Shown in pieces: positions 1 to 64,000 of a stretch of DNA of 64,000 bases (position 1 is the first letter of the stretch; every line of letters begins with the position of its first letter). The stretch comes from Marinobacter bryozoorum (GTDB taxonomy: Bacteria; Pseudomonadota; Gammaproteobacteria; Pseudomonadales; Oleiphilaceae). Position numbers and translations under genes: made by a program. Where the stretch lies: assembly GCF_023156245.1 (NCBI RefSeq), contig NZ_JAKZAH010000019.1, positions 1-64,000 on the forward strand, read 5' to 3'. The notes below the pieces were generated by a model. The model saw only the letters and a program-made list of their open reading frames with translations. It searched no databases and was not told the origin of the DNA.

Positions 1-72
1 CCTTCGGACTGGCGCCTTGGCCAGAGGCCCCAGCGTCACGCAGTAGGTCAGCGAATTAACCAAACGGGACAC
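1..72 (-). CDS. Partial CDS, 5' end only, unknown
   Basis: An open frame of 24 codons starts with GTG and runs off the left edge. The GTG overlaps the last base of the upstream enoyl-CoA hydratase stop codon (TAG/GTG sharing the G), which suggests translational coupling in an operon. A GGAAAG stretch lies at ribosome-binding distance. The visible N-terminus begins MSRLVNSLTYCVTLGPLAK. It is too short to assign to a family. Confidence 0.4.
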   Translation of the reverse strand, partial: MSRLVNSLTYCVTLGPLAKAPVRR

Positions 73-854
73 TAGCAATCTTTCCATTCCGGCTTGCGCT
101 TATCCAGAAACGCACAGATCCCTTCCCTAGCATCGTCGGCCTGCAGGTTATCCGCCATGATTTTGGCCGTATAGTCGTAGGCCTCAGTCAGTGGCATTTC
201 CAGTTGCTGATAAAACGCGCCCTTTCCAATCTTCAGTGTGTGCCCGGATTTTCCGGCAATTGTGCGTGCCATGGCGTATACCGTTTCATCCAGTAGTGAC
301 TCATCAACCACCCGGTTGACCAGCCCGATCTGCTCAGCGCGGGTGGCACTGATCATTTCACCGGTCAGCAGCATCTCCATGGCGTGCTTGCGGGATACGT
401 TGCGTGACAATGCCACCATGGGCGTTGAGCAGAACAGGCCAATGTTCACCCCCGGCGTGGCAAAACGGGCCGAATCCGCCGCAACCGCCAGGTCACAACT
501 GGCCACCAGCTGACATCCGGCGGCAGTTGCCACGCCAGCCACCCGGGCAATCACTGGCTTTGGAAGAGTCACCACCTGTTGCATCACTTTGCTGCACTTA
601 TCAAACAGCGCTAACTGGAATTCATGGCTGCCAAGCTGGTCGCGGATTTCTTTAAGGTTGTGGCCTGCGCAAAACACACTGCCCGCAGCTCCCAGCACCA
701 CCACCCGTGTATTGTCGTCTGCTGCGATATCCGTGAGGGCCTCCGACAGGGCATCAAGCATGGCCATGGAAAGGCTGTTGCGCTGGTCGGGCTCGTTCAG
801 TGTGAGCGTGGTAATGCCGTTATCGTCGGTATCTCGCGTCAACAGGTTGGTCAT
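72..854 (-). CDS. Enoyl-CoA hydratase/isomerase family protein (ECHDC3-like)
   Basis: Crotonase-superfamily protein of 260 residues, expected to act on acyl-CoA thioesters in the cytoplasm. The oxyanion-hole region GSVFCAGHNL lies near residues 58-67, and the second conserved block (VATAAGCQLVASCDLAVAA, then TPGVNIGLFCSTP) spans about 108-145. The GLFCSTP signature resembles the ECHDC3-type branch rather than classical FadB-type hydratases, so the exact substrate is uncertain. I chose the ATG at 854, which has GAGG nine bases upstream. A longer start at 869 would add MRQLT, but that ATG itself overlaps the GAGG. The gene is probably coupled to the downstream gene at the window edge. Confidence 0.85.
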   Translation of the reverse strand: MTNLLTRDTDDNGITTLTLNEPDQRNSLSMAMLDALSEALTDIAADDNTRVVVLGAAGSVFCAGHNLKEIRDQLGSHEFQLALFDKCSKVMQQVVTLPKPVIARVAGVATAAGCQLVASCDLAVAADSARFATPGVNIGLFCSTPMVALSRNVSRKHAMEMLLTGEMISATRAEQIGLVNRVVDESLLDETVYAMARTIAGKSGHTLKIGKGAFYQQLEMPLTEAYDYTAKIMADNLQADDAREGICAFLDKRKPEWKDC

Positions 855-960
855 TGTTAATTGCCTCATTTTTGTTAAGTCGGGGTTGTTTTCAGGTAAT
901 CAGTATCGGCTATGGCAGCCCTGCTGTCGAAGCACTTCGGAAGGCACCTGTCCCCCGGTT

Positions 961-1041
961 CGTGATATCGTTCGGATCATATCAGCCCGTACAGCCACCA
1001 AAGTTGAGGTTCGGGGCTATGAGCAGAAAATCGGACACTGA
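961..1041 (+). pseudogene. BrnT toxin remnant, C-terminal tail only
   Basis: The frame reads RDIVRIISARTATKVEVRG and stops at 1039-1041. This matches the C-terminal end of BrnT ribonuclease toxins, where an RIISAR-A-T motif precedes the stop. The rest of the toxin (about 65 residues) is absent: upstream sequence is the 5' flank of the enoyl-CoA hydratase. The tail overlaps the BrnA start at 1019, as in normal brnTA operons. The toxin must therefore be dead. Confidence 0.6.
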
Positions 1042-1272
1042 CTGGAAGCACCTGGCTGAGATGGATGATGAGGCCATCGCCACTGATGACATCCCGGAAC
1101 TGGATAGGTTTTTTTTGAGCGGGCGAGGGTGCGTGTTCCGGCCAAGCAACCAGTAACCCTGCGAATTGATGAGGACGTTCTGGAGTGGTTCAGGTCTCAG
1201 GGGAAGGGGTATCAGACCCGCATCAACAAGTTGCTCAGGCTTTACATGGAAAGTCAGCAGTCACGGAGGTGA
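1019..1272 (+). pseudogene. BrnA antitoxin pseudogene (frameshifted copy 1)
   Basis: Starts MSRKSDTDWKHLAEMDDEA and is nearly identical to the intact copy at 7686-7940. A one-base deletion in the poly-T tract around 1109-1118 (eight T here; TGC plus seven T in the other copy) shifts the frame after IPELD. The remaining sequence continues in the other frame (ERARVRVPAKQPVTLRID, then WFRSQGKGYQTRINKLLRL) to a TGA at 1272. BrnA antitoxins bind their own promoter and neutralise BrnT. This copy cannot make full-length protein. Confidence 0.75.
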
Positions 1273-1379
1273 TGGTCGGCCTGCATTTGGCCAAACTCAA
1301 TCAGCGTGTTGTAAATGATTTCATCAAAGTCAGTGAGGGCCGTTTCCGAGAATTCCACCGTCCATAGTGGCGTCTGCAC
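1254..1379 (-). pseudogene. ParE toxin remnant, N-terminal part
   Basis: A GTG at 1379, overlapping the 3' end of the ParD gene region by spacing typical of parDE, opens a 41-codon frame. It includes WTVEFSETALTDFDEII and FGQMQADHHL, which match the N-terminal helices of ParE/RelE-type toxins (usually about 95-100 residues). The homology stops near 1276, exactly where the BrnA pseudogene begins on the other strand, so the toxin was cut by a recombination joint. The protein should be inactive. Confidence 0.6.
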
Positions 1380-1383
1380 GTTT

Positions 1384-1665
1384 TCAGCTCTCCCTGGTGA
1401 TTCTGGATGCTCGGCTGGTCAGGTAGTCTGCGATTTCTTCTCCCACGCCGAGAGAAACCGTGCGTCCTGAGTCGGCGTCTGAGAGCCCCTCGTCCAAAGC
1501 CTCGCGCAGTTCGTGCAGTTTCCTTTGGTGACGAAGTTCCTGTTGTTCAACCAACCTCAGGCCTTCTCGCAAAACCTCGCTGGCATTCTGATAGCGACCA
1601 GCCTTGACCAGCATGTCTACCAGAGTGTTCTGGTGGTCCGTCAGTACGATATTTCGGGTAGCCAT
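1384..1665 (-). CDS. ParD-like antitoxin (type II TA)
   Basis: A 93-residue ribbon-helix-helix antitoxin. The N-terminal RHH DNA-binding part reads MATRNIVLTDHQNTLVDMLV followed by GRYQNASEVLREGLRLVE, the classical ParD pattern. The C-terminal half is the toxin-wrapping region. The partner ParE immediately downstream is truncated, so the antitoxin is now an orphan. A palindrome overlapping the -10 box upstream (1690-1702) is a plausible autoregulatory operator. Confidence 0.8.
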   Translation of the reverse strand: MATRNIVLTDHQNTLVDMLVKAGRYQNASEVLREGLRLVEQQELRHQRKLHELREALDEGLSDADSGRTVSLGVGEEIADYLTSRASRITRES

Positions 1666-1689
1666 CTCAAGTTCCCTGCTGTAACTGTT

Positions 1690-1720
1690 GGCATATTATG
1701 CCATCGATCTGCGACAGTAA
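1690..1720 (-). promoter_or_regulatory. Promoter and operator of parD
   Basis: On the minus strand TTACTG and TAATAT are separated by 16 bases. The -10 box lies inside the perfect palindrome GGCATATTATGCC (1690-1702), 24 bases before the ParD start. Autorepression by RHH antitoxins at such sites is known for the family; binding here is inferred. Confidence 0.45.
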
Positions 1721-1750
1721 GGAACCGGATCAATCTGCGACAGATCGTAA

Positions 1751-1780
1751 ACAAAAACGGCCGGCATAGGCCGACCGTTT
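1751..1780 (-). terminator. Rho-independent terminator of flagellin 1
   Basis: On the minus strand, AAACGGTCGGCC, a three-base loop and GCCGGCCGTTTTTGTTT form a GC-rich stem followed by T residues, 20-50 bases after the flagellin stop codon. Confidence 0.8.
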
Positions 1781-1799
1781 CCTTACCATATTTTAGGTG

Positions 1800-3995
1800 T
1801 TAGCCCTGTAGCAACTGCAACACCTGCTGCGGCCGGGCGTTGGCCTGGGCCAGTACCGACAGGCCGGCGGACTGCAGTACCTGGGTCCGGGCCAGTTCCG
1901 CTGTCTCCGCGGCGAAGTCGGCATCGCGGATCCGGCTGTTAGAGGCCGAAAGGTTCTCGGAGGTGGTGCTCAGGTTTTGAATCGTGGATTCGAAACGGTT
2001 TTGGACCGCACCCAGCTGTGCCCTGAAGCCGTTGATCGTGTCTATTGCGTAGTCTACGGAGATCATCGCAATATCTGCGCCTTCGCGGGTGGAGATGTCG
2101 ATATCGTTAACGGTCTGAGTGTCATCTTCGACGGTTGCTACCAGGGGCTCTATGGTTTCTGTGGCAGCGTCGAACGTGCCATCGCCATTGAGGTCTGCTT
2201 GGATGTCGACGGTGAATGGCTCGCCAAACTGGGAGGAGAAGAAGATCTCGTCATTGTCAGCATTCAGGTGAGCTTCGATGTGTGTGTCGTTGGACTGGGC
2301 GTTTACCTGGCTGACGATATCATTCAGCGACGTGATGCCCTCGAATTCGTATGCGGTACCGTTGATGTCGATGTTGAAGTTGTAGGACTCACCGTCTGCA
2401 AACTTGTCGGCTAGTGTTATGGATTTTGCAGCGGTAAGAGGGGCCGTGGAAGTGACGCTATTTACGGTACCACCATCGGCGGCGTTGAAGCCTGAGATAG
2501 AGTAGTTGGCGGAGGTAGAGCTGTTACTCAGATCAATCTGAGTAGCAGTACCGCCATTGATCGCTGCACTCAGGTCGCCATCGAGGCCCGCATCGGCCAG
2601 AGCAGTATTAATGGCATCGTTGAGGTCCGTCATGGTATTGCCGGTGCCGGCGGCCAAGGTGAAGTTAACTGTGGTATCAGCAGCGCCATCGTTTACGACA
2701 AAGGAGCCAGTGACACCGGAGTCCAGGTCAATAGCGCTACCGAAGTCAGCTAGGGCATCACTAGGTGACGTGCCAGTAGTGGCGACTGCACCATTAACTG
2801 AGGGTGCAGTCACAGTAGTCGTAGAGTCACTGAGCGAAACGGTGTCAAGTGCATAGGACGTATCAGTCGACGCGTTCTCAAGATCTAGCGCGGTGCCGTT
2901 CGCAACAACCGACAAGTCTCCATATCCTGCATCGGATAGCTCGTCGCTAATAGCCGTCGCCAATTCACCCAGATTGGTGGCTGTGTTACCGGTAACTGTG
3001 AATGAAACCGGTGAAGAGCCGGAGCCGTTGTCAATGTTAAACGAAACAATAATGTCCGCAGTCAGGTCTAAGCCATCAGCACCCGATACGAGCTGGGTTG
3101 AAGAGTTTGTAACGGGGGTGGGTGCGAGGCTGAAGTCGGTGCCTGTTACGGATACTTGGCTACCGGTACTGTCACTGATAGAAATGTCAGCACTGAGGTT
3201 CGTGGACTCAGTGTTCGAGAAAACGATAGAGCTACCATCGCCAGAAACGGCTGCCGAAATGCCGGTCAGGTTACCGTTAGTGGTAATGGCATTGTTGATA
3301 GCGGTTGCGAGGGTATTTACATCCGATACTGAGGACGTATCAACATTCAGAAGCTCACCGCCCAGCGTTATGTCGGCGGTTACGGTCGTACCCAGATCCA
3401 ATGATGAGACATTGATGGGAGTTTCTCCAGTAGCACCCTGTTCCACCGCGAAGCTTGCTAAACCACTGGTCTCTTTCATGACCGAGCCAATCTGGCTCCC
3501 CCGAGAATCCAAGCCGCTGATTGCAATTGTTTCACCAGTATTTGCGCCAACTTGGAAAGTCTGAGTCGAAAACGTTCCATCCAAGACCTTAAGCCCGTTA
3601 AACGAAGTCTGGCTTGCAATCCTGTTGATCTCTTCAATCCGTTGCTGGACCTCTTGATTCAGTGCCTGACGGTCAGAGATGCTGTTGGTCGCGTTGGCGG
3701 ACTGAACGGCCAGCTCCCGGATGCGCTGCAGGTTGTTGGTGATCTCATCCATGGCACCTTCTGCGGTTTGTGCCAGGGAAATGCCGTCATTGGCATTACG
3801 TTGTGCCTGGTTCAGGCCGGAGATCTGTGATTGGAAGCGTTCGGATATTGCCAGGCCCGCGGCATCGTCTTTCGCAGAGTTGATCCGCAGACCGGATGAC
3901 AGTCGCTCAAGCGCGACGTTGGCATCGCCCTGTGATGCGTTCAGATTGCGCTGTGCATTCAGCGACGCAATGTTGGTGTTGATGATCTGAGGCAT
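1800..3995 (-). CDS. fliC: Flagellin (large, 731 aa)
   Basis: Filament subunit exported by the flagellar type III system. The conserved N-terminal D0/D1 region ([37 protein letters not shown], about residues 1-170) and C-terminal D1/D0 region (last about 90 residues, ending [13 protein letters not shown]) are complete. Between them lie more than 400 residues of Ser/Thr/Asp/Gly-rich variable sequence with repeated beta-type modules. The protein is much longer than the roughly 490 residues of Pseudomonas or E. coli flagellins. The start at 3995 has an AGGGAGAAGGG ribosome site. A second flagellin on the opposite strand (11483) shares the ends but not the centre. The gene has its own promoter region and terminator. 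Confidence 0.95.
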
Positions 3996-4091
3996 AACCC
4001 TTCTCCCTGCTAAGAGATGCCGGACGGTGCTCCCGAAGGCGGAAACTTCTGCCGGCGCAAATTCGTTGAATTGCCGTTTTGCCGGATATCT

Positions 4092-4107
4092 AGCGAAGGG
4101 TGTGCCA
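4092..4107 (-). promoter_or_regulatory. Candidate sigma-54 promoter of flagellin 1
   Basis: The minus strand reads TGGCACACCCTTCGCT. It carries GG and GC at the -24/-12 spacing of sigma-54 promoters with one mismatch in the -12 element, about 100 bases before the flagellin start. A weak sigma-28-like arrangement (CAAA-N15-GCTAGATA) overlaps it. The 3996-4349 gap otherwise holds only a 30-bp repeat (4205-4234). Confidence 0.35.
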
Positions 4108-4204
4108 GTTTTGCGAAAGGCCGTTTAAGGGGCTGTTTTTGAAGTTATTTAGATAATCGCGACAGGAGTGGGGCAGGAAGGGTTGCCAGAATACTGGCGC
4201 CGGC

Positions 4205-4234
4205 AAGGGAAACGAATTGCCGCTTTTTCAGCCA
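4205..4234. repeat. 30-bp direct repeat, copy 1 (copy 2 at 6874-6903)
   Basis: Thirty bases beginning AAGGGAAACG are repeated at 6874-6903 in the same orientation with one mismatch. Both copies are intergenic. Copy 1 lies between the flagellin promoter region and the aldehyde dehydrogenase; copy 2 lies between a hypothetical gene and the VapC toxin gene. Confidence 0.7.
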
Positions 4235-4349
4235 ATCCCGGGTAATGTCTTTGTTGGTTTCGGGAAAAATAGAGTCGCCAGAGGCTGGTGGCCCCTGGCG
4301 GTGTGGAATCAACCGGTTTTAAGGATGGGCCTGAAATTGAAGCATTCAC

Positions 4350-5816
4350 TCAGAACGGATACTGCCTGGGTGTTCGCTGAACGCTGACCCACTGCACCGT
4401 TGAGAACTCCTCGATGGCCCAGTCGCCGTTAAAGCGGCCCAGGCCGGAGTTTTTCTCGCCACCGAAGGGCAGGGCGGCTTCATCGTTCACCGGCATGTCG
4501 TTCACATGGGTCATCCCGGCCCGCACCTGGCGGGCGAAGTTCAGGCCCCGTTCCGTGTTGCCGCTGAACACCGCACTGGAAAGGCCGAACTCCGTGCCAT
4601 TGGCCAGTTCCAGGGCATGCTGTTCATCCCTCGCCTTCTGGATGCCGGCAATGGGTCCGAAGATCTCCTCGGCGCTCAGTTCCATATCGGGCGTTACATC
4701 ACCGAATACGTGGGGTGGAAGCATCTGCCCGCTGACTTCGCCCTCCAGCAACACCGTCGCCCCTTCTTTTTTCGCGCCTGCGATCTTGTGCTGCAGGCCC
4801 TCAAGCTGGGACTGATTGATAATCGGGCCAATGGCGGTTTCGATATCCGAAGGATCACCCACCTTGAGGGTTTTGACGTGGGCGACAAAGGCGGCCACGA
4901 ATTCGTCGTAGCGACTTTGATCGACAATGATCCGGTTGATGGCCATGCAGATCTGACCCTGATGCAGGAACTTGCCGAACACAGCGGCTTTCGCGGCCTG
5001 CTCTACATCCGCGTCATCCAGGACCACAAAGGGACTGTTGCCGCCCAGCTCCAGCGCTACCTTCTTTATATGGTCACCGCCGTTTGCAATGCGACCGATA
5101 TTCTTGCCGACAGGGGTAGAGCCGGTGAACGAAATCAGCGCAGGCACCGGGTGGGCGACGAAGTCGTCACCGATCTCGGAGCCGGCACCCACCACGACAC
5201 TCAGCACGCCGGCGGGCAGACCGGCCTCTTCGAAGATGCGAGCCAGCAAAAGCCCACCGGTTACCGGGGTATCGCTGGCAGGTTTGATCACCACTGCGTT
5301 ACCAAGGGCCAGCGCCGGAGCGACCGACCGCTGGGACAGGTGCAGGGGGAAGTTCCAGGGACTGATCACCCCGACCACGCCCAATGGGCGCCGGTAGACC
5401 AGGTTCTCCTTGCCCGGGATGTCGCTGGCCATGGTGTAGCCATGCGCCCTTGCCGGCATACTCGCCGATTCCAGGGTAATGCCGCGAGCGCTTTCCCACT
5501 CCACCATCGCCTTCAGGCGGGTGCTGCCGGATTCGCGAATCAGCCAGTCGATGATTTCCTCTTTACGCTCATCGAAAATCGACACGGCCCGAAGCAGCAC
5601 GGCGGCTCGCTCTGAAGGTGCCCGGTTGGCCCAGGCTTGCTGGGCGGCTTCGGCCTTACGGTAGGCCTTGTCCAGATCGTCTGAGTTGGCGAGCCGAATG
5701 CTCACCAGCTCCTCTCCGGAGTATGGGTTCATCACCGGGCGCGTGGTTTCACTACTGCCTTCACGCCATTCACCGGCCAGCGGTTGCAAATGAAAATCCT
5801 GGTACAGGTCAGCCAT
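4350..5816 (-). CDS. NAD(P)-dependent aldehyde dehydrogenase
   Basis: A 488-residue cytosolic enzyme that oxidises an aldehyde to the acid. The ALDH fold is complete: the substrate/cofactor segment SPWNFPLHL (about 152-160), the catalytic base Glu256 in VALELGG, and the nucleophile Cys290 in HQGQICM. Sequence style ([29 protein letters not shown]) resembles the vanillin/benzaldehyde/salicylaldehyde dehydrogenase group, so an aromatic aldehyde is a reasonable guess but unproven. It stands alone between flagellin 1 and hypothetical genes, with no pathway partners beside it. Confidence 0.9.
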
Positions 5817-5889
5817 TGCACATCTCCCTTCGCACTGAATGTGAGCCTGTCAGTGTAGCCGGTGGCGACCGTGGTTTCGGGTGGAATAG

Positions 5890-5982
5890 GGGAAACTACT
5901 GCGCGATGAGCAAGGCATAGCGAGCGATACCACACAGTGGTATGAGCCGGTGCTGAAAAGGATCGAGGTTATGGTGTACTGA
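5890..5982 (+). other. Possible C-terminal gene remnant in a 190-bp gap
   Basis: Between the aldehyde dehydrogenase and the next gene one frame lacks a start codon but reads KLLRDEQGIASDTTQWYEP, then VLKRIEVMVY and a stop at 5980-5982. The composition looks protein-like. I do not recognise the family. It may be a gene end left by deletion, or chance. Confidence 0.2.
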
Positions 5983-6008
5983 GTGGTTGTCTACAAGAGG
6001 ATCAGCCC

Positions 6009-6527
6009 CTACAACAGCTCGGCGTTTTCTATCAGGGACTTCAGTTCATCCGTGTTTAAAAAGTCGGTATCAACTTTAATGTAGCTCCTATCTGGTCCGT
6101 TCAAATAAACCATGCTTTTCTCATCCTTGAGCAGGTAATACGCTCGGAAATCCTGACCTTTCCATACCCCACTCTCTGATTGTTCTAAAAAAAACGTCCG
6201 GAAGTCCTGAATGTCGCTGGCATCACACGAGTCACTTGTCGCAGCGCTCCGCTCAAGTTCCATTGCTTTGGAGAAGAATTCCTCTGGCGGACATCCGTTG
6301 GTGGGAACAGTAGGTTGATTGGTGAATGTGAGATAATTTCGACCTGGCTCGTTGCCGTAACGAATTGCCAGGAACGTTTCATTATCCTGGACACCAATGG
6401 CGGCTAGCTGGCTTGGCACCTGAAAACGAAAGTCGGCAAAAACGAGGTCCACCTGTGTGTCTGCCGATGTATGCAGGCTAAACAGAATGCACGAGATGAG
6501 GGGCGCGACTGGGCTTATTCTGAACAT
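6009..6527 (-). CDS. Hypothetical secreted protein
   Basis: A 172-residue protein with an N-terminal signal peptide (hydrophobic stretch PLISCILFSLHTSA, probable cleavage near residue 22). The mature part has two cysteines (NGCPPEE and SDSCDAS) that could form a periplasmic disulfide. No family was recognised. Its start lies two bases after the stop of the upstream gene at 6529-6849, so the two are almost certainly co-transcribed and probably functionally linked. Base composition is more AT-rich than the surrounding core genes, suggesting acquired DNA. Confidence 0.65.
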   Translation of the reverse strand: MFRISPVAPLISCILFSLHTSADTQVDLVFADFRFQVPSQLAAIGVQDNETFLAIRYGNEPGRNYLTFTNQPTVPTNGCPPEEFFSKAMELERSAATSDSCDASDIQDFRTFFLEQSESGVWKGQDFRAYYLLKDEKSMVYLNGPDRSYIKVDTDFLNTDELKSLIENAELL

Positions 6528-6528
6528 A

Positions 6529-6849
6529 TTACAGCCCCATCAGGGCAAGTCGCAGAGCCGACTTGCTGTTTATCTGCACCCGTTGGCGACACACCTGGTA
6601 GATCTCACGTTCTTCTTCTGCGATGCGCGTCAGGATCTTTCGGAATTGCGTGATGAGGTACTTGAGGCTGGGGCGGGCTTGAGGTGGGCGGGGAACCAGG
6701 TCCATGTTTCCTGTGCATTTGCCTGCCTCAGATAAAGCCTCGTGGGCGAGCCGTGCTACTCGTTGATTTATCTGGGACGGCTTGGCTGTGCCTTCTCCCC
6801 AGAAATAATTAATGATATCCGAAACATATTTTTGCTCTTCCTGAGTCAT
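6529..6849 (-). CDS. Hypothetical cytoplasmic protein
   Basis: A 106-residue protein beginning MTQEEQKYVSDIINYFWGEG. I chose the ATG at 6849 because GGAGGAGCAAC precedes it; the open frame extends further upstream through low-quality sequence. It has a charged, helical composition with a basic C-terminal half (FRKILTRIAEEEREIYQVCR) and no signal peptide. No family was recognised. It forms a two-gene operon with the secreted protein downstream. The 30-bp repeat copy at 6874-6903 lies directly upstream. Confidence 0.6.
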   Translation of the reverse strand: MTQEEQKYVSDIINYFWGEGTAKPSQINQRVARLAHEALSEAGKCTGNMDLVPRPPQARPSLKYLITQFRKILTRIAEEEREIYQVCRQRVQINSKSALRLALMGL

Positions 6850-6873
6850 GTTGCTCCTCCCTGCCTTCCTGTT

Positions 6874-6903
6874 AAGGGAAACGGATTGCCGCTTTTTCAG
6901 CCA
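6874..6903. repeat. 30-bp direct repeat, copy 2
   Basis: Matches 4205-4234 with one mismatch in the same orientation. It sits just upstream of the 6529-6849 gene and just after the end of the VapC gene. Confidence 0.7.
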
Positions 6904-6922
6904 GCTGGGTACGACAAAAGGC

Positions 6923-7309
6923 CTAAATTCGGCGGACAGGTCCCGGATAGCGAGCCACCAGTTCATCCGCTGTGAGTAGCAAAAAACCTTCCGTCTCGGC
7001 CTGGGCAATCAAAATCCGATCGAACGGGTCTTTGTGAATATCAGGCAGGTGACTCACAGCAAGGGTGTGCCGGGATGAGATTGACAGCTCCTGATACCCA
7101 TTGTCGACAAGTCCGCGCCTTAACAGGTGCGGATCAACCTGGAAATCCGGTCGGCCGAGTCCACTCTTGATGACCACCTCCCAGATACTGGCGGCGCTGA
7201 AATACAATCTGTTGTCATCGTTGTTGACCAGAGTTACTGCCTGGGATGATAGCTTGTGGGGCTCTGCTGCAGCCCATAGGAGGATGTGGGTATCAAGAAG
7301 CAGGTTCAC
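6923..7309 (-). CDS. PIN-domain toxin, VapC-like (Phd-associated)
   Basis: A 128-residue PIN ribonuclease starting with GTG (VNLLLDTHILLWAAAE), four bases after the antitoxin stop codon. Acidic catalytic positions are present: Asp in LLLDTH, Glu in SIWEVVIK, Asp residues in HKDPFDRILIAQA, and a C-terminal TADE. The DTHILLW and HKDPFDR motifs are typical of the PIN subgroup paired with Phd/YefM antitoxins. Toxins of this kind cleave RNA when the antitoxin is lost. The longer open frame upstream overlaps the antitoxin and is not the start. Confidence 0.85.
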   Translation of the reverse strand: MNLLLDTHILLWAAAEPHKLSSQAVTLVNNDDNRLYFSAASIWEVVIKSGLGRPDFQVDPHLLRRGLVDNGYQELSISSRHTLAVSHLPDIHKDPFDRILIAQAETEGFLLLTADELVARYPGPVRRI

Positions 7310-7310
7310 A

Positions 7311-7550
7311 TCAACCTCCAAAGATCTCAGCGATCTCTTCCTGGCCCATCCGGTCGAAATCGTCCGGGACAGTAAACTCACCGGCCAGGAAGCCAATTCG
7401 CTTCTGTTGGCTTTGCTCGGGGCTATCAATGGCAGTGACGCGGACAACCGGTTTTCCCGCCTTGGCGATAATGAACCCTTCGCCTCTGGCAGCCTGCGCG
7501 ACTAGCTGTGATAAACGTGTCTTGGCTTCATGCATGTTCACAGATTCCAC
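7311..7550 (-). CDS. Phd/YefM-family antitoxin
   Basis: A 79-residue antitoxin with the Phd N-terminal fold (MESVNMHEAKTRLSQLV, then GEGFIIAKAGKPVVRVTA) and an acidic toxin-binding tail (DDFDRMGQEEIAEIF). It starts at GTG 7550 with AGGAGG six bases upstream. It is the first gene of an operon with the PIN toxin. Two CTTAGT repeats upstream are a likely operator. Confidence 0.85.
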   Translation of the reverse strand: MESVNMHEAKTRLSQLVAQAARGEGFIIAKAGKPVVRVTAIDSPEQSQQKRIGFLAGEFTVPDDFDRMGQEEIAEIFGG

Positions 7551-7564
7551 ATTTGACCTCCTAG

Positions 7565-7584
7565 CTTAGTCTATTTGACTTAGT
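7565..7584. promoter_or_regulatory. Candidate operator of the Phd/VapC module
   Basis: CTTAGT occurs at 7565-7570 and 7579-7584, 14 bases apart, just upstream of the antitoxin ribosome site. Repeated short sites of this kind are the usual autoregulatory targets of Phd-type antitoxins. Binding here is inferred. Confidence 0.35.
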
Positions 7585-7654
7585 TTAACAAAACAGAGGG
7601 GGCGGATCCAGAACTGAAGAGTAGTTACACCTCAGATTTCTGGCTGGGTCTATT

Positions 7655-7708
7655 CGTAAAGCCGCCAAAGTTGAGGTTCGGGGCTATGAGCAGAAAATCG
7701 GACACTGA
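7655..7708 (+). pseudogene. BrnT toxin remnant, last residues (copy 2)
   Basis: The frame RKAAKVEVRGYEQKIGH followed by a stop matches the tail of the BrnT remnant at 961-1041. Even less of the toxin survives here (about 17 codons). It overlaps the BrnA start at 7686 as in an intact operon. Confidence 0.5.
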
Positions 7709-7940
7709 CTGGAAGCACCTGGCTGAGATGGATGATGAGGCCATCGCCACTGATGACATCCCGGAACTGGATAGTGCTTTTTTTGAGCGGGCGAGGGCGC
7801 GTGTTCCGGCCAAGCAACCAGTAACCCTGCGAATTGATGAGGACGTTCTGCAGTGGTTCAGGTCTCAGGGGAAAGGGTATCAGACCCGCATCAACAAGTT
7901 GCCCAGGCTTTACATGGAAAGTCAGCAGTCACAACGGTGA
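7686..7940 (+). CDS. Orphan BrnA-family antitoxin (copy 2)
   Basis: An 84-residue open frame with the BrnA pattern: an acidic N-terminal part (DDIPELDSAFFERAR) followed by the RHH-type segment RVPAKQPVTLRIDEDVL and WFRSQGKGYQTRIN. It is in frame, unlike copy 1 at 1019-1272. It carries KLPRLYM where copy 1 has KLLRLYM; the proline lies in a conserved helix and may harm folding. No BrnT toxin or obvious promoter is left upstream, so it is probably non-functional or only a DNA-binding relic. Confidence 0.7.
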   Translation: MSRKSDTDWKHLAEMDDEAIATDDIPELDSAFFERARARVPAKQPVTLRIDEDVLQWFRSQGKGYQTRINKLPRLYMESQQSQR

Positions 7941-8073
7941 TGGTCGGCTTGATTCTGGTGGGTTGTCGCTGGGGCGCTCTCCGCATTGCTGTTCAATCTG
8001 CCGGCATTGGCGACTCTTGCGTGTAAATCGCAATCATGGTGGTATTTGGTCTGAACTGCGCTGAAGGACCAGC

Positions 8074-9045
8074 ATGACACGACCCCGCGAACAACTCGTT
8101 TCCTTAGCTGACACGCCTTACTACCACGTGGTGTCCCGCTGCGTGCGGCGGACGTTTCTGTGCGGTTTTGATCGCCATTCCGGCAAAAGCTACGAGCACC
8201 GCCGACAATGGATCGAAGAGCGTATCCGAATACTGGCCTCAATCTTTGCCATCGACCTCTGCGCCTACGCGGTTATGTCCAACCACTATCACCTGGTGGT
8301 TAGGATCAGCCCGGACGAGTCGAACAGCTGGAGCAACGACGAGGTTCTGCAGCGCTGGACCAGCGTATTCAAGGGGCCGTCGCTGGTTCAGCGTTATCTG
8401 GCGGGTAACGAATTGCATGGAGCCGAGCTTCGTGCAGTAGGGCAGGCTGCCGACGCATACCGTGAGCGCCTGACCAGCCTGAGCTGGTTCATGAAATGCC
8501 TGAATGAATCAATTGCAAAAGAGGCCAACCGGGAAGATGACTGCACTGGACATTTCTGGGAGTCACGTTTCAAATCGCAGGCGTTACTGACCGAAGAGGC
8601 GCTGCTCAGCTGCATGGCCTATGTAGACCTGAACCCGGTAAGGGCTGCCATAGCCGATACACCGGAAACATCGGACCACACCAGTATCAAGGAGAGAGTC
8701 GCCCCAACGTTCGACCTGGCGACGGCAATCCAGTCCCAAACGGAGCAGCAGTTTCTTTATCAGTTTCCGGTAACGCTGAAGCCGCTGGCCCGGTTTGAAG
8801 GTGGGGAGCGAGAGAGTAACGGGCGAGGGATCTTGTTCAGTCTGCAGGACTACCTGCAACTGGTCGATCAGACCGGTCGGGTCCTGCGCCCGGGCAAGCG
8901 GGGCGCCATCGCTGAAACAGAACTGCCCATCCTTGAGCGCCTGGGGCTCGACTTCGACGAATGGCTCAGTGAAGCCACGGAGTTCGAAGCCCGCTACCAG
9001 GCCAACCAGCGAGCCCATCATCGCCGACGACGAACGGCGGCCTGA
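8074..9045 (+). CDS. RAYT-type HUH (Y1) transposase, IS200-like
   Basis: A 323-residue single-strand DNA transposase of the TnpA_REP/Y1 family. The HUH metal site is NHYHLVV (about residue 70-76), preceded by PYYHVVSRCVRR. The later blocks GHFWESRFKSQ and YVDLNPVRA are characteristic of this family. AAGGA lies before the ATG. The C-terminus is odd: after FEAR it ends in the Arg/His-rich tail YQANQRAHHRRRRTAA, which is encoded by the first copy of a roughly 250-bp repeat. Members of this family that I know continue with a different conserved tail, so the gene end has probably been replaced. The element may mobilise the nearby palindromic repeats. Confidence 0.85.
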   Translation: MTRPREQLVSLADTPYYHVVSRCVRRTFLCGFDRHSGKSYEHRRQWIEERIRILASIFAIDLCAYAVMSNHYHLVVRISPDESNSWSNDEVLQRWTSVFKGPSLVQRYLAGNELHGAELRAVGQAADAYRERLTSLSWFMKCLNESIAKEANREDDCTGHFWESRFKSQALLTEEALLSCMAYVDLNPVRAAIADTPETSDHTSIKERVAPTFDLATAIQSQTEQQFLYQFPVTLKPLARFEGGERESNGRGILFSLQDYLQLVDQTGRVLRPGKRGAIAETELPILERLGLDFDEWLSEATEFEARYQANQRAHHRRRRTAA

Positions 9046-9245
9046 TTCCCCCCCTTTGTCATCTCACACTCACCAACTGGCGCCTGGCCCGGGCGCTGCT
9101 TCGTCTGCCATTCGGTGAAAGCGCCGGGTTTTGCCTGATATTCCAAATGCTTAAGTCTGGGGGGCGAGTTACTGGGTTTGGGGTGTTTAGAAGGCAGTGC
9201 TGGAGAGGCTGGGTCTGGATTTCTTTGGAGGGTGTCTGTCCCTGT
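8995..9245 (+). repeat. RAYT-tail repeat unit 1 (type A)
   Basis: A unit of 251 bp from TACCAGGCCAACCAGC, inside the transposase coding region, to the GGGTGTCTGTCCCTGT end. Its first 51 bases encode the tail and stop codon of the transposase. The interior contains a GCGCC/GGCGC hairpin near 9079-9095. The type A variant is recognised by CCAAATGCTTAAGTCTG in the second half, shared with unit 4. Confidence 0.9.
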
Positions 9246-9250
9246 TGGTT

Positions 9251-9501
9251 TACCAGGCCAACCAGCGAGCCCATCATCGCCGACGACGAACGGCGGCCTG
9301 ATTCCCCCCTTTGTCATCTCACACTCACCAACTGGCGCCTGGCCCGGGCACTGCCTCGTCTGCTATTCGATGAAACCGCCGGGTTTTGCCTGATATTCCA
9401 GATTCTCAAGGCCGGGGGAGCGAGTTACCGGGTTTAGGGTGTATAGAAGGCAGTGCTGGTGTGGCTGGGTCTGGATTTCTTTGGAGGGTGTCTGTCCCTG
9501 T
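9251..9501 (+). repeat. RAYT-tail repeat unit 2 (type B)
   Basis: A 251-bp tandem copy of unit 1, directly following it after five bases, again starting TACCAGGCC and ending GTGTCTGTCCCTGT. The type B variant has CCAGATTCTCAAGGCCG in the second half. Together with unit 1 it fills most of the gap between the transposase and the next gene. No gene is visible in 9502-9635. Confidence 0.9.
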
Positions 9502-9635
9502 CGGCTCCGATATCCCTCCACTTCTGTTAATCGGAATGAGTCAGTGTAGCGCGATCCCGGCCCGTCGGGCTTTCCTAAAGGTTTTGGCCTGCCTGCCGAT
9601 AGTTGCTACATACCATTCCTTCAGGAGGAAAAGCC

Positions 9636-10160
9636 ATGGTAGCCCCCATTATCGGACACGGCTCTGACGCCACCAGTCGGGCTGTTGGAAAGGCATCGGG
9701 ACCTGCGACCGCGACCCGCGCCAGCACTGAAACCCGGACTGAGGCGCAGGCGGTTATCCGCACGCCGGCTGACGCCATCAACGTGCTTCGTGCCCGGATG
9801 GAGCAGCGGCTGGAGCAGGCTATGGGCGCCCTGGCTAATAAACCTTCGGTTGCCTCCCACAAATACAGTGCCCAGGCCCAGCCCCCGACGCCCACTGACG
9901 TTGCGAACAGGATACTCGGATTCGTACAGAACCGCCTGCAGGCCGAAGCAGAGGCTGGTGCTGACACGGAACGGTTGACCGAACTCTTCGCCCAGGCCCG
10001 TGCAGGCATCGAGAAAGGCTACGGGGAAGCAAGGGAACAGATCCAGGCTCTAGGCCTGATGACTGAAACCCTTGCCGTCGAAATCGATAAAGGCTTTGAC
10101 CTCATCCAGGACGGCCTTCTGAACCTTGAGAAGCTCTTTTTAGAGAAAGAGACTGAATAA
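9636..10160 (+). CDS. DUF5610-like hypothetical protein
   Basis: A 174-residue cytoplasmic protein, start at ATG 9636 with AGGAGG nine bases upstream. The N-terminal 55 residues are Ala/Thr-rich and probably disordered. A helical C-terminal domain (TPTDVANRILGFVQNRLQ, then LTELFAQARAGIEKGYGEA and GFDLIQDGLLNLEKLF) resembles DUF5610, whose function is not established. It stands between RAYT-tail repeat units. A hairpin follows the gene. Confidence 0.7.
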   Translation: MVAPIIGHGSDATSRAVGKASGPATATRASTETRTEAQAVIRTPADAINVLRARMEQRLEQAMGALANKPSVASHKYSAQAQPPTPTDVANRILGFVQNRLQAEAEAGADTERLTELFAQARAGIEKGYGEAREQIQALGLMTETLAVEIDKGFDLIQDGLLNLEKLFLEKETE

Positions 10161-10175
10161 ATAGCTGCCGGTATA

Positions 10176-10209
10176 GGTCAAGGGAGGTACCCCGGAAAAG
10201 CCCTTGACC
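10176..10209 (+). terminator. Hairpin after the DUF5610 gene
   Basis: GGTCAAGGG and CCCTTGACC form a perfect nine-base stem 15 bases after the stop codon. There is no T tract, so this may be a weak or Rho-assisted terminator. Confidence 0.4.
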
Positions 10210-10278
10210 GGACTGGTGTCCATCTATAACATTCATATGAAATAGATGTTAATGGCCGAGGGAGACCGGGGAGCTCAA

Positions 10279-10485
10279 ATGGCGCTGTCATTCGTAAAGA
10301 AGATGTTCACAAAAGAAGACTCAGAAACCAAAACCGCCAGCACGGAAGAAGTGCAGGTGAGTAAGGGCGGCGAGGTGCAACAGCAGGAAGTCCAGAAAGG
10401 CGGGCACGGACACGGCGAGGGCGCCTGCTGCGGCTACCAGGCCAACCAGCGAGCCCATCATCGCCGACGACGAACGGCGGCCTGA
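10279..10485 (+). CDS. Small Cys/His protein fused to the RAYT tail
   Basis: A 68-residue open frame starting at ATG 10279 (GGGGAG seven bases upstream). The first 52 residues are hydrophilic and end in a metal-binding-looking GGHGHGEGACCG. The last 16, YQANQRAHHRRRRTAA, are encoded by repeat unit 3 and are identical to the transposase tail. The junction lies between GGC and TAC at 10434/10435, and the frame is kept. The native C-terminus, probably more His/Cys-rich, has been lost or replaced. Whether the chimera is expressed is unknown. Confidence 0.6.
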   Translation: MALSFVKKMFTKEDSETKTASTEEVQVSKGGEVQQQEVQKGGHGHGEGACCGYQANQRAHHRRRRTAA

Positions 10486-10725
10486 TTCCCCCCTTTGTCA
10501 TCTCACACTCACCAACTGGCGCCTGGCCCGGGCGCTGCTTCGTCTGCCATTCGGTGAAAGCGCCGGGTTTTGCCTGATATTCCAGATTCTCAAGGCCGGG
10601 GGAGCGAGTTACCGGGTTTAGGGTGTATAGAAGGCAGTGCTGGTGTGGCTGGGTCTGGATTTCTTTGTCCCTGTTCAGTGTCTGTCTGTGTGTTGCTGTT
10701 GGGCTTGGAGGGTGTCTGTCCCTGT
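10435..10725 (+). repeat. RAYT-tail repeat unit 3 (type B, with extended end)
   Basis: Starts TACCAGGCC inside the small Cys/His gene and follows the type B sequence of unit 2. Near its end GGAGGGTGTCT is missing, and about 50 bases of GT-rich sequence with repeated TGTCTGT motifs have been added before the final GTGTCTGTCCCTGT. Confidence 0.9.
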
Positions 10726-10732
10726 CCAGTGT

Positions 10733-10937
10733 CCTGATTCCCCCCCTTTGTCATCTCACACTCACCAACTGGCGCCTGGCCCGGGCACTGCTTCGTCTGC
10801 CATTCGGTGAAAGCGCCGGGTTTTGCCTGATATTCCAAATGCTTAAGTCTGGGGGGCGAGTTACTGGGTTTGGGGTGTTTAGAAGGCAGTGCTGGTGCGG
10901 CTGGGTCTGGATTTCTTTGGAGGGTGTCTGTCCCTGT
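10733..10937 (+). repeat. RAYT-tail repeat unit 4 (type A, 5'-truncated)
   Basis: Lacks the first roughly 45 bases (the peptide-coding part) and starts at CCTGATTCCCCC. The rest follows type A as in unit 1. It is followed by a further partial copy of the last 30 bases (10945-10972). No gene is seen in the whole 10486-11482 gap. Confidence 0.9.
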
Positions 10938-11005
10938 TGGTTGTTTGGATTTCTTTGGAGGGTGTCTGTCCCGATTTCTTTCCTGTCTGTCCCTGTTCAG
11001 GGCTT

Positions 11006-11186
11006 GGTCAGACCCCGGGGGGAGGCCTGTCGTCCGGGGTCGGATCCGATTTTTCTGCAGGAAAATATCGGCTCTGACCCCATGATCTGGCTGTTGGTGG
11101 CGTGGGCCTGGCTTTCGGGTTGGTTTGGGCGTTGTGAATATGGGGTCAGACCCTATTTTCCCTGCGGGAAAAATGGGTCAGACCCC
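11006..11186. repeat. REP/BIME-like palindromes (GGTCAGACC type)
   Basis: Four copies of a palindrome with core GGGGTC-A-GACCCC occur at 11006-11016, 11071-11081 (opposite orientation), 11142-11153 and 11175-11186. The last two flank an inner inverted repeat (ATTTTCCC-TGC-GGGAAAAAT), giving a BIME-like pair. Such palindromes are the known targets of RAYT transposases, and one is encoded 2 kb upstream. Confidence 0.75.
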
Positions 11187-11364
11187 GGGGGGCGCGCGCC
11201 GTCCGTGGCCAAAAAATCTTTGTCTTTTCTTTTTTCCGTGTCCTTCCGTGGTTTCCGTGGCAAACAGTCCTTTTTTCTTTCCATCATTTTTCCGCGTCCT
11301 TCAGCGGATTCAGCGGCCGACAAAGCTCTTTTACATTCCTTTACAAAAAGCCCCGTTTTTTTTC

Positions 11365-11391
11365 TAAAGGAACCCACGCCGGCGCCGTTAA
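11365..11391 (+). promoter_or_regulatory. Sigma-28 (FliA) promoter of flagellin 2
   Basis: TAAA-N15-GCCGTTAA, one mismatch from the FliA consensus, 91 bases before the flagellin start. It is the expected class for a flagellin gene. Confidence 0.75.
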
Positions 11392-11482
11392 GTGGATCAA
11401 CAGGGCGGCGCTACCAAACCGACGAATGGGCGCCAGACCTTTTCCACGATGAAACGACACAACCTGTCGAAGGAGAAGCACC

Positions 11483-13390
11483 ATGGCTCTCGGTATCAAC
11501 ACTAACGTAGCCTCACTGAACGCTCAGAACCAGCTGAGCAAGTCCCAGGGCATGAACGACCAGGCCTTGCAGCGCCTGTCCTCCGGTCTGCGCATCAACT
11601 CTGCGAAAGACGATGCAGCTGGTCTCGCCATCTCCACTCGCTTCAGCTCCCAGATTTCTGGTCTGAACGTGGCGACTCGTAACGCCAACGATGCCATCTC
11701 ACTGTCCCAGACAGCTGAAGGTGCGTTGAACGAAATCACCAATAACCTGCAGCGGATCCGTGAACTGGCGGTTCAGTCTGCCAACTCCACCAACAGCTCA
11801 TCCGACCGGGACGCACTGAACCAGGAAGTGCAGCAGCGCATTCAGGAAGTGAACCGGATTGCGGGTCAGACTTCCTTCAACGGCCTGAAGGTTCTGGACG
11901 GCACCTTTGGTGCTGCAAACTTCCAGGTGGGTGCCAATGTTGGTGAAACGATTGGTCTGGACCTGACCAAGAGTGTGCGCAGCAGTGCGATCGGCGGTGT
12001 CGCCCAGGCTACCTCTGTGGATTTGAGCTCGGTGATCTCCGAAGGAGTTGAGGGTGTGACCGGAGCTGCGGCTACCTACGCTATCGACGCGACCAGTTTG
12101 ATTGGTGACTACAGCACCACGGGAGCCTCTTCCGGAACATCGACGATTCAGGTCACCACTCCTGCTGCGGATGGGGATAGTATTGAAATAAACGGAGTTA
12201 CCTTCACCTTTGCTCAAGGTGGCGCCTCTGGCGAAAGTGTTGTTGACGCGAACAACGTTACTATCACCAGGGACATTTCCGGGACCCCATTAACGGCAGG
12301 TACTACAGCAGCAGCACTAGAGGCAGCCATTGATGCCTACAAAGCAGATGGTGCTTTCGCGGATGATCGATTCGACACTGTTACAGCGTCAGCATCGACG
12401 GACACCGTAACGCTCACCTACAGTGAGAACGGCCTGCCAAGCACCAACGGCTACACGATTGGTGCCGCCAGTGGAACCCTCGCTACAACCAATACTCTGG
12501 ATGCGTCGGGTGACGATGGCGACACAAGCGCCAACATCAGTTTCACCGTTACCGATCCTGAAGGAAATGCGCTCGCAGTCACTCTTGACAGTAACATCAC
12601 GTCGACGGCTGACCTCGTAACAGCGATTCAGGGGCAAACTGGCTATGGCGCGGCCACCTTCACGGTTGCTGCTGACGGTGATAATGTTGTATTCACCGAT
12701 GGATCTGAAATAGATGGCAGCTTCAGCATCAGCGGCACCGATGCTGCAACTATTACCGCTGCAAACGTGGCGGAAAGCACATCGGCTGGTGCGACTGAGG
12801 TGGTAGAAGTGCCAGCAAGCACTGTTACCCTGGGCGCCACTGACCTCACCTTCCAGTTTGGTGACAGTGAGGCGTCTGCAGTTGCAGCCGGCACTTATAC
12901 TTCCGCCGAAAACTTTGTTGATGCGGTCAACAAGGCTCTGGGTGGCAGCGCAAGTGCGGTCCTGGGTGAGGACAATGTATTGACCATCACCTCAGGCGAG
13001 GACTTCACGGTTGAGGCAGCTGGGGATGCTGCGACAGTCTTCACTGGTGCCAATGTCGGAGACATTACCGCGTCAGGCAGCCTGAATGACGCAAACGTCT
13101 CTTCCATTGCCGGGGCGAATGCAACCATTCAGCGCGTAGACGCTGCTTTGACTACGGTCAGTGATCTGCGCAGCAGCTTTGGTGCGATCCAGAACCGGTT
13201 TGAATCCACCATTGCCAACCTCGCGACTTCTGTCGAGAACATCAGCGCCTCCAACAGCCGTATCCTGGACGCTGACTTCGCTTCAGAAACCGCCAACCTG
13301 GCCAAATCCCAGGTACTGCAACAGGCCGGTATCTCCGTCCTGGCCCAGGCCAACGCCCGGCCGCAGCAGGTTCTGTCCCTCCTGCAGTAA
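11483..13390 (+). CDS. fliC: Flagellin (635 aa)
   Basis: Filament subunit with complete conserved ends: N-terminal [19 protein letters not shown] and [21 protein letters not shown]-terminal block ending [12 protein letters not shown]. The central roughly 370 residues are Thr/Ala/Asp-rich, variable and unlike those of the flagellin on the minus strand. The ATG at 11483 is preceded by GAAGGAGAAGCACC. A sigma-28 promoter lies upstream and a terminator separates it from flaG. Being upstream of flaG-fliD-fliS, this copy is probably the ancestral one. Confidence 0.96.
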
Positions 13391-13405
13391 GGGACTGACG
13401 GTAAC

Positions 13406-13433
13406 AGCCGGAACCTTCGGGTTCCGGCTTTCC
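13406..13433 (+). terminator. Terminator after flagellin 2
   Basis: AGCCGGAACC, a TTCG tetraloop and GGTTCCGGCTTTCC: a ten-base perfect stem 15 bases after the stop codon. Confidence 0.8.
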
Positions 13434-13460
13434 GCCGTTTGAGGATAGCGAGGTAAAGCT

Positions 13461-13898
13461 ATGAATGACGTTAACCTGAACAACCCGAGCCTGAAGCTGG
13501 TGCGCGCCGGCGACCAGGCGCCGGTGAAGGCACTGTCGTCATCTCAGGCCGAAGGCAGGAATGCCTCCGACCTGGCATCGTCATCCGCAGGCCGTACGGC
13601 GCAAACCCGCTCCGCCGAGCAGTCCAGCGAGCCTTCCAAAGCCGAAAGGCTTCAGGCGCGCAGTGAGAATCAGCGAGAGCAACTGGGTGAGGCTGTTACC
13701 CAGCTGAACGACTTCGTACAGAACGTTCAGCGTGACCTGCAATTCGAGGTGGATAATGACGCTGGTCAGACTATCGTAAAGGTGGTGGACCAGGAGACCA
13801 AGGAGGTTATCCGCCAGATTCCGGATGAGGTTGCCATGAGGTTGGCAGAAAACTTGCAGCAGGACGAACCGCTGACGTTGTTGAATATCAAGGTGTAA
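13461..13898 (+). CDS. flaG: FlaG family flagellar protein
   Basis: A 145-residue protein. The N-terminal half is Ser/Ala-rich and disordered; the C-terminal half carries the FlaG fold (LQFEVDNDAGQTIVKVVDQ, then EVIRQIPDEVAMRLAENL). FlaG is associated with filament length control in polar-flagellated gammaproteobacteria. It lies between fliC and fliD in the conserved fliC-flaG-fliD-fliS order. A GAGG stretch precedes the start. Confidence 0.9.
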   Translation: MNDVNLNNPSLKLVRAGDQAPVKALSSSQAEGRNASDLASSSAGRTAQTRSAEQSSEPSKAERLQARSENQREQLGEAVTQLNDFVQNVQRDLQFEVDNDAGQTIVKVVDQETKEVIRQIPDEVAMRLAENLQQDEPLTLLNIKV

Positions 13899-13940
13899 GG
13901 GCTTGCCGCTTTTGGCCTGATCAAGACAACGGTATTTCAG

Positions 13941-13970
13941 CACCGCCGCACCTGAGAGGGTCCGGCGGTG
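13941..13970 (+). terminator. Hairpin after flaG
   Basis: CACCGCCGCACC pairs with GGTCCGGCGGTG (one mismatch), about 40 bases after the flaG stop, followed by TTCTGCGTTT. It is a probable terminator with a poor T tract. Confidence 0.5.
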
Positions 13971-14015
13971 TTCTGCGTTTCGGGTGGTGGTGGAAGGGCT
14001 CGAACAGACTGATCG

Positions 14016-14137
14016 GCCACGGAATCCACGGAAGAACACGGAAAAAAGGCTAAGAAACAAGGATGTATTGGCCACTAAATCCACGAAACCCACGAAAATT
14101 AAAGAATAGGTTTTGTGGATTTCGTGGTTTTAGTGGC
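14016..14137. repeat. CACGGAA-type dispersed repeat with long inverted arms
   Basis: Contains GGCCACGGAATCCACGGAAG and then an inverted repeat whose arms (14071-14098 and 14111-14137) read GGCCACTAAATCCACGAAAC and its near complement. The same family occurs at 11211-11275, 16933-16993 and 21901-22096, always intergenic. Confidence 0.7.
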
Positions 14138-14154
14138 AAAAGTCTTTGTACTTT

Positions 14155-14195
14155 CCGTTCGCCCTGAGCCTGTCGAAGGGAGCTTGTCGAAGGGC
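14155..14195. repeat. AGGGCGAACGG-type dispersed repeat (complement)
   Basis: CCGTTCGCCCTGAGCCTGTC followed by GAAGGG and a second GCTTGTCGAAGGGC half. It is the reverse complement of the repeat at 16833-16902 and a sequence that recurs in intergenic DNA of many environmental bacteria. Confidence 0.7.
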
Positions 14196-14267
14196 CGTGA
14201 ATTCCGTGGCTAAAAAGCTCTTGTTACACGTTGTTACAAATCGGCATAGGGATTTAGCGAAAAGAGG

Positions 14268-14294
14268 CAAAGTTTTGCCGCTCGCTGCCGATAA
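14268..14294 (+). promoter_or_regulatory. Sigma-28 (FliA) promoter of fliD
   Basis: CAAAGTTT-N11-GCCGATAA matches the FliA consensus (TAAAGTTT-N11-GCCGATAA) at all but one position, 42 bases before the fliD start. It would drive fliD and fliS independently of the flagellin. Confidence 0.85.
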
Positions 14295-14336
14295 ACTGAA
14301 CAGTGGCGAATTGAGCCCCCTTGAGGAGGCATGGTT

Positions 14337-16304
14337 ATGGCAGGTATTTCATCATTAGGTGTCGGGTCCGGGGTTCTTAACTCCGACCTGGTGGATCAGC
14401 TGGTTGCCGCGGAGCGTAAGCCTACGGAAACCCGGCTGGATCAGAAAACCCAGCGTACCGAGGCGCTGATCTCTGCCTATGGCAAGTTGCGCAGTGCGGT
14501 GACTGAATTGCGCCTGCCCATGCGTCAGCTTGGATCAGCCGATGCGATGAAGTCGTTCTCTGCCACGTCCTCCGGCAGCAACGTGTCCGCCAGTGTGGAT
14601 GCCAGCCAGGCCAGCCGAGGCACCTATAACCTTAATGTGGAAACCATCGCGGAATCCCACGCCATGGCGTTTGCCGCCGTGGCAGACCGTGACGCCACCA
14701 GCGTGGGGCAGGGCACCATGACCCTGCAGGTGGGGGACAAGACTACCAACATCTCCATCGACGAGAGCAATGACACCCTGCAGGGGGTGGCCAATGCCAT
14801 CAACGACTCCGATGCCGGGGTGTCTGCCAGCATTCTGAACACCGGTAACGGTTATCGCCTGGTGCTCAACTCCGATGAGACCGGCACCGCCAACCAGATT
14901 AATATCAGTAACAACGCCACCGATGGCGCTGATTTTACAAACTTTATTGCCGGTGCGGAAACGACCACCGAAGCCGCGGATGCCAAGTTCACCATTAACG
15001 GCATTGAGGTGACCAAAAGCGCCAACACCGTGGATGACGTGGTGGATGGGGTGACCTTTGATATCACCGATACAGGCACTTCAACCGTCAAGGTGGAGCA
15101 GGACACCGGCGCCGTGGCTGAGCGGGTTCAGGGGTTCGTAGACAAGTTCAACGCCCTGCAGGACACCATCAGTGAGCTGTCTTCCTTTAACTCTGACAGT
15201 GGTCAGGGCAGCATTCTGACGGGTGATTCCACCGTGCGAAACATTCAGGGCCAGTTGAAGTCTGTGCTGATGGATGTGATTCCGGGGCTGGAAAACGCCA
15301 GTGTGCGCAGCCTTGCGGATGTGGGTATTACCACGGACTGGCAGACGGGTAACCTGCAGTTCGACAGCCAGAAATTTCAGCAGCAGCTTCAGGAAAACCC
15401 GGATGACGTGACGGCGCTGTTTGCGGAACAGGGCCGGGCTACGGATTCCCAGGTGGAGTTTGTGCGCAGTGGTACCGCTACCCAGCCTGGCGATTACGAC
15501 ATCAATATTACCCAGGCCGCGACCCGGGGTAGCCTGAATTACTCGGCCGCTGAGGCGGGTACTGTCAATGTCATGGCCGGTAATATGTTTACCTTTGAGG
15601 TGGACGGCGAGACCCAGGTCAGTGTTTTTCTGGAGAACAACCCTGCAGGTGATCCCCTGTCGGCCACCGGCGATGATTTTACCGGTGAAGAATTTGCCGC
15701 TGCGATGCAGCAGGCCCTCAACAGCAGCAATGAGCTCAAGGCGGCCGGGCGTTCAGTAAACGTAGCCTGGGATGCCACTGAGGGTCTCACGTTTACCTCG
15801 GGCAAGTATGGCAGTGACTCGAATGTGCGCCTGACGAGCACGCTGAATGCGGATATCAATTCCGCCGATGGCGTTGCCGGCGCAGACGTTGCCGGCACTA
15901 TCGACGGACAGACCGCACAGGGTGATGGCCAGGTGCTCTACCTGGGCAGCGATGCCGCTGGCGGTGCCGCCGGGCTGCAGGTGCGAGTCACCGGTGATGA
16001 GACCGGCCCCCGGGGTTCGGTAAAGTTTATTGAAGGTGTCAGTGAGCGAGCGGTAAATACCATTACCGATATTCTCGGTGCCAATGGCGCGCTGGACTCC
16101 CGTACAGCGGGGCTGAACCGGGAACTGGAGCGCATTGATGAGCAGCGTGCCAAGCTGGAGACACGGATACAGTCCTACCAGGAACGCCTGATCAGCCAGT
16201 TCAGCGCCGCGGACTCGTTGATCGCCCAGCTCAACAGCACCCGGGACTATGTCAGCCAGCAGCTGGCGGCACTGGCACCGAACCAGAACAGCGGCAACGG
16301 TTAA
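14337..16304 (+). CDS. fliD: Flagellar filament cap protein FliD
   Basis: Filament cap (HAP2) on which flagellin monomers fold. The N-terminal FliD domain begins MAGISSLGVGSGVLNSDLV and has the coiled-coil DQKTQRTEALISAYGKL; the C-terminal coiled coil (LNRELERIDEQRAKLETRI) and the tail SLIAQLNSTRDYVSQQL are complete. At 655 residues it is longer than the roughly 470 of Pseudomonas FliD, through extra beta-rich central sequence that parallels the large flagellins. GAGGAGG lies seven bases before ATG 14337 and only one base before ATG 14331, so the second start is preferred. Confidence 0.94.
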   Translation: MAGISSLGVGSGVLNSDLVDQLVAAERKPTETRLDQKTQRTEALISAYGKLRSAVTELRLPMRQLGSADAMKSFSATSSGSNVSASVDASQASRGTYNLNVETIAESHAMAFAAVADRDATSVGQGTMTLQVGDKTTNISIDESNDTLQGVANAINDSDAGVSASILNTGNGYRLVLNSDETGTANQINISNNATDGADFTNFIAGAETTTEAADAKFTINGIEVTKSANTVDDVVDGVTFDITDTGTSTVKVEQDTGAVAERVQGFVDKFNALQDTISELSSFNSDSGQGSILTGDSTVRNIQGQLKSVLMDVIPGLENASVRSLADVGITTDWQTGNLQFDSQKFQQQLQENPDDVTALFAEQGRATDSQVEFVRSGTATQPGDYDINITQAATRGSLNYSAAEAGTVNVMAGNMFTFEVDGETQVSVFLENNPAGDPLSATGDDFTGEEFAAAMQQALNSSNELKAAGRSVNVAWDATEGLTFTSGKYGSDSNVRLTSTLNADINSADGVAGADVAGTIDGQTAQGDGQVLYLGSDAAGGAAGLQVRVTGDETGPRGSVKFIEGVSERAVNTITDILGANGALDSRTAGLNRELERIDEQRAKLETRIQSYQERLISQFSAADSLIAQLNSTRDYVSQQLAALAPNQNSGNG

Positions 16305-16392
16305 CCTTGCCAGACAGATTCAGACTCAGCTATACCAAGGGTATGGCGGCCAATACGGCACAACCGGAAAGCCGGTAACAAAGAGGTAGATT

Positions 16393-16797
16393 ATGAACGG
16401 TTTGCAGGCCTATCAGCGCGTAAACACCCAGACCAGCATCACCGATGCGGATCCCCACAAGCTGATCCAGCTGCTGTATAACGGGGCGTTGGAGCGCATC
16501 AACATGGCCAAGGCGAAGATCCAGCAGAAGGATTACAGCGCCAAGGGGCAGCTAATCAGCAAAGCCATCGAGATTGTCGGCGGCCTGCGCAGCTTCCTGG
16601 ACTTTGAGAAAGGCGGGGAACTGGCCCTGCGGCTGGAAGCCCTCTATGACTACATGGAGCGCATGCTGCTGGAAGCCAGCGCGAAGAACGACCTGGACAA
16701 GCTGGACGAAGTGGCTAACCTGCTGCGTTCCGTGAAGGAAGGCTGGGATGGTATCCGCGGGGAAGTGGAGAGCCAGCAGGCGCAGGCTGTAGGTTGA
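16393..16797 (+). CDS. fliS: Flagellin export chaperone FliS
   Basis: A 134-residue four-helix chaperone that holds flagellin monomers before export. Typical features: MNGLQAYQRVNTQTSITDAD, then HKLIQLLYNGALERI and a C-terminal LLRSVKEGWDGIRGEV. It is 88 bases after fliD and probably co-transcribed with it. No fliT is found downstream; dispersed repeats follow instead. Confidence 0.95.
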   Translation: MNGLQAYQRVNTQTSITDADPHKLIQLLYNGALERINMAKAKIQQKDYSAKGQLISKAIEIVGGLRSFLDFEKGGELALRLEALYDYMERMLLEASAKNDLDKLDEVANLLRSVKEGWDGIRGEVESQQAQAVG

Positions 16798-16832
16798 TAG
16801 TTATAGCCACGGAATCGGCGGCCCTTTGATAA

Positions 16833-16902
16833 GCGCCCTTCGACAAGCTCAGGGCGAACGGGGAGAAGGACAGGCGCCCTTCGACAGGCTCAGGGCGAAC
16901 GG
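16833..16902. repeat. Two direct AGGGCGAACGG-type repeats
   Basis: Two 29-bp copies (16833-16861 and 16874-16902) starting GCGCCCTTCGACA and ending CTCAGGGCGAACGG, 12 bases apart, differing at one base. The reverse complement of the same element occurs at 14155-14195. Confidence 0.8.
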
Positions 16903-16932
16903 AAAGAAAGGGTGAAGAGACAATAAGTTACG

Positions 16933-16993
16933 GGCCACTGAATCCACGGGAACCTATTTTTTAACTTTCGTGGGTTTGGTGGATTTAGTGGCC
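16933..16993. repeat. CACGGAA-type inverted repeat
   Basis: GGCCACTGAATCCACGGG near the left end and GGATTTAGTGGCC at the right end form a long imperfect hairpin, related to 14071-14137. The 16798-17053 gap holds only these repeats. Confidence 0.65.
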
Positions 16994-17053
16994 AGAATTA
17001 TATTTGTTTGGCAAACCCGCCCCGCCAGAATACTCGGGCAGTCTATCTTTTGG

Positions 17054-17308
17054 CTATGCCTGGTTTCGGGCACTCTGCAGTTGCAGGCCGGCCTCAAGTG
17101 TCTCTGGCGCAATATCCTGCCCGTTCGGCCACGTTATTGCGCCGTACAGTACATGAACCTGCTTGAAGTAAGCCGGGTCTTTCAGCTCCCGGAATGAGCC
17201 CCGATCCAGGTAGGGCTTCATATCAAACATGCCTTCCAGGCCGTCCACGCGTACGATGCGGAGGACAAAGTCGCTCAATGGTGTCACCGTTTGTACATCC
17301 CAGTGCAT
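17054..17308 (-). CDS. DUF2442 domain protein
   Basis: An 84-residue protein with the DUF2442 pattern: MHWDVQTVTPLSDFVLRIV, then FDMKPYLDRGSFRELKDPAYF and ITWPNGQDIAPETLE. The family is known mostly next to DUF4160 genes, where the pair is suspected to act as a toxin-antitoxin-like module; that role is not demonstrated. The gene begins 15 bases after the DUF4160 stop, so the two form an operon. Confidence 0.8.
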   Translation of the reverse strand: MHWDVQTVTPLSDFVLRIVRVDGLEGMFDMKPYLDRGSFRELKDPAYFKQVHVLYGAITWPNGQDIAPETLEAGLQLQSARNQA

Positions 17309-17323
17309 AGGGCCAGCTCCTTT

Positions 17324-17590
17324 CTATAAAGGCGGTATTCTGAAGGGTAGCTCGCCTTCAGCCGCGAGATTCCAGTCTACCAGTAATTCTTCTTGGTGTA
17401 GTTCAATCCATGCCTGCACCAGCCGGAGCTGTTTTCGAGGTAATGTGCCGGCGAGAACTTCGCCATCGACCAGGCTAATCGAGGCTTCATGCTCAGCGTA
17501 TCTTGCATGAATGTGAGGCAGGTTGTGATGCTGGTTGTCCAGCAGATACATTCTGATGAGGATTCCGTAGAACATTGAAATAACCGGCAT
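17324..17590 (-). CDS. DUF4160 domain protein
   Basis: An 88-residue protein starting MPVISMFYGILIRMYLLDNQ. The HNLPHIHARYAEHEASI block and the hydrophobic tail QAWIELHQEELLVDWNLA are typical of DUF4160. I used ATG 17590 with GGAGTG upstream; the open frame continues further but without homology. First gene of an operon with DUF2442. Confidence 0.8.
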   Translation of the reverse strand: MPVISMFYGILIRMYLLDNQHHNLPHIHARYAEHEASISLVDGEVLAGTLPRKQLRLVQAWIELHQEELLVDWNLAAEGELPFRIPPL

Positions 17591-17799
17591 GGCGCACTCC
17601 GTTTGCAATCTGGTTCTCCTTGTCGCGCTGATGCTACCTCGGTCGTAAGCAATACGTAACTGTCTTCGTGCAATACGGTTCACCACGGGCCCAATAGCCA
17701 TTCCCCCCGCACTCCCGTACAATATGCGCCTTATTTTCAGAGTCAGAAGACGGGGCCGGGCCTCGTTTTTTCGTTTTCGTGATTCGCAGGAGCAAGGGC

Positions 17800-19011
17800 A
17801 TGTCTGATATCAAAAAGGTGGTGCTGGCCTATTCCGGTGGTCTGGATACATCCGTGATCGTTCGCTGGCTGCAGGACACCTATAACTGTGAGGTGGTGAC
17901 CTTTACCGCCGACATCGGCCAGGGTGAGGAAGTCGAGCCGGCCCGTGAGAAGGCCAAGGCCCTGGGTGTTAAGGAAATCTACATCGAGGACCTGCGCGAG
18001 GAGTACGTGCGGGACTACGTGTTCCCCATGTTCCGCGCCAATACCATCTATGAGGGCGAGTACCTGCTGGGTACTTCCATTGCCCGCCCGCTGATCGCCC
18101 GCCGACTGATCGAGATTGCCAACGAGACCGGCGCTGACGCCATCTCCCACGGCGCCACTGGTAAGGGTAACGACCAGGTGCGTTTCGAACTCGGCGCCTA
18201 CGCACTGAAGCCGGGTGTGAAGGTGATTGCGCCCTGGCGTGAGTGGGACCTGAACTCCCGCGAGAAGCTGATGGCCTACTGCGATGAGCGCAATATTCCG
18301 GTGGAGAAGAAGAAGGGCAAGAGCCCGTACTCCATGGATGCCAACCTGCTGCACATCTCCTACGAAGGCATCAACCTGGAAGATCCTTGGGCGGAAGCCG
18401 AGGACGATATGTGGCGCTGGAGCGTGTCCCCGGAAGCCGCGCCGGACCAGCCGACCTACATTGAAGTCACCTACGAGAAGGGCGATATCGTCGCCATCGA
18501 CGGCCAGGCCATGAAGCCCCACGAGGTGCTGGAACACCTGAACAAGGTGGGCGGTGACAACGGCATTGGCCGTATCGATATCGTCGAGAACCGCTACGTG
18601 GGCATGAAGTCCCGCGGCTGCTACGAAACCCCTGGCGGCACCATCATGCTGCGGGCGCACCGTGCCATCGAGTCCATCACACTGGACCGTGAGGTTGCCC
18701 ACCTGAAGGACAACATCATGCCGCGCTACGCCGAGGTGATCTACAACGGCTACTGGTGGTCACCGGAGCGTGAAGCCCTGCAGGCACTGATCGACAAGAC
18801 CCAGGAGTACGTCAACGGTACCGTTCGCCTGAAGCTCTACAAGGGCAACGTGGACGTGGTCGGCCGCAAATCCGAGGACTCCCTGTTTGACGAGAAGATT
18901 GCCACCTTCGAGGAAGACGAGGGCGCCTACGACCAGAAGGATGCGGAAGGCTTTATCAAGCTGAACGCCCTGCGGTTGCGGATTGCTGCGGGTAAGGGTC
19001 GGAAGCTCTGA
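17800..19011 (+). CDS. argG: Argininosuccinate synthase
   Basis: A 403-residue cytosolic enzyme joining citrulline and aspartate with ATP in arginine biosynthesis. The PP-loop [15 protein letters not shown] is at residues 9-23, and later blocks ([33 protein letters not shown]) are intact. It starts at ATG 17800 with AGGAG upstream. It is monocistronic with its own terminator; no other arg genes are near. Confidence 0.97.
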
Positions 19012-19046
19012 TCCGGTTCCTGGATTGAGTAAATTCCCGTTTCTGG

Positions 19047-19072
19047 AATGCCCGGCACTGCCGGGCATTTCT
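19047..19072 (+). terminator. argG terminator
   Basis: AATGCCCGGCA, a short loop and GCCGGGCATTTCTG form a strong hairpin 35 bases after the argG stop codon. Confidence 0.8.
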
Positions 19073-19126
19073 GTTACTATCATGCGATACTTGGCGAGGG
19101 TTTAGCCGATGTTGCAGGAGTCAAAG

Positions 19127-19327
19127 ATGGATGATCGTGTGGAAGTGGTTGTCCGGAAACTCGAACATTTACCGCCAGATCGGCTGGCAGAAGTTGAGGA
19201 TTTTATTGACTTTCTGAGCCAGAAAGATCGGGAGCGTCATGCGCGCCAGGATTTTGCGCGCGGGACTGAGGCGTCTTTCCAAAGGATTTGGGATAACGAC
19301 GAAGATGCAGAATACGACAAGTTATGA
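19127..19327 (+). CDS. Antitoxin of a MazF-like module (DUF2281-type)
   Basis: A 66-residue acidic protein. The N-terminal helix VRKLEHLPPDRLAEVEDFI is the DUF2281/VapB-like motif; the C-terminal half (FQRIWDNDEDAEYDKL) is the probable toxin-binding tail. It starts at ATG 19127, seven bases after AGGAG. It overlaps the toxin gene by 23 bases. Confidence 0.8.
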   Translation: MDDRVEVVVRKLEHLPPDRLAEVEDFIDFLSQKDRERHARQDFARGTEASFQRIWDNDEDAEYDKL

Positions 19328-19652
19328 GTTTGGCGATGTTGTTCTTGTCGGGTTTCCCTTCACGAACCTGAAAGCCAGCAAAAAGCGACCAGCTGTCGTA
19401 GTAAGTCATGAGCGGTACCAACGATATCGTCCCGACGTAATTTTGATGGCGATTACCAGTCAGGTTCGGGAGCCGCTCAGTTTTGGAGAAACCTTTGTTA
19501 AAAGCTGGAAGGAAGCTGGTTTGCTGAAACCCTCCGTAATGAAGCCTCTGATTGCTACAGTGGAGCAAGGCATAGTGCTCAGGCACCTTGGGCATTTGGA
19601 AGCGGAGGACAAGGTGGCGCTAGAGCGTCTGCTCAAGGAGATTCTGACATAA
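19305..19652 (+). CDS. PemK/MazF-like mRNA interferase toxin
   Basis: A 115-residue toxin starting MQNTTSYEFGDVVLVGFPFT. The SH3-like barrel motifs GDVVLVGFPFTNL, KKRPAVVVS and LIATVEQGIVLRHLG match PemK/MazF ribonucleases, which cut mRNA. Its start is inside the antitoxin 3' end, as is common in these modules. The longer upstream frame is shadow sequence of the antitoxin. Confidence 0.85.
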   Translation: MQNTTSYEFGDVVLVGFPFTNLKASKKRPAVVVSHERYQRYRPDVILMAITSQVREPLSFGETFVKSWKEAGLLKPSVMKPLIATVEQGIVLRHLGHLEAEDKVALERLLKEILT

Positions 19653-20009
19653 AAAAGGCCAACCCCATTCGGAGCCGGCCTGAGAACAACAAACAAGGAA
19701 AGTTCGAAACTGCCTGAAACAACACAACGGTGTCCCAAAATACCAGCGGGAGTACTGCACGATCCCCCGCCGTTGGGGGTGGATACTGCCAGGAGATACT
19801 GCCCGATTCCCCTGATCCACGTGTCCAGAATAGGCCCATGCCGGCCTGAAGTCTGTTGAGCTTGTGTTTTCGTGTGTTACCGCGTGTTGTCCGTATCCTG
19901 TCCTTCTGTAAACACGACCGGCGGGGTCGATGTGGCGGGCGTTTGTCGCTATGCTATCGGCCATTCGTCAGCCCCGACCAGGGGGCGATTCTTTGCAGGA
20001 GAAATGACC
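19653..20009. other. Intergenic region, no gene seen
   Basis: A 357-bp gap between the MazF-like toxin and yajQ. The AGGCC/GGCCT pair with an A/T run at 19650-19683 could be a weak terminator on either strand. No further gene or repeat family recognised elsewhere in the window was found. Confidence 0.5.
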
Positions 20010-20492
20010 ATGCCTTCCTTTGATATCGTTTCCGAGATTGATATGCACGAAGTCAGCAACGCTGTGGACCAGGCCAAGCGGGAGCTGGGTAACCGTTGGG
20101 ATTTCAAGAATGTGGAGGCGGATATCGAGCTGGACGACCAGACCATTACCGTCAGCGCCGAGCAGGAGTTCCAGCTGGAGCAGCTGATGGACATGTTGCG
20201 CATGGCCTTTGCCAAGCGGAACATCGATGCCCGGGCCATCGATGACGACGGCGAGAGCAAGGCCGGCAAGCTGGTGAAGAAGCACCTGAAGCTGCGCCAG
20301 GGTATCGAGACCGATCAGGGCAAGAAGATCGTCAAGATGATCAAGGACGCCAAGATGAAGGTCCAGGCCAGCATCCAGGGGGACAAGGTGCGGGTAAACG
20401 GCAAGAAGCGGGATGACCTTCAGGAAGTCATTGCCATGCTGAAAGACTCGGACCTGGAATTGCCCCTGCAGTTCAACAACTTCCGCGACTGA
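20010..20492 (+). CDS. yajQ: YajQ family nucleotide-binding protein
   Basis: A 160-residue protein beginning MPSFDIVSEIDMHEVSNAVD, with the conserved RELGNRWDFKN and GKKIVKMIKDAKMKVQASI blocks. YajQ proteins bind RNA and GTP or c-di-GMP, and in Xanthomonas affect virulence gene control; the role here is unknown. AGGAG is eight bases before ATG 20010, making this start better than 20004. A permease gene follows after 25 bases, suggesting an operon. Confidence 0.93.
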   Translation: MPSFDIVSEIDMHEVSNAVDQAKRELGNRWDFKNVEADIELDDQTITVSAEQEFQLEQLMDMLRMAFAKRNIDARAIDDDGESKAGKLVKKHLKLRQGIETDQGKKIVKMIKDAKMKVQASIQGDKVRVNGKKRDDLQEVIAMLKDSDLELPLQFNNFRD

Positions 20493-20517
20493 ACGGAGCT
20501 GCGCCATCTTTCCCCGT

Positions 20518-21897
20518 GTGGATTCCGCCTGGCTGAGGGAAACCGTCTATACCTTCACCCGCTGGCAGGTTATTGCCATGCTGTTCCTTGGCTTCTCGGC
20601 GGGCCTGCCATTCTTGCTGGTGTTCTCCACCCTGAATGCCAGGCTCGCCGATGTGGGGGTGGAGACGGCCACCATCGGCTTTTTCAGCTGGCTGGGGATT
20701 ACCTATTCCATAAAGGTCTTCTGGGCGCCGGTAGTGGACCGCCTGCGGTTGCCAATACTGGACCGGTTGCTGGGCAAGCGCCGTAGCTGGATCTTCCTCG
20801 CCCAGGCCGGCATTGCCACCGGGCTGTTCCTCATGGCGACGGTGGACCCGGTGGTCGCGCCGGAAATGATGGCCCTGTTCGGGTTGCTGGTGGCTTTCTC
20901 CTCCGCCACCCAGGATGTCGCTATCGACGCCTACCGTATTGAGATTGCCCCGGAACGCCTGCAGGCCGCGCTGGCATCCACCTATATCTTCGGTTACCGG
21001 CTGGCCTTGCTGGTGGCCGGCGCCGGCGCGTTATACCTGGCGGAGTTCTGGTCCTGGACCGTCTCCTACCAGGTGATGGCGTTGCTGGTGGGTGTGGGCA
21101 TGCTGACCGTGCTTGTGGTCCGGGAGCCGGTGGTCAATCACTTCGAGGCAGCGGCGGATATTGCCCAGCGGGTACGGGCGGAGGCTGAGCAGCGGGCTCA
21201 CCTGCCGATGGGACTGGCAAAGCTGGTGGGCTGGTTCTCCGCGGCGGTGGCGGGGCCCTTCCTCGATTTCTTCCGGCGCTACCGGGAGCTGGCGCTGCTG
21301 ATCCTGCTGACGGTCGCGGTCTACCGGATCTCCGATATCGCCATGGGCGTGATGGCTAATCCGTTCTACCTGAATTTCATGGGCTTCTCGAAAACACAGG
21401 TGGCGGACGTCACCAAGGTGTTTGGCTTCTTTATGACCATCGCCGGCTCCATGGTAGGAGGCGTGATGGTGGTGCGTTACGGCGTGCGCAAAATCCTTGT
21501 ACTGGGCGCGGTAATGACGGCAGCGACTAACCTGCTGTTTGTCTGGCTCGCCCAGATGCCGCCGGATATTGTGACCCTGGCGGTGGTGGTCAGTGCCGAC
21601 AATCTCAGTGGCGGCATCGCCAATGTGGCGCTGATTGCTTGGCTGTCCAGCATGACCAGCGCGTCCTTCACCGCCACCCAGTATGCGCTGTTCAGCTCCC
21701 TGATGACGCTGCCTGGCAAGTTCCTGGGGGGGTTCTCGGGTATTGTGGTAGCGGACTTCGGCTATGCGGAGTTCTTCCTGGTGGCCGGAGGTATGGGTGT
21801 GCCGGCTATCTTGCTGTCCATGTACATGCTCAAAAACGGCCAGCGACTGGACGAGCGGGCGCCGGTGAAGGCGTCTTCTGTTTCCGGGGGGGAGTGA
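20518..21897 (+). CDS. ampG: AmpG-like MFS permease
   Basis: A 459-residue inner-membrane protein of the major facilitator superfamily with 12 or more hydrophobic segments. N-terminal signature WQVIAMLFLGFSAGLPFLLV and VFWAPVVDRLRLP, plus SATQDVAIDAYRIEI, match the AmpG muropeptide permeases, which recycle anhydro-muropeptides and so influence beta-lactamase induction. The annotated GTG at 20518 has no good ribosome site. GGAG lies seven bases before an in-frame ATC at 20506, so a rare AUC start is possible. Confidence 0.8.
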   Translation: MDSAWLRETVYTFTRWQVIAMLFLGFSAGLPFLLVFSTLNARLADVGVETATIGFFSWLGITYSIKVFWAPVVDRLRLPILDRLLGKRRSWIFLAQAGIATGLFLMATVDPVVAPEMMALFGLLVAFSSATQDVAIDAYRIEIAPERLQAALASTYIFGYRLALLVAGAGALYLAEFWSWTVSYQVMALLVGVGMLTVLVVREPVVNHFEAAADIAQRVRAEAEQRAHLPMGLAKLVGWFSAAVAGPFLDFFRRYRELALLILLTVAVYRISDIAMGVMANPFYLNFMGFSKTQVADVTKVFGFFMTIAGSMVGGVMVVRYGVRKILVLGAVMTAATNLLFVWLAQMPPDIVTLAVVVSADNLSGGIANVALIAWLSSMTSASFTATQYALFSSLMTLPGKFLGGFSGIVVADFGYAEFFLVAGGMGVPAILLSMYMLKNGQRLDERAPVKASSVSGGE

Positions 21898-21900
21898 TTT

Positions 21901-22096
21901 TTGCCACGGAAACCACGGAAGGACACGGAAAAAGCAAAGACTTTTTGGCCACGAACACCACGAAATCTCACGAAAAAACAAAAAAGTTTTTAATTTCGTG
22001 TTCTTTCGTGGCCGAAGTCTTTTCGTCCGTGTAATTCCGTGAGTGTCCGTGGCTAAAGATATGTTTTTCTTTTCCGTGTCCTTCCGTGGCAAAAAA
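21901..22096. repeat. CACGGAA-type repeat cluster
   Basis: Two nested inverted repeats: an outer pair built on GCCACGGAAACCACGGAAGG (21904 on) and its complement near 22075-22090, and an inner pair built on GGCCACGAACACCACGAAAT and TTTCGTGTTCTTTCGTGGCC. It fills the gap between the convergent permease and alkyltransferase-like genes. Confidence 0.75.
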
Positions 22097-22109
22097 AGGT
22101 CCGTCCACC

Positions 22110-22418
22110 TCATGGCCGCCAGCGATACCGGCTCATGGACACCCGCCCGTTAACCACTTCCACGCCTTCCCCTTCCAGTAGCGATCTTTGCCGTTCAAAG
22201 GTTTCAGAACCTTCCGGAAAGGCGATCTGGCCGGTGTTGCGGATTACCCGGAACCAGGGCACGGAATGCCCGGCCGGGAGTTTGCCCAGTGCTTTTCCGA
22301 CGAACCGGGCCTGTCGCCCCAGGCCGGCCATGTCGGCTACTTGTCCGTAGCTGGCGACATGGCCCGGCGGGATGGCCAGGACGACCTGCCAGATTCTCTG
22401 TTCCCGTGTCGGTTCCAT
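22110..22418 (-). CDS. Alkyltransferase-like protein (Atl/YbaZ type)
   Basis: A 102-residue protein with the MGMT C-terminal DNA-binding fold: PPGHVASYGQVADMAG, the arginine-finger region GRQARFVGKALG, and PWFRVIRNTGQ. The catalytic PCHRV motif of O6-methylguanine methyltransferases is replaced by PWFRV, so the acceptor cysteine is tryptophan. This is the hallmark of Atl proteins, which bind O6-alkylguanine without repairing it and hand the lesion to nucleotide excision repair. Confidence 0.92.
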   Translation of the reverse strand: MEPTREQRIWQVVLAIPPGHVASYGQVADMAGLGRQARFVGKALGKLPAGHSVPWFRVIRNTGQIAFPEGSETFERQRSLLEGEGVEVVNGRVSMSRYRWRP

Positions 22419-22586
22419 CAGTTAACGGCCCGTTTGATCTTGAAGTTTGCACTTTTGCCCTGATGGTAATGGAAGCCTGTTATCCGGGCCATGGTAAAAG
22501 CCCGGAGTTCAGCCTGGCACTGGAAATCCGAACCCGGTTTTCCCTGGCCAACAAGTCACAGTGGGGGAGGCCCCGGGAGGCATCGA

Positions 22587-23108
22587 TTGCCGGTATTTGT
22601 CTTTCTTTTCATTGTCATGCCCATTGCGGAAATGGCGGTGTTGATCCAGGTGGGCACGATGATTGGTGTGTTGCCGACCATTGGCCTGGTGCTGTTGACC
22701 GCCGTTATTGGCGCAGCGCTGCTCAAGCAGCAGGGGCTGGCCACACTGACGCGGGCGAACCAGCGTCTCAACAGTGGTGAGCTGCCGGCACAGGAGGTGG
22801 CTGAGGGCCTGGTCCTCGCCGTTGGAGGGGCCTTGCTGCTGACGCCTGGCTTTATTACCGACACCTTCGGGTTCCTGTGCCTGATTCCCGGAACACGCCA
22901 CTGGTTTGTTCACCAGGCCATGAAGCGCATGGTGGTCCGGGGGCAGGGCAGCAGCTTTTTCTTTAGCTCCGGCGGTTTTACCTCCGGCGGTGGTGATCCG
23001 TTTGGCGGGCAGGGGCCCTTTGGTCGCCGCCCGGACGGAGAAGATCCCATTGAGGGTGAGTATCGTGATGAAACCGAGCGGGACCACGATCGCATCGAAA
23101 AAAAGTGA
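22587..23108 (+). CDS. fxsA: FxsA family membrane protein
   Basis: A 173-residue inner-membrane protein with the FxsA domain: several hydrophobic segments (PVFVFLFIVMPIAEMAVLI, then TIGLVLLTAVIGAALL and LVLAVGGALLLTPGFITDTF) followed by a Gly/Phe-rich and charged tail. In E. coli FxsA counters phage T7 exclusion by the F plasmid. The start is TTG 22587, with GGGAGG six bases upstream; no ATG is well placed. It lies just before groES, as in many gammaproteobacteria. Confidence 0.9.
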   Translation: MPVFVFLFIVMPIAEMAVLIQVGTMIGVLPTIGLVLLTAVIGAALLKQQGLATLTRANQRLNSGELPAQEVAEGLVLAVGGALLLTPGFITDTFGFLCLIPGTRHWFVHQAMKRMVVRGQGSSFFFSSGGFTSGGGDPFGGQGPFGRRPDGEDPIEGEYRDETERDHDRIEKK

Positions 23109-23128
23109 AAATTTTTTGCTCCGGGGTG

Positions 23129-23153
23129 TTGAAAACCAAACGGCTACCCCCAT
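23129..23153 (+). promoter_or_regulatory. Sigma-32 heat-shock promoter of groESL
   Basis: TTGAAA-N13-CCCCAT, both boxes matching the RpoH consensus, 117 bases before the groES start and just after the fxsA stop. Confidence 0.85.
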
Positions 23154-23269
23154 TAAGGTCTCACAAGTTCGCTGCGGGCAGATAATCATCTGCAAAACAG
23201 AGGGTTAACTGCCCCGGCATTTAACGCAACGTCATTGTCACAGACAGTCTGACACTGGAGAAATCGAGA

Positions 23270-23560
23270 ATGAAAATTCGTCCGCTTCACGACCGTGTTG
23301 TCGTACGCCGTAAGGAAGAAGAAGAGAAAACTGCCGGTGGTATCGTGCTGCCCGGTAATGCCAAGGAAAAGCCGTCTCAGGGCGAGGTAGTGGCTGTTGG
23401 TAACGGCCGGATTCTCGACAACGGCGAAACCCGCGCATTGGCGGTCAAGGCAGGTGACACAGTAGTTTTCGGCCAGTACGCCGGTAACACCGTCAAGATC
23501 GACGGTGAAGAACTGCTGATCATGAGCGAGAACGAAATTTACGGTGTGCTCGAGGGCTGA
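23270..23560 (+). CDS. groES: Co-chaperonin GroES
   Basis: A 96-residue lid of the chaperonin. Sequence [20 protein letters not shown], mobile-loop region [16 protein letters not shown] and the C-terminal block [11 protein letters not shown] are standard. GACACTGGAG precedes the start. It is expressed with groEL from the upstream heat-shock promoter. Confidence 0.98.
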
Positions 23561-23642
23561 GGCCTGCCGCAACCGGGATAACGCATTCAATCCGATTGTT
23601 TGCTGAACACTTCAGACGATTGGCTTAATCGAACAGGAATAG

Positions 23643-25295
<1,653 letters not shown>

Positions 25296-25313
25296 TCAGC
25301 CTGCCCGGCACCC

Positions 25314-25385
25314 CAGGCATCGCTTTGTGACAAGGCGATGCCTGCCCCGAAACCCCGCATGGGATCCTCCCGGCGGGGTTTTTTT
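25314..25385 (+). terminator. Tandem terminators of groESL
   Basis: First hairpin CAGGCATCGC/GCGATGCCTG (25314-25344), then AACCCCGC/GCGGGGTTTTTTT (25351-25385) with a clear T tract. Only the second has the full rho-independent form. Confidence 0.85.
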
Positions 25386-25526
25386 GTGTTTCAGGTTTTA
25401 TCTTCCCGTGGCAGGTCACGTAGAATGCGTCAGATGGCTATCAACCTGTGAAACAGTGTCATAAAGTTGATGCAGGTTGCTGCCATAATTCAGGAAACAG
25501 GGATTCGCCGTGGCGCCCGGACAACA

Positions 25527-26321
25527 ATGACAGACTCTTCAAGCCGACCCTTTATCAGACCCGCCAAGGTGATCCTCCTGGTATTACTGATGTTGCTTGT
25601 CTACGCCGTGGCGTTGGTCGCCTGGTTACCCGCTGGCTGGGTGTGGGCACAGGCGTCGGAGCATGTATCTTTGCCACCGGGTGTGTCCGTACAGCAGGTA
25701 TCCGGCCCGCTCTGGAACGGGGCGGCCCGTATCGAGGTGCAGCGCAAGCCGGTTCGGGTGGAGTGGCAGTTGACCTGGCCTGATGTGATGACAATGCGCC
25801 AGCCTGTTGCGGTAAAGCTTGAGACGGTGTCATCCCGAGTGGACGGAGACCTGGCATTCGACTGGCCCGGGTCGGTCACAGCGAACCTGACCGGGCGCCT
25901 GCATATCCCGGAGTTTGCGGACCTGATCCGCCAGAGTGGCGGAGCCTTGCTTGAGGGCGACGTTATCCTGGACCGGCTGCGGGTTGCCGTTACTGACCAG
26001 CAGCTCGAAAGTGCAACTGGCCTGGCGAGATGGCCGGGTGGTAACGTCAGCTGGCCCATGGGGAATCGTCGCGAAACCGCCGTGTTTCCGCCCATGCAGG
26101 CCACACTCACCGAGTCGGTCGATGGGTTTCTGCTTCGCATCAGCGAGCAGGGCAAGGCTGAGCCCGCTGCCGAGGCCGGCCTGGCACTCGACGGTATGAT
26201 GAATATCCGGGTCTACAAGCGCATGGTCGACCTGGCCGGGCAGAGTTGGTCTTCCAGCGCGCAGCCCGGTGATGTGATTTTTCAGGTGCAGCAACCGTTA
26301 CTGCCGGGAGGGCGGCCCTGA
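25527..26321 (+). CDS. gspN: Type II secretion protein GspN
   Basis: A 264-residue inner-membrane protein. One N-terminal transmembrane segment (VILLVLLMLLVYAVALVAWL) is followed by a periplasmic domain with VSGPLWNGAARIEVQRKPV, the signature of GspN. GspN is an accessory component of some type II secretion systems. I chose ATG 25527 (MTDSSSRPFIRP); an in-frame ATG at 25467 would add 20 residues, and neither has a strong ribosome site. It overlaps gspC by one base. Confidence 0.8.
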   Translation: MTDSSSRPFIRPAKVILLVLLMLLVYAVALVAWLPAGWVWAQASEHVSLPPGVSVQQVSGPLWNGAARIEVQRKPVRVEWQLTWPDVMTMRQPVAVKLETVSSRVDGDLAFDWPGSVTANLTGRLHIPEFADLIRQSGGALLEGDVILDRLRVAVTDQQLESATGLARWPGGNVSWPMGNRRETAVFPPMQATLTESVDGFLLRISEQGKAEPAAEAGLALDGMMNIRVYKRMVDLAGQSWSSSAQPGDVIFQVQQPLLPGGRP

Positions 26322-27178
26322 TGGCCCGGTCAAGGCGTGCGATGGTGCCAGCCTGGGTGCCGAAGTGGCTGGCCAACCTGTTACTGGTGGGGCTCGTGGC
26401 CTACCTGGCTGCCCTGTTGGCCTGGCTGACCTGGCAGGCACTGTGGCAGGAACAGCCGGTGCCTCCTCTTTACCAGTCGGGCACGGGGGCCAGTGGCGGG
26501 ACAGTGGTCAATTCCCCCCTGGCCAGCTTCGAGTTGTTTGGCCGGCCGGCGGGCGACCAGCCGGTAGCGGATGCGGTGCGCAACAGTGCCCCCAAAACCA
26601 GCCTGCGACTGACCCTTGAAGGTGTGCTGGTAGCGGAGCAGCCTGGGAACTCGGGTGCTATAGTCTCAAGTGGGGGTAACGTCACTGCCCATTATCGGGT
26701 GGGTGAAGTCTTGCCGGGTAATGCCGAACTTGTGGAGGTGGAGCCCGGGCGTATACTGATCCGGCGCCAGGGGGCTTATGAGTCACTGACCTTCGACGAC
26801 GACTACAGCGGACCTGCACTGGTCGCAGAAGAACCGGCCAGTACCGGTGATAGTGCTGGTGAAAGCACCGGCGACTTGCTTGACCAGGCCGAGGCTAGGC
26901 TGCAGAGCGAAGGTGCGAACGCGTTACTTGCATTTGGCCTTCGCCCGGTGGACGATGGCGGCGCGCAGGGCTATGTGTTTGACGGTTCCAACGCCATGCT
27001 GAGGGCGGCCCGCCTTCAGCAAGGTGACGTGATAACCGCCGTTAACGGCTACCCACTTGGCGATCTGGAGCAGGATCGCGAACTTCTCTCGACACTTCGT
27101 TCGCAGAGCCAGGTGCAGGTGGAAGTCGAACGGGATGGTGCCCGCTTCACGGTAACCTGGGCGTTGCCGGGCTCATGA
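26321..27178 (+). CDS. gspC: Type II secretion protein GspC
   Basis: A 285-residue inner-membrane protein linking the cytoplasmic-membrane platform to the secretin. One transmembrane segment (LANLLLVGLVAYLAALLAWL, about 18-37), the HR domain (LTLEGVLVAEQPGNSGAIVS), and a C-terminal PDZ domain (YVFDGSNAMLRAARLQQGDV, then ITAVNGYPL). The start codon overlaps the gspN stop (TGATG). It is followed by gspD. Confidence 0.9.
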   Translation: MARSRRAMVPAWVPKWLANLLLVGLVAYLAALLAWLTWQALWQEQPVPPLYQSGTGASGGTVVNSPLASFELFGRPAGDQPVADAVRNSAPKTSLRLTLEGVLVAEQPGNSGAIVSSGGNVTAHYRVGEVLPGNAELVEVEPGRILIRRQGAYESLTFDDDYSGPALVAEEPASTGDSAGESTGDLLDQAEARLQSEGANALLAFGLRPVDDGGAQGYVFDGSNAMLRAARLQQGDVITAVNGYPLGDLEQDRELLSTLRSQSQVQVEVERDGARFTVTWALPGS

Positions 27179-27325
27179 CGCCGGCCCGGGTTTCAACAGA
27201 AGGTTCGGGGCACCGTACTCCCGGAATACAATCAGATAACTGGCTGGCCTCCCTGACTGCCGGATGGCGCAAAGGATGGTTCAGAGGCCCTGCCAGGCTT
27301 CATCGATACAGGACGCGATCGTTGC

Positions 27326-29320
27326 ATGATTAAGCTCACCAAACCACTCATGCGGGCCCTGATTCTGGCCCTGTTATTGCCATTGACGGCCATGGCCCAG
27401 GAGTCCGGCGAGGGCACCTGGCGGCTTAACCTGAAGGATGCGGATATCCGCGCCTTTGTCACCCAGGTAGCCGATATAACAGGCTATAGCTTTGTGGTGG
27501 ACCCGCGGGTTAAGGGCAAGGTGACCGTGCTCTCCAGCGCCCCCATGAACAAGGACGAGATCTACGACCTGTTCCTGGCCGTCCTCCAGGTGCACGGTTT
27601 TACCGCCATCCCCGGTGAAGAAGTCATCAAGGTTATCCAGCAGGTGGATGCCAAGCAGAACGCCGAGGATCTTACCCGGTTCGAACAGACCCCCAGCGAA
27701 CAACTGGTTACCCGGGTTATCGCCGTCAACAACGCCAACGCCCTTGAGCTGGTCCCCATCCTGCGGCCGCTGGTGGCGAAGTACGGGCACCTGGCGGGCG
27801 TTGCTGCGGCCAATGCCCTGATCGTCAGCGACCATGAAAACAACATTCGCCGGATCGAAAACATCGTCCGTGACCTCGACAGCCCCGCCGAATACGAAGT
27901 CGAAGTTATCCAGCTGGAAGAAGCCTGGGTAGGCGACATGGTAACCCTGCTGCAGGAACTGGCGCCGGATGAACTCGGCCGGGCTGGTGGTGGCGGTGAA
28001 TCCCCCTCCCGCAAGTTCAGTGTCACTGCCGATGAGCGCAGTAATCGCCTGATCCTCCGTGGCGACAAGAATTTCCGGGACAAGATGCGCAACCTGATTC
28101 ACCAACTGGACCAGCCATCAGCGTCCGGGGGCACTACCAAGGTGGTTCGCCTCAACCACGGTGACGCAAAGAACCTGACCGAGATCCTCGAGGGCGTCAT
28201 GGGCGAAGTGGTTCGCGAGGCCGAAGGCGAGGGCAGTGGCAGCGGTGGCACATCCCGGCGCAACAGCACCGGGTTCTCGGTGTTTGCTGACGAGGGCCTG
28301 AACGCCCTGGTGCTGCGCGGTGAACCGTCCATGATGCAGGAAGCGGAGATGATTATCTCCCAGCTGGATGTACGCCGTGCGCAGGTGATGATCGAAGCTG
28401 CCATTGTTGAGATCAGCGATCAGCTCGGCAGCGACCTCGGTGTGCAGTTTGCGGTAGGCGATGAAGGTGGTTCGTCGACGCCGGTTATCGGCAGTAACTT
28501 CAATAACGTCGGGCGCAGTATTGGCGACGTGCTCACGGCGATCCTGTCGGACAGTGTGATTACCCCGGCTGTGGGCGGGATCACGATCGGGGCCGGCCAG
28601 CGTGACCGTGACGGTATCACCTGGGGCGTATTGCTGCAGGCCCTGTCCACCTCCGCAGCCGCCAACCTGTTGTCGACACCGAGCATCATTACCCTCGACA
28701 ACCAGGAATCGGAGATCATCGTCGGTCAGAACGTTCCCTTCCGCACTGGCCAGCAGGCCACCGCCGGGGATGGCCTGAGCAACCCGTTCACCACCATTGA
28801 ACGCCGGGACATCGGCCTGACCCTCAAGGTAACCCCGAGCATCAGTGACGATGGCCTGGTGCGCCTGGTGGTAGAGCAGACCACCGAGGATGTTGCCGAA
28901 AGCGTTGACAATGCCGCCGACATTGTCACCAACAAGCGGGAGATCAAGACTACCGTGCTGGCGGATGATGGGGAGACCATCGTGCTGGGTGGTCTGATTA
29001 ACGACAACCTGCGCATCAACAAGAGCAAGGTGCCGCTGCTGGGGGATATCCCGATCCTTGGCAAGCTGTTCTCTTCCGAGTCAGAAACCCGAGAGAAGCG
29101 GAACCTGCTGGTGTTCCTGAGGCCCACCATCATGCTGGACAAGGCCAAGTCGGCCGAGGTTACCGACGAGAAATACCAGGGGTTGTGGGACATCAATCTC
29201 GGGGTTCGGGAAAAGCTGGGCCTGCCGGATGAGAAAGACCCGCCGCCCATTGAGAGCGTGTTCAAGGGCAAGCAGGGAATGGTCGACGAAGAGGTGGAGC
29301 CGCTTGACGAGGCTTCCTGA
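27326..29320 (+). CDS. gspD: Type II secretion secretin GspD
   Basis: A 664-residue outer-membrane secretin with an N-terminal signal peptide (MRALILALLLPLTAMAQ region). N0 domain LKDADIRAFVTQVADITGYS, repeated N1-N3 modules to about residue 340, then the secretin core with VPFRTGQQ, DIGLTLKVTPSISDDG and ETIVLGGLINDN. The gsp E-M genes are not in the window, so the operon is split. The 147-bp gap before it shows no gene. Confidence 0.95.
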   Translation: MIKLTKPLMRALILALLLPLTAMAQESGEGTWRLNLKDADIRAFVTQVADITGYSFVVDPRVKGKVTVLSSAPMNKDEIYDLFLAVLQVHGFTAIPGEEVIKVIQQVDAKQNAEDLTRFEQTPSEQLVTRVIAVNNANALELVPILRPLVAKYGHLAGVAAANALIVSDHENNIRRIENIVRDLDSPAEYEVEVIQLEEAWVGDMVTLLQELAPDELGRAGGGGESPSRKFSVTADERSNRLILRGDKNFRDKMRNLIHQLDQPSASGGTTKVVRLNHGDAKNLTEILEGVMGEVVREAEGEGSGSGGTSRRNSTGFSVFADEGLNALVLRGEPSMMQEAEMIISQLDVRRAQVMIEAAIVEISDQLGSDLGVQFAVGDEGGSSTPVIGSNFNNVGRSIGDVLTAILSDSVITPAVGGITIGAGQRDRDGITWGVLLQALSTSAAANLLSTPSIITLDNQESEIIVGQNVPFRTGQQATAGDGLSNPFTTIERRDIGLTLKVTPSISDDGLVRLVVEQTTEDVAESVDNAADIVTNKREIKTTVLADDGETIVLGGLINDNLRINKSKVPLLGDIPILGKLFSSESETREKRNLLVFLRPTIMLDKAKSAEVTDEKYQGLWDINLGVREKLGLPDEKDPPPIESVFKGKQGMVDEEVEPLDEAS

Positions 29321-29364
29321 GCTCTCTGCTTGAGCCGGCCTGTACACCGGATCCCGGCATAGAC

Positions 29365-29398
29365 AAAAACGCCATCAGCTTACACTGATGGCGTTTTT
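29365..29398. terminator. Bidirectional terminator between gspD and the protease gene
   Basis: AAAAACGCCATCAG, a short loop and CTGATGGCGTTTTT form a 14-base perfect stem with A and T tracts on both sides, placed between two convergent genes. Confidence 0.9.
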
Positions 29399-29442
29399 GG
29401 TTTCAGGAGCGTTCCCCCGGCAGGGGCACCGGGGGATGGGGT

Positions 29443-31383
29443 TCAGGCGGCTGGTGTGCCCTGCAGCAGGGGCAGTGGCGCATCCATCTGGTCCGCTACG
29501 ATCCTGAGCAGTTCATATTCCCGGGCCTCTACCTGACCGTCATGCTGCACGCACTGGACGCAGGCATCGAGGATGGCGGGCTTGAGCACCGGGGATAGCT
29601 GGTTCAGCCGTTTTAGGCTGTTGCTCAGTGATGCCACGGTGGCTCGCGGGATAAAGGCAGGTGCTGCTCTTCCCGGCCTGTCCATGAAGCTGGCGACGAC
29701 CTGCTGGTGCAGGCTGGTGGCCTCATCGTCACTGGAGGTGCCAGCCCGGGCCATCAGGCTGAGCAGCAGGTTCAGGTCTGTCTCTACAGCCTTGTAGCTG
29801 CGGTAACGCACGGGCACTGGCCGGCCGGCATCGGAGGCCAGGTGGCGTTTCAGGAAGCTGTGCAGGGCCAGCTCGAACAGGGTAACCCGGTTGTCGGCCT
29901 GGGCGAGTTCCGCGACACGTTTCACCAGGGCCTGGCGTTCGTCGGGATCCAGTTTGCGAAGCGCAGGCATCGCCAGTTCCAGGGCTGGCAGGCGCACGGA
30001 GTCGCCTTCCCGGAGCAGGGTCGGCATCATTTTGCCAATCAGGTCGGCCCGTGGGCGAAGCACAACGTTGTCTTCGGCAAAGCCCAGCAGCCCGTCGGCG
30101 GTTTCTTGCGGCAGGTCGCGGGTAAGCAGCGCATAGACCAGCTGTACGGCCCCCGCCCTGGTGTAGAGCAACTCTCGCACATTGGCAGGCAGGCGGGCCA
30201 GTAGCTGGCTTGCATACTGTTCAATGGCCGCTGTGACGGTTCCGGCGCTGTCGGTTATCTGACTGTGGCCACCGGTGGCGACGCCGCTGCTGAATCCGCT
30301 GGCTCCCGCCGGCGAAGGTGTTGCCTCGCCGGTGGTTCGGGTGTCAGACGGCATATCCCGGAGTCGGCTGCGCAGACGGGTGATCAGCCCCGGCTGGATG
30401 GCTTCAATACGTTCCTCAATCGGCGGGTGTGAGCCCAGCAGGCGGCTGAAGGCCATTTTGGTGGTTTCGCCGAAGCACATATGGTTCATGTCGCTGGCGT
30501 GGCTGGTGCTCTGGAAGTACCCGCTGGAGAGGCCGATCTTGTAGAGGGCTCCGCCGATGCCTTCCGGATTACGGGTGAACTGAACCGAGGAGGCGTCCGC
30601 CAGTCGCTCCCGTTCCCTGGAGACCGCCGCCTGGATCAGGCGTCCAAAGAAGACACCCACATAGCCAATAACGGTCAGCGCCAGGGCAATGATGAGGATG
30701 ACACCCTGGCTGTTGTTGCGGCCCCGGGAGCTGCTGACGTAGGTGCGCCGCCCGGCACTGTAAAGTAGGAAGGTACCAATCTGGCCAATGGCGAGTATGC
30801 CTGCGAGCAGGGCAATCAGCCGGACGTTGATGCGCATGTCGCCGTTCAGGATATGGCTGAATTCGTGGGCGATAACGCCCTGGAGTTCGTCGCGGGTCAG
30901 TTGGGTGAGGGTACCGTGGGTCACCACCATGACGGCTTCGTTGGGGCTGTAGCCGGCGACGAAGGCGTTGATGCCGGTTTCGTGGTCCATCACATAGAGT
31001 TCGGGCACGGGTACGCCACTGGCGATGGCCATTTCTTCGACCACATTGCGGTAGCGGCGTTCGTCGGGGTCCTGGCTGGAGGGGTCGAGTAGCCGGGCGC
31101 CAACCATCCTGGCGACGCGGTCTCCGCCGCCCGCCAGGTCAATCCAGCGGAGGGCGGACGCGCCGGTGATCAGCAGCACGACGACGGCGGCGGTCATCAG
31201 GCCGTGGTAGCTCATCAGCCATTGCTGGAAGGGCAGGCTGGTGGTGTCGCTGCGGGTCACAAAGTAGCCTACCACGCAGACGGCCAGGGCAATGAGGGTG
31301 ACGGCTATGGCGAACAGAAAGACCAGCAATGCGGTATTGCGCTTGGCGCTGGCCTGGCGTTCGAAGAATCCTTTTGTGGCCAT
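29443..31383 (-). CDS. HtpX-like M48 family membrane metalloprotease
   Basis: A 646-residue inner-membrane protease. Two N-terminal transmembrane segments (about 18-42 and 62-80), zinc site HEFSH at 173-177, and further hydrophobic segments near 185-245. The Glu ligand region follows (RERERLADASSVQFTR). An extra C-terminal half of about 280 residues without a recognised domain makes it about twice the size of HtpX. It lies 10 bases after a LemA gene; LemA plus M48 pairs are common and suggest membrane-protein quality control. Confidence 0.88.
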   Translation of the reverse strand: MATKGFFERQASAKRNTALLVFLFAIAVTLIALAVCVVGYFVTRSDTTSLPFQQWLMSYHGLMTAAVVVLLITGASALRWIDLAGGGDRVARMVGARLLDPSSQDPDERRYRNVVEEMAIASGVPVPELYVMDHETGINAFVAGYSPNEAVMVVTHGTLTQLTRDELQGVIAHEFSHILNGDMRINVRLIALLAGILAIGQIGTFLLYSAGRRTYVSSSRGRNNSQGVILIIALALTVIGYVGVFFGRLIQAAVSRERERLADASSVQFTRNPEGIGGALYKIGLSSGYFQSTSHASDMNHMCFGETTKMAFSRLLGSHPPIEERIEAIQPGLITRLRSRLRDMPSDTRTTGEATPSPAGASGFSSGVATGGHSQITDSAGTVTAAIEQYASQLLARLPANVRELLYTRAGAVQLVYALLTRDLPQETADGLLGFAEDNVVLRPRADLIGKMMPTLLREGDSVRLPALELAMPALRKLDPDERQALVKRVAELAQADNRVTLFELALHSFLKRHLASDAGRPVPVRYRSYKAVETDLNLLLSLMARAGTSSDDEATSLHQQVVASFMDRPGRAAPAFIPRATVASLSNSLKRLNQLSPVLKPAILDACVQCVQHDGQVEAREYELLRIVADQMDAPLPLLQGTPAA

Positions 31384-31393
31384 ATATCAGCTC

Positions 31394-31981
31394 TTAGAAA
31401 CTGACTTTCGGGGCAGTGCGCGCCTCGGGGGACTCCAGCTCCAATTGCGCCGTAGGCTTGAACGAGAATAACCCGGCCACGATGTTGTTGGGGAACTTCT
31501 CGCGGTGGATGTTGTAGCTCATCACGCTGTCGTTGTAGGCCTGGCGGGCGAAGGCGACGCGGTTCTCGGTGCTGGAAAGTTCTTCCATCAGTTGCTGTAC
31601 GGTTTCGTTGGCTTTCAGGTCGGGGTAGTTTTCCGCCACCGCGTAGAACTTGGCCAGGGCGTTGTCGAGCATGCCTTCGGCCATGCCCAGCTTTTTCATC
31701 TTGCCCGCCTCGCCTGGGTCTGTCGCGGCGTCTTTCTGCGCGTTGACCGCTCCGTTACGGGCTTCCATCACCTCGGTCAGGGTACCGCGCTCGTGGCTCA
31801 TGTAGGCCTTGGCGGATTCCACCAGGTTGGGGATGAGGTCGTGGCGGCGTTGCAGCTGAACGTCGATCTGGGCGAAGCCATTCTTGAACTGGTTACGGTA
31901 GGAGACCAGTTGGTTGTAGATCGCGATGATGTAGATAACAACAACGGCAATGACGGCCAGGCCGATGAGTGTGGATAGCAT
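31394..31981 (-). CDS. LemA family protein
   Basis: A 195-residue protein with one N-terminal transmembrane helix (LIGLAVIAVVVIYIIAIYN) and a helical LemA domain: QFKNGFAQIDVQLQRRHDLI, PNLVESAKAYMSHE and ENRVAFARQAYNDSV. The molecular role is not settled. It is in an operon with the downstream HtpX-like protease (10-base gap) and 23 bases after a GGDEF/EAL gene, so all three may be co-transcribed. Confidence 0.93.
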   Translation of the reverse strand: MLSTLIGLAVIAVVVIYIIAIYNQLVSYRNQFKNGFAQIDVQLQRRHDLIPNLVESAKAYMSHERGTLTEVMEARNGAVNAQKDAATDPGEAGKMKKLGMAEGMLDNALAKFYAVAENYPDLKANETVQQLMEELSSTENRVAFARQAYNDSVMSYNIHREKFPNNIVAGLFSFKPTAQLELESPEARTAPKVSF

Positions 31982-32004
31982 GGTGGGTCCGTTCCTGGTT
32001 GGAT

Positions 32005-34095
32005 TTATCGGTTGTAGTGTGGATTGTCCACATTTTCCTCAAGCTTGCCATGGAATTGCGCCACAAATTCCTCAAATGCTTCCGCTGTCAGGGGGCGGCT
32101 GAAGTGGTAGCCCTGGGCGATCTGGCAGCCACGCTGGCGCAGGTAGAATTCCTGTTCCGGGGTTTCCACGCCTTCGGCGATAACCGACAGGTTGAGGCTG
32201 CGACCCAGGTCGATAATGGTGTTGGCGATCCGCGTGTCATCGTCGTTGGTGAGCAGGTCCTGGACGAACTGTTTGTCGATCTTGATGTGCTGGATCGGCA
32301 TGCGCTTGAGGTAGGTGAGCGATGAGTAACCGGTGCCGAAGTCGTCAACGGCGATGCTGATACCGGCACTGTTGAGCTGTCGGAGTTTTTCGACGGCGTC
32401 CTCGAGGTTTTCCATAAAGCCGGTCTCTGTAATCTCCAGCTCCAGCCGTCCCGGCGGGATTTCGTGGCGACCCAGGGTGGCCAGCACGGTGCCGACGATA
32501 TCAGGCTGCCGGAGTTGCACGGCCGACAGGTTGACGGCGATGCGCAGAGGCATGCCGGCTGCGGCCCACGCAGCGGCCTGGCGGCAGGCCTCGTCGAGTA
32601 CCCACTGGCCAATGTCGACGATGGTGCCGTTAAGTTCTGCGATGGGAATGAAGTGGTCAGGGGGTACCATTCCCCGTTCCGGGTGGTTCCAGCGCAGCAG
32701 CGCCTCGGCGGCAACGATGCGGTTACTCTGCAGGCTGATCTGCGGCTGGTAGACCAGGTGGAACTCGCCCTTGTGAAGGGCCTGGGACAGGTCTTTTTCC
32801 AGCTGCTTGCGGGCCCGGATTTCCTGGTCGACGCTGGCGATGTAGAAGCGGCTGTGGTTGCTGGCTTCCCTCTTGGCCAGCGTCATGGTGTGTTCGGCAT
32901 GTTGCAGCAGGTGTCCCGCTTCGTCGGCGTCAGCCGGGTAGAGGGCGACGCCGATGGTCGCGGTGATGGCCAGCGTGCTGCCATTGAGTTTGATGGGCTC
33001 GCGGAAAAGCTGTAACAGGCATTCGGCCAGTTCTGCAGCCTCGTACTGATCGTCTACCGGGTTGGCGATTACCACGAACTGGTCACCACTGAGCCGCCCG
33101 GCCAGTGCGCGTTGCTGGGTAGACTGCTGGTTCAGGCGTTCGGCCAGCACTTGCAGGATGCGGTCGCCGGTTTCGTAGCCGAGCTGTTCGTTGATGGACT
33201 TGAAGTCATCGACGCCACAGCAATAAACCGCCAGGTTGTCGCGGTTTCTGTGACAGTCATCGATGGCAGAGCCCAGCGAGGAAAGGATGGTTTCGCGGCT
33301 GGGCAGGCCGGTGAGCTGGTCATAGTGGGTCAGCCGGTTGGCCCGGTTTTCTGCGTCCCGGTGCTTGCGGCGGCTTTCGGCGATGGAAACCAGCAGGTTG
33401 TTGATGACCCGTACCAGGATGTCCAGCTCGTCCCGGTGATGGCCGGGCGGTGAGGCCAGCAGGTTCCGGTCCGGATTGTCAGGGTCGACATGCAACAGCG
33501 ACCTGGCCAGGTTTTGTAGGGGCCTGGTCATCAGCCAGTACATGACGAGGAACAGAATAAGCCCGACGATGGTGGCCCGGGCGATGCCAACCACGAAGGT
33601 CAGGGCAGAGCGCTCTACCCAGGCACTGGCAGCCGGGGCGGTGTCATAGATCAATTCCAGATCACCGTAGACGACGGGTTTGCCACCAGTTGTCAGGTCG
33701 CCGCGCTGGAGATCGGTGGTATAGGTGCGGGTGGGTTCGAAGATCCAGTCAGTCAGCGTGCGCCAGGGCGACTCGCTCAACGTGCGCTGGTGGCCGGCCA
33801 ACAGGTCGCCGTCCGGGTGCCGTATGGTGACGCTTTGCAATTCGTCCTGGCCAAACAGGCCGGAGACAACCTGGTCACCCAGCGCTTCGTCCAGGCTGAA
33901 GATGGCCTGGGTGGAGGCATCACGAACCAGTTCGATGGTTTCCCGTGCGTCACGGTCGACCTCGGCAGATACCCGGCGGGCATCGACGATAATCTGGATA
34001 ATACTCAGCAGCACGCCGGCAACAACCGCGGCGGACAATACCCAGCGGAGCATGCGGGTACCGAGTCTGCTTTCCAGTCTGAAATCTTCCGTCAT
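32005..34095 (-). CDS. Membrane GGDEF/EAL protein, probable c-di-GMP phosphodiesterase
   Basis: A 696-residue protein. Transmembrane segments at about 17-36 and 165-187 enclose a periplasmic sensor region; a HAMP-like linker leads to GGDEF (about 250-420) and EAL (about 435-690). The GGDEF site reads SGDQF at 336-340, so cyclase activity is unlikely. The EAL site looks complete: EALLRW at 464-469, ITETGF, DDFGTGYSS and AEGVET. It probably hydrolyses c-di-GMP, with the GGDEF domain as a regulatory module. Confidence 0.92.
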   Translation of the reverse strand: MTEDFRLESRLGTRMLRWVLSAAVVAGVLLSIIQIIVDARRVSAEVDRDARETIELVRDASTQAIFSLDEALGDQVVSGLFGQDELQSVTIRHPDGDLLAGHQRTLSESPWRTLTDWIFEPTRTYTTDLQRGDLTTGGKPVVYGDLELIYDTAPAASAWVERSALTFVVGIARATIVGLILFLVMYWLMTRPLQNLARSLLHVDPDNPDRNLLASPPGHHRDELDILVRVINNLLVSIAESRRKHRDAENRANRLTHYDQLTGLPSRETILSSLGSAIDDCHRNRDNLAVYCCGVDDFKSINEQLGYETGDRILQVLAERLNQQSTQQRALAGRLSGDQFVVIANPVDDQYEAAELAECLLQLFREPIKLNGSTLAITATIGVALYPADADEAGHLLQHAEHTMTLAKREASNHSRFYIASVDQEIRARKQLEKDLSQALHKGEFHLVYQPQISLQSNRIVAAEALLRWNHPERGMVPPDHFIPIAELNGTIVDIGQWVLDEACRQAAAWAAAGMPLRIAVNLSAVQLRQPDIVGTVLATLGRHEIPPGRLELEITETGFMENLEDAVEKLRQLNSAGISIAVDDFGTGYSSLTYLKRMPIQHIKIDKQFVQDLLTNDDDTRIANTIIDLGRSLNLSVIAEGVETPEQEFYLRQRGCQIAQGYHFSRPLTAEAFEEFVAQFHGKLEENVDNPHYNR

Positions 34096-34275
34096 CGTCG
34101 TCGCACTAAATAGGCCTGGTTCCGTTGATTAAGGGCAGCACACTAATGATTCAGTATGGACCAGATCTTGTTGTTTGCAGCCACCGGATGAGCATTTTTT
34201 CAGAATAATGTGGCAGGTGGTGTTTCAATTTGTAATACCACTTGCGGGGTAGGCGCAAAAAACGTCCGCGCATAG

Positions 34276-34302
34276 AAAAAGCCCGCGCGGTGGCGGGCTT
34301 TC
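34276..34302 (-). terminator. sodB terminator
   Basis: On the minus strand AGCCCGCC, a short loop and GCGCGGGCTTTTT form a GC-rich hairpin with a T tract, 45 bases after the sodB stop. Confidence 0.85.
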
Positions 34303-34347
34303 CGGGCGCCGGATGTCAGGGCGCCAGTGAGCGAAAACGGGCCGTGA

Positions 34348-34926
34348 TCAGGCCAGGTTTTCGTTCACAAAGTCCCAGTTAACCAGGTTCCAGAAGGCTT
34401 CCAGGTAGTTGGGACGGCTGTTGCGGTAGTCGATGTAGTAGGCGTGCTCCCAAACATCAACGGTCAGCACCGGCTTGTCGGCACCGGTCAGCGGGGTTTC
34501 CGCGTTGCTGGTGTTGGCGATGGCCACAGAGCCGTCGGCCTTCTTGACCAGCCAGGTCCAGCCGGAGCCGAAGTTGTTGGCGGCCTTGTCGTTGAACTCT
34601 TTCTTGAACTCTTCGAAAGAACCGAAGGCCTTTTCGATTGCGTCCTTGGCCGCACCAGTGGGCTCACCGCCACCGTTGGGGCTCAGGCAGTGCCAGTAGA
34701 AAGTGTGGTTCCAGACCTGCGCGGCGTTGTTGAACAGCGGGCCGCTGGCGCTCTTGATGATGTCTTCCAGGGACTTGTTGGCATCATCGGTGCCTTCTAC
34801 CAGGCCGTTCAGCTTGGTGACGTAGGTGTTATGGTGCTTGCCGTAATGGTATTCCAGAGTCTCTTCGGAGATGTGCGGTTCCAGTGCGTTCTTGGCGTAC
34901 GGAAGTGCGGGAAGTTCAAAAGCCAT
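34348..34926 (-). CDS. sodB: Iron superoxide dismutase
   Basis: A 192-residue cytosolic enzyme that disproportionates superoxide. Metal ligands are visible: His in EYHYGKHH, His in VWNHTFYWHC, Asp and His in DVWEHAYYIDY. The AAQVWNHTFYWHCL segment is typical of the Fe type. A good ribosome site (GGGAGAACGACCT) precedes the ATG. The 252-bp gap on the downstream side contains only the terminator. Confidence 0.97.
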   Translation of the reverse strand: MAFELPALPYAKNALEPHISEETLEYHYGKHHNTYVTKLNGLVEGTDDANKSLEDIIKSASGPLFNNAAQVWNHTFYWHCLSPNGGGEPTGAAKDAIEKAFGSFEEFKKEFNDKAANNFGSGWTWLVKKADGSVAIANTSNAETPLTGADKPVLTVDVWEHAYYIDYRNSRPNYLEAFWNLVNWDFVNENLA

Positions 34927-35137
34927 GAGGTCGTTCTCCCTGGTTTCTCTCAGTATTTCAGGGGTCTTTGATGCCCCCGATGAGTGTTTATAGCGCGTTG
35001 GTGTTGCAGTAATACTGCGTTACAACGGCACTCGTTTGTAACTCTGCAACCATCAAGTATCGGGCCTGCTTGATTTTTTTCAAGGGTGCCCGGGCTAAAT
35101 CTTTGTGTCCGGGTGACTTTGCCGGATTAACGATTGT

Positions 35138-36265
35138 TCAGCTTCGACCGGCGTGGCGGGTCAGTGAGCAGTCCAGTTCCGGGCTGCCAGGCAGGAACTG
35201 GGCAACGTTGCGTACCCGCCATTTGAGCTCTTCGTAGCTGTCGGCCAGCACGTTAACGTGGCCAAGCTTGCGCCCGGGACGCTCTTCCTTGGCGTACAGG
35301 TGTACGTGGGTGTAGGGCAGTTCCAGTATGCGGTCGATATCGCCGTGTTCGCCAATGATGTTCACCATGCAGCTCAGGCCCCGGGCGGCTGTGTTGCCAA
35401 GCGGGTGACCGGCGACCGCGCGGATGTGGTTCTCGAACTGGCTGGTCATGGCGCCTTCCATGGTCCAGTGGCCCGAGTTGTGGACACGGGGGGCCATTTC
35501 GTTGGCGACCAGGCCGTCGGCGGTTTCGAACAGCTCCAGTGCCAGTACGCCCACGTAGTCGAGTTCGTTGAGCAGGGCACGGATGTAGCCGTCGGCTTTC
35601 TTTTCCAGTTCAGCGCTGAGCCGGGGCGCCGGCGCAATGGAGTAGCGCAGGATGCCTCCGTGGTGAACGTTCTCTGCGATGGGGTAGAAGGCGACATCAC
35701 CATCGCTGCCGCGTACGGCGATAATGGATACTTCGCGGGTAAACTCGACAAACTTTTCTACCATCAGGCGGTCGTGGCCGATGCTGTTCCAGGCTTGCTC
35801 CGCATCGTCCGGGCTACGGAGGACGGCCTGGCCCTTGCCGTCGTAGCCCTCAGTATTCGACTTGGCGACGATCGGGCAGCCCAGGTCTGCTGCGGCCTGG
35901 CGCAGGGATTCGGCGCTGTCGGCCATGCGCCATTGCGGTGTGGGTATGCCGAGGCTGCCAAACAGAGTCTTCTCAGCCTCGCGGTTCTGGCAGACCTGCA
36001 GGGCCCTGGGCAAGGGCCGGACCGGCTTGCTTTCGGCGATTTTCTCTGCGATCGCTACCGGCAGGTGTTCGAATTCGTAGGTGACCACGTCGACCCGGGA
36101 GAGGAATTCCTCCAGGTCTTTGCCCTCTTCGTCGATGACGGTGACGCCCACGCCGGCACTCGGGTTGCCGGACATGTCGTAGAAGACAAATGTCTTGGCC
36201 AGTGGGTAGCCGGCCAATGCGAGCATTCTTCCCAGTTGGCCTGCGCCTAGTACGCCGATTCTCAT
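35138..36265 (-). CDS. purK: 5-(carboxyamino)imidazole ribonucleotide synthase
   Basis: A 375-residue ATP-grasp enzyme that carboxylates AIR in purine synthesis, feeding PurE. Starts MRIGVLGAGQLGRMLALAGY at ATG 36265 after GGAGAGAG. ATP-grasp blocks (NTEGYDGKGQAVL, VEKFVEFTREVSIIA, NEMAPRVHNSGHW) are intact. It follows purE after 183 bases that contain a long inverted repeat. A longer upstream frame exists but crosses that repeat and is not coding. Confidence 0.96.
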   Translation of the reverse strand: MRIGVLGAGQLGRMLALAGYPLAKTFVFYDMSGNPSAGVGVTVIDEEGKDLEEFLSRVDVVTYEFEHLPVAIAEKIAESKPVRPLPRALQVCQNREAEKTLFGSLGIPTPQWRMADSAESLRQAAADLGCPIVAKSNTEGYDGKGQAVLRSPDDAEQAWNSIGHDRLMVEKFVEFTREVSIIAVRGSDGDVAFYPIAENVHHGGILRYSIAPAPRLSAELEKKADGYIRALLNELDYVGVLALELFETADGLVANEMAPRVHNSGHWTMEGAMTSQFENHIRAVAGHPLGNTAARGLSCMVNIIGEHGDIDRILELPYTHVHLYAKEERPGRKLGHVNVLADSYEELKWRVRNVAQFLPGSPELDCSLTRHAGRS

Positions 36266-36308
36266 GTACTCTCTCCTGCCGTCTGATCCGTGTGGAGTAT
36301 GAGCCGGC

Positions 36309-36406
36309 GGGGCAGGGGTTGCCAGGACACGCTCCTTTCGGCACTTCCCTGTGTCGCTTGGGCTCCGCCATCCCTGGCTCCGCACAGTCCTGGCAACCCC
36401 TGCCCC
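36309..36406. repeat. Perfect 20-bp inverted repeat between purE and purK
   Basis: GGGGCAGGGGTTGCCAGGAC at 36309-36328 and its exact reverse complement at 36387-36406, with 58 bases between. The loop contains further short pairings (GGAGCC-type). It lacks the T tract of a terminator. It could be a processing or attenuation structure, or a small mobile repeat inserted into the purEK operon. Confidence 0.85.
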
Positions 36407-36448
36407 ACCAGCTCCTTCATCCCGGGAGTTGCCTGCTCCTGGCGCTTT

Positions 36449-36937
36449 TCAGGCACTGGGGTCTGGATTGCCTAACACCGTTTCAGTCTGATTCGCCCGG
36501 AACTCATCCACCGCTTTGCGCACATTCTCGTCAAAGCTGCCGATGATCTGGGCTGCCAGCAGGCCGGCGTTGGTGGCACCGGCGTTACCGATGGCCAGGG
36601 TGCCCACGGCGACACCGCCCGGCATCTGGACGATGGAGAGCAGGGAGTCGAGGCCGTTCAGGGCCTTTGACTGCACCGGTACGCCCAGCACCGGCAATGA
36701 CGTCTGGGAGGCAACCATGCCGGGCAGGTGGGCGGCGCCGCCGGCACCGGCGATAATGACTTTCAGGCCCCGGTCGGCTGCGCCCTTGGCGTAGTCGAAC
36801 AGCAGGTCCGGCGTACGGTGGGCGGAAACCACCCGGGTTTCGTAGCTTACGCCCAGTTTGTCGAGCATTTGGGCGGCATGTTCCATGGTGGGCCAGTCCG
36901 ATTTGGAGCCCATAATAATGCCTACCAGCGGTTGCAT
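36449..36937 (-). CDS. purE: N5-carboxyaminoimidazole ribonucleotide mutase
   Basis: A 162-residue enzyme converting N5-CAIR to CAIR. Starts [20 protein letters not shown]; the active-site motifs [22 protein letters not shown] and [13 protein letters not shown] are present. It is upstream of purK. The longer frame to 37045 has no family support. Confidence 0.96.
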
Positions 36938-37168
36938 AGCGGTGTCCCCGGCAATAATAAGGTGTCGACAAGGCCATAACCGGATTGAGCCTGGCCCAAG
37001 GTCGGGAAAGCCCGCCATTTTAGGATCTGGTCGTTCGCCATGCAAACGAATCCGCCGGGTTTCGGGGTTGGGGGCTGTTGGTCATGCCGGGCGGTAGCGG
37101 ATATGATCACACGCCATTGTCTTACTATTCTTTTCAGTACTCGTGCAGTGACGGGTTCAGGAGTAACT

Positions 37169-38146
37169 ATGGATTCGATTCGCCCCGATGAAGACGAGCT
37201 TCGCGCCCGTGAGCCCATTGCCGGCAAGGGAGGAAAGCCGAAGCCGACAAGGCCAGCGGATGATAGCAAGCGGTCCGCCGGCGGCAGGGGTGGTGCGCCC
37301 GGCGGGACTGGCCGGGGGAAGGCGCCGTCGGGTCCTGGTCGGGGAATGGTCTGGCTGTTAGTGGTGCTGCTGGTGATCGCCGTCGCTGGCGGTAGCTGGT
37401 TTGGCTGGCAGATGCAGCAAAGGCTGGTGGCGATGGAAGATCAGCTTGAGGAGGCGGATTACTGGAGCCGGCAAAGCAAGCTGGCGCTGGCACGGTTTGA
37501 GGGAGAGCTGTCCGAGACTGGCGAGAACCTTGAAGAAACCGGTTCGTCCATGGAGGAACGCCTGGAGGGTGTTGTTTCATCGCTGGAGGAAGCCAACAGC
37601 GAAATCGGCAAGCTCTGGGAGCTGGCTGATGGGACCAACCGGCCACAGATAGAATCCCTGGTAGAACAGCAGGAAGCCCTGAAAGATCGGCTCGACCAGG
37701 TGGCTGAAAGTCTGTCGGCAACCGGGGAATCGGTTACCGCAGTCCGTGGCGAGCTGGAAACGCTTACCGGTTCGGTCGAGCAGGCCGGGCAGCGGCAGCA
37801 AGACCTGGCTTCGGCAGTACAGTCGATGGAGTCTCGCCTTGGTGACGTGGATGAGCGGCTGACATCCCTCGCAAACGGCATGGAAGATGTTGATGACGTG
37901 GTGAGCCGGCAATTGACCCGGTTCCGCCAGGAGCAGTCACTGACCCTTGAGGGGCTGGAAAGCCGGATTCAGTCGCTGGAGTCCGGTGACGGCCGGGTGG
38001 CTGAGCTCAGCCGGCAGCTGTCGGCGACTCGCAGCCGGCTGAATGAGGCAGAGCAGACGCTGCAATCCGTTGATGCCTCCCGGGCCCAGCTGACGTCCCG
38101 CCTGATCCGGCTGCAGCAGCAGGTGGACCAGCTAAGAGCGCAATAA
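37169..38146 (+). CDS. Membrane-anchored coiled-coil protein, unknown function
   Basis: A 325-residue protein. A Gly/Lys/Arg-rich cytoplasmic N-terminus (to about residue 58) precedes one transmembrane helix (MVWLLVVLLVIAVAGGSWFG), then roughly 245 residues of periplasmic coiled coil rich in Glu, Gln and Leu (VAMEDQLEEADYWSRQSKLA and heptad repeats to the end). The start ATG 37169 follows CAGGAG. I recognise no family. The architecture suggests an envelope spacer or scaffold protein. It stands alone between purE and the tRNA cluster. Confidence 0.75.
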   Translation: MDSIRPDEDELRAREPIAGKGGKPKPTRPADDSKRSAGGRGGAPGGTGRGKAPSGPGRGMVWLLVVLLVIAVAGGSWFGWQMQQRLVAMEDQLEEADYWSRQSKLALARFEGELSETGENLEETGSSMEERLEGVVSSLEEANSEIGKLWELADGTNRPQIESLVEQQEALKDRLDQVAESLSATGESVTAVRGELETLTGSVEQAGQRQQDLASAVQSMESRLGDVDERLTSLANGMEDVDDVVSRQLTRFRQEQSLTLEGLESRIQSLESGDGRVAELSRQLSATRSRLNEAEQTLQSVDASRAQLTSRLIRLQQQVDQLRAQ

Positions 38147-38233
38147 CAACGGCCCTGTAAATAACGGAATTGGTTGGAAATTAGGCGATTCTGGCGGTTA
38201 CAGAAAAATTTCAGGAAAATTTCCCTGAAACAT

Positions 38234-38261
38234 TTGACACCGCCTCAGAAATACTTAAAAT
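38234..38261 (+). promoter_or_regulatory. Sigma-70 promoter of the tRNA cluster
   Basis: TTGACA and TAAAAT with a 16-base spacer, followed by a GC-rich discriminator (GCGCGTC) typical of stable-RNA promoters under stringent control. It lies 66 bases before the first tRNA. Confidence 0.8.
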
Positions 38262-38326
38262 GCGCGTCTCACTTGATTGATGAACACCGCATCACGCCGG
38301 CAACGTCAATCAGGTGACCCGGAAGT

Positions 38327-38402
38327 GGGTGGTTAGCTCAGCTGGGAGAGCATCGCCCTTACAAGGCGAGGGTCGCAGGTTCGATCCCTGCACCACCCAC
38401 CA
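38327..38402 (+). tRNA. tRNA-Val (anticodon TAC)
   Basis: A 76-base cloverleaf starting GGGTGGTTAGCTCAGC, with anticodon loop CCTTACAAG, T-arm GGTTCGATCC and encoded CCA. It is the first of three tRNAs in one transcript. Confidence 0.97.
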
Positions 38403-38474
38403 CTTTCCGGACTGTTGACTTACCCCAGTCAACAGCGGTTGGCAGGAAGGCATCGGTCTTTTTGTTGACAATGC

Positions 38475-38551
38475 GGAGCGGTAGTTCAGCTGGTTAGAAT
38501 ACCGGCCTGTCACGCCGGGGGTCGCGGGTTCGAGTCCCGTCCGCTCCGCCA
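38475..38551 (+). tRNA. tRNA-Asp (anticodon GTC)
   Basis: A 77-base cloverleaf starting GGAGCGGTAGTTCAGC, anticodon loop CCTGTCACG, T-arm GGGTTCGAGTCCC and encoded CCA. Confidence 0.97.
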
Positions 38552-38564
38552 TTTTTTCCTTCCC

Positions 38565-38640
38565 GGGTGGTTAGCTCAGCTGGGAGAGCATCGCCCTTAC
38601 AAGGCGAGGGTCGCAGGTTCGATCCCTGCACCACCCACCA
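38565..38640 (+). tRNA. tRNA-Val (anticodon TAC), second copy
   Basis: Identical over its 76 bases to the tRNA-Val at 38327-38402, including encoded CCA. It follows tRNA-Asp after 13 bases. Confidence 0.97.
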
Positions 38641-38810
38641 TTTTTTCCTTACTCCTGCATTCAGATTCCGTCTATAATTCCAAGGCTGCGTCCTTGCTTC
38701 GAACTTTATGCCTGTGCTGCAATTTCGCCCGGTTCCAAAGTCGGGGTCTCCCCTTGTCTGTTACCTTGTCTTTGCGAAAAGACCAACGCTGCCTGTGTAA
38801 CGTAAAACCA

Positions 38811-39176
38811 ATGCTCCTCTCTTCTGGTCAATGTTCTGTCCTCACCGGCCTGCTGCTCGCGGCTGCCATGCTGTCAGGCTGTGGTGGCGGGGGTTCGGGT
38901 TCGTCCGGTGGCGATAAGTCGGTAACGCTCAGTTGGGACGCCCCCGGGTCCCGGGAAAATGGTGAGCAACTGGCCAACCATGAGTTGGGTGGGTTCGTGG
39001 TGCGTTATGGCGCGAGCCGGCAGGCAATGAGCCGCCGGCTGAATGTGGGGGCGTGCATCAGTTGTGAGGTGACTGTGTCAGGCCTTGATCAGGGAACCTG
39101 GTACTTCTACGTACAGACCGTAGACAGTAACGGGCTTCTCAGCGTGCCATCACAGGTGGTGAGCGCCTCTCTCTGA
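38811..39176 (+). CDS. Lipoprotein with a fibronectin-III-like domain
   Basis: A 121-residue envelope protein with a signal peptide and lipobox (LLLAAAMLSGC), so Cys27 would be lipidated. After a Gly/Ser linker comes one FnIII-like beta domain: KSVTLSWDAPGSRENGE, FVVRYGASRQAM, and WYFYVQTVDSNGLLSVPSQV. Start is ATG 38811; the frame opens further upstream but that part is not signal-like, and no good ribosome site is seen at either position. TATAAT at 38673-38678 may be its -10 box. Function unknown. Confidence 0.7.
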   Translation: MLLSSGQCSVLTGLLLAAAMLSGCGGGGSGSSGGDKSVTLSWDAPGSRENGEQLANHELGGFVVRYGASRQAMSRRLNVGACISCEVTVSGLDQGTWYFYVQTVDSNGLLSVPSQVVSASL

Positions 39177-39190
39177 GCGGCTGTCACTGG

Positions 39191-41767
39191 CTATTCGTCG
39201 TTGGTCACCGGCAGTTTCAGGGTAAAGGCCGATCCCTCGCCCTCCCTGGATTCTACGGTAATCTCACCCTTGTGCTTCTCCACGACCACGTTCACAAACG
39301 ACAGGCCGAGACCGACGCCATGCTTGCCTGCCAGTTCGCTGCTTTTCTGGCGCTGAAAGCGGTCAAAGAGCGTGGCCAGTTCCGAGGATGCAATGCCGGG
39401 ACCTTCATCCGTCACGGTGAGGCAGGCCTGGTGGCCGGCGCGGAAGACCTGCATGGTCACCGAGGTGCCGGGCTCCGAATACTGAACGGCATTGGTCAGC
39501 AGGTTGATCACCGCCCGTTCCAGCAGCTCTGCATTGCCCCGTAACCACAGGTCGTCATTCCCCAGCAGCACCAGTTTGATGTTCTTCTCCAGGGCCTGCT
39601 CGCTGACGCTGTCGCGGGCGTTTTCCACGATGGCGAGGAACTCGCAGTCATAGAAGCGTGTTTCCGTCAGCTGTTCCGCCCGGGCCAGTTGCACGAACTC
39701 CTCGGCCAGGTGGTAACTGCGCCGGGCCAGCTTGCGCAGCTGGTCGAGCTGCTCGACCTGTACCTCGCCCGGGCGGCGCTTGAGCTGCTCGATCAGCGCC
39801 AGCTGGGATACCAGCGGAGACCGCACGTCGTGGGAGATGAAGTCGATAGCCTCCCGGTGCTGGCGCTGCTGCTCCCTCAGCTCCGAAATGTCCGAAATAT
39901 TGGCAATGATGCCGTTCTGCTGGCTGTCCGGCAGCAGGAAGGGGGCAAAGTGAATCAGGAAGTCGCGGCCATGCAGGTGCAGGTCGACGGTGCGACTTTG
40001 CTGCTGGGTCAGGGTGTCGGCCAGGGTTTCCTCCCAGCCAGGGCTGCGGGGGTCGTGGCCCTGCAGCAGTCCGGCCAGCGGCATGCCCTGCAGGCTGGGT
40101 TTGGGCTCGTTGAACCAGCGCGGCACATGGCCATTCGCGAACAGGATCAGGCCCAGCGGATCGGTCACAATGATGCCGTCCGGCATATGCTCAAAGCTGC
40201 GCCAGATGAACTGCTGGATGTGATTGAGCTTCTGGGTCGCCTCCCGGGCCCGGTTGATCCGGGTTGACAGGTTTTCCCGGGTAACCGCGATCGGCGCCTG
40301 ACTGGGTGCCTGCAATGACAGGCGGCCCAGGTAGCGCTCGGCAGCCGCACCCGCCAGGCCATGGGGCAGGCGCAGGGCAAGGCGGTACCGGTTTTCGCCC
40401 CGGACCAGGGAAACCCGGCTTATGCCCTGGTCGTGGTGCCAGGTACCCGGTGGGTTCTGCCAGCCCGGGTGCCGGTCGTCGGCTGCCAGGTTGTGTTGCT
40501 CGACAATGGCGTTGTCTTCGATCAGCAACCAGCCCTCCGGGGACAGTAGCGCTTTCAGGTTAGCCAGGATCTGCCGGGGGCTGCGGCTCCAGGTGGCGGG
40601 CAGGTGTAACAGGTTGCCTCGTTCCAGCTGGTCGATCTGCTGGTTCAGGAAGCGGTTGGCGAATGACAGGCGCCGGGCGCTCCAGAGCGGAAAGGCAATC
40701 ACCGGCACCAGCATTGCAGAGGCGGCGGGTATCCACAGGTGCAGTGTCATCAGGGCGGTCACCGTGGCAGCCAGGATGCCGGTGAAGACCAGGGCTGAGA
40801 AGGAGAAAGTCCGACTCGGACGCAACCGGGGCAGAACCAGGATCACCAGCAGGGCACAGAGCGACGTCAGGCCGAAGGTCCAGGGTCCGGGTGCCACGGC
40901 AATAAGCTGGTCCCGCCGGGCTGCCGCCAGTGCGTTGGCATGGAACTCTACGCCGGACATGGGCTGCGCCAGTCCGGAGAAGGGCGTTGGCAGTACGTCG
41001 CCAAAGCCGGCAGCGGTCGCCCCGACCAGGACCGTCTTGCCTTCCAGCCATCTGGTTGCAGGCGAGGGCTCCAGCAGGTCAGCGTAGGACAGTGTGGTGT
41101 AGGCACCGCTTCGGCCCGCCAGGGGCACGCGGCGGAAGTCCTGGCGTACGTTGACGAAGGGTGGGGCCTGTAACTGCTCAAAAGCCTGCGCCTGACCGAC
41201 TCGCTGGTCGGCGCCAGCGGCCAGGGCCATGGCCGGCCATAGCTGGTTACCAAGCCCGTTGTAGAGGTAGAGCCCGCGGGCGATGCCGTCTGAATCCAGT
41301 TCCACGTGGGCATGGCCCAGGGCAAAGGCAGCAGCGGTCAGCAGCGGTGTGGGTAGTTGCTCCCTGAACAGGTCAGACTGCCTGCCGGGGGCCAGGTAAA
41401 GGGGCAGGGTGACCTTCCCGTGCGACTTCATGGCATCGGCCAGTACGGCGTCGTCAGGGCCTGGCTCGGTAAACAGGATATCCATGACAATGCGGTCAAC
41501 ACCGGCGGCGGTCAGGTTGCGTATCAGCCTGGCATGGACGTCCCGTGGCCAGGGCCAGGGGCCGATTGCCGCCAGGCTGTCCTCGTCGATGGCGACAATG
41601 ACCACGTCTTCGGAGGGAGCCGGTGGAAAGGTCGTCACCAGCGTGTCATACAACCAGTTATCCAGCCGCTGCGGCAGCGTGCTCAACTGGAGCAGTAGCA
41701 GGAGGCCGATGAGGGGCAGGGCCAGCGTCCAGGCTGAATGTCTGGTGGAAAACCAATCCCTCGTCAT
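39191..41767 (-). CDS. CHASE2-domain sensor histidine kinase
   Basis: An 858-residue inner-membrane kinase. One transmembrane segment near 12-30, a periplasmic CHASE2 sensor (DVVIVAIDEDSLAAIGPWPW, then HARLIRNLTAAGVDRIVMD) to about 290, three further transmembrane segments (about 300-365), a PAS-like domain (MPDGIIVTDPLGLILFANG), HisKA with FISHDVRSPLVSQLALIEQL, and an HATPase domain (LLTNAVQYSE, DEGPGI, GLGLSFVNVVVEKH). It lies downstream of the FecR-like gene and the OmpR-type regulator, all on the minus strand. Confidence 0.92.
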   Translation of the reverse strand: MTRDWFSTRHSAWTLALPLIGLLLLLQLSTLPQRLDNWLYDTLVTTFPPAPSEDVVIVAIDEDSLAAIGPWPWPRDVHARLIRNLTAAGVDRIVMDILFTEPGPDDAVLADAMKSHGKVTLPLYLAPGRQSDLFREQLPTPLLTAAAFALGHAHVELDSDGIARGLYLYNGLGNQLWPAMALAAGADQRVGQAQAFEQLQAPPFVNVRQDFRRVPLAGRSGAYTTLSYADLLEPSPATRWLEGKTVLVGATAAGFGDVLPTPFSGLAQPMSGVEFHANALAAARRDQLIAVAPGPWTFGLTSLCALLVILVLPRLRPSRTFSFSALVFTGILAATVTALMTLHLWIPAASAMLVPVIAFPLWSARRLSFANRFLNQQIDQLERGNLLHLPATWSRSPRQILANLKALLSPEGWLLIEDNAIVEQHNLAADDRHPGWQNPPGTWHHDQGISRVSLVRGENRYRLALRLPHGLAGAAAERYLGRLSLQAPSQAPIAVTRENLSTRINRAREATQKLNHIQQFIWRSFEHMPDGIIVTDPLGLILFANGHVPRWFNEPKPSLQGMPLAGLLQGHDPRSPGWEETLADTLTQQQSRTVDLHLHGRDFLIHFAPFLLPDSQQNGIIANISDISELREQQRQHREAIDFISHDVRSPLVSQLALIEQLKRRPGEVQVEQLDQLRKLARRSYHLAEEFVQLARAEQLTETRFYDCEFLAIVENARDSVSEQALEKNIKLVLLGNDDLWLRGNAELLERAVINLLTNAVQYSEPGTSVTMQVFRAGHQACLTVTDEGPGIASSELATLFDRFQRQKSSELAGKHGVGLGLSFVNVVVEKHKGEITVESREGEGSAFTLKLPVTNDE

Positions 41768-41835
41768 GGGCCCTGCTGTGGTGCGTGGTGGATTCTGGCA
41801 CTGCCAGAACCGGGGCTACCCGTCCGACAGTACGG

Positions 41836-43509
41836 CTATTCTACATATAATTCCCGGCCAGGGCCCCAGCGTCCCGCCATGGGACCATCGGACACTGCCC
41901 GCAACCGCACAAAATACCTTCTTCCGGGAATCAGGCGCAAGGCGGCGGTGGTGTCATTCACGGTGGCCTCCTTTATAACCTGCTCAAACGACGGGTCTTC
42001 TGACAACTGCAGCAGGTAGCTGGAGGCCTGGTCAATGGTCTCCCAGAAGATTCGTACCTGGCGGTCCACGTAGTTGGCGCTGAGCACGCGCACCGGCTCC
42101 AGCGTGCCATTGATGGTCAGTGTCCTGGTTTCGCTGGTGGCCACGGAATTGCCGCCGGCTTCGGTGACAACCCTCCAGTAGTAACTGCCGGCGCCCAGGG
42201 AGCGGCTGGGGGTGGCGCTATCCTGGCTGCTCCAGTCGCTGCTGGCCACCAGGTTGGTGAATTCCGGGTTCTCTGCAATTTCCACGCGGGCAAGCTCGTT
42301 TTCACCCTGGTAGCGCCAGCTGAAACGGGGCCGGTCGGTATCCAGCGCGGCCCCTTTGCCAGGTTCGACCAGTTCAGCGGCGCGGGCTGAGAGATCAACC
42401 TGGAAAGGAACGCTGGCGGGCATGCCCTGGGTGCCATCGGCGGCAAGGGAGGCAATTTCCAGGCGGTAGTCGCCATTGGCAAGGCCCTGCAACGACACTT
42501 CGTTGTTACTGGTCTGCTCACGGCGTACCCAGCGACCTGAGTCGGCCTCGATGATATCCACCTGGTACCGGGGAGAATCGCTGCCGTTCGCTTGCCACTG
42601 GACGTTGCCCGGCAGGCTGTTAAAGGTTCCCGGTGTTGCGGCAAGGTCCGGTGCCGGCGGCAGCTGGCGAATCCGCAGCTCCCCGGTACCGGTTCTGCCC
42701 AGCGAGGCGGCGTAGCCCGCCGGAATGTCCCGGGTTGCCCCCGGCTGGCCAAAATTGACACGGCCTTCGGTCACCTGCAGGTGGCTGCCGTTGTTATCTG
42801 CCTGCAAGGCAAAAGCGGTTCCCCGCACGGCGGCAATGGCGGACGGGGTTTCGATCTCGAACCGCGCCCCTTCCTCGATCATGGGGTGCACGCGATTGCT
42901 GAGACCGCCTCGCTCCAGGCGCATGCGGGTATCGGTCATACCGGTGCGGCCGTAACGGGTCAGCCGGTTGAATACCACGGAGCTGGAGGGGTTGATACGA
43001 ACAATGGAGCCGTCCGCCAGTTCAACCGTCACCGTGCCGTCCCGTGTGATGACGGTATCGCCGACCCGAATCCGGTCGCCGTCGGAGAGCGGTTGTAGTG
43101 GGGCGCCGCCGGAAGGTCTGCGCTGGGCGTGGCCGCTGACACCGGTAACCCGTGCCGGTTCCGGTTGCTGTCGCAGCCATGCCACGGGAATGCGGATACG
43201 GTCACCGCTGGTCAGGGTGGCGGATGAAGAAACCCCGTTATAGCTTGCCAGTCGATAGCTGGAAATGTCCGCCCGGAGCAGTTCCCGCGCGGCCTGGTCG
43301 AAGGTTTCGCCGGCTTTTAGGGTGTAGTTCCAGTCACTGTAAGTGGTGCTCGCGGTCGATGGGCCGTTGACTGACGAGCCACTGGCCACGGCCAGCTCCG
43401 CCTGGGCAGGAACGGCTGTTAGGAATGCCAGTAATGACGTGGCACAAAGCAAGCCCAGGGCCGGGCGGACTCGACGAATGGTTTTGGCTACAAGCTGCAA
43501 CTGCGGCAT
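41836..43509 (-). CDS. FecR-domain protein with LysM-like and FnIII-like parts
   Basis: A 557-residue exported protein: signal peptide ending TAVPAQA near residue 37, a LysM-like segment (YTLKAGETFDQAARELL, about 61-115), a FecR domain (about 130-255, VGDTVITRDGTVTVELADGS and VRGTAFALQ), then repeated FnIII-like segments to the end. FecR domains in such proteins often accompany CHASE2 proteins, where they are thought to sense or scaffold in the periplasm. It begins six bases after the response-regulator stop, and the CHASE2 kinase follows after 68 bases. Confidence 0.88.
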   Translation of the reverse strand: MPQLQLVAKTIRRVRPALGLLCATSLLAFLTAVPAQAELAVASGSSVNGPSTASTTYSDWNYTLKAGETFDQAARELLRADISSYRLASYNGVSSSATLTSGDRIRIPVAWLRQQPEPARVTGVSGHAQRRPSGGAPLQPLSDGDRIRVGDTVITRDGTVTVELADGSIVRINPSSSVVFNRLTRYGRTGMTDTRMRLERGGLSNRVHPMIEEGARFEIETPSAIAAVRGTAFALQADNNGSHLQVTEGRVNFGQPGATRDIPAGYAASLGRTGTGELRIRQLPPAPDLAATPGTFNSLPGNVQWQANGSDSPRYQVDIIEADSGRWVRREQTSNNEVSLQGLANGDYRLEIASLAADGTQGMPASVPFQVDLSARAAELVEPGKGAALDTDRPRFSWRYQGENELARVEIAENPEFTNLVASSDWSSQDSATPSRSLGAGSYYWRVVTEAGGNSVATSETRTLTINGTLEPVRVLSANYVDRQVRIFWETIDQASSYLLQLSEDPSFEQVIKEATVNDTTAALRLIPGRRYFVRLRAVSDGPMAGRWGPGRELYVE

Positions 43510-43515
43510 CCCGTG

Positions 43516-44232
43516 TCAGGCGGTGGTGGATTCTTCCGTAGCGGAGGCATCGGCCATGGCTTCAAGCCGGTAGCCCCGCTGGTAGATGGTCTTGATCCGG
43601 AAACCGTTGTCCGGGTTCAGGCCCAGCCTGCGGCGCAGGCGACTCATGTGGGTGTCCACGGTCCGGGTGTTGATATCCCGTGTCAGGCCCCAGACACGCT
43701 CCAGGAGCATCTCCCGGGTCAGTAGCCGGCCCTGGTTCTGCAGCAGGAACAGCGTCAGGTCAAAATCCTTGTCGGTGAGGGTCAGTTGCTCACCATGCAG
43801 GGTAATGGTCCGGCGGCTGGTGTTGATCACGAACGGGCCATAACGCAGCTCTTCCTTGTCCGAGTCGGGGTTCGAGCGACGAGCCAGGGCATTGATCCGG
43901 GCGATCAGTTCCGCCGGGCGGGCCGGCTTGGCCAGGTAGTCATCGGCGCCGGCATCCAGGGCCTGGACAATATCCTGCTCGCTGTCGCGCTGGGTCAGGA
44001 AAACTACCGGTACCGGCCAGTTAAGCTGGGCGCGGATGTCACGCAGCACGTCGAGCCCGGTCATGTCGGGAATCTGCCAGTCCAGGATCATCAGGTCATA
44101 GCTGCGGTGCAGGGCCGCGCTGACAAAAGACTGACCGGTGGGAAAACTGTCACAGGGGTGCCCCTGGTCGGCCAGAATCTGTTGTACATGCTGAGCCTGT
44201 TCATGCTCGTCTTCAAGCAGGGCTATACGCAT
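43516..44232 (-). CDS. OmpR/PhoB-family response regulator
   Basis: A 238-residue DNA-binding regulator starting MRIALLEDEHEQAQHVQQIL at ATG 44232 after AGGAG. The receiver domain has the phosphoacceptor Asp51 (LMILDWQIPDM), VVFLTQRD and ADDYLAKPA; the winged helix ends with NTRTVDTHMSRLRRRLG and GYRLEA. First gene of the regulator-FecR-CHASE2 kinase cluster, so that kinase is the likely partner. Confidence 0.93.
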   Translation of the reverse strand: MRIALLEDEHEQAQHVQQILADQGHPCDSFPTGQSFVSAALHRSYDLMILDWQIPDMTGLDVLRDIRAQLNWPVPVVFLTQRDSEQDIVQALDAGADDYLAKPARPAELIARINALARRSNPDSDKEELRYGPFVINTSRRTITLHGEQLTLTDKDFDLTLFLLQNQGRLLTREMLLERVWGLTRDINTRTVDTHMSRLRRRLGLNPDNGFRIKTIYQRGYRLEAMADASATEESTTA

Positions 44233-44419
44233 GGTCTGTCTCCTGGAGTGATACCAAGTCGCATCAGGAAAGACTGCACTGTCTGTTGCAGCCTCTTCTG
44301 CGAGAGTCACTTAAACGGGCGTTCATATCACACTATTGTGTCAAATCCTGGCGCACTCGTCAGTGTCATTGTGTTTGATTTACGTAACCTCCGGCGGCAG
44401 CCACAGGTGGCTGTAGGGA

Positions 44420-46624
44420 TTAGCGGGCCGGAGGCCGTTTAACGGCAACCGGCGTGCCGTTATCGTCATTCACTGTTTGTCGGCAGGAAGGAAAATTACT
44501 GCAGCCCCAGAACCAGCCACGGTGGCTTTTCCTTCGCACCAGCGGCGCGTAGCAAGCAGGGCAAGGCCAGGGGCGCTGACTGGTGCCGTCTTCGGGGGCG
44601 CTGTCTTCCAGTGGGCGGGTGCCATTGCAGTCCGGGAAGCGGGTGCAGGCGTGGAAGCGACCGAACTTGCCTTCGCGAACCCGCATCGGCGCACGGCACT
44701 TGGGGCAGTGGATAGCGCCGGAGTCTGTCAGCGGGGCAGTTGCGACACCTGTATCCGGGTGGGCGTCTGCCGGGCTGCTGGCAGGCTGGCGGATAAAGCC
44801 GCTGATCTGCCCCTTCAGCTCGTCCAGGAACTGGCGTGGGTCGCCGTTGCCCGAGCGGATCTGCTCCAGGGTGGCCTCCCATACGGCGGTCATATCCGGC
44901 TGGCTGATGGCTTCCGGCAGGGCGTGGACCAGGCTGCGCCCTTTTTCGGTGGCACGGATGTGGCGGCCTTCCCGGAACAGGTAATCCCGCCGGAACAGGG
45001 TCTCGATAATGGCCGCCCGGGTGGCCTCGGTACCCAGCCCATCGGTTTCACGGAGGGTTTTGCGCAACTGCGGGTCGCTGACAAAGCGGGCGATGTTGGT
45101 CATCGCGGCCAGCAGGGTGGCATCGGTAAAGTGCTGCGGTGGCTGGGTCAGTCGCTCCTTGATGGCGCTGTCGAGGCAGGTGACATCGTCGCCGGGTTCG
45201 AGCCGGGGCAGGGGTTTTTTAGGCGCTTCGCCGTCGGATTTGGCGGACCGCTGCCGTGGCTCCAGGATTTTCCAGCCGGCTTCCAGCAGTGCGGTTTCCG
45301 TGGCCCGGAAACGATGATCGCTGATCGCCAGGTCAAGGCGTCCTTCCCTGTGAACGGCCTCCGGCATGAACTGCATCAGGTAATAGCGGGCCACCAGGTT
45401 ATAGATGTTGCGTTCCTGCTGGCTCAGCTGTCCCGCCGGGCGTGCCCTCAGGGTCGGGATGATGGCATGGTGGGCGTCCACCTTGCCGTCGTTCCAGGCG
45501 GCGGAGCGGCGATTCAGGTCGGCTTCGCCAGCCGCGCCGGCCAGGCTGTCATCCACTTTGCCGATGGCCTGGCAGACCCCGGCGGCCTGCTCCAGGTGGC
45601 CTTCGGGCAGGTAGCGTGAGTCAGAGCGCGGGTAGGTGATCAGCTGGTGTTTTTCGTACAGGCTCTGGGCGGTATCCAGTGCGGCCTTGGCGCCCATGCC
45701 AAAAACCTTCCCTGCCTCGATTTGCAGCGCCGACAGCGATAGCGGCAGGGGCGCGGTTTCCTTCCGGTCCCGGAAGCGGGCTTCAGTGATCCGGCCCGGG
45801 CGTCCGCGGACGGCGTTGGCAATATCCTCGGCTACCTCCCGGTTGAGCAGGCGGCCTTCGTCGTCCAGGTATTGTTGCTGGTTCTCTGACGGCAGCCAGC
45901 GGGCTTCGAAGTCCTGGTCCGGGGTTTCATTGCCGGAGGGGCGTGCGGTGATGGTCAGCCGGAACCAGGGCCTGGGCTCGAAGTCTGCAATGGTGTCGTC
46001 CCGGTGCACCACCAGCCCAAGCACGGGGGTCTGCACCCGGCCCACGGAATAGACGCCGTCGGCGCCTTGCTGGCGGTAGCTCAGGGTATAGAAACGGGTG
46101 AGGTTGATACCGTAGAGCCAGTCCGCCCGTTGCCGGGCCAGGGCGGAATGGGACAGGTGCCGGAAGTCCCGGTTATCTCGTGGGGCTGCCAGGGCTTTTC
46201 GCACGGCGTCGCGGTTCAGGTCGTTGATCAGTACCCGCTGCACCGGGCAGCGAACACCGAAATACCGCAGCACCTCATCCACCAGCAACTGGCCTTCACG
46301 GTCAGGGTCGCCGGCGTGGTAGATCAATTCGGCCTTGCGCACCAGGCTTTGCAGCACGCCCAGCTGCTTTGCCACGCTGTCCCTGGGTGCCAGTTGCCAC
46401 TGGTCCGGAAACACCGGCAAGTCTGCCATGCGCCAGGATTTCCAGCGGGGGTCATAGCTGGCCGGCTCTGCTGGCTCCAGCAGGTGGCCGATACACCAGC
46501 TGACGGTTACGGCCTGGTCGCCCTGGCCACACTTCAGCCAGCCGGGGCCCTTCTGTACGGGGCCGGGCAGGGCGTCGGCGATGGCACGGCCCAGGCTGGG
46601 CTTTTCGGCGATATAGAGGCGCAT
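44420..46624 (-). CDS. topB: DNA topoisomerase III
   Basis: A 734-residue type IA topoisomerase. The Toprim domain starts MRLYIAEKPSLGRAIADALP (Glu7) and has HAGDPDREGQLLVDEVL; the active-site tyrosine is in LITYPRSDSRYLPEGHL near residue 330. The C-terminus carries two Cys4-type zinc fingers (CPKCRAPMR...CTRFPDC and CPACYAPLV...CSNFPSC). It relaxes and decatenates DNA. No mobile-element genes adjoin it, so it appears to be the housekeeping copy. Confidence 0.96.
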   Translation of the reverse strand: MRLYIAEKPSLGRAIADALPGPVQKGPGWLKCGQGDQAVTVSWCIGHLLEPAEPASYDPRWKSWRMADLPVFPDQWQLAPRDSVAKQLGVLQSLVRKAELIYHAGDPDREGQLLVDEVLRYFGVRCPVQRVLINDLNRDAVRKALAAPRDNRDFRHLSHSALARQRADWLYGINLTRFYTLSYRQQGADGVYSVGRVQTPVLGLVVHRDDTIADFEPRPWFRLTITARPSGNETPDQDFEARWLPSENQQQYLDDEGRLLNREVAEDIANAVRGRPGRITEARFRDRKETAPLPLSLSALQIEAGKVFGMGAKAALDTAQSLYEKHQLITYPRSDSRYLPEGHLEQAAGVCQAIGKVDDSLAGAAGEADLNRRSAAWNDGKVDAHHAIIPTLRARPAGQLSQQERNIYNLVARYYLMQFMPEAVHREGRLDLAISDHRFRATETALLEAGWKILEPRQRSAKSDGEAPKKPLPRLEPGDDVTCLDSAIKERLTQPPQHFTDATLLAAMTNIARFVSDPQLRKTLRETDGLGTEATRAAIIETLFRRDYLFREGRHIRATEKGRSLVHALPEAISQPDMTAVWEATLEQIRSGNGDPRQFLDELKGQISGFIRQPASSPADAHPDTGVATAPLTDSGAIHCPKCRAPMRVREGKFGRFHACTRFPDCNGTRPLEDSAPEDGTSQRPWPCPACYAPLVRRKSHRGWFWGCSNFPSCRQTVNDDNGTPVAVKRPPAR

Positions 46625-46726
46625 GGAGGCTATGGTTGTCCGGCTTGTTCAGGGAGTCGCAAGATGGCGCCTGACGCAGCCCCTGTCAAGACGGCATACA
46701 GGGTGTAAACTGTTGGTAAGTCAGAA

Positions 46727-46743
46727 TGTTGATTTCATCAACA
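46727..46743. promoter_or_regulatory. Palindrome upstream of bolA
   Basis: TGTTGAT-TTC-ATCAACA: perfect seven-base arms, 33 bases before the bolA start. It could be an operator or an mRNA hairpin. Confidence 0.3.
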
Positions 46744-46776
46744 GGAACCGGCAATTCCAACCGATAAGGCACCGAT

Positions 46777-47103
46777 ATGCGGATACAGCAGTCGATTGAA
46801 CAGAAACTGGGCGAACGGTTTGAAGGCGGTCACCTGACCGTCGAAAACGAAAGCCATATGCACAGCGTGCCACCGAACTCAGAAACCCACTTCAAGGTGA
46901 CACTGATTTCTAGCCAGTTTGAAGGCCAGTCCAAGGTGCGCCGGCACCAGGCCATTTACCAGGTGCTGGCTGAGGAAATGCAGGGCGGCGTCCACGCGCT
47001 GGCGCTTCACCTGTACACGCCAGCGGAGTGGCAGGCCAGTGGTGGCCAGGTACCCGCGTCACCCAATTGTATGGGCGGTTCGAAAAGGGAGCAGGCATCA
47101 TGA
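46777..47103 (+). CDS. bolA: BolA family protein
   Basis: A 108-residue protein with the BolA fold: MRIQQSIEQKLGERF, then VENESHMHSVPPNSETHFKV, KVRRHQAIYQVLAEEM and VHALALHLYTPAEW. The conserved helix-turn-helix-like segment and His residues are present. BolA works with monothiol glutaredoxins in Fe-S handling and as a regulator of morphology and stress genes. Its stop overlaps the next start (ATGA), so the two are translationally coupled. Confidence 0.93.
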   Translation: MRIQQSIEQKLGERFEGGHLTVENESHMHSVPPNSETHFKVTLISSQFEGQSKVRRHQAIYQVLAEEMQGGVHALALHLYTPAEWQASGGQVPASPNCMGGSKREQAS

Positions 47104-47726
47104 GCCAGTTTTTCCAGATTCACCCGGAAACCCCGCAAAAGCGGTTGGTCAAGCAGGCCGTAGAGATTCTTCGCCAGGGCGGTGTGGTCGTCTACCCCAC
47201 GGACTCCGGTTATGCCATCGGCTGTCACCTGGGCGACAAGCAGGCGGCTGATCGCATCAAGCGCATCCGCAAGCTGGATGACAAGCACAACTTCACGCTG
47301 GTGTGCCGGGACCTTTCCGATGTGGGCGTCTACGCAAAGGTGGACAACACCCAGTACCGGTTGCTGAAGACATTCACCCCGGGTGCCTATACGTTCATCC
47401 TCGATGCCACCAGCGAAGTTCCGCGCCGGCTGCTTCACCCCAAGCGGCGGACCATTGGCCTGCGGGTGCCGGATAATGCCATTGTCCAGGCCCTGCTGGG
47501 TGAGCTGGGTGAGCCGATCATGAGCAGTACGCTGATCCTGCCCGGAGAGGAAAACCCCATGACCGACCCGGAGGAAATCCGGGATGCGCTGGAACACGAG
47601 CTGGACCTGATTATTGACGGCGGCTTCTGTGGCATGGAACCCACCACCGTGGTCAATATGACCGGCACTGTGCCCGAGGTGACCCGGGTGGGTAAGGGTG
47701 ACCCGGAGCCGTTCCAGGCCGATTGA
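47100..47726 (+). CDS. YciO/Sua5 family threonylcarbamoyl-AMP synthase-like protein
   Basis: A 208-residue protein starting MSQFFQIHPETPQKRLVKQA at ATG 47100, overlapping the bolA stop by four bases. YrdC/Sua5 motifs: GGVVVYPTDSGYAIGC, IRKLDDKHNFTLVCRDLSD, GAYTFILDATSEVPRRL and TIGLRVPDN. This is the YciO branch; whether it makes threonylcarbamoyl-AMP for tRNA modification is less certain than for YrdC. Confidence 0.9.
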   Translation: MSQFFQIHPETPQKRLVKQAVEILRQGGVVVYPTDSGYAIGCHLGDKQAADRIKRIRKLDDKHNFTLVCRDLSDVGVYAKVDNTQYRLLKTFTPGAYTFILDATSEVPRRLLHPKRRTIGLRVPDNAIVQALLGELGEPIMSSTLILPGEENPMTDPEEIRDALEHELDLIIDGGFCGMEPTTVVNMTGTVPEVTRVGKGDPEPFQAD

Positions 47727-47738
47727 CCGGGACCGGGG

Positions 47739-48386
47739 TCAGGCCCGGGCATTCAGCCGGAAGGCATAGTCCCGGGCAGCCTCTGCCGCGCTGCCGTCGT
47801 TGCTGGCGAAGGTCTTGCGAATACTGTCGTAGCGGTGCACCAGGTCCTGCAGGCCGTTGAACTGCTGGTTATCACTGACCAGGGTGTCCAGCACCGTGTT
47901 GCTGGTGCCGTAGGCCTGGTTCAGCTTGAGGGCCGTGTCCACAAAGGCCAGCGTCGGTTCGTTGACGCTGAGGCGCTTGAGGGCGTCCCGGAATTCCGCG
48001 CTGTTGTTGAGGTCTTGCTCAATACGCTGGCGGGGTTGTTCGGGCATGCGTCCCTGTACACTCACCTCGCCGGAAGCGGTACGGGCAGCGGCAATCTGTG
48101 TGTTGGGTTGCATGCCATACTCGGCAAGCTTGTGCCGCAGGGTTTCCCGCACGTAGGCAATATCCTGCCCGACCTGCTGCCGGTACTCCGCCACGGACAG
48201 CCGCCCCGTCTTGCTCCTGGGCTGGCCCCCGGTGAAGGTGAAACGGTCATCATTCTTTCCGCCTGCATCGGCCCCCTGGGGCTTGTCAGCCTTGCCCGTG
48301 CTGGCAGGCTGGGTATCCGCATGGCGACGGGTCGCCGCCTGCTGGAACTGGGCGCCCGCATTGATCAGTGATGTCAGCAAAGACAT
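47739..48386 (-). CDS. Hypothetical protein
   Basis: A 215-residue cytoplasmic protein beginning MSLLTSLINAGAQFQQAATR. The first 70 residues are low-complexity and probably disordered; the rest is helical (GRLSVAEYRQQVGQDIAYVR, RIEQDLNNSAEFRDALKRL, NGLQDLVHRYDSIRKTF). No signal peptide or membrane segment. I do not recognise the family. The pattern of disordered start plus helices resembles the DUF5610 protein at 9636-10160. It is convergent with the YciO gene (12-base gap). Confidence 0.7.
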   Translation of the reverse strand: MSLLTSLINAGAQFQQAATRRHADTQPASTGKADKPQGADAGGKNDDRFTFTGGQPRSKTGRLSVAEYRQQVGQDIAYVRETLRHKLAEYGMQPNTQIAAARTASGEVSVQGRMPEQPRQRIEQDLNNSAEFRDALKRLSVNEPTLAFVDTALKLNQAYGTSNTVLDTLVSDNQQFNGLQDLVHRYDSIRKTFASNDGSAAEAARDYAFRLNARA

Positions 48387-48559
48387 GGGAACTTACCTCC
48401 GGACTGAACCGGCTAGAAAATGACACGCTACCCCGGGTTAAGCAGGAACCGCGCCAACACGCCGGCAAACAGGCCGCTTTCAGGCTGGCTTTTTCGCGGT
48501 TACCGTGTTTTGCTTTACACGACCCTAATAAAAACAACCCCATAAAAGGCAGTAAGACC

Positions 48560-49327
48560 ATGTCATTGTTCGATTTGAGTGGGAAAGTCAGCCTGGTGAC
48601 CGGCGCAGGTCGCGGCATCGGGCGCAGCATCGCCCTCGGGCTGGCGGAAGCCGGCAGCCACCTGGTGCTATGCAGTCGCAGCCGCGACGAGCTGGAGGCC
48701 GTCGCAAAGGAAGCCGAGACGTTTGGCGTGCGCACACTGGTCGCGCCCTGTGACGTCAGCGACCTCGGCCAGATCTCCGCCACTGTGGATGCCGCCATCG
48801 ATGAGTTCGGTCAGATTGACGTACTGATCAACAACGCCGGCCTGACCATCAAGAAACCCGCGGAAGAACTCCCCCTGGAAGACTGGCAGACCATCATCAA
48901 TATCAACCTCACCGGGGTTTTCCTCATGGCCCAGGCGGTGGGTCGGCACATGCTCAGCCAGCGCAGCGGGAGCATCGTCAATATGTCTTCCATTGCCGGC
49001 AAGACCGGTCTGACCGGGTCCTCCGCCTATTGCGCGAGCAAGGGCGGGGTAGACATGCTCACCAAAACCCTCGCTGTAGAATGGGCAGAACGGGGCGTCC
49101 GGGTAAACGCCCTGGCACCGGCCTATACAGAAACTCCCCTGGTGAAGGCCATCACCGATACGCGGGCGGACTTCGCCGAACGCGTGGCGGCCCGCACCCC
49201 CATGAAGCGCATGGCCCGGCCCGAGGAAATGGTGGGTACGGCCATTTTCCTGGCGGCAGAGGCATCGTCCTACATCACCGGTGAAACCATTATGGTGGAT
49301 GGCGGCTGGACGGCTTTCGGCGCCTGA
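48560..49327 (+). CDS. SDR family oxidoreductase
   Basis: A 255-residue NAD(P)-dependent short-chain dehydrogenase. The cofactor motif TGAGRGIG lies at 15-22, NNAG at about 92-95, the catalytic Ser in NMSSIAG and the YCASK motif near 160. The C-terminal block SYITGETIMVDGGWTAFG is typical of classical SDRs such as 3-ketoacyl or gluconate dehydrogenases. The substrate cannot be read from sequence. It precedes xdhC on the same strand after 57 bases. Confidence 0.9.
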   Translation: MSLFDLSGKVSLVTGAGRGIGRSIALGLAEAGSHLVLCSRSRDELEAVAKEAETFGVRTLVAPCDVSDLGQISATVDAAIDEFGQIDVLINNAGLTIKKPAEELPLEDWQTIININLTGVFLMAQAVGRHMLSQRSGSIVNMSSIAGKTGLTGSSAYCASKGGVDMLTKTLAVEWAERGVRVNALAPAYTETPLVKAITDTRADFAERVAARTPMKRMARPEEMVGTAIFLAAEASSYITGETIMVDGGWTAFGA

Positions 49328-49384
49328 GCGGATCAGCCACCAGCCGTCCTCTTCATAACAACGGTCAACGTCAGGAACAGTGAG

Positions 49385-50380
49385 ATGATTCACCGTATGA
49401 ACACCCGCGACTGCCTGTTGCAGGACTTTATGCAGTTCAGGGCCCGGGGGCTCCCGGTCGCCCTGATTACCCTGGTTCGCTCGGAGGGCGGCTCCCCCCG
49501 TCCCCTGGGCAGCCAGATGGTGGTGGCTGGCAACGGCGAGTATGTGGGGCACCTTACCGGCGGCTGTGCAGAGACGGTGATCGCGGATGAGGCCGTGGCG
49601 GCGCTGGCTGAGGGGCGCAACCGACAACTGCGCCTTGGTGCCGGGTCGCCCTACCTGGATATCCGCCTGCCCTGCGGTGCGACGGTGGACCTCTACATTG
49701 ACGTTACGGTGGCAGATGGCACAGTTGAAGCCTTGCTCGCCGCCCTGGAGGACAGGCGCAGCGTAGCGCTGGATACGCCGGCCGGGGCAGGGGGTCACGG
49801 TGGTCACAGGGTGGTGCATGCCGTTGACGAGCTAGTGCAAGGTGGCCATTTCCGTCGCTGGTACCATCCGGTGCGCCGGCTGCTGGTCTATGGCAAAGGT
49901 CCCAATGCCCACACCCTGGCAAGGCTCGGGCAGGCCAGTGATTACCAGGTTACGCTCTACTCCCCGGATCGGGCTACCCGTGTCGCCGGGGAGCAAGCCG
50001 GGGTCGACGCCCGGGCACTGGTATCGCCGTCCTCCGTGGCCCTGCCACCGCTGGATGCGCACACCGCCGTGGTACTGATGTTCCACGAACACGACTGGGA
50101 GCCGCCCCTGCTGCGCCAGCTGCTGGCCAGCGACGTGTTCTACCTTGGCGCCCTGGGCAGCCGCCGTACCCATCAACAGCGCTGTGACCAGCTTGCCAGC
50201 GACGGGTTCGCCGACAGGCTGGAGCGGATTCGGGGGCCGGTCGGGCTGGATATCGGCGCGAGTAACCCGTCGGAGATCGCCATATCCATCCTTGCGGAAA
50301 TGACGCGGGACTATCGCCGTTTGCAGGTGACAGCACCTTTACTGCAGGCTGGTGAAAAGAGCGTGCTTATCGAAGGCTGA
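49385..50380 (+). CDS. XdhC/CoxI family protein (molybdenum hydroxylase maturation)
   Basis: A 331-residue protein. The N-terminal XdhC/CoxI domain has LPVALITLVRSEGGSPRPLG and GHLTGGCAE; the C-terminal Rossmann-type domain has LLVYGKGPNAHTLARLG, YLGALGSRRTHQQRCDQL and GLDIGASNPSEIAISI. XdhC proteins bind molybdenum cofactor and insert the sulfurated form into xanthine dehydrogenase-type enzymes. It faces the MobA-like gene and overlaps its 3' end by 14 bases, fitting the adjacent molybdenum hydroxylase cluster. Confidence 0.9.
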   Translation: MIHRMNTRDCLLQDFMQFRARGLPVALITLVRSEGGSPRPLGSQMVVAGNGEYVGHLTGGCAETVIADEAVAALAEGRNRQLRLGAGSPYLDIRLPCGATVDLYIDVTVADGTVEALLAALEDRRSVALDTPAGAGGHGGHRVVHAVDELVQGGHFRRWYHPVRRLLVYGKGPNAHTLARLGQASDYQVTLYSPDRATRVAGEQAGVDARALVSPSSVALPPLDAHTAVVLMFHEHDWEPPLLRQLLASDVFYLGALGSRRTHQQRCDQLASDGFADRLERIRGPVGLDIGASNPSEIAISILAEMTRDYRRLQVTAPLLQAGEKSVLIEG

Positions 50381-50930
50381 CGAACCTGAGATCCTGAGGG
50401 GTATCGATATCGTCTTCAACTCCCGCTATAGGAATGCGGCGGGCGTTGATCTGTCTGAGAACCACTCCCGCGCCCTGGTCGCCTTCCAGTTCCGCAATCG
50501 CCGGCCACAGCCAGCGGGGCAGGTAGGCGGGCACCCCGGGACGATTACCATAGTCGGCTGCCAGGGGCAGAAGCGGCTGCTCCCGGGCCAGGCTGGCGAA
50601 ATTCCGGAGATCCCGGCCTGGCACCAGGGGCTGGTCCACCAGCACCACGAACACTCCCTTGCACAAGGTCGGGAGGGACTGCAGGCCGCAGTTCAGCGAC
50701 GTCGACATTCCCTTCTGCCAATGCGTATTCTGCAACCACACGGTTGGCACACCACGGCTGCGGTAGCGGATAATATTTCCCCCGCAGCCGGTGACGACCC
50801 GTACTTCACTGCTCAGCTGACGGGCCTGGTGGATAGCCCGTTCAATCAGCGTCCCCTCGCGCCAGCGAGCCAGGGCCTTGCTGCGGCCAAAGCGTCGGGA
50901 GGCGCCGCCAGCGAGCACCAGTGCCGGCAT
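50367..50930 (-). CDS. MobA-like nucleotidyltransferase (MocA type)
   Basis: A 187-residue NTP-transferase starting MPALVLAGGASRRFGRSKAL, the signature of molybdenum cofactor cytidylyl- or guanylyltransferases; VVLVDQPLVPGRDLRN is the second conserved block. Such proteins make MCD from Mo-cofactor for xanthine dehydrogenase-type enzymes. It lies 71 bases after the molybdopterin subunit gene and was probably once in the same transcript, though a hairpin lies between. Confidence 0.85.
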   Translation of the reverse strand: MPALVLAGGASRRFGRSKALARWREGTLIERAIHQARQLSSEVRVVTGCGGNIIRYRSRGVPTVWLQNTHWQKGMSTSLNCGLQSLPTLCKGVFVVLVDQPLVPGRDLRNFASLAREQPLLPLAADYGNRPGVPAYLPRWLWPAIAELEGDQGAGVVLRQINARRIPIAGVEDDIDTPQDLRFVSLR

Positions 50931-50947
50931 GGTATCCCCGGAACGAA

Positions 50948-50972
50948 ACGCAGCGGCTCCAGGCCGCTGCGT
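50948..50972 (-). terminator. Terminator after the molybdopterin subunit gene
   Basis: ACGCAGCGGC and GCCGCTGCGT form a ten-base perfect stem with a five-base loop. On the minus strand it is followed by TTTCGTT. It would reduce read-through into the MobA-like gene. Confidence 0.6.
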
Positions 50973-51001
50973 GTTTCCGTCTTGAAGGCCGATCAATGGG
51001 C

Positions 51002-53323
51002 TCAGGCCTTCAGCGCGTTTAATACGGCCTCCGGGGTGATGGGAATCTCCCTCAGGCGCACGCCCACCGCGGCAAAGATCGCGTTGGCAATAGCCGGACC
51101 GGTTACCGTAGTGGCGGGCTCACCCAGTCCCACCGCCGTTTCGGTGCTGTCCACGAACTCGATTTCCAGTTCCGGTACATCACCAATACGCATGGGGGTG
51201 TAGGTGTTCAGGTTGCGGGCCACGGGCTCACCGTTCTCGAAACGGGTACCCTCGTGCAGCGCCATGGAGGCGCCCCACAGTGCTGCCCCTTCTACCTGTG
51301 CCCGGGCGCCATCTGGATGTACCACCGTGCCGGCATCGGTCACCAGTGTCATCTTTTCCAGTTTGACCCGGCCGGTGTTTCTGTCGACATGCACCCGTGC
51401 GACGCAGGCGGTCCAGGTGGGCATGTTACGTTCCTGGCCGTAGGTGGTGGCAACCCCGAGGCCAGTGCCCTCAGGCATGTTCTCGCCCCAGCCGGAGATT
51501 TCCCGCACCCTGCGCAGCACATTCGCCTGTCGCGAGGCGCCGCCGACTGAATTGGGTGCCTCCCCGGCGTTTCTGCCTTCGGCTTTCAGCAGTGCGAGAC
51601 GGAAATCGATCGGGTCCTTTCCTGCGTGGTGGGCGGCTTCGTCCATAAAAGATTCGAGGGCGAAGTTTACCCAGCCGGAACCCACTGAACGCAGCCAGCC
51701 GGGCCGGAAGGTCGCGTTTGCCAGGTCATTGGAAATGGCCCGAACCCTGTGCGGCCCCACCGAGTACCAGTGGGCTGCGCCCTGGATGGAGAAGGGATCA
51801 AATGGTTGGTCGTTGGCGCCTTTGGGCATGAAAAAGGGAGCCATCACTTCGGTAGGCCAGCCTGCCGTGGCGTGGTGCTCCATACCCACCGGGTTGCCCT
51901 CTCCGTCGAATGCCATGCGCAGACGCTGGTAGGAGGCGGAACGGGGCGAGTCGAAGCGGGTGTCGTCCTCCCGCGTGAACACCAGTTTGACCGGCTTTCC
52001 CAGTTGCTTCGAGGCGAGCGCCGCAGGCACGGCATAGTCACCATTGAGTCGCCGGCCGAACCCCCCACCGAGCATATAGGTGCGCATGACCACCTTGTCT
52101 TCCTTTACGCCCAGGGCCTTGGCCAATACCGGGATGATGAGTGACTGCCACTGGTTACCGGTGTGGATTTCCCAGGTGCCGTCTTTCTCGTAGGCCAGGG
52201 CGTTCACTGGTTCCATCTGGAAGTGCAGCACCGTATGGGTAATGTAGTCCTGCTGGAAAACGTCACCGGCGCCATCAAAGGCATCATCCACGCCTTCATC
52301 CGGGAACATGATGGAGCCCTTGTCAGGTGTTTCGATCAGCTCCACCCCGTGGTCCAGGATGTCCTGTTCGCTGACGTCCGCTGTGTCACCGGCGGACCAG
52401 TCGACCCGGATCCGGGCAGCGGCCTGGCTGGCAGCATGGAAGGAGTCGGCAATCACGACAGCCCAGCCGGGCACGGTGCCGGTGGGGTCATCCAGGGTGA
52501 TGGTCTGTTGGTAGCCCTTGACCGATTGTGCGTCACTGTCATCAATACTGTTGATGGTCGCGCCGTAGCGGGTGGGCGGTATCAAAGGGCGCCCGTACAC
52601 CATGCCTTCCACCTTCGCGTCCAGCCCGTAACGGCTGGCACCGTCGGTCTTGCCCGGAATATCCAGTGCCTTCGATTCCCGTCCAATCAGTCGGCGTTGG
52701 GTGGCGGGTTTGACCGGCATTTGCTTGAGTTCTTCTTCCGTGTAGGTACGGCTCAGGTCGCCCCGCTGGACGATTTCGCCATAGCTGATGGACTGGTTAC
52801 CAGCAATGACCTCGCTATTGCGGGCCTGGCACTGGTCCGGGCTGACCCCCAGCAGGCGGGCGCCTTCCTCGATCAGGGCCTGCCGACCCGCGGCACCGGC
52901 CTGACTCAGGGGAGTAAAATTCTGCCAGACAGACCAGCTGCCGCCGGTCACCATCAGGCCCCATTTGGGATCACTGTCCACGTGGTGGAGTTCGACCTTC
53001 GACCAATTTGCTTCCAGCTCATCCGCCACAATACGCGCGAGGGCGGTACCGACGTGTTGGCCCATCTCCGCCTCGGCAATATTCACTACAATGCGTCCGT
53101 CCGGGTGGATGTGGTACCAGATGGTCGGCTCGAAGGTGCCTTCGCGAACCACGTCCTCCGGCTGGGCGAAACTCAGGCCGGACCGAAAGAAGGCCAGGGT
53201 GAAGCCGGCACCGGCCGCCCCGATCAGGAAGCCCCGGCGGCTGACCGCAAGGCCACCCGTATCTTCGCTGACGTCCTGGCTCGAACCTTCCGGGCGGTTG
53301 AGGTAACGATAGAACTTACTCAT
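51002..53323 (-). CDS. Molybdopterin-binding subunit of an IorB-like aldehyde/isoquinoline oxidoreductase
   Basis: A 773-residue large subunit of the xanthine oxidase family. A twin-arginine signal (SRRGFLIGAAGAGFTLAFF, about 28-46) sends the complex to the periplasm. Mo-cofactor-binding blocks include LHFQMEPVNALAYEKDG, LGGGFGRRLNGDYAVPAA, and the C-terminal GLGEPATTVTGPAIANAIF with the likely catalytic Glu. The closest known families oxidise isoquinoline or aldehydes; the substrate is unproven. It overlaps the 2Fe-2S subunit gene by eight bases. Confidence 0.92.
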   Translation of the reverse strand: MSKFYRYLNRPEGSSQDVSEDTGGLAVSRRGFLIGAAGAGFTLAFFRSGLSFAQPEDVVREGTFEPTIWYHIHPDGRIVVNIAEAEMGQHVGTALARIVADELEANWSKVELHHVDSDPKWGLMVTGGSWSVWQNFTPLSQAGAAGRQALIEEGARLLGVSPDQCQARNSEVIAGNQSISYGEIVQRGDLSRTYTEEELKQMPVKPATQRRLIGRESKALDIPGKTDGASRYGLDAKVEGMVYGRPLIPPTRYGATINSIDDSDAQSVKGYQQTITLDDPTGTVPGWAVVIADSFHAASQAAARIRVDWSAGDTADVSEQDILDHGVELIETPDKGSIMFPDEGVDDAFDGAGDVFQQDYITHTVLHFQMEPVNALAYEKDGTWEIHTGNQWQSLIIPVLAKALGVKEDKVVMRTYMLGGGFGRRLNGDYAVPAALASKQLGKPVKLVFTREDDTRFDSPRSASYQRLRMAFDGEGNPVGMEHHATAGWPTEVMAPFFMPKGANDQPFDPFSIQGAAHWYSVGPHRVRAISNDLANATFRPGWLRSVGSGWVNFALESFMDEAAHHAGKDPIDFRLALLKAEGRNAGEAPNSVGGASRQANVLRRVREISGWGENMPEGTGLGVATTYGQERNMPTWTACVARVHVDRNTGRVKLEKMTLVTDAGTVVHPDGARAQVEGAALWGASMALHEGTRFENGEPVARNLNTYTPMRIGDVPELEIEFVDSTETAVGLGEPATTVTGPAIANAIFAAVGVRLREIPITPEAVLNALKA

Positions 53324-53822
53324 TGGCTGCCGCTCCTGTGGTTTCGGCCTGGCTGTCGCCGGCGCCGTTCATTTCTGCTGCGGCCATCTTGATAGCCTTG
53401 CGGATGCGGACATACGCCATGCAGCGGCAGAGGTTGCCGCCCATGGCCTGATTGATCTGTTCGTCGGTGGGTTCCGGGAAATCTTTCAGCATGGCGGCGG
53501 CCTGCATGATTTGCCCGCTCTGGCAGTAGCCGCACTGGGGGGTCTGCGTTTCTACCCAGGCTTTCTGCAGCGGGTGCTGACCATTCGGGTCCAGGCCTTC
53601 GATGGTGGTTACGGTGGCCCCGGCAATGTCTTCCACCGGAGTAATACAGGACCGGGTGGCCCGACCGTTGATCAGCACGGTGCAGGCGCCACACATACCG
53701 ATACCACAACCGTACTTGGTGCCAGTGAGGTCCAGCTCATCCCGCAGGGCCCAGAGCAATGGGGTGTCGCCTTCAAGGTCTACAGTAACGGCCTGACCGT
53801 TGAGTTCGAATTCTGTTGCCAT
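53316..53822 (-). CDS. 2Fe-2S subunit (IorA-like)
   Basis: A 168-residue small subunit. The plant-type cluster is in CGIGMCGACTVLINGRATRSC (read as two parts), and the second cluster in CGYCQSGQIMQAA with MGGNLCRCMAY. It carries electrons from the molybdenum site to the cytochrome subunit. It follows the cytochrome gene by 34 bases and has no signal of its own, so it is presumably exported bound to the Tat-carrying large subunit. Confidence 0.95.
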   Translation of the reverse strand: MATEFELNGQAVTVDLEGDTPLLWALRDELDLTGTKYGCGIGMCGACTVLINGRATRSCITPVEDIAGATVTTIEGLDPNGQHPLQKAWVETQTPQCGYCQSGQIMQAAAMLKDFPEPTDEQINQAMGGNLCRCMAYVRIRKAIKMAAAEMNGAGDSQAETTGAAANE

Positions 53823-53856
53823 GGTGTTCGCTCCGTTTTATCTCTCTCGGCCAGTC

Positions 53857-55146
53857 TTATTGTTGACGTTGGTTACGGACCTGTTCTTCCAGGTCACTCC
53901 AGGCCGGCTGGTCGGTCTGGCTGCTGCGCAGGAAGGCCAGCAGGCTGGCAACTTCACGATCGGTCAGGGCCTCGCCAAAGGCAGGCATCATTGCGCCCGG
54001 GATGCCTTCTTCCAGCGAAACCCCCTCCAGTGTTACACGAATCAGGTTGACGGGATCCGGCGCAAACACGGCACTGTTCAGGGCCATGTCCGGACGCAGT
54101 GCATTGGGGCTGTCCGGGTCGTTGTAATGGCAGGAGGCACAGGCATAGGCAAAGATGCGCTCACCTTCCCCCATAAGGCTGGAGGGGGTGCGTTTGTTAC
54201 TGGCTGCATTGATGGCTTCCGCGGCCTGCTGTGCGGCCAGGTCCGCGCCGTCAGACGGGTTAAGACCGGCAAGCCAGGTTGCCAGGCCGCGAATGTCGTC
54301 ATCCGGTGCCAGGCCAAGCCCCGCGTGCACCACGTCGGCCATGGAGCCTACAGCGACCCCGTGGTGAGGGGACCCGCCGCTGCGCAGGTAGGCATAGGCG
54401 TCGTCTTCGCTCCAGGCCACCGGCGACCGGTTACTGCCATTGAGGGCCGGCGCATACCAGTTATTGATGACAGTGCCCTCCCAGGCCTGGCTTTCGTCTT
54501 CGGCGCCGAACTGGTTACGGGGGGTATGGCAGGCACTGCAGTGGCCGAGACCCTCAGCGATGTAGGCACCACGGTTCCAGGTGTCGGACTTGCTGCTGTC
54601 TGCCTGGTACCGCCCCTCATCGAAGAAGAGGATTTTCCAGCCTGCCTGCAACAGCCGAATATTGAACGGGAACTCCAGGGTATTTTCCGGCGCCTCGGCC
54701 TGGATGGGCTCACGGGTCATCATGTAGGCGTAGAGGTCGGCCACATCTCCGTCGGTCATTTTCGTAAAGTGGGTATACGGAAATGCCGGGAACAGGTGGG
54801 CTCCAGAGCGGGACACCCCCTCACGCATTGCGCGGGAAAAGGCCTCCTCTGACCATTGGCCAATACCGGTTTCGGGGTCCGGGGTGATGTTGGTGGAATA
54901 AATGGTACCGAAAGGTGTGGGCATGGCCAGGCCGCCGGCGTAGGGCTGCTCCTGGTCGGTGGTGTGACAGGTCTGGCAGTTGCCCAGGCCGGCAATGATT
55001 TCACCGCGGTCTATCTGCTCCTGGCTGAACTCGCCCTCCGAGGGAGGATCCACGGAATCAATGGATGGCTTCCAGGCTATAACCAGGAAGGCGGCGAGTA
55101 CTATCACGCCGAGGCCAATCAGGCCCACCAGGATCTTTTTTATCAC
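53857..55146 (-). CDS. Membrane-anchored triheme cytochrome c
   Basis: A 429-residue protein with an N-terminal membrane anchor (ILVGLIGLGVIVLAAFLVIAW) and three CXXCH heme sites: CQTCH at 57-61, CSACH near 207 and CASCH near 335. Three-domain cytochromes of this kind accept electrons from periplasmic molybdenum hydroxylases and alcohol dehydrogenases and pass them to the respiratory chain. First gene of the cluster with the 2Fe-2S and molybdopterin subunits. Confidence 0.93.
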   Translation of the reverse strand: MIKKILVGLIGLGVIVLAAFLVIAWKPSIDSVDPPSEGEFSQEQIDRGEIIAGLGNCQTCHTTDQEQPYAGGLAMPTPFGTIYSTNITPDPETGIGQWSEEAFSRAMREGVSRSGAHLFPAFPYTHFTKMTDGDVADLYAYMMTREPIQAEAPENTLEFPFNIRLLQAGWKILFFDEGRYQADSSKSDTWNRGAYIAEGLGHCSACHTPRNQFGAEDESQAWEGTVINNWYAPALNGSNRSPVAWSEDDAYAYLRSGGSPHHGVAVGSMADVVHAGLGLAPDDDIRGLATWLAGLNPSDGADLAAQQAAEAINAASNKRTPSSLMGEGERIFAYACASCHYNDPDSPNALRPDMALNSAVFAPDPVNLIRVTLEGVSLEEGIPGAMMPAFGEALTDREVASLLAFLRSSQTDQPAWSDLEEQVRNQRQQ

Positions 55147-55354
55147 CGTTGTTCTCCTTTATCGGTCCGGTTCAAGCCAGGGTGTGACCGGGGGTGGCTG
55201 TGGGTTTAATAGTGTAGCTATCGCTGGCACATATGCATCAGTGACTGACCATTTGATTTATATCATTGAGCATTCTAGTCAATGGGGGTGGCTGTGAGCC
55301 AGTTTTCCGGTGGCTTCGGTCTTCTGGTTTTGCCCCCCGGGCGCTTTTCGGAAC

Positions 55355-56203
55355 TTATTGATAATCCATGGGGTTGATCCGGTAAAAACCGCAAAGGGAT
55401 TCATACACCCGGGGTTGCTTCCGGTGCAGGTGGTCGGGTTGCTGGAAGAAGGCTTCCGTCAGCACGGCGAAGAATTCCGCAGGCTCGGTTGCGCCGTAAG
55501 GGTCAAGCCAGCTTTTGTGGTGGTGTTGCAGGGACTGTTGCAGCTGCTCGTAGGCCTCGCTCATGGTTTCCTGCCAGTTCCGGGCCTGCTCTCCGGACAG
55601 TGGCGGGGCACCGTCAGCACTGCCATCCAGGTAATCCAGCTGGTGGGCAAACTCGTGCAGAATGACGTTATGGTCACTGCCGGGGGCCTGGACCGCATGC
55701 TCACAGTCGTCCCAGGACAGAACCACCTGGCCGAACGAAGAGGCCTCGCCGGCACGCACCTGGTGCTCCATGTCCACCACCATGCCATTCTGGCGGGGCT
55801 GCTTCACATAGTAGGCGCCGGGATAGACCAGGATGCTGCGCACCTCGTCGTAGTCGCTGTAGGAGCGGGCGAGGATCAGCAGGCAGGCGTGGCCGGCAAT
55901 GGTCAGCCGCACCCGGTCGTCCACCTCGAATCCGTCGCAGCCGTAGAAGTCTTTCTCTGACAGAAACAGTTGCACCCTTCGCTCCAGCTCACGTTTGAGC
56001 TGCCCGGGCAGGCGGCGGTACAGGGGCACCTGTGACTTCAGCAGTTTGCGCCAGGCACGGGGAAACGGCCGTTGCAGCTCCCGTTGCCGCTTCCAGCCCC
56101 GGTAGAAAAACAGATAGAACACCGCAAACGCAATCGCCGCGATGGCAAACAGAGCAAAGGTGAGGGCGGGGGACATAGGCTCGGGCAGATCCTTGCGTGG
56201 CAT
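55355..56203 (-). CDS. mtfA: MtfA-like zinc peptidase (M90 family)
   Basis: A 282-residue protein with the MtfA zinc site HEFAHQLDYLDG near residues 183-194 and the family block EFFAVLTEAFFQQP. E. coli MtfA binds the repressor Mlc and has aminopeptidase activity. Unlike E. coli MtfA this one has an N-terminal transmembrane helix (ALTFALFAIAAIAFAVFYLF). The start at 56203 is not certain; an ATG at 56176 is possible. It is divergent from the DJ-1 gene. Confidence 0.88.
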   Translation of the reverse strand: MPRKDLPEPMSPALTFALFAIAAIAFAVFYLFFYRGWKRQRELQRPFPRAWRKLLKSQVPLYRRLPGQLKRELERRVQLFLSEKDFYGCDGFEVDDRVRLTIAGHACLLILARSYSDYDEVRSILVYPGAYYVKQPRQNGMVVDMEHQVRAGEASSFGQVVLSWDDCEHAVQAPGSDHNVILHEFAHQLDYLDGSADGAPPLSGEQARNWQETMSEAYEQLQQSLQHHHKSWLDPYGATEPAEFFAVLTEAFFQQPDHLHRKQPRVYESLCGFYRINPMDYQ

Positions 56204-56272
56204 TGGTAATGCTGTTGCTATAGTACAGTAATGTCACCGCTACAGGTCCAACACGTGTTAACCGGAGGTTCC

Positions 56273-56827
56273 ATGAACAAGACCGCACTGGTACCCATTG
56301 CCGACGGCAGTGAAGAGATTGAATCCATCACCATTATTGATGTGCTCCGCCGTGCCAATGTGGAGGTTACCGTGGCCAGCGTGCACGAGCACAAGACCAT
56401 CACGGCCTCACGTCGCACCCGCATTACCGCCGATGCCCTGCTGCAGGATTGCGTCCACCACGATTACGACCTGATTGCCTTGCCCGGGGGCATGCCCGGC
56501 GCACAGAACCTGTCCGACTGTCCCTTGCTGATCGACCGCCTGCGCAAGCAGAGGGATGCCGGCTTCTGGTACGCAGCCATCTGTGCCGCGCCGGCGGTGG
56601 CGCTGGCACCCCATGGCCTGCTGGACGGAATCGCGGCGACCGGCCATGCCGGATTCCGCGAAGCGCTGCCGGATCAGTCGCGGGTGAATGAACGGGTTGT
56701 GGTCGATCGCAACTGCATCACCAGTCAGGGCCCCGGCTCAGCCCTGGAGTTTGCCCTGGAACTGGTGGCTAACCTGTGTGGCAAAGAGGTGCGGGACCAG
56801 GTGGCAGCGCCGATGATGCTGCCTTGA
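56273..56827 (+). CDS. DJ-1/PfpI family protein (YajL type)
   Basis: A 184-residue protein starting MNKTALVPIADGSEEIESIT at ATG 56273 after CGGAGG. The nucleophile-elbow cysteine is in AAICAAPAVALAPHGLL, with the upstream Glu in GSEEIE; this is the DJ-1/YajL/ThiJ pattern. These proteins are linked to oxidative stress and repair of glycated or oxidised proteins. Confidence 0.9.
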   Translation: MNKTALVPIADGSEEIESITIIDVLRRANVEVTVASVHEHKTITASRRTRITADALLQDCVHHDYDLIALPGGMPGAQNLSDCPLLIDRLRKQRDAGFWYAAICAAPAVALAPHGLLDGIAATGHAGFREALPDQSRVNERVVVDRNCITSQGPGSALEFALELVANLCGKEVRDQVAAPMMLP

Positions 56828-56982
56828 CTGGCGGGTAACGGTAACGTCAGCGTCATAATAACATTCGGTAATCTTTGCATCGTTTTACGCAGTGGACTGC
56901 TACATTTTCGGGATCACTGCGTACCACTTTCCGCGACGTCAAAAAGACGCAACTCCTCTTCTCCACCTATGGAGGCACGCCG

Positions 56983-58362
56983 ATGTCTGATACCTATCAA
57001 ACCGTCAATCCGGCAACTGACGAAGTACTCGAAACCTATCAGCTGATGTCCTCCGACGAGGCCTCAAAGGTTGTCGAGCAAAGCCACGAAGCGTTCAAAA
57101 CCTGGCGCAAAACCAGCTTTGACCAGCGGGCAGAGGCCTTCCGCCAGGCTGCAAAGCTGATCCGTGAGCGTAAGGACGATTATGCAGCGCTGATGACCCG
57201 GGAAATGGGAAAAACCCTCGCCCAGGGCAAGCAGGAGTGCGACCTGTGCGCCGCGATTTGTGAATACACCGCAGAGCAGGGCCCGAAAGAGCTGGCTGAC
57301 CAGGAGCGGGAGCTGAACGGTGGCCGTGCCCTGGTGACCTTCCAGCCGGAAGGGGTGATTTACGGTATCCAGCCATGGAACTTCCCGCTGTACCAGGTCA
57401 TTCGCTACAGCGCAGCCAATCTGATTGCCGGCAACACCGTTCTGCTCAAGCACGCTCCCAACGTATGGGGCATGGCCCTGGAGGTAGAGAAGCTCTACCG
57501 TGATGCCGGTTTCCCCGAGAATGCCTTCCGTACCCTGTTGATCGACCACGATGTCTCCAATGATGTCATCGAGAATCCGCTGGTTCGTGGTGTCACCCTG
57601 ACTGGCAGCCCCAACGCCGGTCGCGCCGTGGCCCAACGGGCCGCGAAGGTGCTCAAGAAAACCGTACTGGAGCTGGGCAGTAACGATGCCTACCTGATCC
57701 TGGCGGATGCGGACCTGAAGAAAGCCGTGCAGTACTGCGTGCAGGGTCGGGTCTACAATACTGGCCAGACCTGTGTGGCGGCCAAGCGGTTCATTGTTGA
57801 AGACGCCATTTACGACCAGTTCCGGGATGCGTACCTGGAGCAGATGAAGCAGATCACCTTTGGTGACCCCACCCAGAAAGAAACCGTGATGGGACCCATG
57901 GCCCGGAAAGACCTGCGTGACGGCCTGCACGAGCAGGTCCGCAAGTCCGTCGACAACGGCGCGACCTGTCTGTTGGGCGGCGAGATTCCGGAAGGCAAGG
58001 GCTGCTTCTACCCGGCTACGGTGCTGGAAAACGTTGCGCCGGGCCAGCCGGCCTACGATGAAGAGCTGTTCGGTCCGGTGGCCTCACTGATCCGGGTGAA
58101 AGATGCCGAAGAAGCCATGAAGGTGGCGAACGATTCCCCTTATGGTCTCGGTGGCGGCATCTTCAGTCAGAACGAAGCCCGCGCCATCGAAATGGCCAGG
58201 GAAGAGTTCGATACCGGCATGGTGAACATCAATGGCTACAACCTGGCCCAGCCCAACCTGCCGTTTGGCGGGGTGAAGGAAAGTGGTTATGGTCGGGAGC
58301 ATGGCGGCTTTGGCATGCATGAGTTTGTGAACGTCAAGGCTGTGATGATTACCGAGTCCTGA
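56983..58362 (+). CDS. Succinate-semialdehyde dehydrogenase-like aldehyde dehydrogenase (Sad/YneI type)
   Basis: A 459-residue ALDH starting MSDTYQTVNPATDEVLETYQ at ATG 56983 after ATGGAGGC. IQPWNFPLYQVIRY, the catalytic Glu in VLELGSNDAYL and the nucleophile Cys in NTGQTCVAAKRF are intact. Length and motifs match E. coli Sad (YneI), the NAD-dependent succinate-semialdehyde dehydrogenase. Substrate choice is inferred from family similarity only. It is monocistronic with a hairpin terminator. Confidence 0.9.
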   Translation: MSDTYQTVNPATDEVLETYQLMSSDEASKVVEQSHEAFKTWRKTSFDQRAEAFRQAAKLIRERKDDYAALMTREMGKTLAQGKQECDLCAAICEYTAEQGPKELADQERELNGGRALVTFQPEGVIYGIQPWNFPLYQVIRYSAANLIAGNTVLLKHAPNVWGMALEVEKLYRDAGFPENAFRTLLIDHDVSNDVIENPLVRGVTLTGSPNAGRAVAQRAAKVLKKTVLELGSNDAYLILADADLKKAVQYCVQGRVYNTGQTCVAAKRFIVEDAIYDQFRDAYLEQMKQITFGDPTQKETVMGPMARKDLRDGLHEQVRKSVDNGATCLLGGEIPEGKGCFYPATVLENVAPGQPAYDEELFGPVASLIRVKDAEEAMKVANDSPYGLGGGIFSQNEARAIEMAREEFDTGMVNINGYNLAQPNLPFGGVKESGYGREHGGFGMHEFVNVKAVMITES

Positions 58363-58374
58363 TAGGGCTCCCGT

Positions 58375-58401
58375 GCCGGCGCCCCTGCGTGGGGTGCCGG
58401 C
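58375..58401 (+). terminator. Hairpin after the semialdehyde dehydrogenase gene
   Basis: GCCGGCGCCCC, a four-base loop and TGGGGTGCCGGC form a strong stem between the convergent dehydrogenase and amidase genes, followed by CACCTCTTT. Confidence 0.65.
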
Positions 58402-58420
58402 CACCTCTTTATGCCTGGTT

Positions 58421-59827
58421 TCAGGTCAGTTCAGGATGTTTCCTGTGCCAGTCTGTGACCTGTTGGAAGGCATGGCCGGCTCGCACCAGCAACGCTTCGT
58501 CCAGGTGTCGTCCCACCAGTTGAAACCCAACAGGAAGGCCCTCCTCGGTAAAGCCTCCGGGCAGTGTAATGGTGGGGCTTCCGGACATATTGTAGGGCGC
58601 TGTATAACGCAATGACTCGTTCATGGTTTGCGGATCCCGCAGCAGCTGGTCGTACTGTGCAATGGTAGGATTGCTGAACGGATGCACCGGTACCAGCAGC
58701 AAATCGAATGTCTCGAAGAGCTTGCGAAGGTCCCCCGCGAACTCAAGCCTGGCATGATGCATTTTCATCAGGTCAGTGGCCCCCAGGCGCCGCCCGGCCT
58801 CGATCAGCCCTGCAAGCGCCGGCCCGTATTCGTCCTTGCGTGATGGGTAGGTCGCCTCGTGGGCGATTGCGGTTTCTGTCGCGCAGTACCGCCCCCAGTT
58901 TTTCTTCATGGCAGCCGCCGTGGGCGGCACAGAATATTCATGGAATGTCGCCCCCAGGTCGGTCAGAACCCGTCTGACTTCGTCGATCACTCTCAATGTC
59001 GCAGCATCACAGATTCCATCCATATCGGCAGGGGCAATGCCGATTTTCAGGTCTCGGACGCCTCCTGCAACACTCGCCAGGTAATCCGGAACCGACGCCG
59101 GGAGACTTGTCGGGTCAAGGGGATCCTCACCAGCCATGGTGCCCAGCATGGCACCGGCATCTTCAGCTGAGCGGGTCATGGGGCCGATATGATCCAGGGA
59201 GTCGGCCAGGGGTAGCACGCCATGCCGGCTGACCCGGCCCCAGGTTGGTTTTAGTCCGGTCAACCCGGTGGCACCGGAAGGGTAGCGGATGGAACCGCCG
59301 GTATCCGTACCAATGGCGCCATAGCAAAGCCCCGCAGCAGTGGCGACGCCTGAACCGCTGGAAGACACCCCCGACCAGTACGCCTCACCCCATGGGTTCA
59401 GGGGCGCGGGGATGTCCGGGTGGTGGGCACCGAAGGCGCCTTCGGTCATCTGCAGCTTGCCAAGCATCACGGCGCCGGCGTCGGTCAGGCGGCGCACGAC
59501 CGTGGCGTCTTCGGCCGGTATATAGTCACTGAACACTTTCGTGCCCCAGGTGGTGCGAATCCCTGCCGTCTTGCAAAGGTCCTTCAGACCCACGGGAATG
59601 CCGTGCATCGGCCCCCGGAACACGCCCCTGACCATTTCCTGCTCCGCCTGCCGGGCCTGCCCGAGTGCCATTTCTGCCGTTACCGTAACGAAGCTGCGCA
59701 AGCGTGGGTCGAGCCGTTCGATGCGCTCCAGCATCAACCCCGTGATCTCGACGGGAGAGACCTCCCGGGACTGGTAGGCGCGTGACAGCTCAGTGATCGT
59801 GGCGAATTCAGGGTTGTCCAGGGGCAT
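58421..59827 (-). CDS. Amidase-signature hydrolase
   Basis: A 468-residue enzyme of the amidase signature family. The Ser-cisSer-Lys triad is visible: Lys in GIPVGLKDLCK, the Gly/Ser-rich WSGVSSSGSGVATAAG, and the nucleophile segment GTDTGGSIRYPSG. It hydrolyses an amide; the natural substrate is not deducible. It is not GatA, because no gatB or gatC adjoins it and the C-terminal half differs. It is a single gene, convergent with the dehydrogenase. Confidence 0.92.
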   Translation of the reverse strand: MPLDNPEFATITELSRAYQSREVSPVEITGLMLERIERLDPRLRSFVTVTAEMALGQARQAEQEMVRGVFRGPMHGIPVGLKDLCKTAGIRTTWGTKVFSDYIPAEDATVVRRLTDAGAVMLGKLQMTEGAFGAHHPDIPAPLNPWGEAYWSGVSSSGSGVATAAGLCYGAIGTDTGGSIRYPSGATGLTGLKPTWGRVSRHGVLPLADSLDHIGPMTRSAEDAGAMLGTMAGEDPLDPTSLPASVPDYLASVAGGVRDLKIGIAPADMDGICDAATLRVIDEVRRVLTDLGATFHEYSVPPTAAAMKKNWGRYCATETAIAHEATYPSRKDEYGPALAGLIEAGRRLGATDLMKMHHARLEFAGDLRKLFETFDLLLVPVHPFSNPTIAQYDQLLRDPQTMNESLRYTAPYNMSGSPTITLPGGFTEEGLPVGFQLVGRHLDEALLVRAGHAFQQVTDWHRKHPELT

Positions 59828-60039
59828 TGTCTGACCTTCTGCTTGTGGGATTGGTGTTCCGAATACAGGAAAAGTACTGCCCAGGCCGGAGAAAAGCGAA
59901 TGTAAACGTTCGTTAAACCGGCTTGAAGGTTGCTAACCATCTGCAGATACTCGCCCGCCCAGTCAGCCGCTGCGGACATTGCGCGTTCTCGGTAAGTGGG
60001 CTGATTCTCTGTTGTTTAAGCTATGAAAAGGAAGGGTAC

Positions 60040-60639
60040 ATGAAAACCAGAAACCTGTTATTCGCCGCAGCGACGCTGACTTCTTTCGCCAGCTACGGCC
60101 AGGCGGCCGAGAGCGGGTATTTCGGGCTGAGCCTTGGGGAAGCCGAGGTTACAGATCTGTGTGAGAGCAACTACGACTGTGATGACAAGGCAATGACCGG
60201 CCGCATCTATGGCGGCGTTCAGTTCAATGGCTTTGCCGGCGTTGAGTTTGGGTACCGCTACATAGATGAGGTTAGCGCCTCGCTGTATGAGTATGATTCC
60301 GGCTGGGGTTATTCCTATGGCGCGGAAATCACCGGGCACTTCGTGGATACAACCGCCCTGTTCAGTCTTCCGGAAACCGGCCCCGTGCAAGTGGTTGCCA
60401 AGGCTGGCGTCATGCTGTGGCTGCTTGATTACGATTTCGAGGTCAATAGCAGCTACTACAACGAAACAATTTCAGAAAACGAGAGCGGCCTCGGCCTGCG
60501 TACCGGTCTCGGAGCCCGCTTTAACCTGAGTGACAGCTTCAGCTTGCGGGCCGACTGGGACTACCTGGTCAATGCAGGTGACGACCTTATGGATAGCGAC
60601 ATCCACATATTCAGCGCGGGGCCTGAGATCCGCTTCTGA
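60040..60639 (+). CDS. OmpA-like outer-membrane beta-barrel protein
   Basis: A 199-residue protein with a signal peptide (MKTRNLLFAAATLTSFASYG, cleavage near QAA) and an eight-strand-type barrel: alternating strands such as GYFGLSLGEAEVTD, GFAGVEFGYRYIDE, LGLRTGLGARFNLSD, ending in the aromatic GPEIRF. Two cysteines (CESNYDC) form a probable loop disulfide. GGAAGG precedes the ATG. Function is not known; small porin-like OmpA barrels often act in adhesion or envelope stability. Confidence 0.85.
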   Translation: MKTRNLLFAAATLTSFASYGQAAESGYFGLSLGEAEVTDLCESNYDCDDKAMTGRIYGGVQFNGFAGVEFGYRYIDEVSASLYEYDSGWGYSYGAEITGHFVDTTALFSLPETGPVQVVAKAGVMLWLLDYDFEVNSSYYNETISENESGLGLRTGLGARFNLSDSFSLRADWDYLVNAGDDLMDSDIHIFSAGPEIRF

Positions 60640-60655
60640 TGGCGCTATAAGGCAC

Positions 60656-60691
60656 ACCCGGGCCCGTGGCGTTTTGCCAACGGCCCCGGGT
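60656..60691 (+). terminator. Terminator after the beta-barrel gene
   Basis: ACCCGGGCCCGT and AACGGCCCCGGGT form an imperfect GC-rich hairpin 16 bases after the stop codon, with a weak T-rich tail. The remaining 60692-61002 region holds the promoter of the AbiE operon but no further gene that I can support. Confidence 0.6.
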
Positions 60692-60787
60692 AGCTTCCCT
60701 TGCCGCTATCGCTTCGTAATTGCAAACATTAACAAAAACAACTTGATAGCTGGCGGAATTTTACATTCTGCCCCTTCACCTTTCCTG

Positions 60788-60816
60788 TTAACTCCCGCAT
60801 CATCAAACCATAAATA
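60788..60816 (+). promoter_or_regulatory. Candidate promoter of the AbiE operon
   Basis: TTAACT-N17-TAAATA in an AT-rich stretch, about 190 bases before the AbiEi GTG start. Spacing fits sigma-70; the -35 box is a moderate match. Confidence 0.3.
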
Positions 60817-61002
60817 AAATGTAAGTTTTCAAACGCGACAGTGGATGTCGGGCCAGCTTCTTACCATCCTGCCAGATACGCCGCTTCAACTTCAGATAAA
60901 CCTCCGAAGAATCAGCGCCTGGTTCGCTTGCCGCTGGTCCTTGAAACGACACTCCGTGCGGTTTATCTTGGTTGCACAATCAGTCCAAAAGAGACTTTTT
61001 TT

Positions 61003-61782
61003 GTGAAGAATATAAACAAGGTTCTTCGGGAGTGGCCTTACGGCACGGCATTGCCCCTGTCCTGGCTTAATGAGCAGGGCTTGTCCGGACGTGATGCAGC
61101 CAAGCATGCCCAACGAGGAAACCTTCTCCGTTTGGGCAGTGGTGCTTATGCACGCCCGGGCGACGTTTTGACCTGGGAGGGCGGGGTGTATGGCTTGCAG
61201 TATAGAGAAGCGCCCCCCGAGCTTTCCTTTTGGCCTGGTGGTGAAACAGCATTAAGCTTGGCGGGATACTCGCATTATCTGATGCTGGGGCGAGAAAGAC
61301 TATGTCTGTATGGACAGCCACGGTTACGGCTCAGCAAATGGTTTACGGATACTGATTGGGGTGTGCAGCTTGAGGTTGGCAGGGCCACGCTGTTTACGAG
61401 CAATCAGGATCGGCAATTCGATACGCATACACCAGCAGGGCGCGATTTTCAGATTTATATCTCAAGTCCGGAGATGGCGGTACTGGAGTGGCTGTTCAGC
61501 GTATCGGATGAACTACTCTTCAGTGATGGGATTGTCGATACCTTCGGCGGTTTGACCAGTCTGCGGCCACGGCGCTTGCAGGTGCTATTGCAGGCCTGCA
61601 CATCGATTCGGACCAAGCGAGCGTTTCTTTTGCTGGCACGTCATTTCAAGCACGGCTGGTACTCGCGGCTGGATATCCCGGCAATCGAGTTGGGCCGGGG
61701 CAAGCGCCAACTGGTAAAGAACGGGGTGCTGGACCGGGAGTATCAAGTTACCGTGCCGCCGAGGTTTGCCAATGCCAATTGA
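61003..61782 (+). CDS. abiEi: AbiEi-type antitoxin (type IV toxin-antitoxin)
   Basis: A 259-residue protein. I chose GTG 61003 (VKNINKVLREWPYGTALPLS); the frame is open further upstream to 60841 but that part lacks homology. An N-terminal winged-helix part (WLNEQGLSGRDAAKHAQRGN, LLRLGSGAYARPGD) and the C-terminal antitoxin domain match AbiEi proteins, which autorepress the operon and block the nucleotidyltransferase toxin. AbiE systems cause abortive phage infection. The stop overlaps the toxin start by 11 bases. AT-rich composition suggests transfer. Confidence 0.88.
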   Translation: MKNINKVLREWPYGTALPLSWLNEQGLSGRDAAKHAQRGNLLRLGSGAYARPGDVLTWEGGVYGLQYREAPPELSFWPGGETALSLAGYSHYLMLGRERLCLYGQPRLRLSKWFTDTDWGVQLEVGRATLFTSNQDRQFDTHTPAGRDFQIYISSPEMAVLEWLFSVSDELLFSDGIVDTFGGLTSLRPRRLQVLLQACTSIRTKRAFLLLARHFKHGWYSRLDIPAIELGRGKRQLVKNGVLDREYQVTVPPRFANAN

Positions 61783-62701
61783 TGCCCGCTACCGCGAACA
61801 AGTACAGCTGCTGGTGCAGATACTGCCCCTGGTGGCGGCGGAAGGTGTTTTTGCTCTCAAGGGTGGCACAGCGATCAATTTGTTCGTTCGTGATATGCCG
61901 CGCTTATCGGTGGATATCGACTTGGCTTTTTTGCCTGCAGGGGAGCGCGAGAAAGATTTGGCGAATTGCAAGGCTGCGCTTGCCCGCATAGCGACCAATA
62001 TCCGCGAGCGGCTGGGTGTGAGTGCAGAGCTACAGAGTAATCGCGCTGATGAGTTGCGCGTGATTGTGCGCAGCGCCAAGAGTCAGGTAAAAATCGAGGT
62101 TTCTCCGGTTTTGAGGGGTACCTTGCATCCTGCCGAAATTCTCGATGTGGCTGAAGCTGTGGAAGATGCATTTGGTTTTGCTTCGGTACCGGTAGTTTCT
62201 TTGCCCGATCTCTATGGTGGCAAGATTTGCGCAGCACTTGATCGTCAGCACCCGCGGGATTGGTTTGACGTGATGCAGATGCTGGATGCGGGTGATTTCA
62301 CTCGAGATGTGTTTCTGGGGTTTCTGGTCTACCTGCTGGGCCACCCACGGCCCTTGAGTGAGGTACTGGCCCCGCGCTGGAAGCCGCTTGAGGGCCAGTA
62401 TCAGCAGGAGTTTGTAGGTATGTTACGGGAAGATTTGCCATTGGAAAGCCTTGAGCAGACCCGGCAAAGGCTGATAGCAGAGCTTGCCGTACACATGAAC
62501 GCACAGGACGTTGAATTTCTGCTGTCTTTCAAAGCTGGCCAGCCCAATTGGGAGTTACTGCCCCTGGTCGGCGTGGCGGACTTGCCTGCTGTCCGCTGGA
62601 AGCTGAAGAATATAGCCAGAATGCCAGTTAAAAAGCACATTGAAGCAGTCGAACGGCTCAGGTCGGTATTGAATAACTTGTTAACAAAAGGCACCCCATG
62701 A
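61772..62701 (+). CDS. abiEii: AbiEii-type nucleotidyltransferase toxin
   Basis: A 309-residue toxin of the DUF1814/AbiEii family starting MPIDARYREQVQLLVQILPL at ATG 61772. The nucleotidyltransferase motifs are KGGTAINLFVRDMPRLSVDI and the DLAF that follows. A second conserved block is LPDLYGGKICAALDRQHPRD. Related toxins transfer nucleotides to tRNA or other targets and stop growth. Its stop overlaps the start of the helicase remnant (ATGA), so a third gene once followed in the operon. Confidence 0.88.
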   Translation: MPIDARYREQVQLLVQILPLVAAEGVFALKGGTAINLFVRDMPRLSVDIDLAFLPAGEREKDLANCKAALARIATNIRERLGVSAELQSNRADELRVIVRSAKSQVKIEVSPVLRGTLHPAEILDVAEAVEDAFGFASVPVVSLPDLYGGKICAALDRQHPRDWFDVMQMLDAGDFTRDVFLGFLVYLLGHPRPLSEVLAPRWKPLEGQYQQEFVGMLREDLPLESLEQTRQRLIAELAVHMNAQDVEFLLSFKAGQPNWELLPLVGVADLPAVRWKLKNIARMPVKKHIEAVERLRSVLNNLLTKGTP

Positions 62702-62892
62702 TCCCCGGTTTGTTGGCCACGGAAGTTTCAGCAGCCCTGCGCGAATTCATCGTTACCGGTTATTAAACCGAGTTTCCGCTCCATACCCACCAGGAGCGGG
62801 CCCTGGTGTATGTAAGCCTGACCCGGGCGCGGAAACTGGCCTATGTGTTCGGGTATGGGCGAATGAGTGAGTGGTTTGAGGGGCTTTGCTGA
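62698..62892 (+). pseudogene. Helicase scar: N-terminus of one helicase joined to C-terminus of another
   Basis: The ATG overlaps the AbiEii stop. The first 22 codons (MIPGLLATEVSAALREFIVT) resemble the start of DEAD/DUF1998-type helicases found in defence loci. After an in-frame TAA at 62764-62766 the same frame continues with ERALVYVSLTRARKLAYVFG and ends at 62892, which matches motif VI and the C-terminus of UvrD/Rep-like helicases. More than 1000 residues between are missing, so this is a deletion scar. Confidence 0.6.
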
Positions 62893-62894
62893 GG

Positions 62895-64000
62895 CTATCC
62901 CTCGAGATTGCCAGCCCAGCGGGTAACGGCATCATGCACCACGGACACCGGCAGGAATTCCTGTTCCAGTCGGCCCCGGTCAGACCGGAGCAGCAGGTTG
63001 TAAAGCATAGCTTCTTCCCGGGTCAGTCCCGGCGGAATCATTTCAGATGCCGGCTGTGGTTCTTCCACAGCGTTTTCGGGGGCAAACCGTTCAAAGGTGA
63101 GTCTGTCCATCAAGAGTGGCGTCAGTCGTGACAGGTGCTCCCTGGCACGACCCAGCATGGCCAGTCCCCAGGTATCCAGGTCACCCCAATAGGCCACGAC
63201 TTTGTCGGCCAGCCAGGGGGCCTGCAACCAGGACAGGTTAAGGCCTGATCCCAGTACTGCGATGGTATCGATTGTTTGCGGTAATTGGTGCAGGCAGCGC
63301 TCGTTTTCCACCAGTATCAAGTGACCGGCCGGTAACGGAGTATTCTGCAATTCCCGGGCCCGGACCCGCATTTGTGAGAAGGGCAGCAAAGACCCATCCA
63401 GGTCGGCGACCGGTAACCAGTGGTGGCCTTCGTCTTCAGCGCCCAGGAAGGCCTCCAGGCCGGTTTCGCTGGCCTGGCCGTCGAACCGGATGTCCAGCAT
63501 CAGGGTGACCAGCTGGCGGTTGCGCTCGAAGAACTTGCTGTCGGTGCCGGCGACTGACAGCGCCCTGAGGGGCTTGCCGTCGGCGCAGCCGGGCTGGAGC
63601 TGGAGGGCAACCTCGCCGCTGCGAATGACGTCGCTCTCCGGTTTGTCCAACACCAGGCTGCGCCGGCGTACGATCAATGAGTGAAAGCGTGGGTCCAGGG
63701 CGGAGGCGAGGCGACTCAGGGCGTCGTATTCCCGTCTGACCTCGCTGCTTGCCGTGGCCTGCACCCATTGGCTGGGGGATTCCAGTGTCCAGTGGGTGGG
63801 AATGTCGATGGCTTCGCTGGTGCTCTGGAAGCGGACCGGCTGCCACTGGACCTGCCCGATCGTCACCTCCCGCCATTGCCGCAGATGTTCCCGCACTTGC
63901 CCGATTTTGTCCCGGACCGCTGCGCCGGTGGGCTTGCCGATGGCCAGGGTGAGCGGCCAGCTCTCCGGTCGCAACAGGCGCTGTTCCCGCAGGTCTGCAT
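62895..64000 (-). CDS. jetD: Wadjet system protein JetD (partial, 5' end beyond window)
   Basis: The frame is open through the right edge (about 368 codons visible); the apparent start at 63974 is an internal TTG, and residues ADLREQRLLRPESWPLTLAI continue upstream. The N-terminal part matches DUF3322 and the C-terminal part DUF2220, a Toprim-like nuclease domain with LILVENERCLHQLP and VVAYWGDLDTWGLAML. JetD is the topoisomerase-VI-related nuclease of Wadjet, the SMC-like system (JetA-C) that removes plasmids. jetABC would lie to the right, outside the window. It converges on the AbiE operon. Confidence 0.85.
   Translation of the reverse strand, partial: ADLREQRLLRPESWPLTLAIGKPTGAAVRDKIGQVREHLRQWREVTIGQVQWQPVRFQSTSEAIDIPTHWTLESPSQWVQATASSEVRREYDALSRLASALDPRFHSLIVRRRSLVLDKPESDVIRSGEVALQLQPGCADGKPLRALSVAGTDSKFFERNRQLVTLMLDIRFDGQASETGLEAFLGAEDEGHHWLPVADLDGSLLPFSQMRVRARELQNTPLPAGHLILVENERCLHQLPQTIDTIAVLGSGLNLSWLQAPWLADKVVAYWGDLDTWGLAMLGRAREHLSRLTPLLMDRLTFERFAPENAVEEPQPASEMIPPGLTREEAMLYNLLLRSDRGRLEQEFLPVSVVHDAVTRWAGNLEG

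Follow-up and report, generated by a model that had tools for sequence, protein, structure and literature searches.

Fixed-end repeat arrays at a subclass 2.3 RAYT transposase locus of Marinobacter bryozoorum, and a proposed nicking model for their origin

In the stretch of 64,000 nucleotides from Marinobacter bryozoorum analyzed here (hereafter the window) a repeat begins inside the gene for a RAYT transposase and recurs several times behind it, on both sides of two other genes. This raises the question of which copy is the original and by what process the others came to lie beside it. We addressed it by dissecting the array itself and by comparing the ends of related RAYT loci across many genomes.

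The array and its transposase

All units of the array, like the transposase gene, the DUF5610 gene and the small gene discussed below, lie on the forward strand. Unit 1 (8995-9250) comprises the last 16 codons of the RAYT gene and its 3' flank up to a presumptive cut position; it terminates at a right-end (RE) core, TGTCTGTCC, situated 187 nt past the RAYT stop codon (the stretch GGGTGTCTGTCCCTG at 9230-9244, with TGTCTGTC starting at 9233). Unit 2 (9251-9506), whose right end was fixed by the cut rule developed below and by alignment to unit 1, begins 18 nt past the core start of unit 1 and has its own core from 9489. It is followed by 928 nt of host DNA (9507-10434), delimited by position as running from the presumed cut of unit 2 to the start of unit 3. 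The end of unit 3 (10435-10732) is rearranged and contains one core at 10679 and another at 10713, and unit 4 (10733-10942) starts in a region corresponding to the RAYT stop codon, 20 nt past the core start at 10713, with its own core at 10925. These four units had been recognized in an earlier note on this DNA and prove to be real, with minor shifts in their boundaries; two shorter copies had been overlooked, namely a 5'-truncated one at 10943-10983, which begins 18 nt past the core start of unit 4 and has its own core from 10963, and a copy of the core only at 10984-11001 (right end approximate), which begins 21 nt past that last core start. Also borne out is the observation that three units share their first base and a stop after 16 codons, as TACCAGGCC opens units 1-3 and leads to a TGA. 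No signal was found at the left end of the units, where the bound is set by the presumptive cut of the unit before. Two variants, A and B, had been distinguished as well. Alignment of the units confirms this for their second half, units 1 and 4 having tail A and units 2 and 3 tail B, but not for the first half, in which unit 3 has an A-like head matching units 1 and 4 rather than unit 2, which carries private changes there.

A search of its own genome (4.26 Mb in 126 contigs) with the 256 bases of unit 1, in which all 35 candidates were scored, recovered exactly these four places with E values from 2e-100 to 9e-131; hence, chance can be ruled out as the origin of the four units. In 57 relatives, with up to 13 candidates scored per genome, the only matches were the 51 nt of the RAYT tail in one genome and a fragment of 29 nt in another. 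Thus, the searches confirmed the repeat at this locus but added no other place in the genome and only two weak matches in relatives, and a repeat dispersed genome-wide is ruled out by the confinement of the unit to four places. A known RNA is likewise ruled out, there being no Rfam match at gathering score within 7600-11500. An assembly artefact in a draft contig might be suspected from the number of contigs and from units that are 93-99% alike, but it is hardly credible, as the units differ at many positions inside one 79.9-kb contig and RE cores also occur in one-way series in two single-contig genomes (G086 and G092).

The transposase gene (8074-9045) encodes a protein of 323 aa with a Y1_Tnp match (E 4e-5) and the motifs NHYH (70-73), WE (162-163) and YVDLNP (183-188), which are invariant in 15 aligned sequences, the HuH-Y distance being 110. 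In the accessible part of the TnpA_REP survey (Quentin et al. 2018, PMC6006769), NHYH, WE, YVDLNP, a HuH-Y distance of about 110, a length of about 325 aa and a long C-terminal domain are the marks of subclass 2.3, which is further typified by several diverged copies per genome and by occurrence in marine gammaproteobacteria. The window protein agrees in motifs, spacing, length and C-terminal domain, and its genome contains six matches to it, some of them partial. By these signatures it is a HUH/Y1 enzyme of TnpA_REP (RAYT) subclass 2.3. Homologues at an E value of 1e-20 or better are found in 22 of 120 Marinobacter genomes, its own included. LexA boxes occur upstream of some RAYTs; the window copy lacks one.

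The C-terminus of this protein, encoded by unit 1, had seemed atypical for the family, and unit 1 had accordingly been suspected to be an insertion. An alignment of the transposase with its homologues overturned this: 14 of them (62-75% identity) align with the 323-aa protein over its full length, tail included, a C-terminal pattern Y-x2-N-x-RA...RRR-x-AA is common to the six nearest, and the remainder have a similar basic tail. Given that the tail is conserved in close homologues, unit 1 is not an insertion. Furthermore, none of the 53 downstream tandem duplications that we identified in 74 related loci (see below) starts within 10 nt of the start base of the window units, which indicates that unit 1 is the native right end of the RAYT element and the source of the other units.

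End cores and the position of duplication junctions

To characterize the ends of such elements we examined 22 full-length Marinobacter copies, 17 of which have a short downstream motif at stop +163 to +209, while the other five have none between stop +120 and +260. A broader set, partly drawn from the same genomes, comprised 74 usable loci from 52 genomes out of 79 fetched, five being dropped as they lacked a stop or a full match. A de novo k-mer count between 60 and 360 nt past the stop yielded TGCCTGTC as the commonest 8-mer, present in 55/74 loci as against 6/63 at +1400 to +1700. In the form TGYCTGTC the core lies 112-225 nt past the stop in 56/74 loci; within 400 nt downstream the forward core is seen in 56/74, its reverse complement in 3/74 and a reversed control in 4/74. 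Upstream of the start codon it is the reverse complement that prevails (44/73, versus 7/73 for the forward core; locus L174, whose start precedes its contig, was left out), at a distance of 74-151 nt. Hence, many of these elements are bounded by inverted cores: both cores are present in 39/74 loci, with the conserved block GTGCCTGTCC on both sides, and at least one RE core is found in 45 of the 52 genomes. The left-end consensus is GGACAGGCAC, the base before it not being conserved. The core as written is absent from 18/74 loci, in some of which near variants are apparent by eye, and neither the window copy nor the majority of Marinobacter copies shows a recognizable left core. From 15 nt before to 27 nt after the core start there is no conserved palindrome, the conserved block there being GTGCCTGTCC, and the presumed cut site described next shows no sequence conservation.

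We then scanned each of the 74 loci for tandem duplications of at least 9 nt, beginning 1200 nt ahead of the start codon and finishing 1500 nt behind the stop codon; this yielded 87, of which 53 are downstream, 33 upstream and one inside the gene. Downstream, 32 of the 53 junctions (in 27 loci) fall 17-23 nt past a core start, against an expectation of 1.16 derived from positions in those loci, and upstream 14 of 33 fall at the equivalent distance in mirror image (0.48 expected); this interval was chosen after inspection of this first set, and 21/53 downstream and 19/33 upstream junctions do not fit it. Ten further Marinobacter loci, including the window, gave 7 of 13 fitting junctions with 0.42 expected and six misfits, the fitting ones being spread over four loci, of which one belongs to a genome also in the first set. 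The long duplication in the window was itself missed by this search, which permits no indels, and its boundaries were read from alignment; the successive boundaries, at 18 (unit 1 to 2), 20 (3 to 4), 18 (4 to the first short copy) and 21 nt (to the second) past core starts, show that the window units follow the same rule. The duplicated stretches at the 32 fitting downstream junctions range from 9 to 693 nt, so that the left end varies and the right end is fixed. Many short duplications (9-14 nt) start at the core edge and end at the cut, and these could also have arisen from a staggered break that was filled in.

That a fragile spot simply underwent replication slippage or unequal recombination of the ordinary kind, with no part for the transposase, is a very unlikely account of these junctions. 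Tandem arrays are, to be sure, common products of slippage, and REP arrays that include flanking sequence are described for Pseudomonas in the available portion of one study (PMC3116915). Yet in many genera the junction keeps a constant place with respect to a transposon core, with a mirror image at the other end, and microhomology is absent at 23 of the 32 fitting junctions, which rules out slippage through microhomology at these. Moreover, duplications are about thirteen-fold rarer in five RAYT-free loci (0.40 per 10 kb, three in 75 kb) than downstream of RAYTs (5.23 per 10 kb, from the 53). We also considered a target-site duplication and set it aside: across 39 pairs of outer flanks there is no clear one, the longest direct repeat averaging 5.10 nt versus 4.81 (sd 0.13) in shuffled pairs, and 4.87 without a single pair whose 14-nt match contains a core.

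A proposed nicking model and the DNA between units 2 and 3

We consider it probable that the RAYT enzyme nicks DNA some 20 nt from where the core starts and that DNA ending at this nick is re-inserted there. HUH Y1 enzymes are described, in the accessible text of one source (PMC8266576), as cutting one strand, keeping its 5' side on the tyrosine and leaving a 3'-OH, and the E. coli TnpA_REP is reported there to cleave on either side of REPs, 5' and 3', as well as at discrete distant sites. No biochemical test of subclass 2.3 was found in the RAYT literature examined. In our model the enzyme would recognize the end core TGYCTGTCC and nick a single strand at a constant spacing beyond it, some 18-23 nt from where the core starts. 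A piece with its 3'-OH at an RE nick and an arbitrary 5' end would then join into the nick and be linked to the 5' end held by the enzyme, the far side of the joined strand being sealed by the host. A strand that ends at the cut may have its 5' end anywhere, and this would explain why the 5' ends of the copies vary while the 3' end is fixed. The expected outcome would be nested, 5'-truncated copies in the same orientation with a common end, which is what units 2, 3 and 4 and the two short copies look like. By the same route other DNA could be trapped at the cut, as we propose for the segment that separates unit 2 from unit 3, with its DUF5610 gene and truncated small gene. What the sequences display directly are the core at its steady position, the fixed junction with variable 5' ends and the lack of a clear target duplication; the part of the RAYT in nicking, the involvement of single strands and the order of events in the window are deduced from these footprints.

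The whole array is part of an island of about 7.1 kb (4227-11329, break points placed by eye) that separates a divergent pair of flagellin genes; in relatives, 13 of the 21 loci read have the match starts of this pair only 381-482 bp apart. The 928 nt between units 2 and 3 contain the DUF5610 gene (9636-10160), which has different neighbors in the relatives examined, and most of a small gene (10279-10485). The latter ends natively in CCGSCS in 11 relatives, one of them with CCGGCS (..CCG[SG]CS*), whereas here the gene loses that end after TGCTGCGGC (10434) and runs on into unit 3, which supplies the tail YQANQRAHHRRRRTAA. Four relatives share the sequence 5' of this small gene back to about 10203. 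In the relatives examined (with flanks mostly of 1.5 kb, longer for five) there is no adjacency among DUF5610, the small gene and flagellin, and no empty form of the 928-nt segment was found; a query of 9481-9660, just before DUF5610, gave no useful match in relatives.

The order A-B, two genes, B-A had led to the suggestion of duplication or gene conversion around the DUF5610 gene rather than simple tandem growth. The link of the repeat to the RAYT and a history beyond simple tandem growth are both supported, but gene conversion is not needed, as the order can be read as a single A-B-B-A array split by later capture of DNA. It had also been proposed that the unit is a non-autonomous element mobilized by the HUH transposase. 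In a refined form of this idea, two RE cuts would free from a tandem copy a small unit precisely bounded at TACCAGG, and this unit would then have entered the small gene. In our reading, too, the transposase is the likely agent, but a free element is doubtful, with no copy elsewhere in the genome and no left-end signal. In keeping with such an insertion, unit 3 starts at exactly the same base as unit 2 and takes the place of the small gene's native end. Against it, the lost end of that gene (12 nt, as in relative L100) matches nowhere in 10435-11482 with fewer than four mismatches; further units, moreover, follow directly after unit 3. We therefore regard this insertion as unlikely. The best reading is that 9507-10434, with both genes, was trapped at the cut between adjoining units of an A-B-B-A array. 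We prefer it over movement of unit 3 into the small gene because units 2 and 3 are both B, the lost gene end is absent downstream, and apparent trapping is also seen at another locus (L060), where a 59-nt piece of other DNA begins 21 nt past a core start and has an 85% identical source on a different contig of that genome.

Relationship to known systems and possible DNA capture

The IS200/IS605 transposons, such as IS608, use HUH Y1 chemistry, choose their cleavage sites through guide sequences next to terminal hairpins and leave no clear target duplication. The elements described here share both this enzyme class and the lack of a clear target duplication, but differ in that they have terminal inverted cores and that partial end copies prevail. 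Closer parallels come from other RAYTs. TIRtrons, or TIRYTs (Di Nocera et al. 2013, PMC3733652), have a RAYT-like gene between inverted repeats, as do the 39/74 loci with both cores but not the window copy, which has no left core; their repeats are likewise grouped in the genome. Their motif is GGGGWSAS, whereas the core here is GGACAGGCAC/GTGCCTGTCC and GGGGWSAS is absent from the left-end consensus; the available text on TIRtrons describes no anchored duplications, and 20 of 26 TIRtrons are assigned to subclass 2.1 in the survey excerpt (PMC6006769). REPtrons and REPIN tandem clusters (PMC3116915, PMC8266576, as far as their available text goes) too combine a HUH enzyme with its own adjacent repeats and include clusters with flanks, but here there is no conserved palindrome with GT[AG]G and the arrays are one-way, 5'-variable and 3'-fixed. 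For subclass 2.3 itself the accessible part of the survey (PMC6006769) reports no REP-like sequences by automatic or manual search, whereas many of our members have the core at both ends. No description of anchored arrays was found among the listed matches from the RAYT literature. What remains is a family-wide signature around subclass 2.3 relatives in many marine bacteria, a variant within the RAYT world and not a new kind of system.

As subclass 2.3 consists of RAYTs present in several copies per genome for which that survey, in its available part, names no DNA substrate, the core and cut position supply a candidate substrate. If real, the nick would account for the accumulation beside RAYTs of incomplete transposase ends, small arrays and captured genes, and might provide a route by which toxin-antitoxin islands grow in marine bacteria. 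A bolder extension, which we offer tentatively and with considerable doubt, is that RE arrays of subclass 2.3 act as DNA-capture platforms, in which the fixed nick would serve as an insertion point where the element gains further copies of its own end and captures genes, toxin-antitoxin pairs foremost, so building integron-like cassette arrays without an integrase. Two comparisons bear on this and are suggestive only. In the first, core-delimited segments near RAYTs proved rich in toxin-antitoxin families: their 145 ORFs (of 186, after dropping RAYT-like ORFs and sizes outside 50-450 aa) included ParE (9), HipA_C (4), BrnT, HigB_toxin, HigB-like and HicB-like (3 each) among the 25 commonest of 78 families, versus HipA_C and Fic (2 each) among the 25 commonest of 98 families in 145 ORFs sampled from 210 outside such segments in the same loci; most single-member families fall outside these 25, for instance the BrnA of the window, which belongs to the outside set. 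The second concerned blocks shared between genomes. Their left borders lie 17-25 nt past a core start in 13 of 143 cases (1.25 expected), two of these being RE-derived and two more only 8 nt apart, as against 1 of 135 right borders. Other bins are also raised, on the left at 35-43 (5), 44-52 (9) and 53-61 nt (4), and on the right at 8-16 nt (6) and at 12-20 nt before the core (5).

A hairpin-forming stretch within RAYT genes

In 4 of the 124 genomes, RAYT genes of subclass 2.3 are interrupted between F161 and W162, the latter being the first residue of the WE motif, by a stretch of 74 nt. It lies at positions 4658-4731, 5204-5277, 3936-4009 and 7479-7552 of the RAYT loci L085, L086, L057 and L056, respectively, and is present in two copies (145-218 and 2905-2978) in L093, while partial matches of 30-31 nt were recovered from three further genomes of this set. 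The copies are identical at 66-73 of the 74 positions, and in every pair compared this stretch is better conserved than the surrounding RAYT gene. Folding of three copies yielded up to four hairpins (z -3.3 to -5.4), and one base pair of the first stem occurs as T-A, G-C and C-G. Differences between the interrupted genes fall mostly at third codon positions, in both halves. Candidate explanations for the interruption are a -1 frameshift or a bypass, splitting of the gene, and precise excision.

LexA-like boxes upstream of RAYTs

A LexA-like box, CTGT-N8-ACAG, occurs within 150 nt upstream of the RAYT start in 9 of 70 loci, and the looser pattern CTG-N10-CAG is found upstream in 14 of 70, as against 3 of 73 downstream controls. 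Examples of loci with a box include L138, L141, L142, L144, L167 (at about -30), L127 and L128; none was detected upstream of the window copy. The presence of such boxes ahead of RAYT genes suggests that part of the family is under SOS control.

Array sites and their surroundings

The RAYT array adjoins the same chromosomal flank in several genomes (L056, L057, L060, L061, L066, L089 and others); hence, its site seems to be old and conserved, and its content variable. Long one-way arrays of the core motif were also observed at L092 (genome G092), where the array alternates with toxin-antitoxin-like genes, and at L060 (genome G032), with 17 motif copies 3' of a single RAYT.

Toxin-antitoxin genes are seen upstream of the window RAYT, at 6926-7937, a region encoding a Phd-type antitoxin and a BrnA antitoxin; the ORF adjoining the former resembles a PIN toxin by eye. 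A 660-nt block here (~6929-7588) is common to L061, with 70% identity. Between the window array and the flagellin gene, at 11006-11192, lies a repeat of another type, GGTCAGACCCCGGGG, which also has inverted copies nearby. On visual inspection, this repeat is similar to GGGGWSAS, the motif of TIRYT elements.
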